IMG/VR virus record: IMGVR_UViG_3300036832_000568
Coordinates: 1-46,304 of that record
From: a virus
Length of the DNA: 46,304 nt
Direction: 5' to 3' (one strand)
Positions 1 through 46,304 of the stretch are shown piece by piece. The position numbers were made by a program, and so were the translations under genes. The notes below the pieces were generated by a model. The model made no database searches. It saw only the letters and a program-made list of their open reading frames with translations, and was not told the origin of the DNA. The stretch's first letter is position 1; every line of letters starts with the position of its first letter.

Positions 1-127
1 AACATCTTCTTGCTGATAAAGGATGCGGAAGCGGTCGGCGCGGTTCTCCATGATTCCGGCCAACTTCTTCCACGACAAACGACGCGGATAAAGAAGGCAG
101 CCCTTGGGGTATGGCGGTGAGCTCGCC
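1..127. repeat. Left copy of 127-bp terminal direct repeat
   Basis: These 127 bases are identical to 46178-46304. Because the terminase frame runs through the join, this is the overlap of a circular or circularly permuted molecule. A length of exactly 127 matches a k-mer size commonly used by short-read assemblers, so it is probably an assembly overlap rather than a packaged terminal repeat. Confidence 0.97.
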
Positions 128-1299
128 TTGTGACCGGCCGCCCCTTGGCACTTCTCCTCATAGTGCGCCTTGAACTTCACATGGTGGTACTTCGCCACGA
201 AGCCCGCCGGGTTTTCTTCGTCCTCGTCCTCGTCGGTCTCATAGAGCGGGACCCTCATGTCGAGGCAATACCGATACAGATCCTCGGCCCCGATCCTCTG
301 GCCCTGCAGAATCAAAAGTCCACCCGGCTCCAAACGTGACTCGGCCACGTCGCCCCACCAGGCCCGCTGATAATCGACTTGTTCGAGCGTTCTTGTTTTC
401 GTTGGGTCAACAACGTCGTCCCAGATAACCAGGTCGTACCGTCCACCGAGAAACCCGGAGTCCATCCCGAAGGCAGACCAGGTGGGCTCTTTCTCAGAGA
501 TTGCCACTCCCGACTCCTGCATAACGATGAACTGTTCGGCCGTCCACAAGTCACGTTCCACTGGCTTGAACCGGCCGTAATCACTAGCCAAGGTCGTTTC
601 GGCGTCAAGGGCTCGTCCCTTCTCTCGCTCCATGAGCTCGGCCTTCTCGGGAACAGAGCGCTCGAAGGCGCGCCGAAGACGACCGACATACCAAGAGGCT
701 TGCTTGGCGGTGCGGCTTCCGATCAAGCCACGGATGGCGCGGTTGCGACACGTCATCCACGCCGCCAGGTCCATCGTGAACAGCGTGCTCTTACCAGAGC
801 CCGGTGGCGCGTTCACCACCAGATACTCCTCGTCGTCGGTGTCTAAAAGCTCAACGACTTTTTCCGCCGCCATCTCCTGCCACGGCGTCGCAATACGTCC
901 GAAGTACCGTCGTTGGAAATACCCAAAGTCGTCAAGCGCCCGCCTGGCGTCATCACTCAACTCGGCGCGAGTACGTGGTGAGGGCTGAAAGGAAATAGCC
1001 CGGTTGTTCTGCTCCTCAGTGTGGAGATGCGCCTCCCGGCCGACGATGCGATTCGCCGTGGCTGTGGAAAACCCCGCGATGCGGGCGGCTTGAGCTCGGG
1101 GATACCCGGCGTCGATGCGCTCCCAGAAGATGCGTTTTTGCGTCGGCGTCACCGGAGCCTTGCCCCACGGCTTACGGGCGTCGGACTCCTTGCCTATAGG
1201 TGGCCGACCAGGCTTAACCGGCTCCTCACCCTTCTTTGGACGACCCGGCCTCGGACGGAGATTCTCGATATTGCCAGGATTATTGATCCGTCCATCCAT
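1..1299 (-). CDS. terL: Terminase large subunit, N-terminal HTH and ATPase part (continues across the contig join)
   Basis: This is the DNA-packaging motor ATPase. I translated the minus strand from the ATG at 1299-1297; the frame stays open to base 1 and continues in frame at 46177, giving about 671 aa in total. Residues about 54-88 form a helix-turn-helix (FWERIDAGYPRAQAA then IAGFSTATANRIVG). Walker A is PPGSGKST at about 163-170 and Walker B is LVIWDDVVD at about 288-296, both typical of large terminases. No strong Shine-Dalgarno sequence precedes the ATG, and an in-frame stop lies just upstream of it. The N-terminal HTH is unusual for a large subunit and could replace a separate small terminase, which I do not find. 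The nuclease half is listed at 45461-46304. Family identity is secure; the role of the HTH is inference. Confidence 0.93.
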   Translation of the reverse strand, partial: MDGRINNPGNIENLRPRPGRPKKGEEPVKPGRPPIGKESDARKPWGKAPVTPTQKRIFWERIDAGYPRAQAARIAGFSTATANRIVGREAHLHTEEQNNRAISFQPSPRTRAELSDDARRALDDFGYFQRRYFGRIATPWQEMAAEKVVELLDTDDEEYLVVNAPPGSGKSTLFTMDLAAWMTCRNRAIRGLIGSRTAKQASWYVGRLRRAFERSVPEKAELMEREKGRALDAETTLASDYGRFKPVERDLWTAEQFIVMQESGVAISEKEPTWSAFGMDSGFLGGRYDLVIWDDVVDPTKTRTLEQVDYQRAWWGDVAESRLEPGGLLILQGQRIGAEDLYRYCLDMRVPLYETDEDEDEENPAGFVAKYHHVKFKAHYEEKCQGAAGHKASSPPYPKGCLLYPRRLSWKKLAGIMENRADRFRILYQQEDV

Positions 1300-1335
1300 G
1301 CCGTTGAGCAGGATATATCCGCCAGCTCAGAAATA

Positions 1336-1372
1336 ACAGAACCCCAACCACACGCGATGGCCGGGGTTCTGT
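1336..1372 (-). terminator. Terminator-like hairpin directly upstream of terL
   Basis: The arms ACAGAACCCC (1336-1345) and GGGGTTCTGT (1363-1372) pair perfectly over 10 bp around a 17-base loop. Read leftward, the stem is followed by TTATTTC, a weak T-rich tail. It ends 36 bases before the terminase ATG, so it would block read-through from the membrane-protein genes into terL unless antiterminated. Confidence 0.55.
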
Positions 1373-1378
1373 CTGTTC

Positions 1379-1401
1379 GCTAGGGAAAGCAAACGCTGAT
1401 G
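1379..1401 (+). promoter_or_regulatory. Orphan copy of the GCTAGGGAAAG leader motif
   Basis: GCTAGGGAAAG occurs here exactly as it does before several early genes, with an ATG 20 bases downstream at 1399-1401. That ATG opens only a four-codon frame (ATG AGT GTA GCG TGA). It may be a remnant of a lost gene, a tiny leader peptide, or a sign that the motif has a role beyond translation. Confidence 0.45.
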
Positions 1402-1445
1402 AGTGTAGCGTGACCCCGCTGGTTTAGCCGGTTCCAAAAACGGCG

Positions 1446-1484
1446 CTGCCCCACCATCGGAGCACCCTCTCCGGTGTGGGGCAG
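1446..1484 (-). terminator. Strong leftward intrinsic terminator
   Basis: An outer 9-bp stem (CTGCCCCAC with GTGGGGCAG) encloses an inner 5-bp stem (CGGAG with CTCCG). On the minus strand the hairpin is followed within six bases by TTTTT (complement of AAAAA at 1437-1441). It lies downstream of the two small membrane-protein genes and probably ends their transcript. Confidence 0.65.
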
Positions 1485-1546
1485 TGACCGTGAAAAGTCG
1501 GACACTGACGAGGGTGAGCCGTCGTGGCCGACGCAACAGAGATTAC

Positions 1547-1591
1547 CCACAGCTTCCCCACAACATGCGGACACTGGGGAAAATCCTGTGG
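1547..1591. other. Nested inverted repeat in the 1300-1623 gap
   Basis: CCACAG (1547-1552) pairs with CTGTGG (1586-1591), and TTCCCCA (1554-1560) pairs with TGGGGAA (1575-1581). The flank reads TTACCCACA, close to a DnaA box, but this is weak evidence. The remainder of the 324-base gap from 1300 to 1623 holds the two terminator-like hairpins and the orphan leader motif; I see no gene in it. Confidence 0.4.
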
Positions 1592-1623
1592 AGTCCCTGT
1601 GCAAGAACCCGCTGACCAGCTTC

Positions 1624-1824
1624 TTAGGGCGCCCGCTCGTGGCCGATGTAGGTCACGCCACCCGCCCCGAGAGCGAGCCCAGTCAAAAGATCGACCAGGT
1701 AACTCAGAAACGATGCCATGAACCAGGTGTACCACCAGACGCTAAAGAGCTGCATCGAATCGCTCGCACTGGCGATGATGCCGAAGACGATGAGCACGAT
1801 GGCTCCGACGAGAAAAATCCGCAT
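1624..1824 (-). CDS. Small membrane protein with two TM segments, holin-like
   Basis: The product is 66 aa. A hydrophobic segment (residues about 3-19, FLVGAIVLIVFGIIASA) is followed by an aromatic stretch and a second hydrophobic segment (about 36-60) with a short polar tail. The start is well supported: AAGGAGA lies five bases before the ATG. It sits nine bases after the neighbouring membrane-protein gene in what looks like a two-gene operon ahead of terL. Size and topology suit a holin or holin partner, but many small phage membrane proteins look alike and the endolysin is about 11 kb away on the other strand, so function is inferred. Confidence 0.7.
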   Translation of the reverse strand: MRIFLVGAIVLIVFGIIASASDSMQLFSVWWYTWFMASFLSYLVDLLTGLALGAGGVTYIGHERAP

Positions 1825-1833
1825 GGTGTCTCC

Positions 1834-2028
1834 TTACCCCTTGCCGTTGCCATTTTTGCCATTACTAAGCGGCAACACGATCACCACCACGGCCAAACCG
1901 CCCAGCAGCGCGATCACCGCCAAAATGTCCGAGCTGGAGTCGCGGTTCAAAACCCAGACAACGATCGCCAAGGCCAGCATGGCCGCACCAAGGAGAATCA
2001 TCACCGCCAACTGCTTCGCCCTGGTCAC
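1834..2028 (-). CDS. Small membrane protein with two TM segments
   Basis: The product is 64 aa from a GTG at 2028, with hydrophobic segments at about residues 8-26 and 36-53 and a basic, Gly/Asn-rich tail (NGKNGNGKG). An internal ATG (MILLGAA) is an alternative start. The start codon lies only 13 bases past a strong terminator-like hairpin (2042-2084), so transcription from the control region would have to read through that hairpin. Paired with the next gene, it may form a holin/antiholin-like couple, but I recognise no family. Confidence 0.6.
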   Translation of the reverse strand: MTRAKQLAVMILLGAAMLALAIVVWVLNRDSSSDILAVIALLGGLAVVVIVLPLSNGKNGNGKG

Positions 2029-2041
2029 AGTCCACGATACA

Positions 2042-2084
2042 AAGGAAAAGCCCCTGGCGGCGGGATGCCCAGGGGCCTTTCCTT
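2042..2084. terminator. Bidirectional terminator-like hairpin at the head of the late operon
   Basis: A 16-base left arm (2042-2057) and right arm (2069-2084) pair with one mismatch around an 11-base loop. On the minus strand the GCCCCTGG/CCAGGGGC core is followed by TTTTCCTTT, a classic intrinsic terminator. On the plus strand it is followed by TTTCCTT. It separates the control region from the late genes and is a candidate site for antitermination. Confidence 0.75.
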
Positions 2085-2724
2085 GTGTCCAGTGTTTACA
2101 GAGAGACCCCCAGAGATGACCAAATCCTCGGAGCCATTGTCAGCCTAACAAAGCAACAGCCCCACCGGGGAGATGGGGCCGTTGCACTTGATGGGGGATG
2201 TGTACTCGTCGTGTCGGAACAAGAACACCCTTCATGTGGAGGTACAGCACTTGAAGTGTCGCAAAAGTTGGAGCAAGATGCAACGGAGTGTCGGGTCAAT
2301 AACAAACCCTTTCATGCGAACCCAGGTGCGTACTTCCCTGGAGGACGAGACCCTCGGATACGAGGTTTGCGATCGCGCATCTAAGACGTGGGATGCGAGC
2401 TGCGGCAAGATGCAGCCTGTGGAAAACTCAGGTGAGGATGATTGGGGAGAGTCCTGCACAAATCCTGCGTTCGCTACCGCTCACTTTCGTCTCCGAGAGT
2501 TTGTGCTCGGTCCCTTGCCATACGGACAAGGAACCTGCGCGTCAAAACGTACCTGCGACTCATAGCCCAAATAGTCCGCCGGACCCGTACAGTGGGGTGT
2601 AAACTTGCTGGTCAGAAGGATATGACCCCTGGTTGGGTGATTTTCGGCGGCCACCTATTACAACTGTTACTTGTGGGGCGGGTGGGCACATACCCGGTCA
2701 GAAATAGCCGTTGCTAAACAAATA

Positions 2725-2741
2725 TGATGACATAGTCATCA
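2725..2741. promoter_or_regulatory. Palindromic operator-like site 1
   Basis: TGATGAC and GTCATCA form a perfect 7-bp inverted repeat around ATA. It overlaps TATGAT (2723-2728), a good -10-like hexamer, although I see no matching -35. A repressor bound here would cover that promoter. Confidence 0.5.
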
Positions 2742-2779
2742 ATGAGGCCCAAACAGAGCAGATTCAGCTTATGGTCTGA

Positions 2780-2803
2780 AATAGCAGATATACATCTGCT
2801 ATT
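2780..2803. promoter_or_regulatory. Palindromic operator-like site 2
   Basis: AATAGCAGAT and ATCTGCTATT are perfect 10-bp inverted repeats with a 4-base spacer (ATAC). The length and short spacer are typical of a dimeric repressor site. It lies 39 bases to the right of site 1, with a different sequence. Confidence 0.6.
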
Positions 2804-2849
2804 GATGGGTCGTGAGCTGGACTTTCCTCATGACTCGCGCATCGTCATG

Positions 2850-2867
2850 TTATGAGCTAGCTCATAA
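2850..2867. promoter_or_regulatory. Perfect 18-bp palindrome, operator-like site 3
   Basis: TTATGAGCTAGCTCATAA is its own reverse complement. Imperfectly complementary flanks (GCATCGTCATG on the left, GACATGCGACG on the right) could extend it into a longer cruciform. It marks the left edge of the hairpin-rich block. Confidence 0.55.
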
Positions 2868-3005
2868 GACATGCGACGCGCATCATGATCGCGGCATGTC
2901 ACGCTCTCGCAGATCTTGCCCGCGGTACATGAGAGGCTGCATCGAAGGTGCAGCGAACTGGGGTTGCAGCGAGAAAGTACTCCCGTAGGGAGTAGAAAAA
3001 AGAGC

Positions 3006-3034
3006 TTGACACCGACGGCGATCCGTGTTTCGAT
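3006..3034 (+). promoter_or_regulatory. Candidate rightward early promoter
   Basis: TTGACA (3006-3011) is a perfect -35 hexamer; 17 bases later TTCGAT (3029-3034) is a poor -10. It points toward the first rightward gene at 3099. A similar CTTGACAC box precedes ssb. Confidence 0.4.
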
Positions 3035-3098
3035 GGAGTCAGCGTCGAACGGCGCTAAGCCCCGAAGGGGCTGCTAGGGAAAGCGGAGGTCACCGAAG

Positions 3099-3776
3099 GT
3101 GGCTACTACAAAGCAACGCCAGCCGAAGGCTGGAGAAAGCCTCAAAGACCTGCAAGCGGGACTTGAGGACGGCTCGCTGTCGAAGACAGCGGTGGAGCGA
3201 GTGTTGACTCGGCGCTTGGCATCGAAGATGCCAGGGACGGCGATTCATGGTCGGACGACGAAGTCGTTGGCCAATCTCAAGGCAGGGCGCCCGCTCGACC
3301 AAAATGTCTGGCCGACGAAGCCGAAGGCTTCGCCAAAGCCGAAGCGGCGGACCAACAGCAAGGCTGTTGAGAGCACCAGCGAAGCTGGTGTGTCACTCAG
3401 CGATGTCCATGACATCGTCGCCAAGACGGTTGCTGAAAGCAACCGAGGCATCCTCAATGAGATCGCCATCATGATGGAGACCATGCGAGGCACTGCTCCT
3501 GAGGCTGAGGACGTCATCGAAGATGACGAGGAGGCTGAGGACGTCATCGAAGATGAGGCCGAGGTTGGTGGGGTCCAAAGGACCCTCGTGACCACGTTGG
3601 TCGTCGGTTCCGACGACGAGCCTTACGCCGTCAAGGTCTGGAGCTTCACCGAAGGTGAGGAGCACCCAGAAAACGCCGTAGGCGTTGACGACGACGGCTT
3701 CATGGTCAACGACCAGGGTGACTACGTCAACCCTGACGGCAGCATCGAAGCGGCGGAGTACAACTCCGCCAAGTAG
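3099..3776 (+). CDS. Unknown protein with basic N-terminus and acidic repeat
   Basis: First gene of the rightward arm, 225 aa, starting at GTG 3099 with GGAGGT eight bases upstream and a GCTAGGGAAAG leader at 3073-3083. The N-terminal third is basic and Lys/Pro-rich (PTKPKASPKPKRR near residues 72-84), a possible DNA- or RNA-binding tail. A strongly acidic middle contains the tandem repeat EAEDVIEDDE / EAEDVIEDEA (about residues 135-154), encoded by a 30-bp tandem duplication (3501-3560). The C-terminal part (TLVVGSDDEPYAVKVWSF) looks folded. The whole gene is threaded with hairpins that fall in different codon phases. I recognise no family. Confidence 0.75.
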   Translation: MATTKQRQPKAGESLKDLQAGLEDGSLSKTAVERVLTRRLASKMPGTAIHGRTTKSLANLKAGRPLDQNVWPTKPKASPKPKRRTNSKAVESTSEAGVSLSDVHDIVAKTVAESNRGILNEIAIMMETMRGTAPEAEDVIEDDEEAEDVIEDEAEVGGVQRTLVTTLVVGSDDEPYAVKVWSFTEGEEHPENAVGVDDDGFMVNDQGDYVNPDGSIEAAEYNSAK

Positions 3777-3885
3777 GCCAACATGCCTGCAGGATCATGA
3801 GCTGGCTTCGGTCGGCTCATGGTCCGACAGGCCACTCTCGTAGAGAGTGTGTCAGCAAAAAACCACATGCTAGGGAGGCATACAC

Positions 3886-4071
3886 ATGAGGAAGTTCGAG
3901 TGCCAGTCCTGTGGACTGGTTCAAGAGGCGTTGGCCGACGCCGTAGGGCATAAATGCCCTAGCAATCGGTCGAAATGGACCACGTTCAAGCAGGTCGCTG
4001 GACCTTCGGTCCAGGCTCGGGCCAAGTCTGACTCCAGGGGAGTCAACAAGCGTCTGGTGGTCACCAAGTGA
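3886..4071 (+). CDS. Small zinc-ribbon-like protein
   Basis: The product is 61 aa. It begins with a CxxC knuckle (FECQSCG, Cys6 and Cys9) and has a second half-site GHKC (about residues 21-24), consistent with a one-zinc ribbon, followed by a basic tail. The start is supported by the leader GCTAGGGAGGCA at 3869-3880, 17 bases before the ATG. The stop overlaps the next start (GTGA), and a perfect 8-bp hairpin (4057-4075) spans that junction. A nucleic-acid-binding role is plausible but unproven. Confidence 0.75.
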   Translation: MRKFECQSCGLVQEALADAVGHKCPSNRSKWTTFKQVAGPSVQARAKSDSRGVNKRLVVTK

Positions 4072-4310
4072 CCACACATAACCCCGTTTTCCTCAAGACC
4101 TGCGACCGTCTCTCCGAGACGGCTGACCAGGTCGATCGTCTCATGGACGTAGTCCATAAGTGCCGGGCTGGCTACGCCGATCATGAGTCTCCTCATGATG
4201 CCAACGCCGCCATTTGTTGGGCCGTCTTTGACGACATCTACCGAAAGCTCACGGCGATCCAGACTCAGATCGACCTAGCGGTCGATGACATGACCGAGGA
4301 GCTTGCCTGA
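4068..4310 (+). CDS. Small unknown protein, translationally coupled
   Basis: The product is 80 aa from a GTG that overlaps the stop of the zinc-ribbon gene, so translation is probably coupled. It looks mainly alpha-helical (LSETADQVDRLMDVVHK; IYRKLTAIQTQIDLAVDDM), with an acidic C-terminus and no recognisable motif. Its stop overlaps the next start (TGATG), continuing a tight operon. Hairpins at 4106-4122, 4143-4157, 4180-4199 and 4269-4286 lie inside it. Confidence 0.65.
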   Translation: MTTHNPVFLKTCDRLSETADQVDRLMDVVHKCRAGYADHESPHDANAAICWAVFDDIYRKLTAIQTQIDLAVDDMTEELA

Positions 4311-4873
4311 TGCCGAGCCGCCCGATCATGAGAAAGCCTGCTGTCCCCCCTTCGGGGGGGATGGCATGGCGGCTCGACAAGTTCACTTGTCGCTCATGCC
4401 TGCTGCCAGCCAAGGGCTGGGAGTTCCGCTCTGAGCAGCGGTTCAACCGCTATGCGGTTCGAGGCTTATGCGAGGAGTGCTTCTCGGCCACCATGATGGT
4501 CCGCCGTCATGAGCGGCTCACCGGAGACATGGTCTCCGCTGCCACTCATACCGAGCGCATCTATCATGACCAGCCTCGTCCCTGGCTGGTGCAGCCTTCG
4601 GCTGCGGTCGCACTCTTGGAGCGTCGGCCCCGACGGAGTCGGCCGATTCGGCGCCATGCCTGCGGCACCATCATGACTGGCACGGAGTGCCACTACTGCA
4701 TGAATCGTCCCGACGATTCGGCCTTTGCTACGCAAAGGTACTGCGACATATGTGGCCCATCGTCGCCCCGTAGGGCGACTCATACCAAGCCGGAAAACGG
4801 CTTTGACCTGTGCAAAGCACATTGGACCATCATGAGCCCGGCGATCCGGGCCGAGTACCGGGAGGTCTCATGA
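4310..4873 (+). CDS. Multi-cysteine, probably zinc-binding protein of unknown function
   Basis: The product is 187 aa. Four Cys pairs suggest two or more zinc sites: FTCRSC (about residues 25-29), LCEEC (about 53-57), CGTIMTGTECHYC (about 116-128) and YCDICG (about 144-148), with a further Cys and His in LCKAHW. The start overlaps the previous stop. The stop overlaps the next start as ATGA, which is exactly the loop of a 7-bp hairpin at 4863-4880. At least a dozen hairpins lie within it, including CCCCCC/GGGGGG with a TTC loop at 4345-4359. It may bind nucleic acid or bridge proteins; no family is recognised. Confidence 0.7.
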   Translation: MPSRPIMRKPAVPPSGGMAWRLDKFTCRSCLLPAKGWEFRSEQRFNRYAVRGLCEECFSATMMVRRHERLTGDMVSAATHTERIYHDQPRPWLVQPSAAVALLERRPRRSRPIRRHACGTIMTGTECHYCMNRPDDSAFATQRYCDICGPSSPRRATHTKPENGFDLCKAHWTIMSPAIRAEYREVS

Positions 4874-5058
4874 GAGACCTTCTCGCCCTGGTCGTGGTCG
4901 CCCTGCTGATAGCAGGGCTGGTCATGCTCATCATGCACGGGGTCCACGCCCTACATGGGACTCCAACGACCACCTTGCCTCATGGCAAGCCTTATGGGCC
5001 GCGTGGTACATGGTGTTTCGATCGTCAGATCGACAACTGGGTCCGGTGTCACGCATGA
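4870..5058 (+). CDS. Small single-pass membrane protein
   Basis: The product is 62 aa. One long hydrophobic segment (about residues 3-23, DLLALVVVALLIAGLVMLIM) is followed by a short polar C-terminal part with two Cys (WCFDRQIDNWVRCHA). It starts at the ATGA overlap with the previous gene. A perfect 8-bp hairpin with loop GAT (4900-4918) encodes part of the TM segment. Function unknown. Confidence 0.65.
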   Translation: MRDLLALVVVALLIAGLVMLIMHGVHALHGTPTTTLPHGKPYGPRGTWCFDRQIDNWVRCHA

Positions 5059-5210
5059 CCATCTCTCAGATGGTCCATGTTTGGCATTGGTGCTCGGCTC
5101 ATGGCCGAGATGCCCATTTGGTGCTACTGCACCACCATCATCATGCCGCCTACGTCATGAGATGCTTCGGACGGATCGTGGCAGGGCCACGACCCGGACC
5201 CGACGCATGA
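5055..5210 (+). CDS. Possible small His-rich protein
   Basis: A 51-aa frame starts at ATG 5055, overlapping the preceding stop (ATGA) as elsewhere in this operon. It contains a run of five His (LVLLHHHHHAAYV) and Trp/His-rich sequence (VHVWHWCSAHG). The overlap supports expression; the odd composition and heavy hairpin content (5057-5075, 5093-5109, 5119-5134, 5176-5192) leave it uncertain. Confidence 0.4.
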   Translation: MTISQMVHVWHWCSAHGRDAHLVLLHHHHHAAYVMRCFGRIVAGPRPGPDA

Positions 5211-5629
5211 GACGTACCCTGCCATACCAGGCAGCGACGCGCCCGACCCTGCCATGCCAGATCCAACCGCACCACAACGGGCCGCGCACGTCACCCCGCG
5301 CTCGGCCACCTGCGGCTCATGGTAACTATCGGTTCAAGATGCGTGTCGGCGCATGGTAACGACCTGGGGCGCATCCATGTCGGTGCGCGCTGTTTCATGT
5401 GAAACCCTCAATGTTCCACCGTGTGGCCGCGACACGCGCTACGCATGTTTCGTGGGACATGCAATGCATGACCACAGGTACATGAGCTCGCCATGATAGG
5501 GACGAGAAAGCCCAGCTCAGCGGGGGTCTCGGCAACGGGAGTTGGTTGCCAGGGCTACCCCGGTTCCGGCACGGTGGAGTCGGACCTCGCCGCTCGGCGG
5601 GGTTCCTCGCTAGGGAAAGGACACGCAAC
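5211..5629. other. Non-coding interval with a parS-like palindrome and inverted relatives of the 11-kb repeats
   Basis: I see no gene in these 419 bases. They hold two similar words, CCCTGCCATACCAGG and CCCTGCCATGCCAG (5217-5263), which in reverse complement resemble the GGCATGGCAG words at 10970-11420. They also hold the palindrome at 5391-5406, a GGCAAC/GTTGCC inverted repeat (about 5531-5550), and the leader GCTAGGGAAAGG at 5609-5620 for the next gene. CATG is frequent throughout. Confidence 0.55.
5391..5406. promoter_or_regulatory. parS-like palindrome
   Basis: TGTTTCATGTGAAACC matches the bacterial ParB site TGTTTCACGTGAAACA at 14 of 16 positions. No parA or parB gene is visible in this genome, so if real it would be read by host ParB. 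It could equally be another member of the nearby hairpin family (GTTTCA/TGAAAC). Confidence 0.4.
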
Positions 5630-5986
5630 ATGACGGACTTCGATCGCGAGCAAGAGGCCCGCGAAGAGATGCACATGGGATCGGTGGCGGCGCAGTACCA
5701 CGCTCGTGGTCTCACCGACAAGAAGCTGGCCGAGCTGCCGATTCGTGACCAGGATCTCATGGAGATCAGCGCCCAGTGCGTCCATGACGATCACGACATC
5801 GGCTACAACCCGACCGATCCCGACGACGGTGGCATCACGATGTGTGCCATGCCGACGGCGCTCGTGTACCGGGTGGTGTCCGAGCTGCTGACGTTCCGGT
5901 TCGCCCACCACATCGACGAGGGAGCCGAGCCTTACGACCAGGACAAAGACGACACCACGTTCTATTCACCTCCGGGCTATCTATAG
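5630..5986 (+). CDS. Hypothetical protein, first gene after the hairpin block
   Basis: The product is 118 aa. I chose ATG 5630 because the leader GCTAGGGAAAGG ends nine bases upstream and the protein then opens with a normal polar helix (MTDFDREQEAREEMHMG). A longer in-frame start at 5546 would ignore this. The protein is acidic, with a central YNPTDPDDGG stretch, a helix VYRVVSELLTFRFAHHI and an acidic C-terminal tail. No family recognised. Confidence 0.75.
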   Translation: MTDFDREQEAREEMHMGSVAAQYHARGLTDKKLAELPIRDQDLMEISAQCVHDDHDIGYNPTDPDDGGITMCAMPTALVYRVVSELLTFRFAHHIDEGAEPYDQDKDDTTFYSPPGYL

Positions 5987-6033
5987 GTCCCTGACCAGCA
6001 ACTATCCACCACCAACGCTAGGGAGAGCGAATC

Positions 6034-6441
6034 ATGGAAGAAGAGGAGTTCGACGCCGAGATCGAGCGGCTGACCAACCACGCCATTGAGAGGGGTTCGG
6101 ACCCGGCTCACATCGCCAAGATCACGAGGGGGGTGATGCTGCTCAAGAAGAATTACGACGACGAGTGCAACACCTTCGACGGTTCGATCTCAGACGACAG
6201 CCTCGAAGGCATGGCGTTGTGCAACGAGGCCACCATCGAGAACGTCATCAAGCACGCCGATGGGAATGAGCGGTTCGCCGCCCTCCTGCTGCGCAGCCGT
6301 GAGGATGGTGCTGGCCCGCCGTTGCCGCTGGTGTTCCAGCACAAGCTGGTCCGTGACTTGCGAGAGGCTCGGGGCAAGCTCGCCATGTACGCCGACATTG
6401 AGCGGTTGCAGGGCGACTCGGCCTTCGACTTCGAGCTATGA
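6034..6441 (+). CDS. Hypothetical acidic helical protein
   Basis: The product is 135 aa. The start follows the leader GCTAGGGAGAG (6017-6027). It begins MEEEEFDAEIERL and appears helical throughout, with pI clearly acidic. Its stop overlaps the start of the next gene (ATGA), so the two are co-translated. No motif or family recognised. Confidence 0.75.
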   Translation: MEEEEFDAEIERLTNHAIERGSDPAHIAKITRGVMLLKKNYDDECNTFDGSISDDSLEGMALCNEATIENVIKHADGNERFAALLLRSREDGAGPPLPLVFQHKLVRDLREARGKLAMYADIERLQGDSAFDFEL

Positions 6442-6620
6442 GCGCCGAGGAGATCCGGGGCACCGCGTTGACGATGGTGCCTCGGCTCGAAGCCCTGCTG
6501 CGTAATGCCCACCGCATCGCCAGTAGCTCGACGGTCACCATCAAAGACCTGCAGCATTTCCAGGCCAACGTCAGGTCGTTGGACGACTACCTGAACCGCA
6601 AACTCGGCTCCAAGAGCTGA
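6438..6620 (+). CDS. Small helical hypothetical protein
   Basis: The product is 60 aa, starting at an ATGA overlap with the preceding gene. It is predicted helical (IRGTALTMVPRLEALLRNAH; IKDLQHFQANVRSLDDYLNRKL) with a basic end. A terminator-like hairpin (6629-6669) follows its stop, closing this small operon. Function unknown. Confidence 0.65.
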   Translation: MSAEEIRGTALTMVPRLEALLRNAHRIASSSTVTIKDLQHFQANVRSLDDYLNRKLGSKS

Positions 6621-6628
6621 CACGGATC

Positions 6629-6669
6629 GGGTGCCTCTCCTCCTCTCGCCATGTTGAGGGGAGGCACCC
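6629..6669 (+). terminator. Terminator-like hairpin
   Basis: A 14-bp stem (6629-6642 with 6656-6669), one pair being a G-U wobble, encloses a 13-base loop. The T tail is poor (CATTCTG), so it may be an RNA-processing or partial termination site between the small genes and the ATPase gene. Confidence 0.5.
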
Positions 6670-6731
6670 CATTCTGTGCCAGAAGGCGTAGACGCAAAGT
6701 CCCAGCGTATGGGGCAGAAAGCTAGGGAAGC

Positions 6732-8222
6732 ATGGCAACAAAATCGACAGTGAGCGCGGATGTGAGGTCCGCTCTCGACGCCTTGGAGAAGGCGGGCGGC
6801 AAGCTGACCGCGGAAGATGATGTGATCTTCCGGGGCACCCAGCTGGTGATCCCTGAGCGCATGACGCTTGGTGACGCTGCTCGCTTCATCCACACCAAGA
6901 TCGAGGAAGAGGATCGGATGATGGCGTTTAGCCGTCAGTACCGCTTCCGTCCTTGGGATGGTGCTCGGGCCACCATGTCTGCGCTCAAGAGAGTGTTCGG
7001 CATGACCGGTCAGAAGGGCTTCATGAAGGGTTCGGGCTTCTTTGCCTCTTGGCAGCCGCCTGAACTCGTCACGATCCCGACTGGGGTGGGCAAGACCGAG
7101 CAGGTTCCGTGGGGTGGTTTGGAGATCCCGGTGCTGCCGGGTGTCTTGTTCCAACTCGACTTCTACATTGACGACGAGTATGGGCCGCTGTTCCAGATCA
7201 GCTGCGAGGCGCCGCGTAAGCACCGCCACGCCGTTGAGGGTGTGTTCAACGTCATCGACGCTGAGTTGGCGACAAACAGCCTGTACCGGGGTCAAGCCTT
7301 TGATGGCCAGGTCAAGCCCGAGTTCATTGACACCGCAGCGGTCGATCGCACCAAGATCGTCTACGCCACCGGGGCCAAGGAGCAACTCGAAGCCAACGTC
7401 TGGTCGCTCTTGCGGCACAGCCAAAAGATGCGGGACCTGAACATCCCGCTCAAGAGGACCGTGCTGCTCGAAGGGCCATACGGGACCGGCAAGACCGTCG
7501 GTGCGACCATCACAGCCCAAGAGGCCGTGGCCAATGGTTGGACCTTCGTGTACTGCCGACCTGGTCGTGACGACGTGGCGCAGGTGATGGCCACCGCTCG
7601 GCTCTACCAGCCCGCGGTGGTGTTCGTCGAGGATGTGGACACGATCACCAATCCGGAGTCTGAGACCCATGATGGCGTCGCCAGGTTGCTCGACCTGTTC
7701 GATGGCATCACGGCCAAGGACACCGAGATTCTGGTGGTCATGACCACGAACCACGCCGAGAAGATCCACAAGGGGATGCTGCGGCCGGGTCGTTTGGACT
7801 CGGTCATCCACATCGGAGCACTTGACTCCCACGGTGTGGAGCAGCTGACCAAGGTGCTGGTGCCAGCAGAGTTGCTGGACGAAGGCATTGAGTGGGAGCT
7901 GGTCGGCACGGCGATGGACGGCTTCTTGCCCGCTTTCATCAAGGAAGCGGTGGACAGGGCACAGCGCTACAACCTCGCCCGTAACAACGGCGAGCCTGGC
8001 GTTTTGACCACCGATGACCTGGTGAACTCGGCTCTCGGGCTACGTTCTCACCTGGCTCTGATGGAGGATGCGCAAGAGATCGGTTCGCCCGATCCTCTCA
8101 GCGTCGCCTTCCGCAAGGCGATGGGTCAGGTGGTTGACGAAACCGGGTTCTACTCGAACTCGGGCGTCACCGCGGACGGCCAGTCGGTCAGCCACAAGCT
8201 GACCACCGGGGTCAAGGAGTAG
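6732..8222 (+). CDS. AAA+ ATPase (Cdc48/FtsH-like core)
   Basis: The product is 496 aa. Walker A is GPYGTGKT (about residues 247-254), Walker B VVFVEDVD (about 296-303), sensor-1 region VVMTTNH (about 334-340), and the arginine-finger/sensor-2 region RPGRLD (about 351-356). This order is that of the classic AAA clade, in which the ATPase remodels or unfolds proteins. The N-terminal 230 residues are unlike known adaptor domains and probably select the substrate. The leader GCTAGGGAAG ends one base before the ATG and serves as its ribosome site. AAA proteins of this kind recur in actinophages without assigned roles; there is no protease domain here. Confidence 0.88.
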   Translation: MATKSTVSADVRSALDALEKAGGKLTAEDDVIFRGTQLVIPERMTLGDAARFIHTKIEEEDRMMAFSRQYRFRPWDGARATMSALKRVFGMTGQKGFMKGSGFFASWQPPELVTIPTGVGKTEQVPWGGLEIPVLPGVLFQLDFYIDDEYGPLFQISCEAPRKHRHAVEGVFNVIDAELATNSLYRGQAFDGQVKPEFIDTAAVDRTKIVYATGAKEQLEANVWSLLRHSQKMRDLNIPLKRTVLLEGPYGTGKTVGATITAQEAVANGWTFVYCRPGRDDVAQVMATARLYQPAVVFVEDVDTITNPESETHDGVARLLDLFDGITAKDTEILVVMTTNHAEKIHKGMLRPGRLDSVIHIGALDSHGVEQLTKVLVPAELLDEGIEWELVGTAMDGFLPAFIKEAVDRAQRYNLARNNGEPGVLTTDDLVNSALGLRSHLALMEDAQEIGSPDPLSVAFRKAMGQVVDETGFYSNSGVTADGQSVSHKLTTGVKE

Positions 8223-8224
8223 CG

Positions 8225-8644
8225 ATGGCTGCCTCCAATCCACGGGTCAACGAGATCACGGTTGCAGATGAGAGGTTCTCAAGCAATCTCGCGGGCTGGA
8301 CTCACCTGAGCAAAGAGCTCAAGGACTGGTTCCAAGAGAACAACTGTGTGGACTGTGAGTCCTGTGGTGATTCACTGTATGACGAGATCAGGTACGTCAT
8401 CACGGGGGATCTGGTCCGCAAGTGTGTCGAACTGGTCGGGGTGGCGCTACGCACCGGCCAGTCCGGCGCCTTGTCCTGTCTTGATCTCGGGATTGGTTCG
8501 GGGGGTGGTGACACCACCACGCCTTTGCGACACAACTGTGGGGCAACCACATGGAGTGTCCCCGAAGGTACCCCGGGTCAAGCGGTGGCCTGGACCATCA
8601 CCTGCGACGGTTGTGGCGAGGAGCGACAAATCATCGCTGCATAA
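8225..8644 (+). CDS. Hypothetical protein with Cys clusters
   Basis: The product is 139 aa. Start ATG 8225 follows AAGGAG (8214-8219), which overlaps the end of the ATPase gene, so the two are probably co-expressed. Cys pairs CVDCESCG (about residues 41-48) and CDGCGEE (near the C-terminus), plus HNCGATTW, suggest bound zinc. The partner relation to the ATPase is inferred from position only. A GC-rich terminator-like hairpin follows. Confidence 0.7.
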   Translation: MAASNPRVNEITVADERFSSNLAGWTHLSKELKDWFQENNCVDCESCGDSLYDEIRYVITGDLVRKCVELVGVALRTGQSGALSCLDLGIGSGGGDTTTPLRHNCGATTWSVPEGTPGQAVAWTITCDGCGEERQIIAA

Positions 8645-8646
8645 GT

Positions 8647-8776
8647 TGCGCTCCCTAGCGCAGCCCCCCCTGGTCGCTCGTACAGGGCCAGGGGGGGAAT
8701 GGGAGTAACCCGGCTCTCGTGGGCCGGGTGGATCACTCGTGGCGGTGATGGCAGACCCGCGTTCTGCCCACGAGTG
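8647..8776 (+). ncRNA. Structured intergenic RNA element with consecutive hairpins
   Basis: The 158-base gap from 8645 to 8802 folds into successive perfect stems: TGCGCT/AGCGCA (8647-8662); CCCCCCCTGG/CCAGGGGGGG (8664-8697, terminator-like but lacking a T run); ACCCGGC/GCCGGGT (8708-8729); and CACTCGTGG/CCACGAGTG (8734-8776) containing an inner GGCAGA/TCTGCC. Together they could be a terminator plus a structured leader of the next operon. Calling it an RNA is inference. Confidence 0.4.
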
Positions 8777-8802
8777 GTTCACCGGACCCATGAAGGAAGG
8801 AA

Positions 8803-9033
8803 ATGTCATACGACGAGACAGGAGCGATCAAGCAGGCCGTCGAGGTGATACAAAAGCAAGCCAAGCTGGTGGATCAGATGTTGACGACGCTGCAGACGCA
8901 GCGGATACTTATTGAACGTTTGACCGCCAGGGTTGATAAGCTGGAACAGGAGCTAACGACCAAGAACGAGCAGATCATCAAGCTCGGGACGCAGTTGTCC
9001 CACTACCTAGAAGCTGGGGAAAGCAGCACATGA
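8803..9033 (+). CDS. Small coiled-coil protein
   Basis: The product is 76 aa. Nearly the whole length is a heptad-type helix (VIQKQAKLVDQMLTTLQTQ, then RLTARVDKLEQELTTKNEQI), so it is probably an oligomeric coiled coil. AAGGAAGG precedes the ATG. Its stop overlaps the next start (ATGA). Function unknown. Confidence 0.7.
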   Translation: MSYDETGAIKQAVEVIQKQAKLVDQMLTTLQTQRILIERLTARVDKLEQELTTKNEQIIKLGTQLSHYLEAGESST

Positions 9034-9872
9034 GTGATTTCAGTACCGTATTGACGCAGACACCGCTGAGTAGCGGCGGCCACAGCGCCGACGACAAAGA
9101 AGCGTGTGTCATGGAAAAGGTCCACATCTTGTGGGCCATCAACAACAATGTCCCGGTCGATCTGACCTGGACCGACATGCCCATCTGCACCAATCCGCTG
9201 GTGGCGAGGCTGGCCCAAGGGGTCAACGACGCCCTCGGTCAGCGCAAGCGTCAGCAGCTGAACCTGGTGATTCCTCGGCTGCTGCGTGCTCGGCAGACCA
9301 CCCAGGACGCCAAGATCAACACCGGCTTGGTGCTCTGGGCGATCGACAAGCAGATCGCCTGGTGGAACGAGCCGCGTCGGACCAACCAAAAGAGCCGGGA
9401 CCAGATGGTCAAGGCGCGTGAGCTGCTCGGTCAGGTGCTCGAAAACCCGACTGACTATGAGCTCCAGCAGAGGTTCTATGACGTCGCCACACACCTGCAT
9501 GACTATGCGCTGCGCCACGCGATGGATGCTCTCGTGCAGGGGCACGTCAACGGCTGGCCGACCCGCATTGAGACCGAGATCGAGCGCGGTACAAACGGTC
9601 TGGATCTCGAAATCGAGCGCCGCATCCATGACTTCGACACCGATGCGCTGATCGACTCCCTCATGCGCCTCATCCAAAGAGAGGGTGCGGACCCTGTGGC
9701 CGTGCTCGACGAGGCTCTCGACGTATGGGAGGAGCAAGTCGTCAAGGCCGATGAGCCGCTCTACATCTCCCAGGAATGGGAGGACGCGGCTCTGACCTTC
9801 GTGGCCGACTACATGAGCAGCATGGACGACGACGCCGACACTGAGTACGACAAGGAGTATGCGCGTGGCTGA
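9030..9872 (+). CDS. Conserved-type phage hypothetical protein
   Basis: The product is 280 aa and helix-rich. The region HSADDKEACVMEKVHILWA (about residues 18-36) resembles a short segment seen in hypothetical proteins of actinophages, always of unknown function. The C-terminal half has acidic helices and ends in an Asp/Glu-rich tail. A variant of the leader motif (GCTGGGGAAAGC, 9013-9024) lies 17 bases before the ATG. It is immediately followed by the RAMP-like gene, with an 8-base overlap if that gene starts at GTG 9865. Confidence 0.7.
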   Translation: MSDFSTVLTQTPLSSGGHSADDKEACVMEKVHILWAINNNVPVDLTWTDMPICTNPLVARLAQGVNDALGQRKRQQLNLVIPRLLRARQTTQDAKINTGLVLWAIDKQIAWWNEPRRTNQKSRDQMVKARELLGQVLENPTDYELQQRFYDVATHLHDYALRHAMDALVQGHVNGWPTRIETEIERGTNGLDLEIERRIHDFDTDALIDSLMRLIQREGADPVAVLDEALDVWEEQVVKADEPLYISQEWEDAALTFVADYMSSMDDDADTEYDKEYARG

Positions 9873-10533
9873 TATTGAGATCAAGCGAATAGGGCGTCAG
9901 GAGGCGCACATCCACATCGTCGGAACCGCACCATTGGTGGTGCACAAGTTCGGGGAGAAGGCCCGAGGCATCATGCGTGACGCTCAGGGTGGACGCAAGA
10001 AGCCCAAGGTCATTCGTGACCCTGAGGCCGATTTCCAAGGCGTGCGCCATCGTATCGGTGACGGCGAGGGCTGGGATGGCTTCCCCGCCGCTGGACTCAA
10101 AGGTGCCGTGGTCGGTGGGGCTCGATTCTTCAACGACAAAAAGCTGAACATGACGCTGTTGAAGCAATCCATCCTGATTGTCGGTGAGGGTGACGACCAG
10201 CTCGTGCCTATCTACGCAGCTGACGACAAGCTCTACGGTGCTGACGTCGAGCCGGTCATGCGCGAAGACATGGTGCGTAACGCCACCGGCGTCGCTGACT
10301 TTCGGTACCGCCCGCAGTATGAGCCCTGGCAAATGACATTGAGTGTCATTTACGTCCCCAGCCTCATGACTATCGAAACGGTGGTCGCGCTGGTCGATGC
10401 CGGTGGGTTCGTGGGTATCGGTGAGGGACGGCCTGGCTCACGAGTCAGCCAAACAGGCACCTGGGGCACGTTCCAGGTGGACGACTCAAAGCCAGTAGAG
10501 CTGGTCAAGGAAGGAGCAGCAGAAAGTGAGTGA
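9865..10533 (+). CDS. RAMP/Cas7-like fold candidate, conserved phage protein
   Basis: The product is 222 aa. I prefer GTG 9865 to ATG 9859 because AAGGAG (9852-9857) is correctly spaced only for the former. FPAAGLKGAVVGGARF (about residues 73-88) recalls the IPGSSLKGALR signature of RAMP proteins such as Csm3/Cas7, and the glycine-rich GIGEGRPGSR...GTWGTF near the C-terminus resembles the G-rich loop of that superfamily. No CRISPR array or cas operon is present. An RNA- or ssDNA-binding filament is one possibility. The fold call is inference from motif likeness; a structure search would decide it. Confidence 0.5.
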   Translation: MADIEIKRIGRQEAHIHIVGTAPLVVHKFGEKARGIMRDAQGGRKKPKVIRDPEADFQGVRHRIGDGEGWDGFPAAGLKGAVVGGARFFNDKKLNMTLLKQSILIVGEGDDQLVPIYAADDKLYGADVEPVMREDMVRNATGVADFRYRPQYEPWQMTLSVIYVPSLMTIETVVALVDAGGFVGIGEGRPGSRVSQTGTWGTFQVDDSKPVELVKEGAAESE

Positions 10534-10969
10534 CGACATGGCAACATCAGTCGTGGTCGAGGCATTGGAGGAGATTTACGAGCGGCATGGTGAGCTACGG
10601 CCCGACGATGTCGTAAAGGCAGCCAAGCCACGCAACCATCCGCTCCATGATCGCTTCGAGTGGGACGACTCGAAGGCTGCGGAAAACTACCGCATAGAGC
10701 AAGCGCGTCGGCTCATCCAAAGCGTCGAGGTGGTGTTCGTCACGCCGTCTGGTGAGGAGACGAAGATCAGGGCGTATGCGTCCAAGTACGAAGCGGGTAA
10801 GACGCCGCCGGGGTATCACAAAATCGACAAGGATTTTGAGAGCGAGGTGGATAGAGCGTATTTGCTGAGGACGATGGAAAGAGAATGGCGAGCGATGGAA
10901 TCACGCTGGAGCCATCTCAAAGAGTTCTGGGCTCTCGTTGACGCATCTCGCAGAAAGCGGGCCGGATAG
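10526..10969 (+). CDS. Conserved phage protein with PLHDRFEWDDSKAAE signature
   Basis: The product is 147 aa, starting at GTG 10526 with AAGGAG nine bases upstream and overlapping the RAMP-like gene. The segment GELRPDDVVKAAKPRN followed by PLHDRFEWDDSKAAENYR (about residues 22-57) and QARRLIQSV is a pattern I associate with a widespread uncharacterised phage family. The C-terminal half is a long helix (REWRAMESRWSHLKEFWALV) ending in RRKRAG. Tight linkage to the preceding gene suggests they act together. Function unknown. Confidence 0.7.
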   Translation: MSDDMATSVVVEALEEIYERHGELRPDDVVKAAKPRNHPLHDRFEWDDSKAAENYRIEQARRLIQSVEVVFVTPSGEETKIRAYASKYEAGKTPPGYHKIDKDFESEVDRAYLLRTMEREWRAMESRWSHLKEFWALVDASRRKRAG

Positions 10970-11420
10970 TCCTGGCAGTTTTGGCCGGGCACGGCATGGT
11001 GAGGACGGTCGAGGCTGGGCAAGGTTCGGTATGGCAGGCATGGCTAGTCAAGGTGCGCCAGGGCTCGGCTCGGTATGTCGCGCTACGGCAGGCTGGGTAC
11101 GACATGGCAGGTTGAGTTCCGACAAGGTTCGGCAGGTGAGTCGAGGCGTGGCATGGAGGGCTGCGGCATGAAAAGGTGTGGTTTGGCAGCTCTGGTTAGC
11201 TTTGAGAAGTCTGGCTCCGGTGGGGTTTGGCAAGGTCCGGCAGTTGAGTTGAGGCACGTTTTGCCAAGGTCGGCTTTGGCCCGGTGAGGCTGGGTTCGGT
11301 GTGGCAGGTAAGGCATGGCCCGTTTCGCTCCGTCGAGGTCAGGTATGGCAGTTGAGGTGAGGTGTGTCGGGTTGGTGAGGTGTGTCGGGTTGGTGGGGCA
11401 AGGCACGGCATGGCCGGTGT
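10970..11420 (+). repeat. Non-coding GT-rich stretch of degenerate repeats
   Basis: About 450 bases without a convincing gene. The plus strand is strongly enriched in G over C and is made of diverged copies of a unit resembling GGCAAGGTTCGG + TATGGCAGG. The segment from GAGGCTGG at 11011 to CATGG at 11043 is closely related to that at 11286-11318. Further partial copies lie at about 11121-11146, 11226-11254 and 11333-11357. An exact 18-bp tandem pair lies at 11359-11394. It ends at an SOS-box-like site. It could be a non-coding RNA, a recombination substrate or an origin. Confidence 0.6.
11359..11394 (+). repeat. 18-bp exact tandem duplication
   Basis: GAGGTGTGTCGGGTTGGT occurs twice head to tail (11359-11376 and 11377-11394), inside the degenerate GT-rich repeats and about 26 bases upstream of the tRNA-proximal operator. 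Confidence 0.9.
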
Positions 11421-11439
11421 AGAGTGAACGAACGTTCAC
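11420..11439. promoter_or_regulatory. SOS-box-like operator upstream of tRNA-Arg
   Basis: TAGAGTGAAC-GAAC-GTTCAC contains the core GAAC-N4-GTTC of the actinobacterial LexA box, with perfect GTGAAC/GTTCAC arms (11424-11439). TAGAGT (11420-11425) could be the -10 of an overlapped promoter. The same TAGAGTGAAC-N4-GTTCA string recurs at 16436-16454 at the start of the LexA-like gene. Confidence 0.55.
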
Positions 11440-11440
11440 G

Positions 11441-11512
11441 GCGCCCGTAGCTCAATGGACAGAGTCCTGGTCTACGGAACCAGTGATGGGGGTTCGAGTC
11501 CCTCCGGGCGCG
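11441..11512 (+). tRNA. tRNA-Arg (anticodon ACG)
   Basis: A complete cloverleaf can be drawn. Acceptor: GCGCCCG (11441-11447) pairs with CGGGCGC (11505-11511), discriminator G 11512. D stem: GCTC/GAGT. Anticodon stem: CTGGT/ACCAG with loop CTACGGA, anticodon ACG at 11474-11476. T arm: GGGGG-TTCGAGT-CCCTC with one G-T pair. The CCA end is not encoded (next bases CAG), so host CCA addition is required. It would read CGT/CGC/CGA Arg codons after A34-to-I editing. Confidence 0.95.
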
Positions 11513-11614
11513 CAGTGGGAAACGGCGTGGTGGTGACCCGGAGAAGCGCGCTAATACCGGGTAAGGAGGCCGGATGCTGGCTAAGGGGTGACGCCAGCTA
11601 GGGGAAGGAGGCAC

Positions 11615-12043
11615 ATGGACGGTGAGTGGTTGGACGGGACACCGGAGCGGTCGCGTTATGAGTGGGGACGACTCCTATCGTTGCAGGAGCAGCAGCAGAT
11701 GTGGCGACAGAACTATGTGCAGCCCGAGGACATTCCCCCCATCTTTTCTGTGCGGGGAATCGACGACGAGTTGCCCAGCGTCGAACAGGTGAAGCGTCAG
11801 CTTCGGATATGGGCGGCCGAGGATCTGGCAGGCATCGAACGGAGCCAGTGTCTCTACACCACGGGCATGGAGGACATGAACGAGGCGTCGCTCAAATACT
11901 GGCTGGCTGCACAACGAGAAAAGGCCAGGCGACAGGCCATTGAGGTCCATCGCCATGCGGTCAGGCGATTCCAGATTGCTTTGGCCTGCTGCTTCGTCAG
12001 CCTGTGTCTGTTTCTCGGAGTGCTCTTTGGCGTGGTCCTGTGA
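11615..12043 (+). CDS. Hypothetical protein with C-terminal membrane anchor
   Basis: The product is 142 aa. ATG 11615 is chosen because the leader GCTAGGGGAAGGAGG (11597-11611) is a good ribosome site; a longer frame from 11588 would swallow it. The N-terminal 110 residues are soluble and polar, and the last about 20 (IALACCFVSLCLFLGVLFGVVL) form one TM segment. The stop overlaps the next start (GTGA). It heads a run of small membrane proteins leading to the endolysin, so a lysis or envelope role is possible. Confidence 0.7.
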   Translation: MDGEWLDGTPERSRYEWGRLLSLQEQQQMWRQNYVQPEDIPPIFSVRGIDDELPSVEQVKRQLRIWAAEDLAGIERSQCLYTTGMEDMNEASLKYWLAAQREKARRQAIEVHRHAVRRFQIALACCFVSLCLFLGVLFGVVL

Positions 12044-12228
12044 TTGGAGCAAGTGCCAGCAGTTGGGCGGCGTTCAGTGTGTTCGTCATCCTGGCGCTGC
12101 CAGTGTGTCTCTGGGTGGCAGCGATTGCGTTCGCCATGATTGCTGATGTGGGCAGCTCAATATTTTCGGCGGCACAGGCAGCATTTTGGTTCGCGTGGAG
12201 ACGATTGCGAGGTGAGGAGGAGACGTGA
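12040..12228 (+). CDS. Small membrane protein, holin candidate
   Basis: The product is 62 aa from GTG 12040, which overlaps the previous stop. A long hydrophobic segment (about residues 9-31, WAAFSVFVILALPVCLWVAAI) is followed by an amphipathic/aromatic second segment (AAQAAFWFAWRR) and a charged tail (RGEEET), a common small-holin layout. About 950 bases separate it from the endolysin gene in the same orientation. It competes with 12472-12657 and the pair at 1624-2028 for the holin role. Confidence 0.6.
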   Translation: MIGASASSWAAFSVFVILALPVCLWVAAIAFAMIADVGSSIFSAAQAAFWFAWRRLRGEEET

Positions 12229-12482
12229 CTTATGAACCAGGCGAGAGCGTCAGAATCCCTGTCGGTGAGTATGGAGAACTTCTTCGCCTACGAGTCGAGA
12301 ACGAGGAACTGCGTGAGCTCCTGCGTTACCGCAAAACAGACTTGACCGATCGGGTTCTCGACTCCGCACAGGAGTGTGTGGACACCGACGACGCTGACAT
12401 TCCGGTCGGCAACTTTCATATCGCCATGCACCATTTACATCAGGACGTAGAGGCATGGAGAGCGGAGCGAGGTGAGGAATAA
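12225..12482 (+). CDS. Hypothetical protein with short coiled coil
   Basis: The product is 85 aa from GTG 12225, overlapping the previous stop. Residues about 15-35 (YGELLRLRVENEELRELLRY) form a leucine-rich coiled coil; the rest is acidic. It overlaps the start of the next gene by 11 bases. No family recognised. Confidence 0.65.
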   Translation: MTYEPGESVRIPVGEYGELLRLRVENEELRELLRYRKTDLTDRVLDSAQECVDTDDADIPVGNFHIAMHHLHQDVEAWRAERGEE

Positions 12483-12657
12483 GGGCTGGGTCATCCTCGG
12501 TGGGGTAGCCCGTGCCGCGGTTGCCATAGCGACAGCCGTGGTGATCGCCGTCGTATTCATGCCCGACATGCCCGGCCTGGTCGTCGTCGAATCGTTTGCG
12601 ATCGGCCTGCTCGGCGGCATATGGGCCAGCCACTATATGCTTAGCCGCCTGGAATGA
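12472..12657 (+). CDS. Small membrane protein
   Basis: The product is 61 aa from GTG 12472 inside the end of the preceding gene. Two hydrophobic stretches occur: VARAAVAIATAVVIAVVFM (about residues 12-30) and VVESFAIGLLGGIWASHYM (about 38-56). It is the last membrane gene before the opposite-strand Pro-rich gene and the endolysin. A lysis role is possible but not shown. Confidence 0.6.
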   Translation: MRNKGWVILGGVARAAVAIATAVVIAVVFMPDMPGLVVVESFAIGLLGGIWASHYMLSRLE

Positions 12658-12685
12658 TTCAGGGTATGCGTGTCGGCCTGAAAGG

Positions 12686-13096
12686 TCAGACTGGCTGAGG
12701 CGCTTCGTGAGGTGGCAGGTTTCCGAACAGGAAACCTCGCAGAGCTTCTTTCTGCTCATCAGTCAGCTCGGTGGGCGGGAGCGTGATCGGATGTGTCGGT
12801 AGCTCAATGTCACCCCAAACCTCGACCGGGACGTAGATGGGGTGCTCAGGGCTGAGTCCACTGTCAGGCGGCGGCACCACGGGCAGGTAGATCGGGTGTG
12901 AGGGCTCGGGCTGGGGCTCGGGCAGACCCTGATCTGGGTGGCCCGGTGACGGCCAGATTTCGGGCGGGACATAGATCGGGTGTTCGGGGGCAAGGCCACT
13001 TTCAGGCGGCGGCTCTACCGGGAAGTAGATCGGGTGCTCGGGATGAGCACCAGCGACGGGCACATACGCCTCGACGACAACAAACTGCTTTGGCAT
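12686..13096 (-). CDS. Proline-rich repeat protein on the opposite strand
   Basis: The product is 136 aa from ATG 13096, preceded by AAAGGAG. It contains four or five copies of PxHPIY(V/F/L)P separated by Pro/Glu/Ser/Gly linkers (PEHPIYFP, PEHPIYVP, PSHPIYLP, PEHPIYVP, PTHPITLP). The last 25 residues (ELTDEQKEALRGFLFG) look helical. Similar HPI..P repeat proteins sit near lysis genes in other actinophages. It is the only leftward gene within the rightward arm and diverges from the endolysin gene, so it needs its own promoter in the 76-base gap. A virion-surface or extended linker role is speculative. Confidence 0.7.
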   Translation of the reverse strand: MPKQFVVVEAYVPVAGAHPEHPIYFPVEPPPESGLAPEHPIYVPPEIWPSPGHPDQGLPEPQPEPSHPIYLPVVPPPDSGLSPEHPIYVPVEVWGDIELPTHPITLPPTELTDEQKEALRGFLFGNLPPHEAPQPV

Positions 13097-13172
13097 GGGG
13101 CTCCTTTCCACCGAGCAAACGATCGGGGATGGGCACATACTAGCCTGAGGCCGGTCCCGAAAGGAGGATCAG

Positions 13173-13919
13173 ATGGCACGTTTTGATTGCGCCACCTGGC
13201 GCCCCGTCGGCAATACCCGGGGCGATGCCATCTCGCCCAACCTCGGCCTGGTGTTGCATCACGCCGTGGCCAACGGCTCGCTCTATGCCCAGTTCAACAG
13301 CCCGGCGAGCGGGGTCTCGGCCAACTTTTGGGTGAGCCAGAGCGGGGTCATTGAGCAGTACGTGGACTCATCGGTGCAGAGCTGGCACGGCATGTCGCTG
13401 AACCAGCGCTATTGCGGGGTCGAAACCGAGGGCTGTACCCAGCCCCCCTACGCCGACCCCATGTCAGATGCGATGGTGGCGGCCCTGGGGCGGCTCTACG
13501 CCGAAGGAATGCGTCGGCATGGCTGGCCCGCCCAGCTGGCCAACAAAGACGGCGAAGCGGGCTTTGGGTACCACAGGATGGCGGTCAATACCGCGTGTCC
13601 CTGTGATGTTCGGCTCAACCGTCGCCAAGACATCCTCAACATGGCGACAGGTGGTGTTGCGCCACCAACACAAAAGAAAGGACGCACCATGATCGCTTCG
13701 ACCAGTACCGGCAAGGGCTACTGGACCACCACGTCTGATGGTGCGCTCTACGCCTTCGGTGACGCTCAGGGAGTGGGCGGTGTGTTCCCTAAGAAGATCA
13801 ACGGAGAGATCGTGGGGATCGCAGGCAAGGGCACCGACGGCGTATGGCTGTTGGCGTCCGATGGTGGTGTCTTTGCTTTGGGCTCAGCCACCTTCGAGGG
13901 ACGCCCCGATCGGGTTTGA
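13173..13919 (+). CDS. Endolysin: N-acetylmuramoyl-L-alanine amidase with C-terminal repeat domain
   Basis: The product is 248 aa. Residues about 20-150 form an Amidase_2/PGRP-type zinc amidase that cuts between MurNAc and L-Ala: LHHAV (His29 first ligand), GVETEG (Glu84/86 region), GYHRM (His about 133) and CPCD (Cys about 142). After a Pro/Gly linker, residues about 173-248 carry two GYW..SDG..AFGDA-type repeats (YWTTTSDGALYAFGDA; VWLLASDGGVFALGSA), a wall-binding module frequent in actinobacterial proteins. AAAGGAGG precedes the ATG. An internal ATG at 13689 with its own AAAGGA site could give the binding module alone. Confidence 0.9.
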   Translation: MARFDCATWRPVGNTRGDAISPNLGLVLHHAVANGSLYAQFNSPASGVSANFWVSQSGVIEQYVDSSVQSWHGMSLNQRYCGVETEGCTQPPYADPMSDAMVAALGRLYAEGMRRHGWPAQLANKDGEAGFGYHRMAVNTACPCDVRLNRRQDILNMATGGVAPPTQKKGRTMIASTSTGKGYWTTTSDGALYAFGDAQGVGGVFPKKINGEIVGIAGKGTDGVWLLASDGGVFALGSATFEGRPDRV

Positions 13920-14105
13920 GTGCCAACACAGGCCAGAGGAGAGTGCTTTGTCTGCGGTCGCGATGTTGCCATCACTGGGCGTGGCATGGTCTATCGACAC
14001 TCCAAGCCCCACAGCACCCAGCTTTGCCCCGGCTCGCGGACTGAGCCTCGACACCAGATATCCGTGTCGGATCCCCCTCTTGACACTGAGCGATCGTTCG
14101 GCTAA
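13920..14105 (+). CDS. Small zinc-finger-like protein
   Basis: The product is 61 aa from GTG 13920, directly after the endolysin stop. It has CFVCGR, a central His (YRHSKPH) and LCPGSR, a CxxC...H...C arrangement like small zinc-binding actinophage proteins ending in CPGS. The last 20 codons run under the candidate ssb promoter. Confidence is moderate because of length. Confidence 0.6.
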   Translation: MPTQARGECFVCGRDVAITGRGMVYRHSKPHSTQLCPGSRTEPRHQISVSDPPLDTERSFG

Positions 14106-14108
14106 CTT
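14080..14108 (+). promoter_or_regulatory. Candidate promoter for ssb operon
   Basis: TTGACA (14080-14085) is followed 17 bases later by TAACTT (14103-14108), a partial -10. It lies 27 bases before the ssb start. It resembles the CTTGACAC element at 3005-3012. Confidence 0.4.
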
Positions 14109-14134
14109 TGGAGGTTTACATAGGAGGCTGAAAG

Positions 14135-14536
14135 ATGCCAAACGGAGCTGAAATAACGTTGGTGGGGAACTTGACCAAGGACCCTGAGCTGCGGTTCACC
14201 AACACGGACAAGGCCATCGGTCACTTCTCGGTGGCGGTGACGCGCTACATCCAAGGTGATCGTCCCAACGTCACGTCCTTCTTTGATGTGGTGGCGTGGG
14301 AGAAACTGGGCGAGCATGTCTGTGAGTCGCTGACCAAAGGTCAACGGGTCATTGTGTGTGGTCGCCTCGAATCACGGCAATGGGAGAAAGATGATGGCTC
14401 GAAGGGCCAGCGTTGGGAGGTCACCGCTGATGCGGTCGGTCCAGACCTGCGCTTCGCACCCTTATCGGGTAGCTCTCCTCCTTTGCGTCGTGTCCCTGCC
14501 AACACTGGTTACGGTGGTGACGAAAGCCCTTTCTAG
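14135..14536 (+). CDS. ssb: Single-stranded DNA-binding protein
   Basis: The product is 133 aa. The OB fold is clear: ITLVGNLTKDPELRFT (about residues 7-22), IGHFSVAVTRY, SFFDVVAWEKLGEHV and GQRVIVCGRLESRQWE. It coats phage ssDNA and recruits partners. The linker is much shorter than in E. coli SSB, but the end retains an acidic-Pro-Phe tip (GGDESPF) like DDDIPF. TAGGAGG precedes the ATG. It starts the recombination cassette (nuclease, annealing protein). Confidence 0.95.
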   Translation: MPNGAEITLVGNLTKDPELRFTNTDKAIGHFSVAVTRYIQGDRPNVTSFFDVVAWEKLGEHVCESLTKGQRVIVCGRLESRQWEKDDGSKGQRWEVTADAVGPDLRFAPLSGSSPPLRRVPANTGYGGDESPF

Positions 14537-14927
14537 GCTGAGTCTGAAAGACACCGAGCTGCTCGAACTCATGCTGGCTGAGCCAGCGTGTACCTACGCC
14601 GAGATCGGTCGCCGCTTCAACGTCAGCATTTCGACGGTGTGGTTGTATGCCGAGCTCTATTATCCCGACCTCCTGGCGGGCCGACGAGAGTTTCGCGAAG
14701 CGATGGGTGGTAGACGGGGTCGGCTGCCGGGCAAGTCAACCAAGGATTGGTTCGAGTTGGCGCAGACCATGCTCGACCCTCACGTCACTCTCAGCGAAGC
14801 AGCAGAACAGTACGGAGTCTCTCGACAGAGGGTCCATCAAATCCTGCAAGAAAGATGGCCCGAGATACTGCGGGCAAGAAAGGAATACCGTGCCTCTCTT
14901 CGAGGTAGCCATAGTTCACACCGATGA
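14517..14927 (+). CDS. Double helix-turn-helix DNA-binding protein
   Basis: The product is 136 aa from GTG 14517 (or 14514), overlapping the end of ssb by 20 bases. Two sigma-region-4-like HTH units are visible: TYAEIGRRFNVSISTVWLYA (about residues 23-42) and TLSEAAEQYGVSRQRVHQIL (about 87-106), each followed by similar tails (YYPDLLAGRREFREA; RWPEILRARKEYRAS). The halves look like an internal duplication. It is probably a transcription regulator of the cassette, or of late genes. Confidence 0.75.
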   Translation: MTKALSRLSLKDTELLELMLAEPACTYAEIGRRFNVSISTVWLYAELYYPDLLAGRREFREAMGGRRGRLPGKSTKDWFELAQTMLDPHVTLSEAAEQYGVSRQRVHQILQERWPEILRARKEYRASLRGSHSSHR

Positions 14928-15144
14928 CGATGAGAAGGAGATCCTGCTCTTTGGACCCGTCGCGCTCATCGCTCTCAACGCCGAGCGAGCCAAGATGAAG
15001 GCCGTGCGCTCGCTCTCAGAGGAGGAGGCATCGGACCTGGACAACACCCAGGTTCTGGTGCGCCCTTTTGCGGTCCTCTCCACCCTGAGCAATGGGACAC
15101 AGCTCGAACCATCCCGTTCGGGGCAGTGGCAAATCTCGTCATGA
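14890..15144 (+). CDS. Hypothetical protein
   Basis: The product is 84 aa from GTG 14890, with AAAGGA eight bases upstream, overlapping the end of the HTH gene by 38 bases in another frame. It begins MPLFEVAIVHTDDDEKEIL, a plausible beta-strand start, followed by a helix rich in Ala/Lys. No family recognised. Confidence 0.6.
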   Translation: MPLFEVAIVHTDDDEKEILLFGPVALIALNAERAKMKAVRSLSEEEASDLDNTQVLVRPFAVLSTLSNGTQLEPSRSGQWQISS

Positions 15145-15257
15145 ACGACGGGAAGTGGGTGTGGCACCAGTGGGATGGAGCACGCTGGGTTCCATGCCCA
15201 GGTATAAGCGTCCTCCTGACTGACGGTCGCATCACCTGGACGGTGCCAGCAGGATGA
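15141..15257 (+). CDS. Very small hypothetical protein
   Basis: A 38-aa frame (starting MNDGKWVWHQWDGARW) begins at an ATGA overlap with the preceding stop and ends with an ATGA overlap with the next start. This exact overlap at both ends, and its Trp-rich beta-like sequence (WVWHQWDGARWVPCPG), argue that it is a real gene despite its length. Confidence 0.6.
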   Translation: MNDGKWVWHQWDGARWVPCPGISVLLTDGRITWTVPAG

Positions 15258-15598
15258 TCGGCGTCTACTTCGACCTCGACGCGCAACCCATCAGCTTCGA
15301 GGAGTGGGCCTTGCTGGTCCATCACAAACACGATGCTCGCCGGTTCTCATTGGGTGGTGAGTCCACACCTGAGGAGGACCCAACCCGTATCGGATCGTTC
15401 CATGTCGGTGAGGCGTGGATCTCGACGGTGTGGGTTGGCATCGACATGCACCTTGGTCCGGGGCCTCCGTTGATCTTCGAGACGATGATCTTCGGCGGTC
15501 CTCGTGACCAAGAACAGTGGCGTTATGCCACCCGGGCGGAGGCTCTGGCGGGACATCGGGCCGTGGTTGCAGCGGAGCTTGCATACCAAGAGCCATGA
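15254..15598 (+). CDS. Conserved phage hypothetical protein
   Basis: The product is 114 aa. The segment ISTVWVGIDMHLGPGPPLIFETMIF (about residues 56-80) matches a pattern I know from many phage hypothetical proteins (VSTVWLG..H..G.GPP.IFETMVF) of unknown role. Start and stop both overlap their neighbours (ATGA), so it is translated with the nuclease gene. Confidence 0.7.
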   Translation: MIGVYFDLDAQPISFEEWALLVHHKHDARRFSLGGESTPEEDPTRIGSFHVGEAWISTVWVGIDMHLGPGPPLIFETMIFGGPRDQEQWRYATRAEALAGHRAVVAAELAYQEP

Positions 15599-16443
15599 TC
15601 GACCCGACGCCATCGGCGGAGCCTCTCTTTACCCACCTTCTGGCGACGGTGGTGCAAGAGAACCGGCTGGCGATGGGTCCCAAGGCACAGGCATTCGAGA
15701 CACTGTTCCGGCACTCCGATGCGGGGAAGTGTTCTCGGTGCCTGGCCTTGAAGCTTATCGGTACGCCCGACTCAAATCCCTTCGACCTTGCCTCAGATTG
15801 GGTGACGTCTCTCGGGACGGTGCTCCATGAGCGCTTCCAGGCAGCGATCCTCTCGAAGTACCCTGATGCACAGATCGAAGTCAAGGTACGAAATGGGGAT
15901 CTCACCAGCGGGCATGTGGATTTACTCATTACGATCAACGGCTACACCTTCGCCTACGAGCTCAAAACCATCAACGGCTACGGGTTCTCCCAAGCTGTGG
16001 GCGTGGTTAAGACGCGTGGTGGGGCGCTGGTCGTCCCCAAAGGTCCCAAGTCAGGACACATCATCCAGGCCAGTCTCAATGCAATGGGCTGCGATGCCGA
16101 CTACGCCGTCATTGGCTACCTGGCCCTCGAATCCATATCCATGCAGGTCGCAGCCAACCTCGGCCTCGGAGTCTTGGACCGTATCTTGGCCGAGTGGGTT
16201 ATCCCTAGAGATATCTATCGGGGGATTGCTGATAGAGAGCTGGAGCGGCTGCGTTATATCGCCGCCGTCACCCTCGACCAAGACACCATCCCCTCAGGCG
16301 TAGCCATCGGTGATGACTTTGAGCCTGAGCCACTGGACCCCAACAGATCATTCCGACCTTGGCAATGTACTTACTGTCAATACCTTGACACTTGCGCCGA
16401 GATGAGTCCCTTGCCTGTTCCGGTCCCAACTGTGTTAGAGTGA
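15595..16443 (+). CDS. Cas4/RecB-like PD-(D/E)XK exonuclease
   Basis: The product is 282 aa from ATG 15595. The nuclease motifs are in order: SGHVDLLITI (catalytic Asp, about residue 108), YAFELKT... region (E-x-K; YELKTINGYGF about 120-130) and HIIQASLNAMG (QxxxY-like). Cys in KCSRC (about 45-48) plus C-terminal CTYCQYLDTC (about 258-267) can provide the four ligands of a Cas4/AddB-type iron-sulphur cluster. It would resect DNA ends to supply ssDNA to SSB and the Rad52-like annealing protein next door. No CRISPR genes accompany it. Confidence 0.85.
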   Translation: MIDPTPSAEPLFTHLLATVVQENRLAMGPKAQAFETLFRHSDAGKCSRCLALKLIGTPDSNPFDLASDWVTSLGTVLHERFQAAILSKYPDAQIEVKVRNGDLTSGHVDLLITINGYTFAYELKTINGYGFSQAVGVVKTRGGALVVPKGPKSGHIIQASLNAMGCDADYAVIGYLALESISMQVAANLGLGVLDRILAEWVIPRDIYRGIADRELERLRYIAAVTLDQDTIPSGVAIGDDFEPEPLDPNRSFRPWQCTYCQYLDTCAEMSPLPVPVPTVLE

Positions 16444-16454
16444 ACACTCGTTCA
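16436..16454. promoter_or_regulatory. SOS-box-like operator at the start of the LexA-like gene
   Basis: TAGAGTGAAC-ACTC-GTTCA repeats the site at 11420-11438, with core GAAC-N4-GTTC at 16442-16453. It also forms AACACT/AGTGTT (16443-16459). It covers the first possible start codon of the LexA-like gene, as expected for autoregulation. Confidence 0.55.
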
Positions 16455-16685
16455 GTGTTGGAGGAGAGGTTGCTCAGTGATCGGGCGCTACTTGCACTTG
16501 TCGGAATGGAACAGTTCTATAAACGGGAGGGTTACTACCCCTCAACTCGGGAGCTGGCTCTTGAATGTGGATACTCGTCAAGTGGAAGCATTCATCCTTT
16601 GCTCCAAGAACTCGAATCCGTAGGACTCGTCGCTCGATACGGGCCTCAGAACCGATACAGGAGAACCAAAAAGAAACATGCTTAG
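16440..16685 (+). CDS. LexA-like winged-helix DNA-binding protein lacking the peptidase domain
   Basis: The product is up to 81 aa. LLALVGMEQFYKREGYYPSTRELALECGYSSSGSIHPLLQELESVGLVAR matches, in pattern, the N-terminal LexA domain: helix, GYPPS-like turn, recognition helix and wing. There is no S24 autocleavage domain, so it could not be inactivated by RecA in the usual way. The start is uncertain: GTG 16440 overlaps the nuclease stop; GTG 16455 or a later codon is likelier if the operator at 16436-16454 holds the promoter. It probably binds the GAAC-N4-GTTC sites, competing with or mimicking host LexA. Confidence 0.75.
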   Translation: MNTRSVLEERLLSDRALLALVGMEQFYKREGYYPSTRELALECGYSSSGSIHPLLQELESVGLVARYGPQNRYRRTKKKHA

Positions 16686-17250
16686 TCAGGAGCAACGTGC
16701 AACTCTGCTGCGGCCCATCAACCCCAGTCGCGTCCTCGAAGCTAAGGGACAGAGCCATCTGCCCGCATTTGATGTTGTGGCTCATCTCACGAGGATCTTT
16801 GGATTTGAGGGGTGGGATAAGGAGATCCTAGACCTCTGGCTGATCTCGGATCAGGCTCATGAGCCGACCACTCCGAGTGGCAAGTTTCGCTACACCGTGA
16901 CCTACGGCTGCAAGATGCGACTCACCATCTATGCCCTGCCCGACTGGAACGCCAACGAACGCATCAAGGTGAAGGTCATCGACGAAGCTGCTACCGGCTC
17001 AGCCCAAAACCTCCCCAGCTATCCGGATGCGCACGACTTCGCTATGAAAAACTCCGTTAGTTATGCGCTCAAGAGATGTGCCAAGGATCTGGGGGATCAG
17101 TTCGGACTCAGTCTCTACAACCGTGGGGAAACTGATGCGTTGGTCCAAAAGGTCGTCGCCTACGGACTCCCCTCCGACAAGGGTGATTGGCGCATTACCG
17201 AGCCGAAGACTCTTGGCAACGACGAAAGAGAAGAACCCGCTGACACATAG
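16678..17250 (+). CDS. Rad52-like single-strand annealing protein
   Basis: The product is 190 aa. The pattern MLSQEQRATLLRPINPSRV, then LPAFDVVAHLTRIFGFEGWD, TVTYGCKMRLTIYA and SVSYALKRCAKDLGDQFGLSLY is that of the Rad52/Rad22 family found in many actinophages, which anneals complementary ssDNA. SVSYALKRCAKDLG near residue 125 is the most diagnostic. It overlaps the LexA-like gene by eight bases. With SSB and the Cas4-like nuclease it makes a complete annealing-type recombination set. Confidence 0.85.
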   Translation: MLSQEQRATLLRPINPSRVLEAKGQSHLPAFDVVAHLTRIFGFEGWDKEILDLWLISDQAHEPTTPSGKFRYTVTYGCKMRLTIYALPDWNANERIKVKVIDEAATGSAQNLPSYPDAHDFAMKNSVSYALKRCAKDLGDQFGLSLYNRGETDALVQKVVAYGLPSDKGDWRITEPKTLGNDEREEPADT

Positions 17251-17446
17251 ACCAACGGAGTTTCGGATCACGGCCGACGTCACGCCTCGGGCGTATTCGA
17301 TGGAGGAGGGGCCGTGTCTCATCATCCGTTTCGGTACACATTCTCGGATCTTGATCTTCCCGGGGGAGGGAGTGACACTCAACGATCTGGAGACGGCCCT
17401 AGCGAGGCCACTAGCAGAAAGCAAGGGAAAGGAACACAACCAGTGA
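17213..17446 (+). CDS. Small hypothetical protein
   Basis: The product is about 77 aa from TTG 17213, inside the end of the Rad52-like gene; no better start is in frame. FRITADVTPRAYSMEEGPCLIIRFGTHSRILIF has a beta-rich pattern. The stop overlaps the next start (GTGA). The frame is supported by that coupling; the exact start is unsure. Confidence 0.5.
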   Translation: MATTKEKNPLTHRPTEFRITADVTPRAYSMEEGPCLIIRFGTHSRILIFPGEGVTLNDLETALARPLAESKGKEHNQ

Positions 17447-17808
17447 ATGTCGGAGAGCTCATCCGTGAGCGCGAGCGATTGCTCAATGTAATGCAAGAAG
17501 CCAAGGCGGCGAAAGCCCGGCTGCGGCAGATCAACATCCTCATCGCCATGTATGGCGACGACGAGAAGGTGGACGCGGTCTACATGCCCAGGGGGCAAGG
17601 TGTGACCATCGCCAAGATGGAGGCCGCGAAGGCAAACGGTGTCATCTGTCTGGTACCTGATTGCCAGAACGGTGGCTACACCCGTGGACTGTGCGGGACG
17701 CACTACTCACGGTGGCAGAAGAAGCAACAGGGTTGGCAGGAGATTGGCAAGCACATGCTGCCGGGCAAGACCCACCCCGGCTCGCGTAGGGCGAAGGCGA
17801 CGAAGTGA
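17443..17808 (+). CDS. Coiled-coil protein with Cys/His zinc knuckle
   Basis: The product is 121 aa from GTG 17443, after a variant leader GCAAGGGAAAGGA (17421-17433). An N-terminal coiled coil (LIRERERLLNVMQEAKAAKARLRQ, about residues 5-28) is followed by CLVPDCQNGGYTRGLCGTHYSRW (about 70-92), a CxxxxC...CxxH site of the kind found in HNH-type and other DNA-binding phage proteins. The tail is basic. No catalytic HNH residues are evident beyond this knuckle. Confidence 0.7.
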   Translation: MNVGELIRERERLLNVMQEAKAAKARLRQINILIAMYGDDEKVDAVYMPRGQGVTIAKMEAAKANGVICLVPDCQNGGYTRGLCGTHYSRWQKKQQGWQEIGKHMLPGKTHPGSRRAKATK

Positions 17809-18134
17809 TGGCCCGCTATGACCACCTGTCCGACGCCTATCTCGATTGTCGAACGATCGCTCATATGTGGTACGAGATTGAGTATGACGAGGGAGGCGTG
17901 CGCCACTTGACCCCGACTCGTTCAGTGGTGGTACTGACGTTTCGCTGCCAGCGTTGCACTATGCGCCGCTACGACGTGTGGTCCAAGGTGACGGGTGATC
18001 TCGTCCATCGTTCCTACCGTCAGCCCGCCGAGTATCACTTGCCCAAGGGTCAGGGTCGACGCGTCCTCATGCGCAAGGAGTACTTGCGTCGTCGGTCCAC
18101 ACCTACAAATGGGAGGGGCCGTAATGTGGCCTAG
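17808..18134 (+). CDS. Hypothetical protein with CxxC knuckle
   Basis: The product is 108 aa from ATG 17808, overlapping the previous stop. VVLTFRCQRCTMRRYDVWSKVTGDLVHRSYRQPAEY (about residues 42-77) follows a pattern, RC..C...R.D.W...G....Y..P..Y, that I recall from actinophage hypothetical proteins. The C-terminus is Arg-rich. It may bind nucleic acid. Confidence 0.65.
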   Translation: MARYDHLSDAYLDCRTIAHMWYEIEYDEGGVRHLTPTRSVVVLTFRCQRCTMRRYDVWSKVTGDLVHRSYRQPAEYHLPKGQGRRVLMRKEYLRRRSTPTNGRGRNVA

Positions 18135-18316
18135 TGCCCCCGCATGGCCCACTGGACAACGCCGCTGACCACATCGAAGCGGAGTGGTACGACAACCCGA
18201 CCCAGGAGCAGGAGCATGATCCAGAGCTAGGGGTACGTCATGAGATTGCCAAAGCGATTGGCCTTATTCGTTCGGTGGTTGACGAGACACAAGAGGGTGA
18301 CGACAACGCCGTTTGA
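18134..18316 (+). CDS. Small acidic hypothetical protein
   Basis: The product is 60 aa from GTG 18134, overlapping the previous stop. It is acidic (DNAADHIEAEWYDNPTQEQEHDPE) with one C-terminal helix (EIAKAIGLIRSVVDET). The stop overlaps the next start. No family recognised. Confidence 0.55.
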   Translation: MPPHGPLDNAADHIEAEWYDNPTQEQEHDPELGVRHEIAKAIGLIRSVVDETQEGDDNAV

Positions 18317-18975
18317 ACAGCCGAGCCACGTTCGGGTCCTTGATGGATGACTGGGTAGTTATCTCGGGGGCGGGCGGCGCTCACCGTGAGCTCCTCGACA
18401 TCACCCAGCCCTTCAACAAGGCGTGGGCCTCATACTGGCGCATGGACTACCTGGAACTGGCGGAGATGCGTGTCTCCTGGGACAAGGTCCAAGCCATTTG
18501 GGACGCTCTCAGCAGCTACTCAGGGGGTGTCATCTGGATCGACGCCGATGCGATGGTGGTCAGCTTGGACCACGATATCCGCCATGATGCCCCCGCCAAC
18601 TGGAACTGGGTGGTTCACCCCGTTGAAGGGGGAGTGCCCAACTGCGGTGTCCTGGTAGTACGCCCTGAGGCCGACCGCTTCCTCATAAGGCTGCTGAACA
18701 TACGAGGCAGCTATGAGGCCCACCCCTGGTGGGAGCAGGGAGCAGCGATGTACCTGCTGGGCTATGAGCCCCGCCCTGGGGGGATCACCAAGGCTCGGGC
18801 ACCACAGATCGACCCCGGCGTCCATGAGATGCCACTCAACTGGAATGTCCTGGTGGACCGCACCCCTTGTGACGACCCATGGATCATCCACGCCTCGGGC
18901 ATGGCCATGAGCGATCGTAAAGAAACACTCCAGCGAGCAGCGATGGGAGAGACCGTATGGATGACCACGAGCTGA
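18313..18975 (+). CDS. GT-A type glycosyltransferase
   Basis: The product is 220 aa from TTG 18313, with ATG 18343 an alternative at the domain start. GGVIWIDADAMVVSL (about residues 72-86) contains the metal-binding DxD of nucleotide-sugar transferases. PNCGVLVVRP, WWEQGAAMYLLGY and a late HASGMAM His motif fit the GMA12/MNN10-like (GT34-type) or nucleotide-diphospho-sugar transferase families. It may modify phage DNA, a virion protein or the host surface. Location among early genes favours host or DNA modification, but that is inference. Confidence 0.75.
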   Translation: MNSRATFGSLMDDWVVISGAGGAHRELLDITQPFNKAWASYWRMDYLELAEMRVSWDKVQAIWDALSSYSGGVIWIDADAMVVSLDHDIRHDAPANWNWVVHPVEGGVPNCGVLVVRPEADRFLIRLLNIRGSYEAHPWWEQGAAMYLLGYEPRPGGITKARAPQIDPGVHEMPLNWNVLVDRTPCDDPWIIHASGMAMSDRKETLQRAAMGETVWMTTS

Positions 18976-19217
18976 CACCCCAGGTGACGGAATACACCAT
19001 TGATGGGTACTCCAAGTTTTGGATTCAATGCTCATGTGATTGGAACTCCAAGTTCATCTGGATGCAGAAGTGGCGCATCCCTCCACAAACTCATTGGGAC
19101 GAAGCCCGTAAGCATTGGGCCGAGGTTCATCCCACACCCACGCGTTCCTTTGCGCGCATCCACTACGAGCAGATGAAAATGTTTGACGATGAACACAAAG
19201 ACACTCTCCTCGGGTGA
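18957..19217 (+). CDS. Hypothetical protein
   Basis: The product is 86 aa, overlapping the end of the glycosyltransferase gene by 19 bases. It has CSCDW in a Trp/Phe-rich stretch (SKFWIQCSCDWNSKFIWMQKW, about residues 19-39) and conserved-looking HWDEARKHWAEVH (about 46-58), a pattern of small host-range or DNA-associated phage proteins. Function unknown. Confidence 0.6.
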   Translation: MDDHELTPQVTEYTIDGYSKFWIQCSCDWNSKFIWMQKWRIPPQTHWDEARKHWAEVHPTPTRSFARIHYEQMKMFDDEHKDTLLG

Positions 19218-19611
19218 GGAGCTACTGCTCGCGCAGATCAAGCTCCTCAAACTGCCGGTCCCGGTCAGCGAGTACCGCTTCCATGCCACAAGAAAATGGC
19301 GCTTCGATATGGCGTGGCCAAGTCATAAACTGGCTGTCGAGGTCGAGGGCATCGGCGGCCCGCGCTCTCGCCATCTCAGTTGGGTCGGCTTTCATGCTGA
19401 TTGTGAGAAGTACAACACCGCCGTCATCATGGGCTGGCGTGTACTTCGGGTCACGGCTCAGCAGGTGGAGTCTGGTCAGGCGGTGGAGTGGCTGGAACAA
19501 GCGTGGGATATGGAATCTCTTGACGACGAAACGGCCAGCCCTTTAGATGTTCGGCAAAGTCTGGAGCGGCAGCGACAACGCAGCGCTCACCCGTCGCACT
19601 TTCGACGTTAG
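19189..19611 (+). CDS. DUF559/Vsr-like PD-(D/E)XK endonuclease
   Basis: The product is 140 aa from ATG 19189. The order YRFHATRKWRFDMAW (Asp about 42), LAVEVEG (Glu about 53) and later GFHADCEKYNTAVIMGWRVLRVT (about 67-90) is the Vsr/DUF559 nuclease pattern; phages use such enzymes as nickases or resolvases. The last 161 bases overlap the 3' end of the convergent leftward gene at 19451. It is the last rightward gene. Confidence 0.75.
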   Translation: MNTKTLSSGEELLLAQIKLLKLPVPVSEYRFHATRKWRFDMAWPSHKLAVEVEGIGGPRSRHLSWVGFHADCEKYNTAVIMGWRVLRVTAQQVESGQAVEWLEQAWDMESLDDETASPLDVRQSLERQRQRSAHPSHFRR

Positions 19612-19915
19612 CTACCCATTCCTCAGTGGCCTGGGCCACACGATCCCAGCCGATGTTGGATCTCATCGCAACAACGCACGCTGTCGGCAACTGCGGTACT
19701 CCGCAACTATGCAGCATCATCAGATACCAGACCGCTTGACCGGCCACCGGGGAAAATAACCACTCTTCATTAGGGACGGTTGGCCGGGGTGCCTCGGGAG
19801 CCAAGAAGTGATAGCCACCCCACTGCGTGCCTGCTGCCTCAGCCGCTTTCACTTCTTGGGGTGCGGTCGGGTTGCGGTAGCCCCGGATGCCATCGGTCAT
19901 AAGGATGTAGGTCAT
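19451..19915 (-). CDS. Hypothetical protein, last gene of the late operon
   Basis: The product is 154 aa from ATG 19915, overlapping the tail-collar gene stop (ATGA). MTYILMTDGIRGYRNPTAPQEVKAAEAAGTQWGGYHFL suggests a small alpha/beta fold, and the C-terminus is Pro-rich (PATPPPDQTPPAEP). Position after the fibre genes suggests a tail or fibre-assembly role, but no family is recognised. Its end overlaps the opposing nuclease gene by 161 bases. Confidence 0.65.
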   Translation of the reverse strand: MTYILMTDGIRGYRNPTAPQEVKAAEAAGTQWGGYHFLAPEAPRPTVPNEEWLFSPVAGQAVWYLMMLHSCGVPQLPTACVVAMRSNIGWDRVAQATEEWVANVESATGERCVVAAAPDFAEHLKGWPFRRQEIPYPTLVPATPPPDQTPPAEP

Positions 19916-20883
19916 GCACACCTCATCAGATAGGCCATGCCGATAAAGGGTGGATCGAAAGCCTGACCCGATCCAGTGTTCTGGATGCCAACACCCGTAG
20001 CGGCGGCGGCTGTCGAGAACACCGCAGAGAACGCGGCCTGGTTAACCGCCGTTGAGGTCAGACCAATGGTCGAGGACGTAGTCACTGCAGTCTGTGGCGC
20101 TTGGGCGTGGGCGTGGCCCGGGTCACTGATGCCGTGACTGTGTGCAGGCATCTGACCCACGCTGATGGTGCGCGTCCCACCCGAGGCGCCAACCGAGCCT
20201 GCCGTACCACCAGCCTGATAGCCCACCGGAAACTTCGAGCGGAAGTTGGGCAGGCCAAAGGTGCCCGACCCCGAGCCATACGTCGTACCCAAAATGGCAT
20301 AGAGATTGGAGAAGGTGGTCTGTGAGATGAGCTGACCGTTGCACTCCAAGAACCCCGTCGGATAGGCGATGCTCATGGCCCACAGCAAGATGCCACCGAT
20401 GGGGAACAGGCCAGAGGTGGCCCCACCACCGGGTACCTGCCAAGTCGGCACACCAGCTTGGACGGTCAGCACCGTCCCCGGAGCGGCGGTCGCCGCCCCA
20501 CCCATGACCTCGCTGACCATGAGGTTCACTTCGGCGGCTTCGACGGCCGACCAAGTCAAGATCACCTGGGGGATATTGACCTGCGGAACATGGCCTACGG
20601 CAGCCGTGCCGTCGTAACCTCGTCCGTTCCACGAGCCGAACTGCGCCACGGTGAACTGACCGTTGGTCGGGTTAAAGGCCGAGCACAGAGTTTTCTCAAA
20701 GGTGGACAGCCCTTGGTCAAGGGCCACGGTGAAGGGACCCCCCCCTCCAGTGGGCCAGCCAGCAAAGCTTCCCACCAAGGGGTCGGCGGTAAAGGAGAGG
20801 TCTGTCGCTCCCATAGTGCCCAGGATTTGGAGGGCTTCGGTCCCTCCGGCGGTGGACCGCAGAATGTATTGGGGTGCAGGCAT
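19912..20883 (-). CDS. Tail fibre protein with phage tail collar domain
   Basis: The product is 323 aa. The C-terminal half contains the collar signature: FPIGGILLWAMSIAYPTGFLECNGQ (about residues 160-184), LYAILGTTYGSGSGTFGLPNFRSKFPVG (about 193-220) and GQMPAHSHGISDPGHAH (about 240-256). Such domains end short tail fibres or microcollars. The N-terminal half is Gly/Thr-rich, probably the attachment part. It starts at a TAATG overlap with the 720-aa tail gene. Confidence 0.85.
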   Translation of the reverse strand: MPAPQYILRSTAGGTEALQILGTMGATDLSFTADPLVGSFAGWPTGGGGPFTVALDQGLSTFEKTLCSAFNPTNGQFTVAQFGSWNGRGYDGTAAVGHVPQVNIPQVILTWSAVEAAEVNLMVSEVMGGAATAAPGTVLTVQAGVPTWQVPGGGATSGLFPIGGILLWAMSIAYPTGFLECNGQLISQTTFSNLYAILGTTYGSGSGTFGLPNFRSKFPVGYQAGGTAGSVGASGGTRTISVGQMPAHSHGISDPGHAHAQAPQTAVTTSSTIGLTSTAVNQAAFSAVFSTAAAATGVGIQNTGSGQAFDPPFIGMAYLMRCA

Positions 20884-23045
20884 TAGTTTGGCAGGCTTTC
20901 CATGTTGACGATTAGGTACGCGTTGTAGCCGCTATACGGGCCACCGATTTGCTCCAGGTTGGGCAACCAATCCAATGAGGTGAGAATGACGTTTCGCACG
21001 AACGTTCCCTCAACGTACTGGACCACCTCCTGGTTTTGGCGGATGTCTTCGAGGTACTCGTATTCGAGATAGGGATCAAAGGGACGCAACAGGTCCTTCT
21101 CCACAACTTCTCGGGTCATGATGAGGACGCAGGTGATGTCGATGCCTGTAGAGATGGCGGGGTAGGACTTAAGGGTCCAGTTCCCCAAGATGGGTGAGAT
21201 CACCTCGGGCTCAGTCATGGATGCAGTGAGGGTGAAGCGCACCTGAAACTGGGTCCCTCGCAGCTGATGGAGTTTCCAGTCAATCTTTGAGGGCAGCGGT
21301 ACCGATTGGAGCCCCACATCCTCAAAGTTCTGTGAGAGCGGCTGGTCCACTGACATGGCAGCGGTGATGGTGCCCGAACGTGGGGGGAGCACCTGGCTGA
21401 CGAGGCTCATCGCCACCTTGTCATCAGGCAAATCGTAGGCAATGAAGCCCGACTCGACATAGCCCGAGTCAACGAAGCTGCTCTTGTCGATCAGCCACAC
21501 CCCCCCTTGGTTGATCCCTTGGTTGCCCTGGATGCTCATGAGTGGACCCTGGTTAATGGGGTCCCAATCCAAAGAGATGGTTCCAGAGCCAGGAAGCATC
21601 AGGTCACTGGCGTAGGTGGGAGTGAGCGCGTCGATGAAGTTCTCCAGGTCCATACGCCCGAGTCCCGTGGAGGTGGTGTCGTAGTTGTTCCAAGTGAAGT
21701 ACACGTACCGGCCGTTGGCCGTGAATCCGGTCACCGGACTCGTCACAGGCTGCGTGATGTTCGGGACGATGGCCCCAGCGCGCAGGTCTCCTTGGTTACC
21801 CGTCGGGTCATAGGCCGCCAAGGTCTGACACATGCGACACCCGAGGTTGGTGCCAATAAAGATGAAGTTGAGATAGGAGCCGAGCGCGGTCGGAAACTCT
21901 CCTGTCTCCAAGGGCAAAGCCTGTACGGGTGGCAACAAGGTGGACCCGTCACTGGAGATGGTGGTCCGAAAGATGGCCGAAGGGCCATTGAAGGCAACGC
22001 CACCCGCAGCATAAATCTGCGACGATCCAAAGGTGAAATCCGTCCATACCCAATGCGGGTTCGGATGGGTGTAGAGCGCAGTCGGGAACGGACCCGCTGC
22101 GATGATGTTGTAGATACTCGCACCCGACGCGGCCAGGATGCGTTGGTTCACCCAGCGGATGAGGGAGAAGTCACCATTGGTGACGTACTGGCTCATCGTG
22201 AGAGACCCAGACGTCGTCTGGTAGATACCGACACCAGCTCCGGTCGTGGAGATATAAATGTTGTGACCATCGGTACAAATGTCTGAGAAAAAGGCGATGG
22301 GACCACCGGCGACGTAGTTGTACACATGCCAATCGGTCGTCCAGCGCAATGAGGTGGCGGTGAGGATGTACACGTAGTTCCCCACCCTGATCGACTTGAT
22401 AAACCCGCTGTATCCAGCGCCGACGCCACCATCTGGGACAACCGGCACGCCTCCTTGGAGTGGCTGCTTCACATCATTGAGCAGGGTGAGCTGCCATTGG
22501 GTCCAGGGATTCACTCCTTTGGAGCGATAGAAACGATTATCCACCGAGAGCTTGCGGTCCAGATATATCTGTCCCGCTCCGTCCAGCCAGTCATTTTGGC
22601 CTCGACGCCATAGCCCCTTGGGGTTAACTGAACCCTCACCAGGGACGTTCGAGAACAAGATGCCCTCGCGCTGGGCTGGGATGGAACGATGCCGGAAAGC
22701 CTCACGTCGATATGGCTCAAAGCTGGTGTCAGCGACGTAGTCGTGGCCCGCCAAAGAGATGGAGAAGGGACCGACTGGTGGCGAGATCGCATGGGCCTCA
22801 CTGGTGTAGTCAGACCAACTCCACACCGACAGCAGCTGCGAGAAGTTGTTGGAGCCACCGAGTGTTGGGTCATTACTAAAGTTGAGAGTGAGGGTGGTTG
22901 GACCGATGGGTTCAGTCGGAAACGGCGTATGCAACGCCGCCACTGCCTCGGTGGTGTAGTCACTCCATCCCCATACCGACAGTGACTGTGGTACCGACTC
23001 ATTGGGATTGGAGAACCCAAGAGTGAGTTCAGTGACCAGGCTCAT
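20883..23045 (-). CDS. Large tail protein, probably beta-structured
   Basis: The product is 720 aa, rich in Gly, Ser, Thr and aromatic residues with many short beta-like strands (for example VGNYVYILTATSLRW; FFSDICTDGHNIYISTTGAGVGIYQ), suggesting a beta-propeller or fibre shaft. The N-terminus has an internal duplication: LSVWGWSDYTTEA (about residues 22-34) and LSVWSWSDYTSEA (about 68-80), each preceded by TLxFSN. Position between connector-like and collar genes makes it a minor tail or receptor-contact protein. Confidence 0.7.
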   Translation of the reverse strand: MSLVTELTLGFSNPNESVPQSLSVWGWSDYTTEAVAALHTPFPTEPIGPTTLTLNFSNDPTLGGSNNFSQLLSVWSWSDYTSEAHAISPPVGPFSISLAGHDYVADTSFEPYRREAFRHRSIPAQREGILFSNVPGEGSVNPKGLWRRGQNDWLDGAGQIYLDRKLSVDNRFYRSKGVNPWTQWQLTLLNDVKQPLQGGVPVVPDGGVGAGYSGFIKSIRVGNYVYILTATSLRWTTDWHVYNYVAGGPIAFFSDICTDGHNIYISTTGAGVGIYQTTSGSLTMSQYVTNGDFSLIRWVNQRILAASGASIYNIIAAGPFPTALYTHPNPHWVWTDFTFGSSQIYAAGGVAFNGPSAIFRTTISSDGSTLLPPVQALPLETGEFPTALGSYLNFIFIGTNLGCRMCQTLAAYDPTGNQGDLRAGAIVPNITQPVTSPVTGFTANGRYVYFTWNNYDTTSTGLGRMDLENFIDALTPTYASDLMLPGSGTISLDWDPINQGPLMSIQGNQGINQGGVWLIDKSSFVDSGYVESGFIAYDLPDDKVAMSLVSQVLPPRSGTITAAMSVDQPLSQNFEDVGLQSVPLPSKIDWKLHQLRGTQFQVRFTLTASMTEPEVISPILGNWTLKSYPAISTGIDITCVLIMTREVVEKDLLRPFDPYLEYEYLEDIRQNQEVVQYVEGTFVRNVILTSLDWLPNLEQIGGPYSGYNAYLIVNMESLPN

Positions 23046-23983
23046 GGCTTGTGTCGAATGCCCTTGTACTTGTTCTTGAGACGAGCGCGCTCAGCTGCCA
23101 CCCGGCGATCACGCCATAGCTGCATCTGCTTGGTGGCGTTCATAACCGCACCCGGTGGCACCTCGGTCGCCTTACGAGCGTCAGGCTGGGCCTCGGTGAA
23201 GTTGCGTTTGATCTCTCGGTCCTGGTTCAAGATGATCCCGGCCCCCACCGGCAGAATGTCCACTGCCGTTGGCGGTAGACCAGATCCGGCGATCACGTCG
23301 TCGTTGAGGTTGAACAGAGGGGCGAACGCAGCGGAGTACCACACATGCATGGGCAGGCCAGGCCAGCCCGCCTCATAGATGATGAGACCCTGTCCCGAAG
23401 GGAAGTGCGAGTCACTCATGTACGGCAGCACGTCCCAGTGTTTGATTTCGGGAAAGCGATAGACCGGAGGAGCCTCTTTGTAACGCACCCCGATCACCTC
23501 AATGAAGCCTTCGTCGATCGGCAGGTCATAGCCTGCAAAGACGGGGTTGTACGTCACGTCGATGGTCCGAACCTGGAACAGACCATTAGCCGAGAGATCG
23601 GCCAGCTCCTCATTGATGGCAGTCGCCACATCGAATCGGGTGAACTTAGGATTGCAATAGACCGTGGCCCCCAGGTTGTTACCCACGGGACCCAGGTGAG
23701 CGGCAGGTGTAGAACCTTGATAACCCCGGATAACCTGAGCCTCCGAGGTGGTCTGGGAATAGCTGCTGACGTAGAAGTTCTCCAGGTCGATGGACAACAC
23801 CATTCCGCCAGCGACGAAGTTCAGCTGGTTGCGTCCACCAGTAAGGCGCAGGACAACTGTGTCGCCAACGCTACCAATGGGTACGTCCTGGCCCAAGGTG
23901 ACCGAGATATCCATCTGCGCAGGCTGAATACGCCGGAGCGTTTCTTCAACCAGGTCGTACAGGGTGGTGGCACCAAAAGGCAT
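23042..23983 (-). CDS. Putative head-tail connector or tail adaptor
   Basis: The product is 313 aa. It opens TLYDLVEETLRRIQP and later has FTRFDVATAINEELADLSANGLF, a helical pattern like phage adaptor/neck proteins. The middle is beta-rich (DTVVLRLTGGRNQLNF), and the C-terminus is a basic helix (MQLWRDRRVAAERARLKNKYKG). In podoviruses a protein of this type joins portal and tail. The family is not firmly identified. Confidence 0.5.
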   Translation of the reverse strand: MPFGATTLYDLVEETLRRIQPAQMDISVTLGQDVPIGSVGDTVVLRLTGGRNQLNFVAGGMVLSIDLENFYVSSYSQTTSEAQVIRGYQGSTPAAHLGPVGNNLGATVYCNPKFTRFDVATAINEELADLSANGLFQVRTIDVTYNPVFAGYDLPIDEGFIEVIGVRYKEAPPVYRFPEIKHWDVLPYMSDSHFPSGQGLIIYEAGWPGLPMHVWYSAAFAPLFNLNDDVIAGSGLPPTAVDILPVGAGIILNQDREIKRNFTEAQPDARKATEVPPGAVMNATKQMQLWRDRRVAAERARLKNKYKGIRHKP

Positions 23984-25146
23984 TAGACCGCCTCCATGAG
24001 CTGCCCGGTCTGGTCAGCCAAGCAGGACTCCTCTAGGTATCCGGCATCTTGAAGTACGCGACGGACATCGGCAGGGACGTAGTAGTCGTGATTGCGCTCG
24101 AACTCGTAATGGACCCCGGCGATGGCAGGGTCCACGTATCGAGTAACACGCAGAAGGAAGAGGCGGGCCGTGGCGTAATAGGGAAGTCCTCGGGGGATGA
24201 AATCACTATCACCAACCACTGCCATAAGCGCTTGGGCGCTGCGATCCCAGCTGAACTCTTCATGGCAAGCCAATGCATTGCGTCGAGCAAGCTCACGGTG
24301 AGCATCGTAGTTGTGATACACGTCACGTAACAGGTCCACCGCCGTATCGAAGTCCGGCTCCCACCACTGCCCCGAGTCCCCATAGAGAAAGACCCCAGCC
24401 GGTACCTTGGTACAGGGCACACCCAGTCCCAGGTACGCAAACTCCGCATGGCCATGAGCATTGGAGAGGATGGTGGGGATGCCCATTGAGATGGACTGCA
24501 TAGGCATGAGACCCCAGCCCTCACCCCGAGACAGGTTCAGTGAGACATGGGCTGCGCGATAGAACGTGCGCTCCTCATCCGTGGATATGACTCCGAGGCG
24601 CTTTTCCATGCGCTCGTCACTGAATCCATCATCAAGGATGCCTTTGATGAGAAGGTGTGGTTCGGGGTCAAACTTCACGTTCTTGGGGAAAGCTGTCTGA
24701 AACACGCGGAACGCTACGTCCGTCCCCTTCCGTTGTCCCTGGCCTGGCATGAACACATTGAAGAAGCCGTCGAACGGTGGGCGTTCCTCTTGCGGCCATT
24801 CAGTTGGACTGATCCCGAGTGGCACTTGGAACACATGAGGATGAACTCGGGAGAACATCTCCACACACTGGCGGGATGGAACGAGCACCGCCTCGAACTC
24901 ATGAATATTCTCGTGGAGCCCACAGGGGAGCGTATCGGACTCGTACATCGTGAAGACAATGGGTCGTTGACCTTGCCACCATGAGTTGACGTGGTTGGCC
25001 GGGGCTGTCCAGATGCGAGCTTCACAGGTAACGCTGTCGTCCTCGTAGACCTCAACCCCTCGGGCTCGTAAGGCAGCGGTCAACCCAATATAGAGACGGC
25101 CATAGCCCAAGTTCTCATCCCGAGAACCATGAAGCTGAATCCTCAT
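23983..25146 (-). CDS. GT4-type glycosyltransferase within the tail module
   Basis: The product is 387 aa. The two-domain GT-B layout is visible: an N-terminal part with NLGYGRLYIGLTAALRARG, a linker PLGISPTEWP, and the C-terminal nucleotide-sugar site SRGEGWGLMPMQSISMGIPTILSNAHGHAEF (about residues 207-237). The usual E-x7-E has Gln in place of the second Glu. It could decorate tail or capsid proteins, or alter host glycans. It overlaps both neighbours by 1-4 bases, so it belongs to the late operon. Confidence 0.85.
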   Translation of the reverse strand: MRIQLHGSRDENLGYGRLYIGLTAALRARGVEVYEDDSVTCEARIWTAPANHVNSWWQGQRPIVFTMYESDTLPCGLHENIHEFEAVLVPSRQCVEMFSRVHPHVFQVPLGISPTEWPQEERPPFDGFFNVFMPGQGQRKGTDVAFRVFQTAFPKNVKFDPEPHLLIKGILDDGFSDERMEKRLGVISTDEERTFYRAAHVSLNLSRGEGWGLMPMQSISMGIPTILSNAHGHAEFAYLGLGVPCTKVPAGVFLYGDSGQWWEPDFDTAVDLLRDVYHNYDAHRELARRNALACHEEFSWDRSAQALMAVVGDSDFIPRGLPYYATARLFLLRVTRYVDPAIAGVHYEFERNHDYYVPADVRRVLQDAGYLEESCLADQTGQLMEAV

Positions 25147-25430
25147 GGCATGTCCGCCATCAACGACACCGTCTGCTTGCGCTGGGCGGTGGTCAAAACC
25201 TGGCCGTACTCCACTTCAATGTTGGTTTCGGCCCCTTTCTCAAGGACAGCCGAGCCGTCGATGCTTCGGGGCTGGACGCCTTGGTAACGCAGCCGACGGT
25301 ACGCCTCCATGTCCTTATCCCACTGGCGGTCTTTCACCGAAGCCGGGTGCTCGGTGGGGTTGAACGACAATGTGTACAGCTTGCAGCCAAAGCAGCCCGC
25401 ATCGTGTTGGCCGAAGTGGGTACGCGTCAT
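25143..25430 (-). CDS. Conserved small phage protein with CxxC
   Basis: The product is 95 aa. CFGCKLYTLSF (about residues 13-23), followed by KDRQWDKDMEAYRRLRYQGVQPRSIDGSAVLE (about 33-64), is a pattern I associate with small conserved phage proteins of unknown role near structural genes. It overlaps both neighbours by four bases. Confidence 0.65.
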   Translation of the reverse strand: MTRTHFGQHDAGCFGCKLYTLSFNPTEHPASVKDRQWDKDMEAYRRLRYQGVQPRSIDGSAVLEKGAETNIEVEYGQVLTTAQRKQTVSLMADMP

Positions 25431-25963
25431 GGGATCTTGAAGTTGAGGTTGTTACCCACGTCAAAGCCTCCGATGTCGCAGGTGTTAATGGTGCAGGTGC
25501 CAGACACGAGACCCGCTGGCACGGAGCAAGTGAACTGGGTGTCGCTCCCAATGACCACCAGATCAGTAACCCAGTAGGGCTGACCTTTCTGCTTGAAGTT
25601 GACGGTTCTGACCCGAGAAAACCCGGTACCGAGGACCGTGACGAGAGTGCCAACTGCCCCCTGTGTGGGGTTGACCGAGTTCATGTGAACGGTGGGATCG
25701 TCACCCAAGACGTTGCCCGCCATGAGATTCAGACAGCCCTCGGCAGCCCAGCCCGTCGTCCCAGCCAGTTGGTTACACACTCCGTCAAGATCCTTATAGC
25801 TGGACTGGAGCACGTTCCCGGCCTTCACGTTCAATGCATGGACGAGCTCCATACCCTGTGTCCCAGCCCAAGTGTTAGCCGCATCGACCCCACCCATAGA
25901 TGAGCTGGCGACACTAGACCCGGCCAGCTGGTGCATCACTCCTTCGAGACCTCGGTATGGCAT
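25427..25963 (-). CDS. Virion protein with IPT/TIG-like domain
   Basis: The product is 178 aa. The N-terminal half is helical and Ala/Gly-rich with repeated words (NVKAGNVLQ; NLMAGNVLG). The C-terminal about 85 residues (VNPTQGAVGTLVTVLGTGF...TCSVPAGLVSGTCTI) follow the IPT/TIG immunoglobulin-like pattern common in phage decoration and tail proteins. A role in surface binding is likely. Confidence 0.65.
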   Translation of the reverse strand: MPYRGLEGVMHQLAGSSVASSSMGGVDAANTWAGTQGMELVHALNVKAGNVLQSSYKDLDGVCNQLAGTTGWAAEGCLNLMAGNVLGDDPTVHMNSVNPTQGAVGTLVTVLGTGFSRVRTVNFKQKGQPYWVTDLVVIGSDTQFTCSVPAGLVSGTCTINTCDIGGFDVGNNLNFKIP

Positions 25964-27339
25964 CAGACTCCTTCGGTGACGTAGGCGGCATAGCCCGCAG
26001 CCTCCAGCGCGCTGGCCTCGTCGGACGTAATGGGATGAGTGGACCCGCCGTAGTACACCTTGACGATGTACGGATCTAAACGAAAATCAGTCTCATGTCC
26101 CCTGAAGTCATAGACCCGTGCATAGGGACCACCAGGATCGTTGGGGTTCCACGGATACGGGATGTTGGTGTTGCTGTTCTCCGGTGTCTCATAGCTCTGG
26201 CAGTAGCCACCGTTGCTCAACAAAAACACATCGACCCCTACTGCCCGCAGGGTGTAGTGCCGGAATAGGCTGAGAGCAGGACTAATAGGTGTGTCAGGAA
26301 TAAACGGCGGATTGATGTACACCACTGGTGGGGTGAAATAGAAACTCGGTCCTGTCGGAATAATGGGCGGAGGAGTAACACCGGCCACATCACGGAACAG
26401 CGGAGCCGAGAAGAAGTCCTGAGTGGCGGCACCACCAAAGAAACGGCTAGTCAGATCGGGGGCACCAACTACCGGCCCGGTGGTCGGTGTCGTACCAACA
26501 ACCACCATGCCTGTACTCGACGCGAACGTGACCGAAGCCGGGTGAATGAGGGTCGCCGCGGTGACATTGAGTCGGGCCACCCCCGACATCACCGTGGCCG
26601 GTGGTGTCGCAACGTTTCCAGTAATGGTCAGGCTCGCCGTGGCCGGTTCGATAATGCTGGCCCGTTCAGTAACAACGCTGCCCGTGCTGAGACCACTCAC
26701 CCCGGTCATGGCTACCGAGCCGGTGGGCGTACCAGGCCCAGTCGTCTTAAACGACACCACGGTGAGGCCACCACCACCACCCGCGGTATGACAGGTGACC
26801 GTTACCGCACCAGCAGCTCCACCATCAAGATTGTCTCCGGTGCTCTCAGACCCAGCGGTGAGTCGCAAGGCCATTGGTGCCCCGTAGGAAGTAACCCCGT
26901 TGTTGTCAACGCACCAAGCAAAGATCAGGTCATGAGCCGACGTCGTGGTGATGGTGTCGGTCGCCGTACTACCCGAGAAGTTCACCCCGATATGGCCAAC
27001 GTCGAAGGCAGCGTAACCGCGATACTCGTGCAAGAGCATCCGCACAAAGTTGGTCGCCGCGCTTATGTTCATGGTGACGGTGAAGGTCCCAGTGGCAGCC
27101 GCCGTCGTAAAGAAGACGTTCATGATGTAGTTGCCGACACCATTCGGCCCCCACGCTGCAGACTCAGACCACGTCACTGCCTGATTACAAGTGAGGAAGG
27201 ACGAGGTGGCGCCTGGGTTGCCGTTCCAACCCACGGCAAGGATTATGAGATCACCTGCCGTAACGTTGAGCGTCAGCGATGGCGCACTAACGTTCGTCGC
27301 TCCAGAGAACGACGTTGTCCCCTGGACATACGTGCCCAT
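25963..27339 (-). CDS. Large fibre or adhesin-like virion protein
   Basis: The product is 458 aa. The first 200 residues look like a lectin/jelly-roll domain (SLTLNVTAGDLIILAVGW; FVRMLLHEYRGYAAFDVGHIG). The middle is Thr/Val-rich with low complexity, and the last third is Pro-rich (IIPTGPSFYFTPPVVYINPPFIPDTP) followed by a compact end. It is probably a receptor-binding or surface fibre component. Confidence 0.65.
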   Translation of the reverse strand: MGTYVQGTTSFSGATNVSAPSLTLNVTAGDLIILAVGWNGNPGATSSFLTCNQAVTWSESAAWGPNGVGNYIMNVFFTTAAATGTFTVTMNISAATNFVRMLLHEYRGYAAFDVGHIGVNFSGSTATDTITTTSAHDLIFAWCVDNNGVTSYGAPMALRLTAGSESTGDNLDGGAAGAVTVTCHTAGGGGGLTVVSFKTTGPGTPTGSVAMTGVSGLSTGSVVTERASIIEPATASLTITGNVATPPATVMSGVARLNVTAATLIHPASVTFASSTGMVVVGTTPTTGPVVGAPDLTSRFFGGAATQDFFSAPLFRDVAGVTPPPIIPTGPSFYFTPPVVYINPPFIPDTPISPALSLFRHYTLRAVGVDVFLLSNGGYCQSYETPENSNTNIPYPWNPNDPGGPYARVYDFRGHETDFRLDPYIVKVYYGGSTHPITSDEASALEAAGYAAYVTEGV

Positions 27340-27722
27340 TAGCTCAACGTTTTGATATAAGAGCCCGCGCCGATGCTAAAGGTGTCTCCAGCGTTGACCG
27401 TCTTGGCTGCCGCAAGCGGACCAAACCAACGACGTACCGGCGTTCCAGCCGAGTCCCACTCATCAACACCAACGACCGTACATGCAGGCATGAGCGTAAA
27501 GTTGATCGCACCAGAGTTGGTGATCTGCCCAGCTGAAGCCGTCGAGAACGTGATGGTCTGACGGGCATAGCTGCCCCCGCTCACCTCAGTCCCTGGTGCC
27601 GCCGCCGTACCTATTACAGTCACCAGCGCAACCTTGATCGCCCCGGTGGGGTTCGTATAGGCGGCGAAACCCGAAGAGGCATTGAGGATCGCGTTGGCTT
27701 CGACCGCTACGAGGTTTGCCAC
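27339..27722 (-). CDS. Small virion/fibre protein
   Basis: The product is 127 aa. I chose GTG 27722 because GGAGGA lies four bases upstream; longer frames skip it. NAILNASSGFAAYTNPTGAIKVALVTVIGTAAAPGTEVSGGSYARQTITF and VGVDEWDSAGTPVRRWFGPLA are typical of small beta-structured tail-associated proteins that occur near fibres in many actinophages. It overlaps the end of the preceding Cys-rich gene by 16 bases. Confidence 0.65.
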   Translation of the reverse strand: MANLVAVEANAILNASSGFAAYTNPTGAIKVALVTVIGTAAAPGTEVSGGSYARQTITFSTASAGQITNSGAINFTLMPACTVVGVDEWDSAGTPVRRWFGPLAAAKTVNAGDTFSIGAGSYIKTLS

Positions 27723-27898
27723 TGTTCCTCCATCGTCCTGGCGCAAACTTCACAGCCGTCGTGTGCGCAACAAATGATGTGCTTACTCACGGACTCATCC
27801 ACTCGAACGCTGGTCACCGGGTCCAGAGCGATGAGGTACTGCACATGGTGAGCCTCACCATCCATAACACCACACGAGGCACAGAACCGCTCATTCAT
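27707..27898 (-). CDS. Small Cys-rich protein
   Basis: The product is 63 aa from ATG 27898, overlapping the tail-spike stop (ATGA). CASCG (about residues 6-10) and CCAHDGCEVC (about 44-53) probably bind zinc. Such small proteins are often interspersed in phage structural operons without known roles. Confidence 0.55.
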   Translation of the reverse strand: MNERFCASCGVMDGEAHHVQYLIALDPVTSVRVDESVSKHIICCAHDGCEVCARTMEEQWQTS

Positions 27899-29760
27899 TG
27901 CCCATACGTCCAAACCCAGGTCGGTGCCACCGAATAGGTGATTGCAATAGTGGCCCCTGAGGGGACCAAGACCGGGCCACTCGTCGTCCCAACCGCATGA
28001 CTGAAACCACCACTCGCCACCGTGATCGCCGTGACCGTCCCACCTACCACATACACCATCGCATCCAGCCAGAAGGGGTTGAGGAGCTGCACTCCGCTGG
28101 CGGGCATGTTAATCAAGGGTGAAACGTCAGCGGGGTTAACCGTCGCCCCTCGCCGTGACAGGTTGATGATCCGTATGCCCGTGCAGACTCCAGCACAAGT
28201 GGGGTTCGTACCCTCGTGGTTCGAGGTGAAGCCCACGTACCCACGGCCAAAGTTCCCGGCGTCGTTGATGTGCGCAGACAGCCCAAACGGACCCGATCCA
28301 TCCTCGGTATCGAGTGACAACACGCGCATAAAGCAGAAGTTGTTAAAGGTGATGGCGAAGTTACATGCCTCCACCGACGCCTGGATGATGACATTGTCGT
28401 GAGTGAAGTCATTGCCATAGCTATTTACAAAAATGCCATGACCGCAGTACACCGCACACACGCGGATGCCGATGAGGTGCTCACAGTCAACCAGAAGCCC
28501 TTTGAAGTAGCCCTCGACTGAGTACGACTCGAACATGCACAGGTCGTTGTTGTTCTGCTGTGGCATAGCCAGGCCAAAAACCCAGGTATTCGTGAGGTTT
28601 GTCGAGTTCACCGTTGACGTACCAGCGTCACAGAACACACCGAGGGTACCGATGTGGGCCTCAGCGACCCCTCGAAGATCCACCCCACACATGGTGGGAT
28701 TGACGCTGGAAGAAACAATCGAGATCCCCGTCATCTGGAAGTTCAGATTGGTAAATAGGGAGGTCGAAGGATTCGCAAACCCGTAGCCCTGTTGTGGTGT
28801 TGGCCCACCGATAACCGATGCCTCACCCCAGGTCGCGTCGTTGGTTCCGGTGGCGTGAGTACGGAAAGCCACACCACCTTTCTGGCCCACGGTCTGATTC
28901 CAGTGGGGCAGTGTGGACCCATCACCAACACCAACGAACTTGAGCTGGAACTTCTGACCAGCGGCAGCTATGACCGGCAGAGGAATCTGAGCATTCCCGA
29001 GGTTGGTCGAGGTCTTAGTCGTGGCCGCAGTGAAGTCGTAGATGCCTGCCGGGAACTGGATCTCCGCATAGTTCGTCCCATTGCCTTGTCCGGTGGCTAC
29101 GGCATTGGTCACCAACGTGTTCAAAGCAGCCGTATTATCGGGGTTGGACGGAGATATCCCGTACTGAGACGCGTTGTAGATACTGATGCCGCTCGTACCA
29201 GCTGCCGCTACAAAGGCCGTCGTGGCAAGCTTTACGCTATTGTCACCAGTCGGAGGGGTCGGAGCGGACGGAGACCCCGTAAAGGTCGGTGAAACCAAAG
29301 GAGCAGCGCCCGTAACCTGAGCCACCGTATAGTCGCCAGTTGCTGCAACCACGGCACCCGTCCGTGTGAATACTGAGTTGACGGTGCTGCCACCACCGGC
29401 CCCACCATAAGGACGACCCGTTTGGTCGTACACCGTCCAGCCGGTGTTGGGCTCATACTCAGCCCAGCCGTTGCCGTTGAGGCCGAGGGCAGCAGTAGTC
29501 ATGCCCTTCTCATACATCGTCACGGTCTGCGGACTGACCGAGGTGTTGTACAGGACGATGTGAGAAATCAGCGCCTGAAAGGCTGGAGGTGGCTGATAGA
29601 TCGTGGCCGGGCCAGTGGGTGCATTGCCCTGGGCCAAAACCTGAAAGGCCGGGATAGCACCGGACTGAGTCCCTACAAGCTCACCTTCAACGACGTAGGT
29701 GACGACAAGATTCGTCGATGCACCGATACCGAGGGCGTCACTCGCTCCGAGGGTAATCAT
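27895..29760 (-). CDS. Tail spike with pectate-lyase-like beta-helix
   Basis: The product is 621 aa. The first about 180 residues are a virion-binding/shaft part. From about residue 195, YNASQYGISPSNPDNTAALNTLV, then EIQFPAGIYDF, is the classic start of a Pectate_lyase_3 right-handed beta-helix, which in phages usually degrades host capsule or wall glycans. It continues with short repeated strands (GVDLRGVAEAHIGTLGVF; IGIRVCAVYCGHGIFV) to about 530. Good candidate for the depolymerase and host-specificity protein. Confidence 0.8.
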   Translation of the reverse strand: MITLGASDALGIGASTNLVVTYVVEGELVGTQSGAIPAFQVLAQGNAPTGPATIYQPPPAFQALISHIVLYNTSVSPQTVTMYEKGMTTAALGLNGNGWAEYEPNTGWTVYDQTGRPYGGAGGGSTVNSVFTRTGAVVAATGDYTVAQVTGAAPLVSPTFTGSPSAPTPPTGDNSVKLATTAFVAAAGTSGISIYNASQYGISPSNPDNTAALNTLVTNAVATGQGNGTNYAEIQFPAGIYDFTAATTKTSTNLGNAQIPLPVIAAAGQKFQLKFVGVGDGSTLPHWNQTVGQKGGVAFRTHATGTNDATWGEASVIGGPTPQQGYGFANPSTSLFTNLNFQMTGISIVSSSVNPTMCGVDLRGVAEAHIGTLGVFCDAGTSTVNSTNLTNTWVFGLAMPQQNNNDLCMFESYSVEGYFKGLLVDCEHLIGIRVCAVYCGHGIFVNSYGNDFTHDNVIIQASVEACNFAITFNNFCFMRVLSLDTEDGSGPFGLSAHINDAGNFGRGYVGFTSNHEGTNPTCAGVCTGIRIINLSRRGATVNPADVSPLINMPASGVQLLNPFWLDAMVYVVGGTVTAITVASGGFSHAVGTTSGPVLVPSGATIAITYSVAPTWVWTYGQ

Positions 29761-30146
29761 TAATCACCTTGGGGTTCATCCCGAATCGGACCTCGAAACA
29801 CAAAGAAGTCCCGAGGCTCACCTGGAATCCCGCCAATATCTTGGGCGCCACGCGTCCCGGCGATCGCTCGTGGCGGAGACTCGGGGTAGGACTGGTCACC
29901 GGGTGCGGCATAACCACCTGCAGCAGCCTCGCCAGCCAATGAATGTGGATACATGGGTGTCGCACCGTCGAGATACTCAATGGCGGTGGAATCCACTTGA
30001 GCATCACGGGTCGTGGGGTCGCCCCCCCCATCGGGATCATGGACCGTGAGGGGATTACGGTGCGGTCCCTCAACGGTGACGGGATGACCTGGCTCATCCT
30101 GACCACCTGAGACCTCAGGCAAGTCTCTGTGCATGGAGTCAGCCAT
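29760..30146 (-). CDS. Hypothetical low-complexity virion protein
   Basis: The product is 128 aa from ATG 30146. A longer frame upstream overlaps another supported gene and was not used. It is rich in Pro, Gly, Asp and His with predicted disorder (GPHRNPLTVHDPDGGGDPTTRD), then AGEAAAGGYAAPG. Together with the next three genes it forms a run of short disordered proteins between capsid and spike genes. Confidence 0.55.
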   Translation of the reverse strand: MADSMHRDLPEVSGGQDEPGHPVTVEGPHRNPLTVHDPDGGGDPTTRDAQVDSTAIEYLDGATPMYPHSLAGEAAAGGYAAPGDQSYPESPPRAIAGTRGAQDIGGIPGEPRDFFVFRGPIRDEPQGD

Positions 30147-30366
30147 GATGCCCACCCCGGTGCTCATGGATGGCAGGTGCCGTACCTTCGGGTCCAGAGC
30201 CGTGATGCCGAACGCTGGGAGGGGGATGAACGACTGCAATCTTGGGCATCCTGTCGGGGTGATTCCCAGGAATCTGCCCAGGTGAGTTCTGTTGCGGCGC
30301 AAAAGCCTCCAGCGGATTGACCATCTGTGGATTCGGTACAGATTGAGCGGTTGACGCTTTAGCCAC
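30139..30366 (-). CDS. Small disordered protein
   Basis: The product is 75 aa from GTG 30366, with AGGAG six bases upstream. It is Pro/Gln/Asn-rich and ends His/Gly-rich (HEHRGGHHG). Its end overlaps the next gene by eight bases in another frame. Function unknown. Confidence 0.55.
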   Translation of the reverse strand: MAKASTAQSVPNPQMVNPLEAFAPQQNSPGQIPGNHPDRMPKIAVVHPPPSVRHHGSGPEGTAPAIHEHRGGHHG

Positions 30367-30375
30367 GGCGTTCTC

Positions 30376-30600
30376 CTATGTACATTCGGGGACTTCACCG
30401 TCCTTGGTACCGACCAGATTCAACGGTGTCGTCTCACCCTTGGACTCATCGGTGTTGGCTTCCTTACCCCGCAGTTTGGACCGAGCACTGTGACCCTGAA
30501 TCGACGGCATCACGTTGTCACGGGTGCCGCTGTGTTGACCGAGCTCGGTGGTACTGAGCGGGGTGTCGTTGTGGTCTTTGGCTCCTCCGTTGTCGCTCAT
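30376..30600 (-). CDS. Small disordered protein
   Basis: The product is 74 aa, starting at an ATGA overlap. It is polar and low-complexity (SDNGGAKDHNDTPLSTTELG; RGKEANTDESKGETTP). No family recognised. The overlaps argue that it is translated. Confidence 0.55.
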   Translation of the reverse strand: MSDNGGAKDHNDTPLSTTELGQHSGTRDNVMPSIQGHSARSKLRGKEANTDESKGETTPLNLVGTKDGEVPECT

Positions 30601-30818
30601 GGCAGTGGCCCTACGGGAGTGATTCCCCCGACCTCGCCAGGACTAGGAGCACCATCAGAGTTAGAAGGAACAACAGTGGGTTGCATCCAGGCATGGGCAT
30701 CGTTGGCTTCGGCGCGTGCAGGACGGAGAGGCAGTGGAGTCCCGGGATTCGGCGCTGCCATCTCCATACTGCACGTTTCACCCTCGCCAGTGATTGGGTA
30801 GCCGTTGAGGGGCATCAT
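30597..30818 (-). CDS. Small Pro-rich protein
   Basis: The product is 73 aa from ATG 30818, overlapping both neighbours. It is Pro/Gly/Ala-rich (APNPGTPLPLRPARAEAND; GAPSPGEVGGITPVGPLP) and probably disordered. Function unknown. Confidence 0.55.
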   Translation of the reverse strand: MMPLNGYPITGEGETCSMEMAAPNPGTPLPLRPARAEANDAHAWMQPTVVPSNSDGAPSPGEVGGITPVGPLP

Positions 30819-31045
30819 TTCCCCTTTGCGTTCTTTTTGAGCTGAGGATATTTAGCGTAAACCTTCGCCCGCACCTGGCCTGCGACGGGCTTGCCCGAGG
30901 AGCGGGCTAGAGCATTGCGGGCGTGGGCAAGATCATGAATCGGGTAACTACCCGAGACCGCCCCCCCCTTCTTGGTCCCCTTCGACGGCACCGCCATGTT
31001 GCCCTTCGAGATGTTCTTGCGTTTCGCTGCCGTCAGCTTCGCCAT
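30815..31045 (-). CDS. DUF6582-like basic capsid-proximal protein
   Basis: The product is 76 aa from ATG 31045, with GAGGAGG eight bases upstream. AKLTAAKRKNISKGNMAVPSK followed by YPIHDLAHARNALARSSGK and VRAKVYAKYPQLKK is a well-known small basic domain (Lys-rich, YPIHD..HARNAL) found in phage structural regions and fused to some head proteins. It probably acts in the head or at the DNA. Confidence 0.75.
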   Translation of the reverse strand: MAKLTAAKRKNISKGNMAVPSKGTKKGGAVSGSYPIHDLAHARNALARSSGKPVAGQVRAKVYAKYPQLKKNAKGK

Positions 31046-31253
31046 CGGCAACCTCCTCTGCGATGTTGGTACGCCACGGCCCGTCCGTCTGACTCACGAT
31101 GAACTGTGGGTCAGGCGGTACGAGCGTGCCGTCAATACGAGTCAGTCGCCCACAGGTGAAGCACTGATGGGTATCGAGACCCGCCTCCAGGTCGATGGAC
31201 CCACAGTTGGCACACTGTGGGTACATCAACGTGAGGATTTGCGGCATCGTCAT
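30948..31253 (-). CDS. Small zinc-ribbon protein
   Basis: The product is up to 101 aa. Residues about 14-35 (CANCGSIDLEAGLDTHQCFTC) form a clear four-Cys zinc ribbon, followed by RIDGTLVPP. The last 33 codons overlap the basic protein gene in another frame and turn Gly/Glu-rich, so that part is constrained by the neighbour. The start follows the capsid gene stop by a few bases. Confidence 0.65.
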   Translation of the reverse strand: MTMPQILTLMYPQCANCGSIDLEAGLDTHQCFTCGRLTRIDGTLVPPDPQFIVSQTDGPWRTNIAEEVADGEADGSETQEHLEGQHGGAVEGDQEGGGGLG

Positions 31254-31258
31254 GGCGA

Positions 31259-32236
31259 TTAGGTGTCGATCGGTGGCTGGTTGAAGGCAATGGACGACGC
31301 CGACTCAACCCGCAGCATCGCCGGTTGGCGGTATATGCCGTACTGGCCGAGCCAGTACCAGCCCCACGGCACGAAACGACGCAGCTTGTCAGTCACCGGA
31401 CCAGGCACCGTATGCGGTACCGGCCCATTGCCGTCAACGATGGAGTGCGCCTTGGCCAGAGCCTGGCGACCCATGAACAGGGTGCCGTAGACCGTGGTGG
31501 TCGTCGGGGACGAACCAGCGTTGGCAAAGGTGGGGGCACGAGGGGTCTCAATGAAGCGGATGCCTTCAAACATCCCCACCTCACCAGCCCAAATCTCTGC
31601 AGGCTGGCTGTAGGTGTGCGGGTCACGCCACGAGGCCGAGCCCGTCTGAGCTCGCAGGTCCACCGCCGGGTCAGGGTGGATATAAGCCACATAGCCGTTA
31701 CCCACCTCAGGCACGTTCTGCTTGACCAAGAACCCTCGGGCAATACGACAGTCAGCCGCACCAATGGTATTGGTCGGGGTGATCTGGTTACGGGCCGGAG
31801 GTGCAACACCCGTGCCAGTCGAATAGTTCACATTGGTCCCGGCTTGGAGGATGTTGCGAGCCACCGAGTCGATGGAAACCCCGGCGTTATACGCCAGGAC
31901 ATTGGCCACAATGGGGTCGATCTCCACGAACGACTCTCCACGCAGGGCTGCGGTCGTGATGACCGCGTTACCGAACTCAGCCAAGGTCAGCGTGATCGTC
32001 GAGTCTGAGAGTGCCACGGCGTTGACGTCGGTGGACTCATTGAGGACCGCGGTTGCCGGGGCCAGGTCATTCATGATGGTGAAGACCACGGCCGCACCAG
32101 GCATTGACTGACGGGTGGGCTGCACATCAGCCACCGCATCGAAATAAAGCTGCGGTCGGAGTGCGAACCGAACGAGCATGTCATACGCCGTTTTGGCGGT
32201 GTCAATACTCGAAGTTGTTGTATAGGCGTCAGGCAT
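31259..32236 (-). CDS. Major capsid protein, N4-gp56 type
   Basis: The product is 325 aa. SSIDTAKTAYDMLVRFALRPQLYFDAVADVQPTRQSMPGAAVVFTIMNDL (first 60 residues) and LNESTDVNAVALSDSTITLTLAEFGNAVITT fit the N4-gp56-like branch of HK97-fold capsid proteins. The C-terminus (WGWYWLGQYGIYRQPAMLRVESASS) is also typical. No N-terminal prodomain is visible; scaffolding is probably supplied by the gene just upstream. Confidence 0.85.
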   Translation of the reverse strand: MPDAYTTTSSIDTAKTAYDMLVRFALRPQLYFDAVADVQPTRQSMPGAAVVFTIMNDLAPATAVLNESTDVNAVALSDSTITLTLAEFGNAVITTAALRGESFVEIDPIVANVLAYNAGVSIDSVARNILQAGTNVNYSTGTGVAPPARNQITPTNTIGAADCRIARGFLVKQNVPEVGNGYVAYIHPDPAVDLRAQTGSASWRDPHTYSQPAEIWAGEVGMFEGIRFIETPRAPTFANAGSSPTTTTVYGTLFMGRQALAKAHSIVDGNGPVPHTVPGPVTDKLRRFVPWGWYWLGQYGIYRQPAMLRVESASSIAFNQPPIDT

Positions 32237-32256
32237 AACTCACTTCCTTGCGAGCG

Positions 32257-32760
32257 TTATTGCAACCCCTTCCGGTAGATGCCGGTGGCGGGGTCGGCGG
32301 ATTCAATGAGTCGCATGACTTCCTCCGACGTTGACGCAGTTCGCAAATCGTTTTGCAACTGAGAGTGGACATCCATGCCACTCGAACCAGTCACATTCGC
32401 TGCGTTCTGCATACGTCGTAAGGCGTCCAGCTCGTCATTGGTGGGCTGGTTCCCTTCGCCTGGTGGCTCTGGAAGGAGGCCGGGAATGTCTGTGGCTTCG
32501 GCTTTGATGGCCTCAGGTGTCCAATCGCCCTCATAGGACTTGATGAACATCTGGCCCAGCTTGGAAGTCGTGTCGATTCCGACATCCCTGACGGCTATTT
32601 GTCGTTCAGCGGCTTCGGCTCTCGCCTGCCACTTCGTTGCCTCTCGTAGTCTCGACCGGCTCTTGCGGATTTCATCCCGCAGATTGGGGTCAAGAGTCTC
32701 GACAACATCTGTGTTCAGGCCGAGTTCCTCGTCGGTGTAGTCACCGTCAGCGTCAGGCAT
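32257..32760 (-). CDS. Scaffold-like protein
   Basis: The product is 167 aa from ATG 32760, preceded by GGAG. It is acidic and helical (LDPNLRDEIRKSRSRLREATKWQARAEAAERQIAVRDVG) with a polar C-terminus ending GIYRKGLQ. It lies directly upstream of the capsid gene, the usual scaffold place. Identification rests on position and composition only. Confidence 0.65.
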   Translation of the reverse strand: MPDADGDYTDEELGLNTDVVETLDPNLRDEIRKSRSRLREATKWQARAEAAERQIAVRDVGIDTTSKLGQMFIKSYEGDWTPEAIKAEATDIPGLLPEPPGEGNQPTNDELDALRRMQNAANVTGSSGMDVHSQLQNDLRTASTSEEVMRLIESADPATGIYRKGLQ

Positions 32761-32886
32761 AAGGGCACTCCGTTTCAATACGCATGTGGCCCGGAGGGAG
32801 ACACACGGAGGGAATGCGGGCCATCAGCTCGCCCACGCCTGGGGCCGGTAGCTCACCGCTAGGCCGAGTGAACCACAGCGGGGTAA

Positions 32887-33390
32887 CTAGGTCAAGTATC
32901 CGTGCGCTAACACCCCACGCCAAAGGGGGTCTGGGTCCTCACCAATGCGAATGAGCTCTAAGAGATTGTCCTCAAAGAGCGCCCGCACCCCGGGCACACT
33001 TACCCGCCAGTAATCACCATGTTCATCTCGGCCATGCACTGGAGCACAGCCCTCCTCGTCATAACCCCGCACCGTAACGATGAGATGGCCGCCGGGTTGG
33101 AGGGAAGCAACCAGCTGATGAAACAGACGCCAGGGCCGCAAGGTGTGTTCAAGAGTCTCGGTACAAACCACCACGTCAAAGTGGCCCAGCTCGCGGTGAC
33201 CCTCCTCAAAGTCCCCGACCACCGTGACCCGAGGTCCAGGGAGGCGGTCCACCCCCTCATAGCGGTCGAGTTCCCCAAAGAGAGGACGCCAATCAGGGCC
33301 GGTGGCACAGCCGACGTCGAGTAATGACCTGGCCCATTGGAGCCCCTCGGCCTGAGCGCGCACAAAAATCTCCGCGCTCGAATGGCACAC
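32887..33390 (-). CDS. Class I SAM-dependent methyltransferase
   Basis: The product is 167 aa from GTG 33390. Motif I is LLDVGCATG (residues about 23-31), the acidic post-I turn is YEGVDR, and FDVVVCTETLEH (about 72-83) is motif IV-like, followed by LQPGGHLIVTVRG. It belongs to the Methyltransf_11-like small-molecule or protein MTases; DNA-MTase catalytic motifs are absent. A 126-base gap with a GGCCCG/CGGGCC inverted repeat (32788-32822) separates it from the scaffold gene. Confidence 0.8.
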   Translation of the reverse strand: MCHSSAEIFVRAQAEGLQWARSLLDVGCATGPDWRPLFGELDRYEGVDRLPGPRVTVVGDFEEGHRELGHFDVVVCTETLEHTLRPWRLFHQLVASLQPGGHLIVTVRGYDEEGCAPVHGRDEHGDYWRVSVPGVRALFEDNLLELIRIGEDPDPLWRGVLAHGYLT

Positions 33391-33393
33391 CGA

Positions 33394-35064
33394 CTAGGTC
33401 CCTTGGATGCCCTGGGTCGAGGCATAACCCGCACCGACGGTCCCTCGGGCTGTCTGGGCGTAGCCACCACCACCCGAGAAGGGGGCCTTGCGGACGGCCT
33501 GGACATTCTCCAGCTCCTGAGGATTGGCCCCGAAGAACCCGTAGTTGATGAGATCCTGCTGGCTCATGGTGCCACCAGGGACACCAGGCAGCGGGGTCTC
33601 AAGGGGCTGCAACTTGTTGATCTTGCCAAAGTCGGTCCTCGCTTCGGCCTCGGTGATGCCCGCCTGCTGCAAACGAGCCGCCTGACCGGCGCTGATCTGG
33701 CCAAAGCCGGTCTCCACACCCTCGGCCCCAATCTGGGCCTGGGTCAGCTGATTGATAAGAACGTCGTAAGCCCGGCCAGGGTCCAGGTAATAAGCAGCAA
33801 GCGCTCCTTGAGTGCCTGTGCCTATGGTCATGGCGTTGCCCCCTCCAGCGGTATAACGAACCCCACCAGTCGTGGTAGGACCCGTGCTGCCTGCCAATCC
33901 TCCAGCGTTTGACGCGCCTACAGGCAATCCACCAGGAAAGATTTGAGGAAAATAGGTGCCAAGCTCGGTGATAACCTGCGGGCTGGCAAAGGCTGCCGCC
34001 TCATAACCGTTCTTGATGCGCTGGGTTACCTCGGCCGGACTGATTTGATTTGCCACCAACTGGCCTATTTCTGTCTTAGACATGAATCCTTTAGGAAGGC
34101 CCGCGTCCGCTGCCGCCTGCATGACCGAAGTGGTGTAACTCTGGTAGTCGGCCACACTCATCGGTGGCAACCCAGCATTACGCAGAGCAATGATCCCCGG
34201 ATACGCCTTGGCAAACTCAGGCGTCTGTTGCACGTCAAGAGCCACCTGCTGGCCCATCGTCGAGGTATCCATGCCTTGAGCCGTGAGCTTGGTCAACTCG
34301 CCATAGGCCCAACTCTGCATATCAGCACCACTGAACTCTGGCCCCAACTCAGCAAGGGCGGCGTTGATGATGGCCCGTGCATTCCCTGCGGTCGCCACCG
34401 ACGGCGCTATTCCAGTGGCCTGCTGATTCTTCTGTGCCTCATAGGCCGCCGTCAGATACTGCGCGCCACCAGGGACCTGGCCTGCCGCGTAAAGAGCTTG
34501 CCAATCAGCCTGGGTCATGTTCGCCATGTTGGTACCTCCTCCGGCCTGTTGCCCACCGAGGGCATAGACATCGGCAGGCGTGAGTCCTGCCGCCTGCAGC
34601 TTGGCCAAATCCGCCCAGTCAACAGGTGTGACGTTCACCCCTCCGCCAGCCGGGATGCCCCCCATGCTCTTCAAAATCTCGGCGCCGTATGCCCCAATCG
34701 TCTCGGTGTTGCCCGCCGAGGGATACGGCACCGAGTTCTGATACTGCGCAACCCCTGCCCAAGCCGGGTAGTACCACGCCTCGGCGGCGTAATCCCACCG
34801 GCCGTATTCCTTAAAAAGATTGGAGGCGTTATATTGGGCGACCGCATCCTGGACCGAGGGTGGAGCTGATGAAGCGGGCTTTCCCGCGTACTGGCCATAT
34901 CCAGCCGCATTGGCCTCTGAGGTCCAGGTCGATTGAATGTACTGATAGCCGCCCGACGCGCCACCCCCCGCGTTGTACGCGGTGTAGTTGCCACCCGATT
35001 CATGCTTACGAACAGCGGCAAGGAAAAGACCGATTGAGTTGGGATCAGTATTGATGTCTGCCAT
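33394..35064 (-). CDS. Ejection protein with lysozyme-like (transglycosylase) N-terminus
   Basis: The product is 556 aa from ATG 35064. Residues about 9-100 (SIGLFLAAVRKHESGGNY, ASGGYQYIQSTW, AAEAWYYPAWAG) fit a lysozyme-superfamily transglycosylase domain with Glu22 as likely catalytic residue. Such a domain in a virion protein opens peptidoglycan during DNA entry. The rest is long, Ala/Gln/Gly-rich and helical. It joins the 681-aa and 1889-aa proteins as a three-protein ejection set, as in short-tailed phages. Confidence 0.8.
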   Translation of the reverse strand: MADINTDPNSIGLFLAAVRKHESGGNYTAYNAGGGASGGYQYIQSTWTSEANAAGYGQYAGKPASSAPPSVQDAVAQYNASNLFKEYGRWDYAAEAWYYPAWAGVAQYQNSVPYPSAGNTETIGAYGAEILKSMGGIPAGGGVNVTPVDWADLAKLQAAGLTPADVYALGGQQAGGGTNMANMTQADWQALYAAGQVPGGAQYLTAAYEAQKNQQATGIAPSVATAGNARAIINAALAELGPEFSGADMQSWAYGELTKLTAQGMDTSTMGQQVALDVQQTPEFAKAYPGIIALRNAGLPPMSVADYQSYTTSVMQAAADAGLPKGFMSKTEIGQLVANQISPAEVTQRIKNGYEAAAFASPQVITELGTYFPQIFPGGLPVGASNAGGLAGSTGPTTTGGVRYTAGGGNAMTIGTGTQGALAAYYLDPGRAYDVLINQLTQAQIGAEGVETGFGQISAGQAARLQQAGITEAEARTDFGKINKLQPLETPLPGVPGGTMSQQDLINYGFFGANPQELENVQAVRKAPFSGGGGYAQTARGTVGAGYASTQGIQGT

Positions 35065-37109
35065 CAAGTCCCTCCGGGCTTATAGAAACCAAAGGTCTGG
35101 AGCATCTCGTCACCCACATGAGCGGCCAGGTTTTGTGCCATTGAGGTATTGCCCCAGTTGTACTGCGGGTCCGTGATAATGATCTGACGGGCCTGGTCCA
35201 ATGACATCGGTGCCGATTTGCCCGTCTCAGGATTGACCCCACCCGTCAGAAAGCGGTTGTACTTTGGATCGCTCCAGTTGATCCCGAGCGATTGAGTCGC
35301 ATCAGCAACATTGGCCTGAGAAGGCTGACCGCTCCCACCCACATTGCCATAGCCCAACAACATGGCCAGCTGACTCGCATAAGGATCAATCAGTGTCTTG
35401 GTGGACACACCCTGAGCAATCTGAGGGGCCAGCGTGGGGAACATAGACGCCGCTTGATTCTGTATCCACTGCTTAAACGATGACGTCGCGGCCGAAGTAC
35501 CCGTCGCGTCACCCCCCGCATCAAGTGGATTCACCGTGCCCTGTGTACCGGCAACACCTTTGATAGATCGAGTCAGCCAGTCCCCCAACGATGTCTCCGA
35601 CAGCGGTACTCCAGGCAGGTAGTTCTGTTGGAGCGCTTGCATACCACTCCAAATCGAAGCGGCCCGGCCCGTCAGCTGTTGGCCCGGCGTATAGCTGAAA
35701 TAACCTGCCACCGCATCAGAGATTTGATCGGGCTGCCAGTTGTTCTGCGTCGCTTTCTCTATGAGCCCAGTCCGTTGCGCCTCGGTCAGATTCACCCCAA
35801 GGTTGGCGGCATAGGCATTGACCTCGGCCGCCTGATTGGAGATCCCTGCCGCCGTCAGATTCGGGTTGTTGTTGACTTCGGTGGTGCTGTCGTTCACTAC
35901 CTGCTGGATGGTTTTGCCCGTATTAGCTGCCGTGGTCACCACGGTCGCCAAACTGGCGTAGACCTGAGCCGGAGTAGGTGCTGAATCGTTGGGACCTTGG
36001 AGCAGGAGACCAGCCCCCTGCAACGCCGCCACCATCCCGGCCGAGTCACTGGGATTTTGATACGCCTTAACCAGCTGCTGGTAGGCGTTCTCGGCCGACT
36101 GTGCCCCCATGTCTATCTGGCCCTTGTTTTTCACAATGTCACGCTGCTTGGCCTGGGCCGCTCTCGGCGTCATGGGGGCCGGAACGACTTGGCCGTTTTG
36201 ATCGTGCAAAGGCGTATACAGATCGTTGAACGTCATGCCCACACCCATGCGGTTAGGCGCCACGTTGTTCCATTTGCTCACGAGACCCTGTGGTACCTGA
36301 ACACTCCACACGCTCGAAGCATCGGAGAGAGCCGCCGGATTGAGACCCGGGATCTTCTTGGCCACCGCGCTCATGACCACTGACTTGAGTTCCTTCGGAT
36401 CGCTGAATCCGGCCTTGCGACGAATCGCATCAGCCGTCGCCTTGAGCCCAGCTCTGGTCACCGGACCACGATGACCCGGCTCATAGCCCACCGCACCCTC
36501 AACCGCTCGCCGCACCGCAGGCTGATGAGTCGTCAACATACCCAAGGGACTCTCAGTAGTAAGGAAGTGACCCACATCAGTCACGCCCTGTTCCAGTTGG
36601 CCCAGAACACCCGGCCCACCCGTAGGTGCTCCCTTGCGCAAAAAATCACCCGGTGTGATGTGATCCTGATTCTGCACATAGGCATTCACAAACCGAGTAA
36701 TGCGCTTATCACCCAATCCCTTGAGCTCTTTTACGTCATCGGAACTGAGTTCCGCGGTCGGACTGTAAAGATGCTGATAGGCCATAAGAAGGCGGCGAAT
36801 ACCTAGACCCTGTTGGATATTGGCCTCGGTCGCCTTATCGGTCTTAATGATCTGTCCGGTCCCCAGACCTCCCGAAATAGAAATGACCTTGTTGGCGATA
36901 GTCGGGTCAAGCTCAGGAGCCAGATTTGGATTGTTCGTCGCCGGGCTCAGGAAAATATTGCCCTGCTTCGAGTTCGGCGTCGAGTTGATACCCTGGGTCC
37001 CTATATTGGGTCCACCTGGGGTGGCCGGAGTGACGGTGCCGGTGCCCGGCGTAGCGGTCGGACCCCCATACGGAGTGATCCCGCCCTGCGTTGGTGCGTT
37101 ATTAGCCAT
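35064..37109 (-). CDS. Large internal virion (ejection) protein
   Basis: The product is 681 aa. A Gly/Pro/Thr-rich N-terminus (TATPGTGTVTPATPGGPN) is followed by a helical body with segments such as LGIRRLLMAYQHLYSPTAEL and TRFVNAYVQNQDHITPGDFLRKG, and further helical, Gln/Ala-rich sequence. It lies between the giant ejection protein and the transglycosylase protein. No family recognised; role inferred from position and size. Confidence 0.6.
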   Translation of the reverse strand: MANNAPTQGGITPYGGPTATPGTGTVTPATPGGPNIGTQGINSTPNSKQGNIFLSPATNNPNLAPELDPTIANKVISISGGLGTGQIIKTDKATEANIQQGLGIRRLLMAYQHLYSPTAELSSDDVKELKGLGDKRITRFVNAYVQNQDHITPGDFLRKGAPTGGPGVLGQLEQGVTDVGHFLTTESPLGMLTTHQPAVRRAVEGAVGYEPGHRGPVTRAGLKATADAIRRKAGFSDPKELKSVVMSAVAKKIPGLNPAALSDASSVWSVQVPQGLVSKWNNVAPNRMGVGMTFNDLYTPLHDQNGQVVPAPMTPRAAQAKQRDIVKNKGQIDMGAQSAENAYQQLVKAYQNPSDSAGMVAALQGAGLLLQGPNDSAPTPAQVYASLATVVTTAANTGKTIQQVVNDSTTEVNNNPNLTAAGISNQAAEVNAYAANLGVNLTEAQRTGLIEKATQNNWQPDQISDAVAGYFSYTPGQQLTGRAASIWSGMQALQQNYLPGVPLSETSLGDWLTRSIKGVAGTQGTVNPLDAGGDATGTSAATSSFKQWIQNQAASMFPTLAPQIAQGVSTKTLIDPYASQLAMLLGYGNVGGSGQPSQANVADATQSLGINWSDPKYNRFLTGGVNPETGKSAPMSLDQARQIIITDPQYNWGNTSMAQNLAAHVGDEMLQTFGFYKPGGT

Positions 37110-40100
37110 TGAGTGGTACCGCCCCTACTGCGTCAAAGAAGATAGCCCGAATCGCAGAAGACAACTCGGGATGCTGCTGTATCACCGTATTCAAATAGGA
37201 TTTCCAACCATCGGTCACCAGCGTCTCATTGTGGTTGTAGTTAAAAGTCTCTGAGGCCGCCACATACTGCTGGTTAGCCTGCTCGAAATAACCCAAGAGC
37301 GAGGCCAGATTCCGCCCATTCTGGGTGTTAGGAACCGCGTTTTTGGCCACCATCTGGCGTATCTGGGTAATGGATTCTCGCATCTGGGTGGCCTTGAAGT
37401 TGCTCAACGGCCCATACTGCGCCCAAACAGGCGCCTGAGTCTGGAGCTGATTCTTATAGTCGTCCCACGCCGTGTACTCCCGGCCCTTGGCCATCGAGTT
37501 ATTGCCAATAGCCTTGATGTTGTCCTCGTGCTGCTTCACCGCCTGGTAGTACACCTGATTCCCCGCCGCCACATAGAGCTGGGTCATGAACGAGTTCGGC
37601 CCACCAACCGACATCGGGTCACGCTTGATCCGAATACCCTGGGCCAGCTGCTCGTCGTAGACCGCCGGGCTGTACCCATTGGGCAGGTTCGGAAGCATGT
37701 ACGGCATGACGTTGGGATACTGACTGATGCCGGTTCGGTTGGCGTTGAGCCACGCCTCACCGGGCACCGACTCAGGGATGGCCCCTCCCGCTTTAGTGGC
37801 CGACTGAAATACGGTGTAGGGGGTGGCTTCGGGGTGCTTAAGCAAGAAGTTGGTCATGCCCTTGGCCACCGAGCCTGCCTTGGTGATGTCCTTATTGAGC
37901 TCGGCCCGAAAACCAAAGTCTTTGACGGTCACCGAAGGCGAGGTGGGAGAGAAGAACCCCAACACCGCATTGGTCATGTACAAAATGAACGTCTGATTCT
38001 TGATGCGATTGATGAAGTCCTGCATCTTTTGGGGATCAGCCGCCTGCTGCTGGGTCGGCACGATGTCGGGCTCAGGACCCCTGCGCCCACCTTGGACCCA
38101 CTTCTCATAGGCGACGTTCTGCTGGTACACCGCCAGCTGCATGGCTTGCATCATCGACGAGGCGAAGGCTCGACCCGGCGTTCCATTCATGCCCTGGGCT
38201 GCTGTGACAATCCGATTCAGCGTGGTATTGGGAATGAGCTGACTAATAAGCCCACTCGACATAGTCGGACCACCCACCACCTTTTCCAAGGTGGGTGTGA
38301 GCTCGGGGAAAGCTCCCTGCAACGCCTTAGCGCTGAGCGCAGCAATCGGGCTGACATCAGGCTTGAATCCCGAGGACAACGGGAAGATCACATTGGCCGA
38401 CGACAGTGAGGTATCAAAGCCGCCACCATCTACATTGACCAAGCCGAGGCCCATCGCCCCAAACGCCTCGGTCGTACCCCGAGCCAACCATGTCCCACCA
38501 GGAAAAGTAAAATAGCCCTGACCCTGCGCGTTGTGCTGATGCGCCGCCATCTGACCCACCGCCAGCGTCATCATCATCATGCGCCGAGCGGCCCCCGGAT
38601 CTTCGACGAGCAGACGCCCCATCCTCTTATACGCCTGCTCTTGGGCGAAATAGAAGGGCATCCAGTTGCGCACCGTCTCAGAAAGCTGAGTCCGGTCATG
38701 GAGATTATGGATGAAACGAATCATGCGATTCGAGCTGATATCGAGTGAGCGCTGCACCGCCTCGGTTTCATCAATCACCCCACTGTCGATCATGGGCTTC
38801 ATGCGATCCATCGTGCGCAGGTACTCAGCCATGAAAATGGGAGCCCTCGATATGGTGTTGACGTAGGGATTGATGAGCTTGCGGAACCCAAGATCAGCGA
38901 TGCGCTGCACCCGTGAGGACGCCGAAACATTCACCGTGCGGCCCTTAACCATTTCTGGCCAATACTCCTCGGGGACACCCTTGAGCGTATTGATCGACGG
39001 CGCTCGACCGTTGACGAGGTGATTGAGCACCTCGGGTCGATCCTGAGCATGGTAAATAGACGACTCCATGATCTCGCGTGCCCAGTCGTCATAGGCGTCC
39101 GAGCCCGGCGTTGGGTTGCGTTCGGAACGCCTGCCCGAGCGTCCAAAGGTCCCGGCCCAATCGGGGTCACGCCCACCGCGCTCACGCAGCGCTTGGGCTA
39201 CCTTCTCGGTCGCTCCGTTAATGGCGTCATCCTTGGTCGTCACGTCATGACGAGCCATCCAGCGCTGCACCGCGGCCCGCTGCTCATCGCTGACCGAGGC
39301 ATGGTCGGCCACCTCAACAGGGAACTGGGGGACCGCCCCCGCGTTCTCCATATTCTGCTCGGCCTGGCCCACCTTGCCCTGCAAGCGTGGAATGGTCTCA
39401 TCTTCGAGACGACGCAGAGCCTCAGCGGTAAACTGCTGCCCCGGCTCTTGATGCGCGGCAAGAATCTTGCGAGTGTCGGGGGAGAGATACCGAGCGTTCT
39501 GCGGCCCACCATTGGTGTGGAGCCAGTGAGCCAAATCAGCGTGCTCATCGCCCGAATCAGGCCGGTCAGTCGGAAAGGCGTCTTTGTTCTCTCGCAGCTC
39601 TTGCATGGCCTGTTCATGGTCAGAGAGCGAGAGGTTGGCGTTCATCCGAGCAGCCTGGCTGTCTTTGACCGCCTTAACATCACCATGCGCCACCGGCCAC
39701 AACACCATGACGTCATGCTCGGGTCCCGCCCCGATGTTGTTCAGGCCACCGCGGTAACTCAGACCGTCATAGCCAAAACGATTATGGAGCTCTTGGGCCA
39801 AGTCCATGAGCTCGGGCAGTTCCTCAGCCCGATCACCCGTGTAGAGATGCCGCAACCCAGTTTGAATCGCCTCATAGACCTGACCGGCATCGACCTCTCT
39901 GTCGGAGAGTGCCTTGAGCACCGGGTCCATGATGCGAGCCACTTCTTCGGTGTCGTTGGTGACGGAGGGCAAACCCTTTACCAGATGCTCATTGACCCAC
40001 TGGTGCATGAAGAGACGAACATCGGTGGGCAACGCCTCGTCCATATTTAAGAGATGCGGTGGGTGATCGGCCGTCCAACGAAGCGCATAGATGTGAGGAT

Positions 40101-42771
40101 CACGCCCCGGTGGCTGAAACACCTCACCAAAATCATGCGCCGCCTGCTCGGCACCACGATCCTCATCGGTGGCCAAAATGTCCTTGTTGACATAGTCGGT
40201 CGCCACACCACGGTTTTTGGTCAAGTACAACCCCGGACCCCGGTAGTTGATGCCGCCACCGGACCCGGCGTAATAGGGGTCGAGCTTGTCGTCCTTCCAG
40301 CGGGTCGCGGTGCCGTGGTACCACAAGTCAGCACCCGCAGCCGGGAGAGGCAGCTTGGGCATCTTAGGATTTTTCGCCGCCTGCTTCATGAGCGAGAGAT
40401 ACTCACGAGCACCTAGACGTTGGTACGGATCACGAGCCAGCTCACGCAACGCCGCCTGCCAGTCGGCCAGATACACGTCACGACCCAACACGCTCTTATT
40501 GAGAATGGTGAAGTCCTTGCCGCTACGCTTCATCTTCATCGGTGTGGCCGACAAAAAGTTACGAAAGCCATGCTCGACCCGAGCACTCGTCGAGATCTCT
40601 TTGGACCAGTTATCTGCCGTCGATACCGCCGCCGTCACCATGTGCGCCTCAGTGATTTGGGCCATCTGAATCGCCCACCGGGCATGGTCATTGTTATGGG
40701 GAATCCCGTTGAACATCCGGTACAAAAACCCGGTGAGAGCATTGATCTCACGCTCATTATCTTTGGCCTCACCAACGGCGTGACCAAGCTTGCCCAAAGC
40801 GACGTAATACTGGCCCGCAATCATCCGACGCAGACCAAGGCGAAAGATATTAGGGATGAGCTCGGCCAAAGCGATGTGGTTGGCATAGCTCAGTGACAAC
40901 AACACCAGAGGTTTAAAGAACCCTTGAGTGATGGAGTGATAGGCAAAATCATCAAGTTTGCCGGTAAAGTTGTACGCCCCGGACAACTCGGCCGCCATGC
41001 GCTTGACCTGAGTAAAACTCGGCACCACACCCTTGCCGGTCTGATTCTGCAGGATCGCCATATTGTGTTCACGCGCCACCGTGCCATCGGCGTTGAACTC
41101 CAGCACCGGCCTCGACGCCTGGCCATTCAAACGAATGCCATAGACCCCACCTTGACCCGGATTGGCATTGCCCATGATCTCATCAAGGTGAGTTTTCAGG
41201 TCCTTCATCACGGACTGATTGCGCATGATCGACATGCGATAATCCCAATAGCCCGCAATGGTGTTGAAGTCCTCGGGCGTGTAGACCTTGGCCCGCTTCA
41301 TGGTCATGAGATCATCACGGAGCCCTGGCGGGATCTTGTTCATGTTGCGCTCGAAGTCACGGATGCCCACCCGAGCCACCGTGTCCATGACCGCGTTCTG
41401 GAAGATCATCTTGCGATCACCCGGGGCGGCATGAATGAAACTGGTCACCGTGTCGTCGGCCACCTGCTTGGTGTGCGCAAAACGCAGCATCCGATGCAGG
41501 TCCACCGCACCGTCGGTGGAGTCAAAGTCGATGATATTCCCGGTGAACTTCTTGAGCTCAGGGTCATAACGAGCACCGGGCACATTGGCAAAACGCCGTA
41601 TCCACCGGGCCGGACCAAAGACAGCGTTGTTGGCCAAAGTACCGTCGAAGTTGGCCGCTATATCACGAGCACCCTTGGTGGCCTTGGTCACAAAAGACAA
41701 CGAAGGCAAGGTGTCAGTCGTCTGGAGCTGCTTGGTCTTGAGCACCTCACGGAAAACCTGGAGCACATCCTCATCAGTCTTGGCGTTACCGAGACGATCA
41801 GCGATGGGTAGGAATCGCGCCCACTGCGCCGAATGGCTCACAATCTGCCCTGAATCCATGCCCGCTATCTGGTGGACGGCCCGCCGAAAGCCGGTGTACA
41901 CCTTGGAGTTATAGAGCAGATCGACGTTCTCAGGGTTCATGGCGTAGCCGTGCCAGGTGTTCTTGAGAATGCCCCCCAGCCCATCAGCACTCCGGGCCAA
42001 GCCCACTACCTTGCCGCCGAGAGCCAAAGGGTCGGTGCTCAGGTCACCAATCCCGTCGATGACGCCACTGAGGGTGCCAAAGGCACCGCCCTTTACGCCG
42101 AGCTTGTTGGCAATATCTCGACCAAAGGACACCACATCGCCGGTATGGGGATCGCGGTAGGTGTTGCCGTTGGCCGTCGCAATCCATGACTGGTGGTGCT
42201 GAATCTGACCCAACAGCGTCCCCGCCGCCTCGGCCCCGAGCAAACCGAGCTCAATGTTCCCACCCGTCGCTGCAGTAGTAGCCGCCGCCGCACCGGCAAC
42301 AACAAGACCTTCTTCAACCGCCGCCATCATGCCGTAGCGAGCCTCCACGTCATGGAAATAGCGATACTCATGCTGGGCAATGGACAGCGGATAGTTGAAC
42401 GCCTTGCCCGCATCACTCAACGCGGTGGAAATCCCGGTGTCATGAGCCACCACCGCAAAGGGATGGGCCACCTTGCGCACCGCACCCAAGATGTCACCCA
42501 AGATTCCACCCGAACCCTGGTTCACCTGGTCATGAGCTTGGGCAATGGCATGGTGATACTGCCCCGCCGCTACCGCATTGGCATTTCCCGCGACATCACC
42601 ACCACTCGCACCAAGAGCCAGCGCGGTCCCCGGTGAGAGCGTTGGGCCATTCTGCGAAGCTGCCGTGACATTATTACTAAGCGTCGAAACGATGTCGGAG
42701 GGATTGACCGATTCGGCTTGACCAGGCTGGACGACTTGACCCCCAACGATTGAGGTGTTGCCGTCGACCAT
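37102..42771 (-). CDS. Giant internal virion protein (1889 aa) with ADP-ribosyltransferase-like domain
   Basis: The largest gene of the genome. Residues about 150-200 contain a hydrophobic segment (VEEGLVVAGAAAATTAATGG) and another lies near 630-650 (VLLSLSYANHIALAELIPNIF), as expected for membrane-penetrating ejection proteins. Residues about 812-1040 carry an ART-like signature: LWYHGTATRW, then RGPGLYLTKNRGVATDYV, and GYDGLSYRGGLNNIGAGPEHDVMVLWP. This resembles the ART domains of phage polyvalent proteins that are injected to modify host targets. I find no T7-type RNA polymerase motifs. Translation starts at TAATG after the Pro-rich gene. Confidence 0.75.
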   Translation of the reverse strand: MVDGNTSIVGGQVVQPGQAESVNPSDIVSTLSNNVTAASQNGPTLSPGTALALGASGGDVAGNANAVAAGQYHHAIAQAHDQVNQGSGGILGDILGAVRKVAHPFAVVAHDTGISTALSDAGKAFNYPLSIAQHEYRYFHDVEARYGMMAAVEEGLVVAGAAAATTAATGGNIELGLLGAEAAGTLLGQIQHHQSWIATANGNTYRDPHTGDVVSFGRDIANKLGVKGGAFGTLSGVIDGIGDLSTDPLALGGKVVGLARSADGLGGILKNTWHGYAMNPENVDLLYNSKVYTGFRRAVHQIAGMDSGQIVSHSAQWARFLPIADRLGNAKTDEDVLQVFREVLKTKQLQTTDTLPSLSFVTKATKGARDIAANFDGTLANNAVFGPARWIRRFANVPGARYDPELKKFTGNIIDFDSTDGAVDLHRMLRFAHTKQVADDTVTSFIHAAPGDRKMIFQNAVMDTVARVGIRDFERNMNKIPPGLRDDLMTMKRAKVYTPEDFNTIAGYWDYRMSIMRNQSVMKDLKTHLDEIMGNANPGQGGVYGIRLNGQASRPVLEFNADGTVAREHNMAILQNQTGKGVVPSFTQVKRMAAELSGAYNFTGKLDDFAYHSITQGFFKPLVLLSLSYANHIALAELIPNIFRLGLRRMIAGQYYVALGKLGHAVGEAKDNEREINALTGFLYRMFNGIPHNNDHARWAIQMAQITEAHMVTAAVSTADNWSKEISTSARVEHGFRNFLSATPMKMKRSGKDFTILNKSVLGRDVYLADWQAALRELARDPYQRLGAREYLSLMKQAAKNPKMPKLPLPAAGADLWYHGTATRWKDDKLDPYYAGSGGGINYRGPGLYLTKNRGVATDYVNKDILATDEDRGAEQAAHDFGEVFQPPGRDPHIYALRWTADHPPHLLNMDEALPTDVRLFMHQWVNEHLVKGLPSVTNDTEEVARIMDPVLKALSDREVDAGQVYEAIQTGLRHLYTGDRAEELPELMDLAQELHNRFGYDGLSYRGGLNNIGAGPEHDVMVLWPVAHGDVKAVKDSQAARMNANLSLSDHEQAMQELRENKDAFPTDRPDSGDEHADLAHWLHTNGGPQNARYLSPDTRKILAAHQEPGQQFTAEALRRLEDETIPRLQGKVGQAEQNMENAGAVPQFPVEVADHASVSDEQRAAVQRWMARHDVTTKDDAINGATEKVAQALRERGGRDPDWAGTFGRSGRRSERNPTPGSDAYDDWAREIMESSIYHAQDRPEVLNHLVNGRAPSINTLKGVPEEYWPEMVKGRTVNVSASSRVQRIADLGFRKLINPYVNTISRAPIFMAEYLRTMDRMKPMIDSGVIDETEAVQRSLDISSNRMIRFIHNLHDRTQLSETVRNWMPFYFAQEQAYKRMGRLLVEDPGAARRMMMMTLAVGQMAAHQHNAQGQGYFTFPGGTWLARGTTEAFGAMGLGLVNVDGGGFDTSLSSANVIFPLSSGFKPDVSPIAALSAKALQGAFPELTPTLEKVVGGPTMSSGLISQLIPNTTLNRIVTAAQGMNGTPGRAFASSMMQAMQLAVYQQNVAYEKWVQGGRRGPEPDIVPTQQQAADPQKMQDFINRIKNQTFILYMTNAVLGFFSPTSPSVTVKDFGFRAELNKDITKAGSVAKGMTNFLLKHPEATPYTVFQSATKAGGAIPESVPGEAWLNANRTGISQYPNVMPYMLPNLPNGYSPAVYDEQLAQGIRIKRDPMSVGGPNSFMTQLYVAAGNQVYYQAVKQHEDNIKAIGNNSMAKGREYTAWDDYKNQLQTQAPVWAQYGPLSNFKATQMRESITQIRQMVAKNAVPNTQNGRNLASLLGYFEQANQQYVAASETFNYNHNETLVTDGWKSYLNTVIQQHPELSSAIRAIFFDAVGAVPLNG

Positions 42772-43325
42772 TACCCCGCCTTATTGGCTTGAGCCAACTG
42801 GGCCAGGCCACGCAAGGTCGAACTGGCCCCCGGCTGATTAGCCAACGCGGTGATGAGGCTACCCACGCTCTGTTGAGCCACATCGCTTTGACCCGTGCCC
42901 CACCCATTGACCAAGGCTTCGGGACCCGCACCCGGACCCGTCGGTAAGCCGGCGGTGATCGGCTCGTTGGGACGCTGCGTTGGGGTATTGGTCCAGGGCA
43001 ACTCACCAGGCATCGCCGCACCAGGCGGGGTCGGCGCTGGTGGTTGGGCCAGTGACGTCAAGCCAGTTGGCCCAGCAGCAGGACCCTGGGTCAACGCTGG
43101 ACTCGGCGCACTTGAGGGAGCCAAGGCCAAACCACTGGGCGGCCCGGTAGGCGGCGCCGCAATAGGAATCTGGCGCATCGACTCGGCCTGTTGGCCCGCG
43201 GTGCCGTACTCTTGACCGGGCGCCGCTTGGTTTGGTGGGGGGGCCAAAACGTCGGAGCGATTGGGGTAGGTCCGCCCCGGCGTGCCCATGCCCGAGCGGC
43301 TGCCCCCTCTCCCGGTGCGTGGCAT
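42771..43325 (-). CDS. Pro/Gly-rich hypothetical virion protein
   Basis: The product is 184 aa. The first 130 residues are Pro/Gly/Ala-rich and disordered (LAPPPNQAAPGQEYG; PPTGPPSGLALAPSSAPSP). The last 40 form a helix (GSLITALANQPGASSTLRGLAQLAQ). It starts at TGATG and stops at TAATG overlaps within the operon. Possibly a scaffold or linker between portal and ejection proteins. Confidence 0.6.
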   Translation of the reverse strand: MPRTGRGGSRSGMGTPGRTYPNRSDVLAPPPNQAAPGQEYGTAGQQAESMRQIPIAAPPTGPPSGLALAPSSAPSPALTQGPAAGPTGLTSLAQPPAPTPPGAAMPGELPWTNTPTQRPNEPITAGLPTGPGAGPEALVNGWGTGQSDVAQQSVGSLITALANQPGASSTLRGLAQLAQANKAG

Positions 43326-43495
43326 CAGCGCTTCTTCTTTCGTTTCGCTACTGCAGCATTAGCCTCACGAACCGCCCGGCCCTCATTCCCGGTGCTTTTG
43401 AGCACCGAGTTGGCCACATGGACCCATTGACGTTTCGCGCTGGGCGAGGTCGCCTTCTTGGTTTTCTTGGCTACATCAGCGCTGGTCCAAGGCAT
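43325..43495 (-). CDS. Small basic conserved phage protein
   Basis: The product is 56 aa, found by reading the minus strand between two larger genes. It begins MPWTSADVAKKTKKATSPSA and continues RQWVHVANSVLKSTGNEG, RAVREANAAVAKRKKKR. This is a known small conserved type next to portal genes in phages and resembles the basic capsid-proximal protein. Start and stop both overlap neighbours (TGATG). Confidence 0.8.
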   Translation of the reverse strand: MPWTSADVAKKTKKATSPSAKRQWVHVANSVLKSTGNEGRAVREANAAVAKRKKKR

Positions 43496-45468
43496 CAGGT
43501 GCCTCCGGGTGCGGTGAGTTGCCGTTCCGCTGGACTTTGAGCGGCCCCCCTCCGCAATGACGTCAAGATTTGTTGGAGGTGCAGAGCCGATCCCGGCGGA
43601 GGATTGACGGCCTGGCCCGGTGGCTGTGGAAGGGCCGGGTTGCCTTCGGCATTGCCTGCCGCAGCCAACGCTGATGGTGGTCCCGCTCCCAAGCCACCGG
43701 GTCCAGCGCCAGGTGGTCCCGCTGTCGGAGGACCACCCGCGCCAAGCATAGGCCCTCCCGGTCCCCCGGCGCCTGGTTGTTGCTGTTGCGCCTGGGCCGC
43801 CTGTGCCTGTTGCGCGGCCAACATCTTGTCCACCTCAATCATGGCGTCTTCGATGAACATGCCAGGGTTCTCGGCCTTCATCGCCGCTATCTTGGCGATA
43901 TTGAGCGGATCGAACATCCCAGCAGCGCTGCGCTGTTCGATACCGCTGAGCATGGAGCGACGGAGCGCTTCGAGCTCAACTTGGTTACGCTCACGAATGG
44001 GGTCATCAATGATGGGGTCGATCTCACGAGCGGTCTGCAGTGACATCTCTTGGGTGCCGATACGTTGACCGAGCTCAATAGGAATCGACGCTGCATCAGA
44101 ACCGGGCATGGAATATTTGACGACGTGCCAGTCCGTCTCACCAAACGCGATCTTGGGCGTGTAGTCCTTGCGCGGTGGTTCCGGATCAGTACGGCCCACA
44201 TAAAAGCTGGTGGCCTTATTACCGTGGAACTCCTTCATGGTGGCGATGGCGCGAATGTTCTCGGCTTCAAGTGAGCGGGCAAAAATATCCTGGGCCTCAC
44301 CAATGGGCATGTCGACAGTGGAGGCAATCACATCAGCCCCTCGCCTGGCCGTGCGGATATTGGTGGGCGATTCGCCACCCCACTCGGCCGGAATGCCTGA
44401 GGTCACCCGCTGGTTACGCTCAATCCGATCTATGGCTTGAGGGGTCTGTGCTCCCGGTTGTATGGGTACCGTCTGGATTTGCCCACCCTGGATCTCACCG
44501 ATCGTGCCGCGCTGGGCGTCGGCCGGAGTGACGATGCGCACCGAAGTCGGAGATGTGGGATGGGTGACGGCCCACTCCTCAGGGAAGATGCCTCTCTTAA
44601 TAGAGATGTATTCAAGCGCGTCGAGGGCAGCCTGCTTCTTGTACATCGGAGGGAGCGACTCGAACATGCCCATCGTGCGGTCGAGTGTGATCCGCATAGC
44701 GTTGACCGCGGGGCACAGCCCAATGCGATTGGCCTGTGCTTCGAGCACCTCATACGGCGAGCCCCTGGTGGACTGGTTGATGGTGAAACCACGCGGCGTG
44801 GCGTCGGGCACGTCATGAGGAGCTCCGACCGCCATGAGCACGATGTCTTCATGGTCGAGGTATTCAAGAATCTCATAACTGGCGTCGGCACCGGGATGTT
44901 TGTTGATGCGTCGAGCGGCGTCGGGGTAGCGGTTCTGGAGCCATCCGAAAGACTGGCGGTGACAGATGATGGTGTCCTCAGGCTCATGGTCACCGAGATA
45001 CTGAGGCTTAGGCAGATAACAGTCCAACGGGTTGTAGACGCGCCAGAACGGTATCTGCCTTTTGTCTGAGAGTTTCGGTGAAATAGGTCGCACCACGACG
45101 AGAGACTGTCCATAGGCCAGAAGGAAACGAGCCCGCTGGCGCAATAGCTGTTGCATGTCGTTCATGTCCCACCAGGCCAGGTTGGCCAACATGCGCTGGC
45201 GGGCCAGGTCTTCTGACTTGGTGATCCCGGGCCGCAACGGGGGGTATTCAATGGTCGGCATCTGACTGGCAATGCGCATGGAGTTCTGGTCGATGCCGGT
45301 GGCCAAGAGGTTGGCTATGGCGGGCTTTTCGAGCGCATCCATCTCGGGGAGCGGGACGACCTCCTCATAGTTGTAGACCCGGCGCACCGTCTCAGCGCCC
45401 TGGCGCCACTTGGAACTGTGCGTCCGACGCCATAGATAACGGTCGAGGATTTCTCTGGGGTCACGCAT
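43495..45468 (-). CDS. Portal protein
   Basis: The product is 657 aa from ATG 45468, with GGAGA 8-12 bases upstream, overlapping the terminase stop by eight bases. It has a portal-like pattern: N-terminal PREILDRYLWRRTHSSKWRQGA, RARFLLAYGQSLVVVRPI, WRVYNPLDCYLPKP, and GIPAEWGGESPTNIRTARRG in the crown/stem region. The last 110 residues are Gln/Pro/Gly/Ala-rich. Position directly after terminase supports the call. It is the DNA gate and tail-docking ring. Confidence 0.85.
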   Translation of the reverse strand: MRDPREILDRYLWRRTHSSKWRQGAETVRRVYNYEEVVPLPEMDALEKPAIANLLATGIDQNSMRIASQMPTIEYPPLRPGITKSEDLARQRMLANLAWWDMNDMQQLLRQRARFLLAYGQSLVVVRPISPKLSDKRQIPFWRVYNPLDCYLPKPQYLGDHEPEDTIICHRQSFGWLQNRYPDAARRINKHPGADASYEILEYLDHEDIVLMAVGAPHDVPDATPRGFTINQSTRGSPYEVLEAQANRIGLCPAVNAMRITLDRTMGMFESLPPMYKKQAALDALEYISIKRGIFPEEWAVTHPTSPTSVRIVTPADAQRGTIGEIQGGQIQTVPIQPGAQTPQAIDRIERNQRVTSGIPAEWGGESPTNIRTARRGADVIASTVDMPIGEAQDIFARSLEAENIRAIATMKEFHGNKATSFYVGRTDPEPPRKDYTPKIAFGETDWHVVKYSMPGSDAASIPIELGQRIGTQEMSLQTAREIDPIIDDPIRERNQVELEALRRSMLSGIEQRSAAGMFDPLNIAKIAAMKAENPGMFIEDAMIEVDKMLAAQQAQAAQAQQQQPGAGGPGGPMLGAGGPPTAGPPGAGPGGLGAGPPSALAAAGNAEGNPALPQPPGQAVNPPPGSALHLQQILTSLRRGAAQSPAERQLTAPGGT

Positions 45469-46304
45469 GAACCATCTCCCCAAACCAAGAAGGCCGCCAC
45501 GAAGGAGGCATCGCCCGACCTCGGCCTCGTAGGTTCGGCAACTGCCACTCGAAAAACCAATGCGCCATGATGCAGTCATCACTACGGGTCCCGGTGGCTT
45601 TACCCGTAAACCGAGTCACCTCGTCAATCAAACGATGGGAACACACCATGCCCGCATCCTTGCCCGGCAAGCGTACTTTGCCGTCGCGGTAATACGGAGC
45701 GATGGTCTGGATACCGAACTCGGCGTCGGTCTTGTTGCGCTGGGTCGAGTGCGGCACAATCTCGACACCCCAATGCGCCTTCCACCGATGGACGAAGTCA
45801 TACTGCAGCAAAAAGCGCTGCGCCGCGTTGATCTCCACCACCCAGTGCGTAATCGGAATATTGAGCTGGATCGACATTTGCTGCCACTCCTGCATCAATC
45901 CCTCAAAGCGCTGGGTCGTCGTATTGAAGTCGAGAAACTGCGGCGCATCCATCGGACCACGATGAAGATCGACCAGGTAGCGGAAGTCGGAAAGCTCGTT
46001 ATAGAGCCACCACTCCACCGCCCAGTTCATCGTCGGTGAGGGGTCACAGGACACCACACTCAACATGCGATCAGCTCCCGGTGGTGGGTCGAGACGATCG
46101 CGATCACGGTCGAGACAACCTGGAAAACCGTGGCGCCCAAAAATCCAGTCCGGGTGGACCAGCACCTCATCGGGGTCAACATCTTCTTGCTGATAAAGGA
46201 TGCGGAAGCGGTCGGCGCGGTTCTCCATGATTCCGGCCAACTTCTTCCACGACAAACGACGCGGATAAAGAAGGCAGCCCTTGGGGTATGGCGGTGAGCT
46301 CGCC
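45461..46304 (-). CDS. terL: Terminase large subunit, C-terminal nuclease part (continuation of 1-1299)
   Basis: Continuing from the join (46177 connects to base 1), residues about 434-671 form the RNase-H-like nuclease: SVVSCDPSPT (Asp about 477), ITHWVVEINAAQRF (Glu about 544) and TRSDDCIMAHWFFEW (Asp about 633), the three acidic positions expected for headful or cos cutting. The stop at 45461 overlaps the portal start. Bases 46178-46304 duplicate 1-127. Confidence 0.93.
   Translation of the reverse strand, partial: ASSPPYPKGCLLYPRRLSWKKLAGIMENRADRFRILYQQEDVDPDEVLVHPDWIFGRHGFPGCLDRDRDRLDPPPGADRMLSVVSCDPSPTMNWAVEWWLYNELSDFRYLVDLHRGPMDAPQFLDFNTTTQRFEGLMQEWQQMSIQLNIPITHWVVEINAAQRFLLQYDFVHRWKAHWGVEIVPHSTQRNKTDAEFGIQTIAPYYRDGKVRLPGKDAGMVCSHRLIDEVTRFTGKATGTRSDDCIMAHWFFEWQLPNLRGRGRAMPPSWRPSWFGEMVHA
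46178..46304. repeat. Right copy of 127-bp terminal direct repeat
   Basis: Identical to bases 1-127; see the left copy. It lies inside the terminase gene, which rules out a gene-free packaged terminal repeat here. Confidence 0.97.

Follow-up and report, generated by a model that had tools for sequence, protein, structure and literature searches.

The rightward genes of a tailed phage from IMG/VR open with a 2.3-kb block in which perfect DNA mini-hairpins follow one another about every 40 bases, through coding and non-coding DNA alike. The block lies at positions 2936-5192 of the window, that is, of the whole 46304-base contig analysed here (IMGVR_UViG_3300036832_000568), and contains 57 non-overlapping perfect hairpins (catalogued with a stem of at least 5 bp and a loop of 3-8 bases), which together occupy 42% of its sequence; stems measure 5-8 bp, mostly 7 bp, loops mostly 3-4 bases, and the field as a whole is assigned to no strand. 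Excess hairpins, newly found here, also run through an entire, distantly related lineage, the Beephvirinae and about 55 of their environmental kin. Our reading, held tentatively and with slightly less than even confidence, is that the block consists of DNA mini-hairpins kept perfect by hairpin-templated correction of one arm from the other, perhaps with added selection for structure.

The contig carries the markers of a tailed phage: a capsid protein (Phage_capsid_3), terminase, portal (a weak match), tail fibres, endolysin, SSB and an AAA-ATPase. A 127-base direct repeat is found at both of its ends, and a relative, G015, has a terminal direct repeat of again 127 bases; since the length is the same in both, we read the repeat as an assembler overlap and the molecule as closing into a circle. 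The frame of the terminase large subunit gene, whose 5' part lies at 1-1326 on the minus strand, continues across the record ends to 45461. The hairpin block forms the head of the rightward genes, directly past the divergent junction with the leftward terminase. The capsid is 43-46% identical to those of Streptomyces podophages of the Beephvirinae, and closer capsid relatives (about 62% identity) are found among lake contigs. At 37102-42771, on the minus strand, the phage encodes a giant virion-type protein of 1889 aa, a stretch of which, by eye, resembles an ADP-ribosyltransferase motif.

The original prediction had placed about 50 mini-hairpins within these coordinates, and the counts bear it out. 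Perfect centres with a stem of at least 6 bp and a loop of 3-4 bases number 45 in the block, a density of about 20/kb as against about 0.9/kb in the rest of the record, whereas 500 dinucleotide shuffles of the block gave a mean of 1.41 and a maximum of 6. For 3-base loops alone, of which about 30 had been counted by hand, 32 were observed against a shuffle mean of 0.82 (maximum 6). The remaining 41 kb of the window showed no hairpin excess (1.07x), and thus lack the genome-wide coding excess that is typical of the Beephvirinae. Single-stranded DNA folding gave z-scores of -5.7 and -6.7 for two parts of the block and of -1.3 for a control gene. Four further hairpins in the non-coding DNA upstream (2725-2883, no strand assigned; at 2725, 2780, 2850 and 2871, stems of 5-10 bp) are likely to be the fringe of the field. 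Hairpin spacing showed no convincing periodicity, the Rayleigh scan being weak and the peak near 27 bases likewise. Two other features of the region were noted. CATG is over-represented within the block and near it (window 2500-5600), with 36 occurrences against about 15 expected in 2936-5192, and TCATGA occurs 11 times against 1.2 expected, mainly between hairpins. The strand skew also shifts within the block, GC skew going from about +0.1 (3000-4000) to about -0.05 (4000-5500) and AT skew from +0.2 to about 0 over the same intervals, near the end of the stretch dominated by GAA loops.

Most of the hairpins are contained in six closely packed ORFs, called mechanically, all on the plus strand and together spanning 3099-5210. 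The first (3099-3776) encodes 225 aa with an acidic C-terminal half and no relative found, and holds 13 hairpins against 1.3 expected; under synonymous-codon permutation (n=300) the hairpins vanish, with a mean of 1.29 and a maximum of 5. It is followed by an ORF of 61 aa (3886-4071; 4 hairpins against 0.4), zinc-ribbon-like by a weak match below the cut-off, and by one of 80 aa that overlaps both of its neighbours (4068-4310; 4 against 1.3). The fourth, at 4310-4873, encodes a Cys-rich protein of 187 aa, also with no relative found, and its 13 hairpins are likewise abolished by synonymous-codon permutation (mean 0.63, maximum 4). The last two encode 62 aa with an N-terminal hydrophobic stretch (4870-5058) and 51 aa, the start overlapping the stop of the preceding gene (5055-5210). 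With six tightly packed ORFs over most of the block, hairpins and coding coexist. All three codon phases are used by the hairpin centres (13/12/4). The earlier argument that protein repeats do not account for the hairpins is upheld. Chance or base composition, protein repeats and codon usage are all ruled out by the dinucleotide and codon-preserving shuffles.

Block stems peak at 7 bp and none exceeds 8 bp. Perfect 7-bp stems are far more frequent than expected (30 against 4.2) whereas stems with a single mismatch are not (15 against 13.6), so that the feature is all-or-none. Arm sequences vary from hairpin to hairpin, the recurring parts being the loop and the closing pair, and the flanks have an information content near zero, with no motif. 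The constraint is thus on shape, as had been proposed, and a dispersed palindromic repeat family of the REP or MITE type is ruled out, the copies having no shared arm sequence. Also as described at the outset, GAA loops predominate to about 3660 and loops are more varied beyond. Examples on the plus strand are CGCTGTC-GAA-GACAGCG at 3175-3191, with a 7-bp stem and a cGAAg loop, and CGTCATC-GAA-GATGACG at 3512-3528; the minus strand has one with a GAA loop at 4591-4605, where the plus strand reads GCAGCC-TTC-GGCTGC. GNA, read on either strand, accounts for 18 of the 32 triloops, and 17 of those 18 have a C-G closing pair.

Tight hairpins in coding DNA also exceed codon-permuted nulls in the 15 cultured Beephvirinae (Streptomyces podophages), a set that includes several near-identical genomes. 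In ten of them the excess over codon permutation was 3.4-4.2x for stems of at least 6 bp and 6-8.5x for stems of at least 7 bp; the other five, analysed with slightly different loop limits, gave 3.2-3.9x and 5.7-6.9x. Among 55 environmental relatives recognised by a Beephvirinae capsid, the excess was about 1.8-5.5x. The preferred loop in Beephvirinae hairpins has 3-5 bases, the closing pair is C-G more often than expected (117 against 65), and the excess is genome-wide, about equal between early and late genes. Control phages without an excess were phi29 (0.53), T7 (0.67), phiC31 (0.7) and Bacillus phage Pony (0.72); other controls gave 1.4 (lambda), 1.3 (BRock) and about 1.2-1.5 (R4). The lake relatives of the window phage, closer to it by capsid, also showed no excess (0.8-1.1). 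In D29 and N4, hairpins in coding DNA stand at about twice the null, which may be the Beephvirinae phenomenon in a weaker form. G015 combines a 3-5x genome-wide excess with a dense field of about 22/kb at the contig end ahead of the early genes (contig positions 1-1050, mainly non-coding, stems up to 15 bp), and the position of this field corresponds to that of the block in the window phage. CATG is likewise raised in the G015 field (18 against 6.5). A local cluster, with 14 hairpin centres/kb (loops 3-8) against about 1.2 expected, was noted in G011 near 26-27.5 kb.

Searches for relatives of the block genes returned none in phages or IMG/VR, and no family above the cut-off for any of the ORFs; co-variation and loop inversion are therefore seen in the relatives only, and the evolutionary evidence comes from aligned Beephvirinae. 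The comparison with related phages proposed at the outset was accordingly made on the wider lineage, where compensatory arm changes were present. Hairpins remained perfect 29 times against 5.2 under a site-by-site null. Compensatory double changes exceeded the null at every distance, by about 2-6x overall, in counts that pool both directions of non-independent genome pairs (observed/expected 11/2.2, 14/4.3, 81/25.9 and 96/35.9, the third referring to pairs at 17-20% divergence), and the excess was largest where both paired bases are third codon positions (32 against 5.2). Between close pairs (<5% divergence), for which 11 compensations were counted against 2.2 expected, broken base pairs, pooled in the same way, were depleted (108 against 175). 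Stems with one mismatch turned perfect 52 times against 27 expected. Isolated substitution clusters between close relatives matched arm conversion as the reverse complement 8 times, as compared with 9 for the reverse and 17 for the direct control; clustered one-arm conversions are found as single convincing cases, with no excess over these controls. Five-base arm changes in JXY1, considered as proof of template switching, were dropped, as that part of JXY1 (about 0.4-4.5 kb), set against WRightOn and Manuel, looks like divergent DNA brought in by recombination.

Loops were compared where the arms are perfect in both phages and the loops differ by at least 2 bases. The differing loops were the reverse complement of one another in nine distinct alleles (about 7-8 loci), the reverse in one and the complement in none. 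Kumquat and Zeigle, at 99.5% identity, differ by one such loop flip with the arms unchanged. Several of the flipped loops belong to longer-stemmed hairpins, terminator-like or in a tRNA region, that are presumably non-coding. Template switching from one hairpin arm to the other is known to invert loops (PMC8604942). Cruciform resolution could be an alternative source, and the annotations of some of these phages include a Holliday junction resolvase and an endonuclease VII. Such flips are a mark left by the copying or resolution of DNA hairpins.

In the mechanism that we propose, the DNA of the block would fold back locally, single-stranded or extruded by supercoiling, about every 40 bases. A replicating strand, or an extruded cruciform, would switch template inside a hairpin and copy one arm onto the other, occasionally flipping the loop during the switch, so that quasi-palindromes would turn perfect and remain so. 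Both arms would be held complementary by this DNA-level process while proteins stay encoded, and selection for DNA structure may contribute alongside correction. By analogy with the relatives we infer that the same mechanism made the block, whose hairpins may also have a function. Since the other 41 kb of the window show no excess, a local process is required in this phage: it, or the need for it, would be limited to the opening 2.3 kb of the early region, next to the end that carries the terminase. Candidate reasons are a region that is often single-stranded, as the block may well be, or import from a hairpin-rich lineage not yet seen. One of the causes first suggested, the perfecting of quasi-palindromes by template switching, is supported by the loop inversions and the compensatory arms, but not by the clustered conversions, which are in no excess, nor by the breaks, which are depleted beyond what unbiased conversion alone predicts; purifying selection fits the close pairs better. 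The lack of a clustered-conversion excess, together with break depletion accompanied by few compensations, suggests selection on DNA structure too.

Selection for a function at the DNA level is a serious contender that we judge somewhat less probable. Hairpins, extruded or on single-stranded DNA, would be recognised by shape: they might, for instance, give entry to a phage protein of replication or transcription, or they might shield phage DNA while it is single-stranded. The depletion of breaks at even <5% divergence with few compensations, the peak of stem length at 7-8 bp and the position of the field where the early genes begin, in the window phage as in G015, all argue for it, and the C-G-closed GNA triloops follow the same rule as the loops of N4 promoter hairpins extruded by supercoiling (PMC4496689). 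On the other hand, flanks and spacing are not conserved, arms are unspecific, as are loops outside the block, and the occurrence of Beephvirinae hairpins in early and late genes alike would be odd for a site-specific role. Folding of single-stranded DNA, also named among the original causes, is compatible with the DNA-level constraint, the C-G closing and the GNA triloops. Sites for a nicking enzyme, another of those causes, would be ones that have no motif in their flanks. It is possible, if rather unlikely, that DNA hairpins of free sequence are kept through genes since the DNA must fold locally, during entry, replication or supercoiling; such a shape code would, with similarly modest likelihood, be to phage DNA what genome structure is to RNA viruses, and a whole phage subfamily would carry it genome-wide.

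Horizontal acquisition, in which the block would be a segment from an unseen phage lineage densely hairpinned throughout, seems unlikely. The edges of the block are sharp, no excess is found elsewhere in the window, the block genes have no relatives and their codon usage is slightly deviant, yet GC and third-position GC equal those of the neighbouring early genes; moreover, acquisition accounts for the place and not for the hairpins. Less likely still is selection at the RNA level, with mRNA hairpins binding a phage protein or steering decay, translation or termination. Most GNA loops are on the strand that carries the genes, and UNCG tetraloops are enriched in the sense orientation in Beephvirinae (12 against 3.8), but they are enriched equally in antisense (17 against 6.6). 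An RNA structure would spare G-U pairs; in the aligned Beephvirinae, G-U breaks were no better tolerated than A-C breaks (0.73 and 0.79 of expectation, other breaks 0.74), and stems with one mismatch showed G-U and A-C in equal excess, with no G-U bias. The constraint is therefore on DNA complementarity, and RNA elements, the first of the causes put forward originally, are disfavoured. A search against RNA families matched a single tRNA, outside the block. Finally, it is very improbable that every hairpin is an N4-like promoter for a virion-packaged single-subunit RNA polymerase: 7-bp stems and cGNAg loops resemble N4 early promoters (PMC4496689), and N4-like phages have distant relatives of the capsid and the AAA-ATPase, but the sites number dozens on both strands, the start-site flank is not conserved, and no T7- or N4-type polymerase was found in the window phage, G015, FlowerPower or WRightOn, the searches with the PF00940 model and the N4 polymerase core being negative for the window phage and positive for N4, Zuri and T7, and a profile of the giant virion protein matching no N4-type polymerase among solved structures. 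With no polymerase found and flanks not conserved, the block is not classed as N4-type.

Whether hairpin-templated correction or selection prevails, coding DNA is seen here to bear a structural constraint as well, to an extent for which we found no report in double-stranded DNA phages; non-subscription literature yielded no description of such hairpin fields in phages, and the one paper that a full-text search found to name Beephvirinae makes no mention of hairpins. The Beephvirinae of laboratory Streptomyces offer a cultured system for deciding between selection of the structure and its production by polymerase template switching. If selected, it would be a new layer of phage genome function; if written by template switching, a strong mutational force shaping codons and proteins.

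Among known systems, the mitochondrial genes of Nematomorpha resemble the block in carrying perfect-only inverted repeats inside protein genes; these are gained and lost between species and are either perfect or missing, near-perfect copies not being in excess, and template switching or repeat conversion has been suggested as their origin (PMC6649704). Nematomorpha repeats, however, reach 284 bp, whereas the phage block has stems of 5-8 bp and loops of 3-4 bases, dozens per kb. Quasipalindrome template switching in yeast (PMC8604942) and E. coli (PMC7202029) homogenises arms and inverts short loops in coding DNA, and loop inversion of this kind is seen in the Beephvirinae relatives; those cases are scattered mutation events, whereas the phage has a standing field, with no excess of clustered conversions. 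The promoters of the N4 virion RNA polymerase (PMC4496689) share the short DNA stem, the 3-base loop with 5' G and 3' A, and C-G closing, and the N4 hairpin shape (a 5-7 bp stem and a C-G-closed triloop with G/A ends) is found in 18 of the 32 block triloops, nearly all of them C-G; N4, however, has few promoters, conserved stem bases and a dedicated polymerase, unlike the block with its dozens of unrelated arms and no polymerase found. The Beephvirinae, as represented by FlowerPower, WRightOn, Manuel and Treat, differ from the block in that their hairpins reach at most about 8/kb, are spread genome-wide and show no GNA loop preference, but they share with the window phage a capsid at 43-46% identity, the gene order and the same kind of hairpin.
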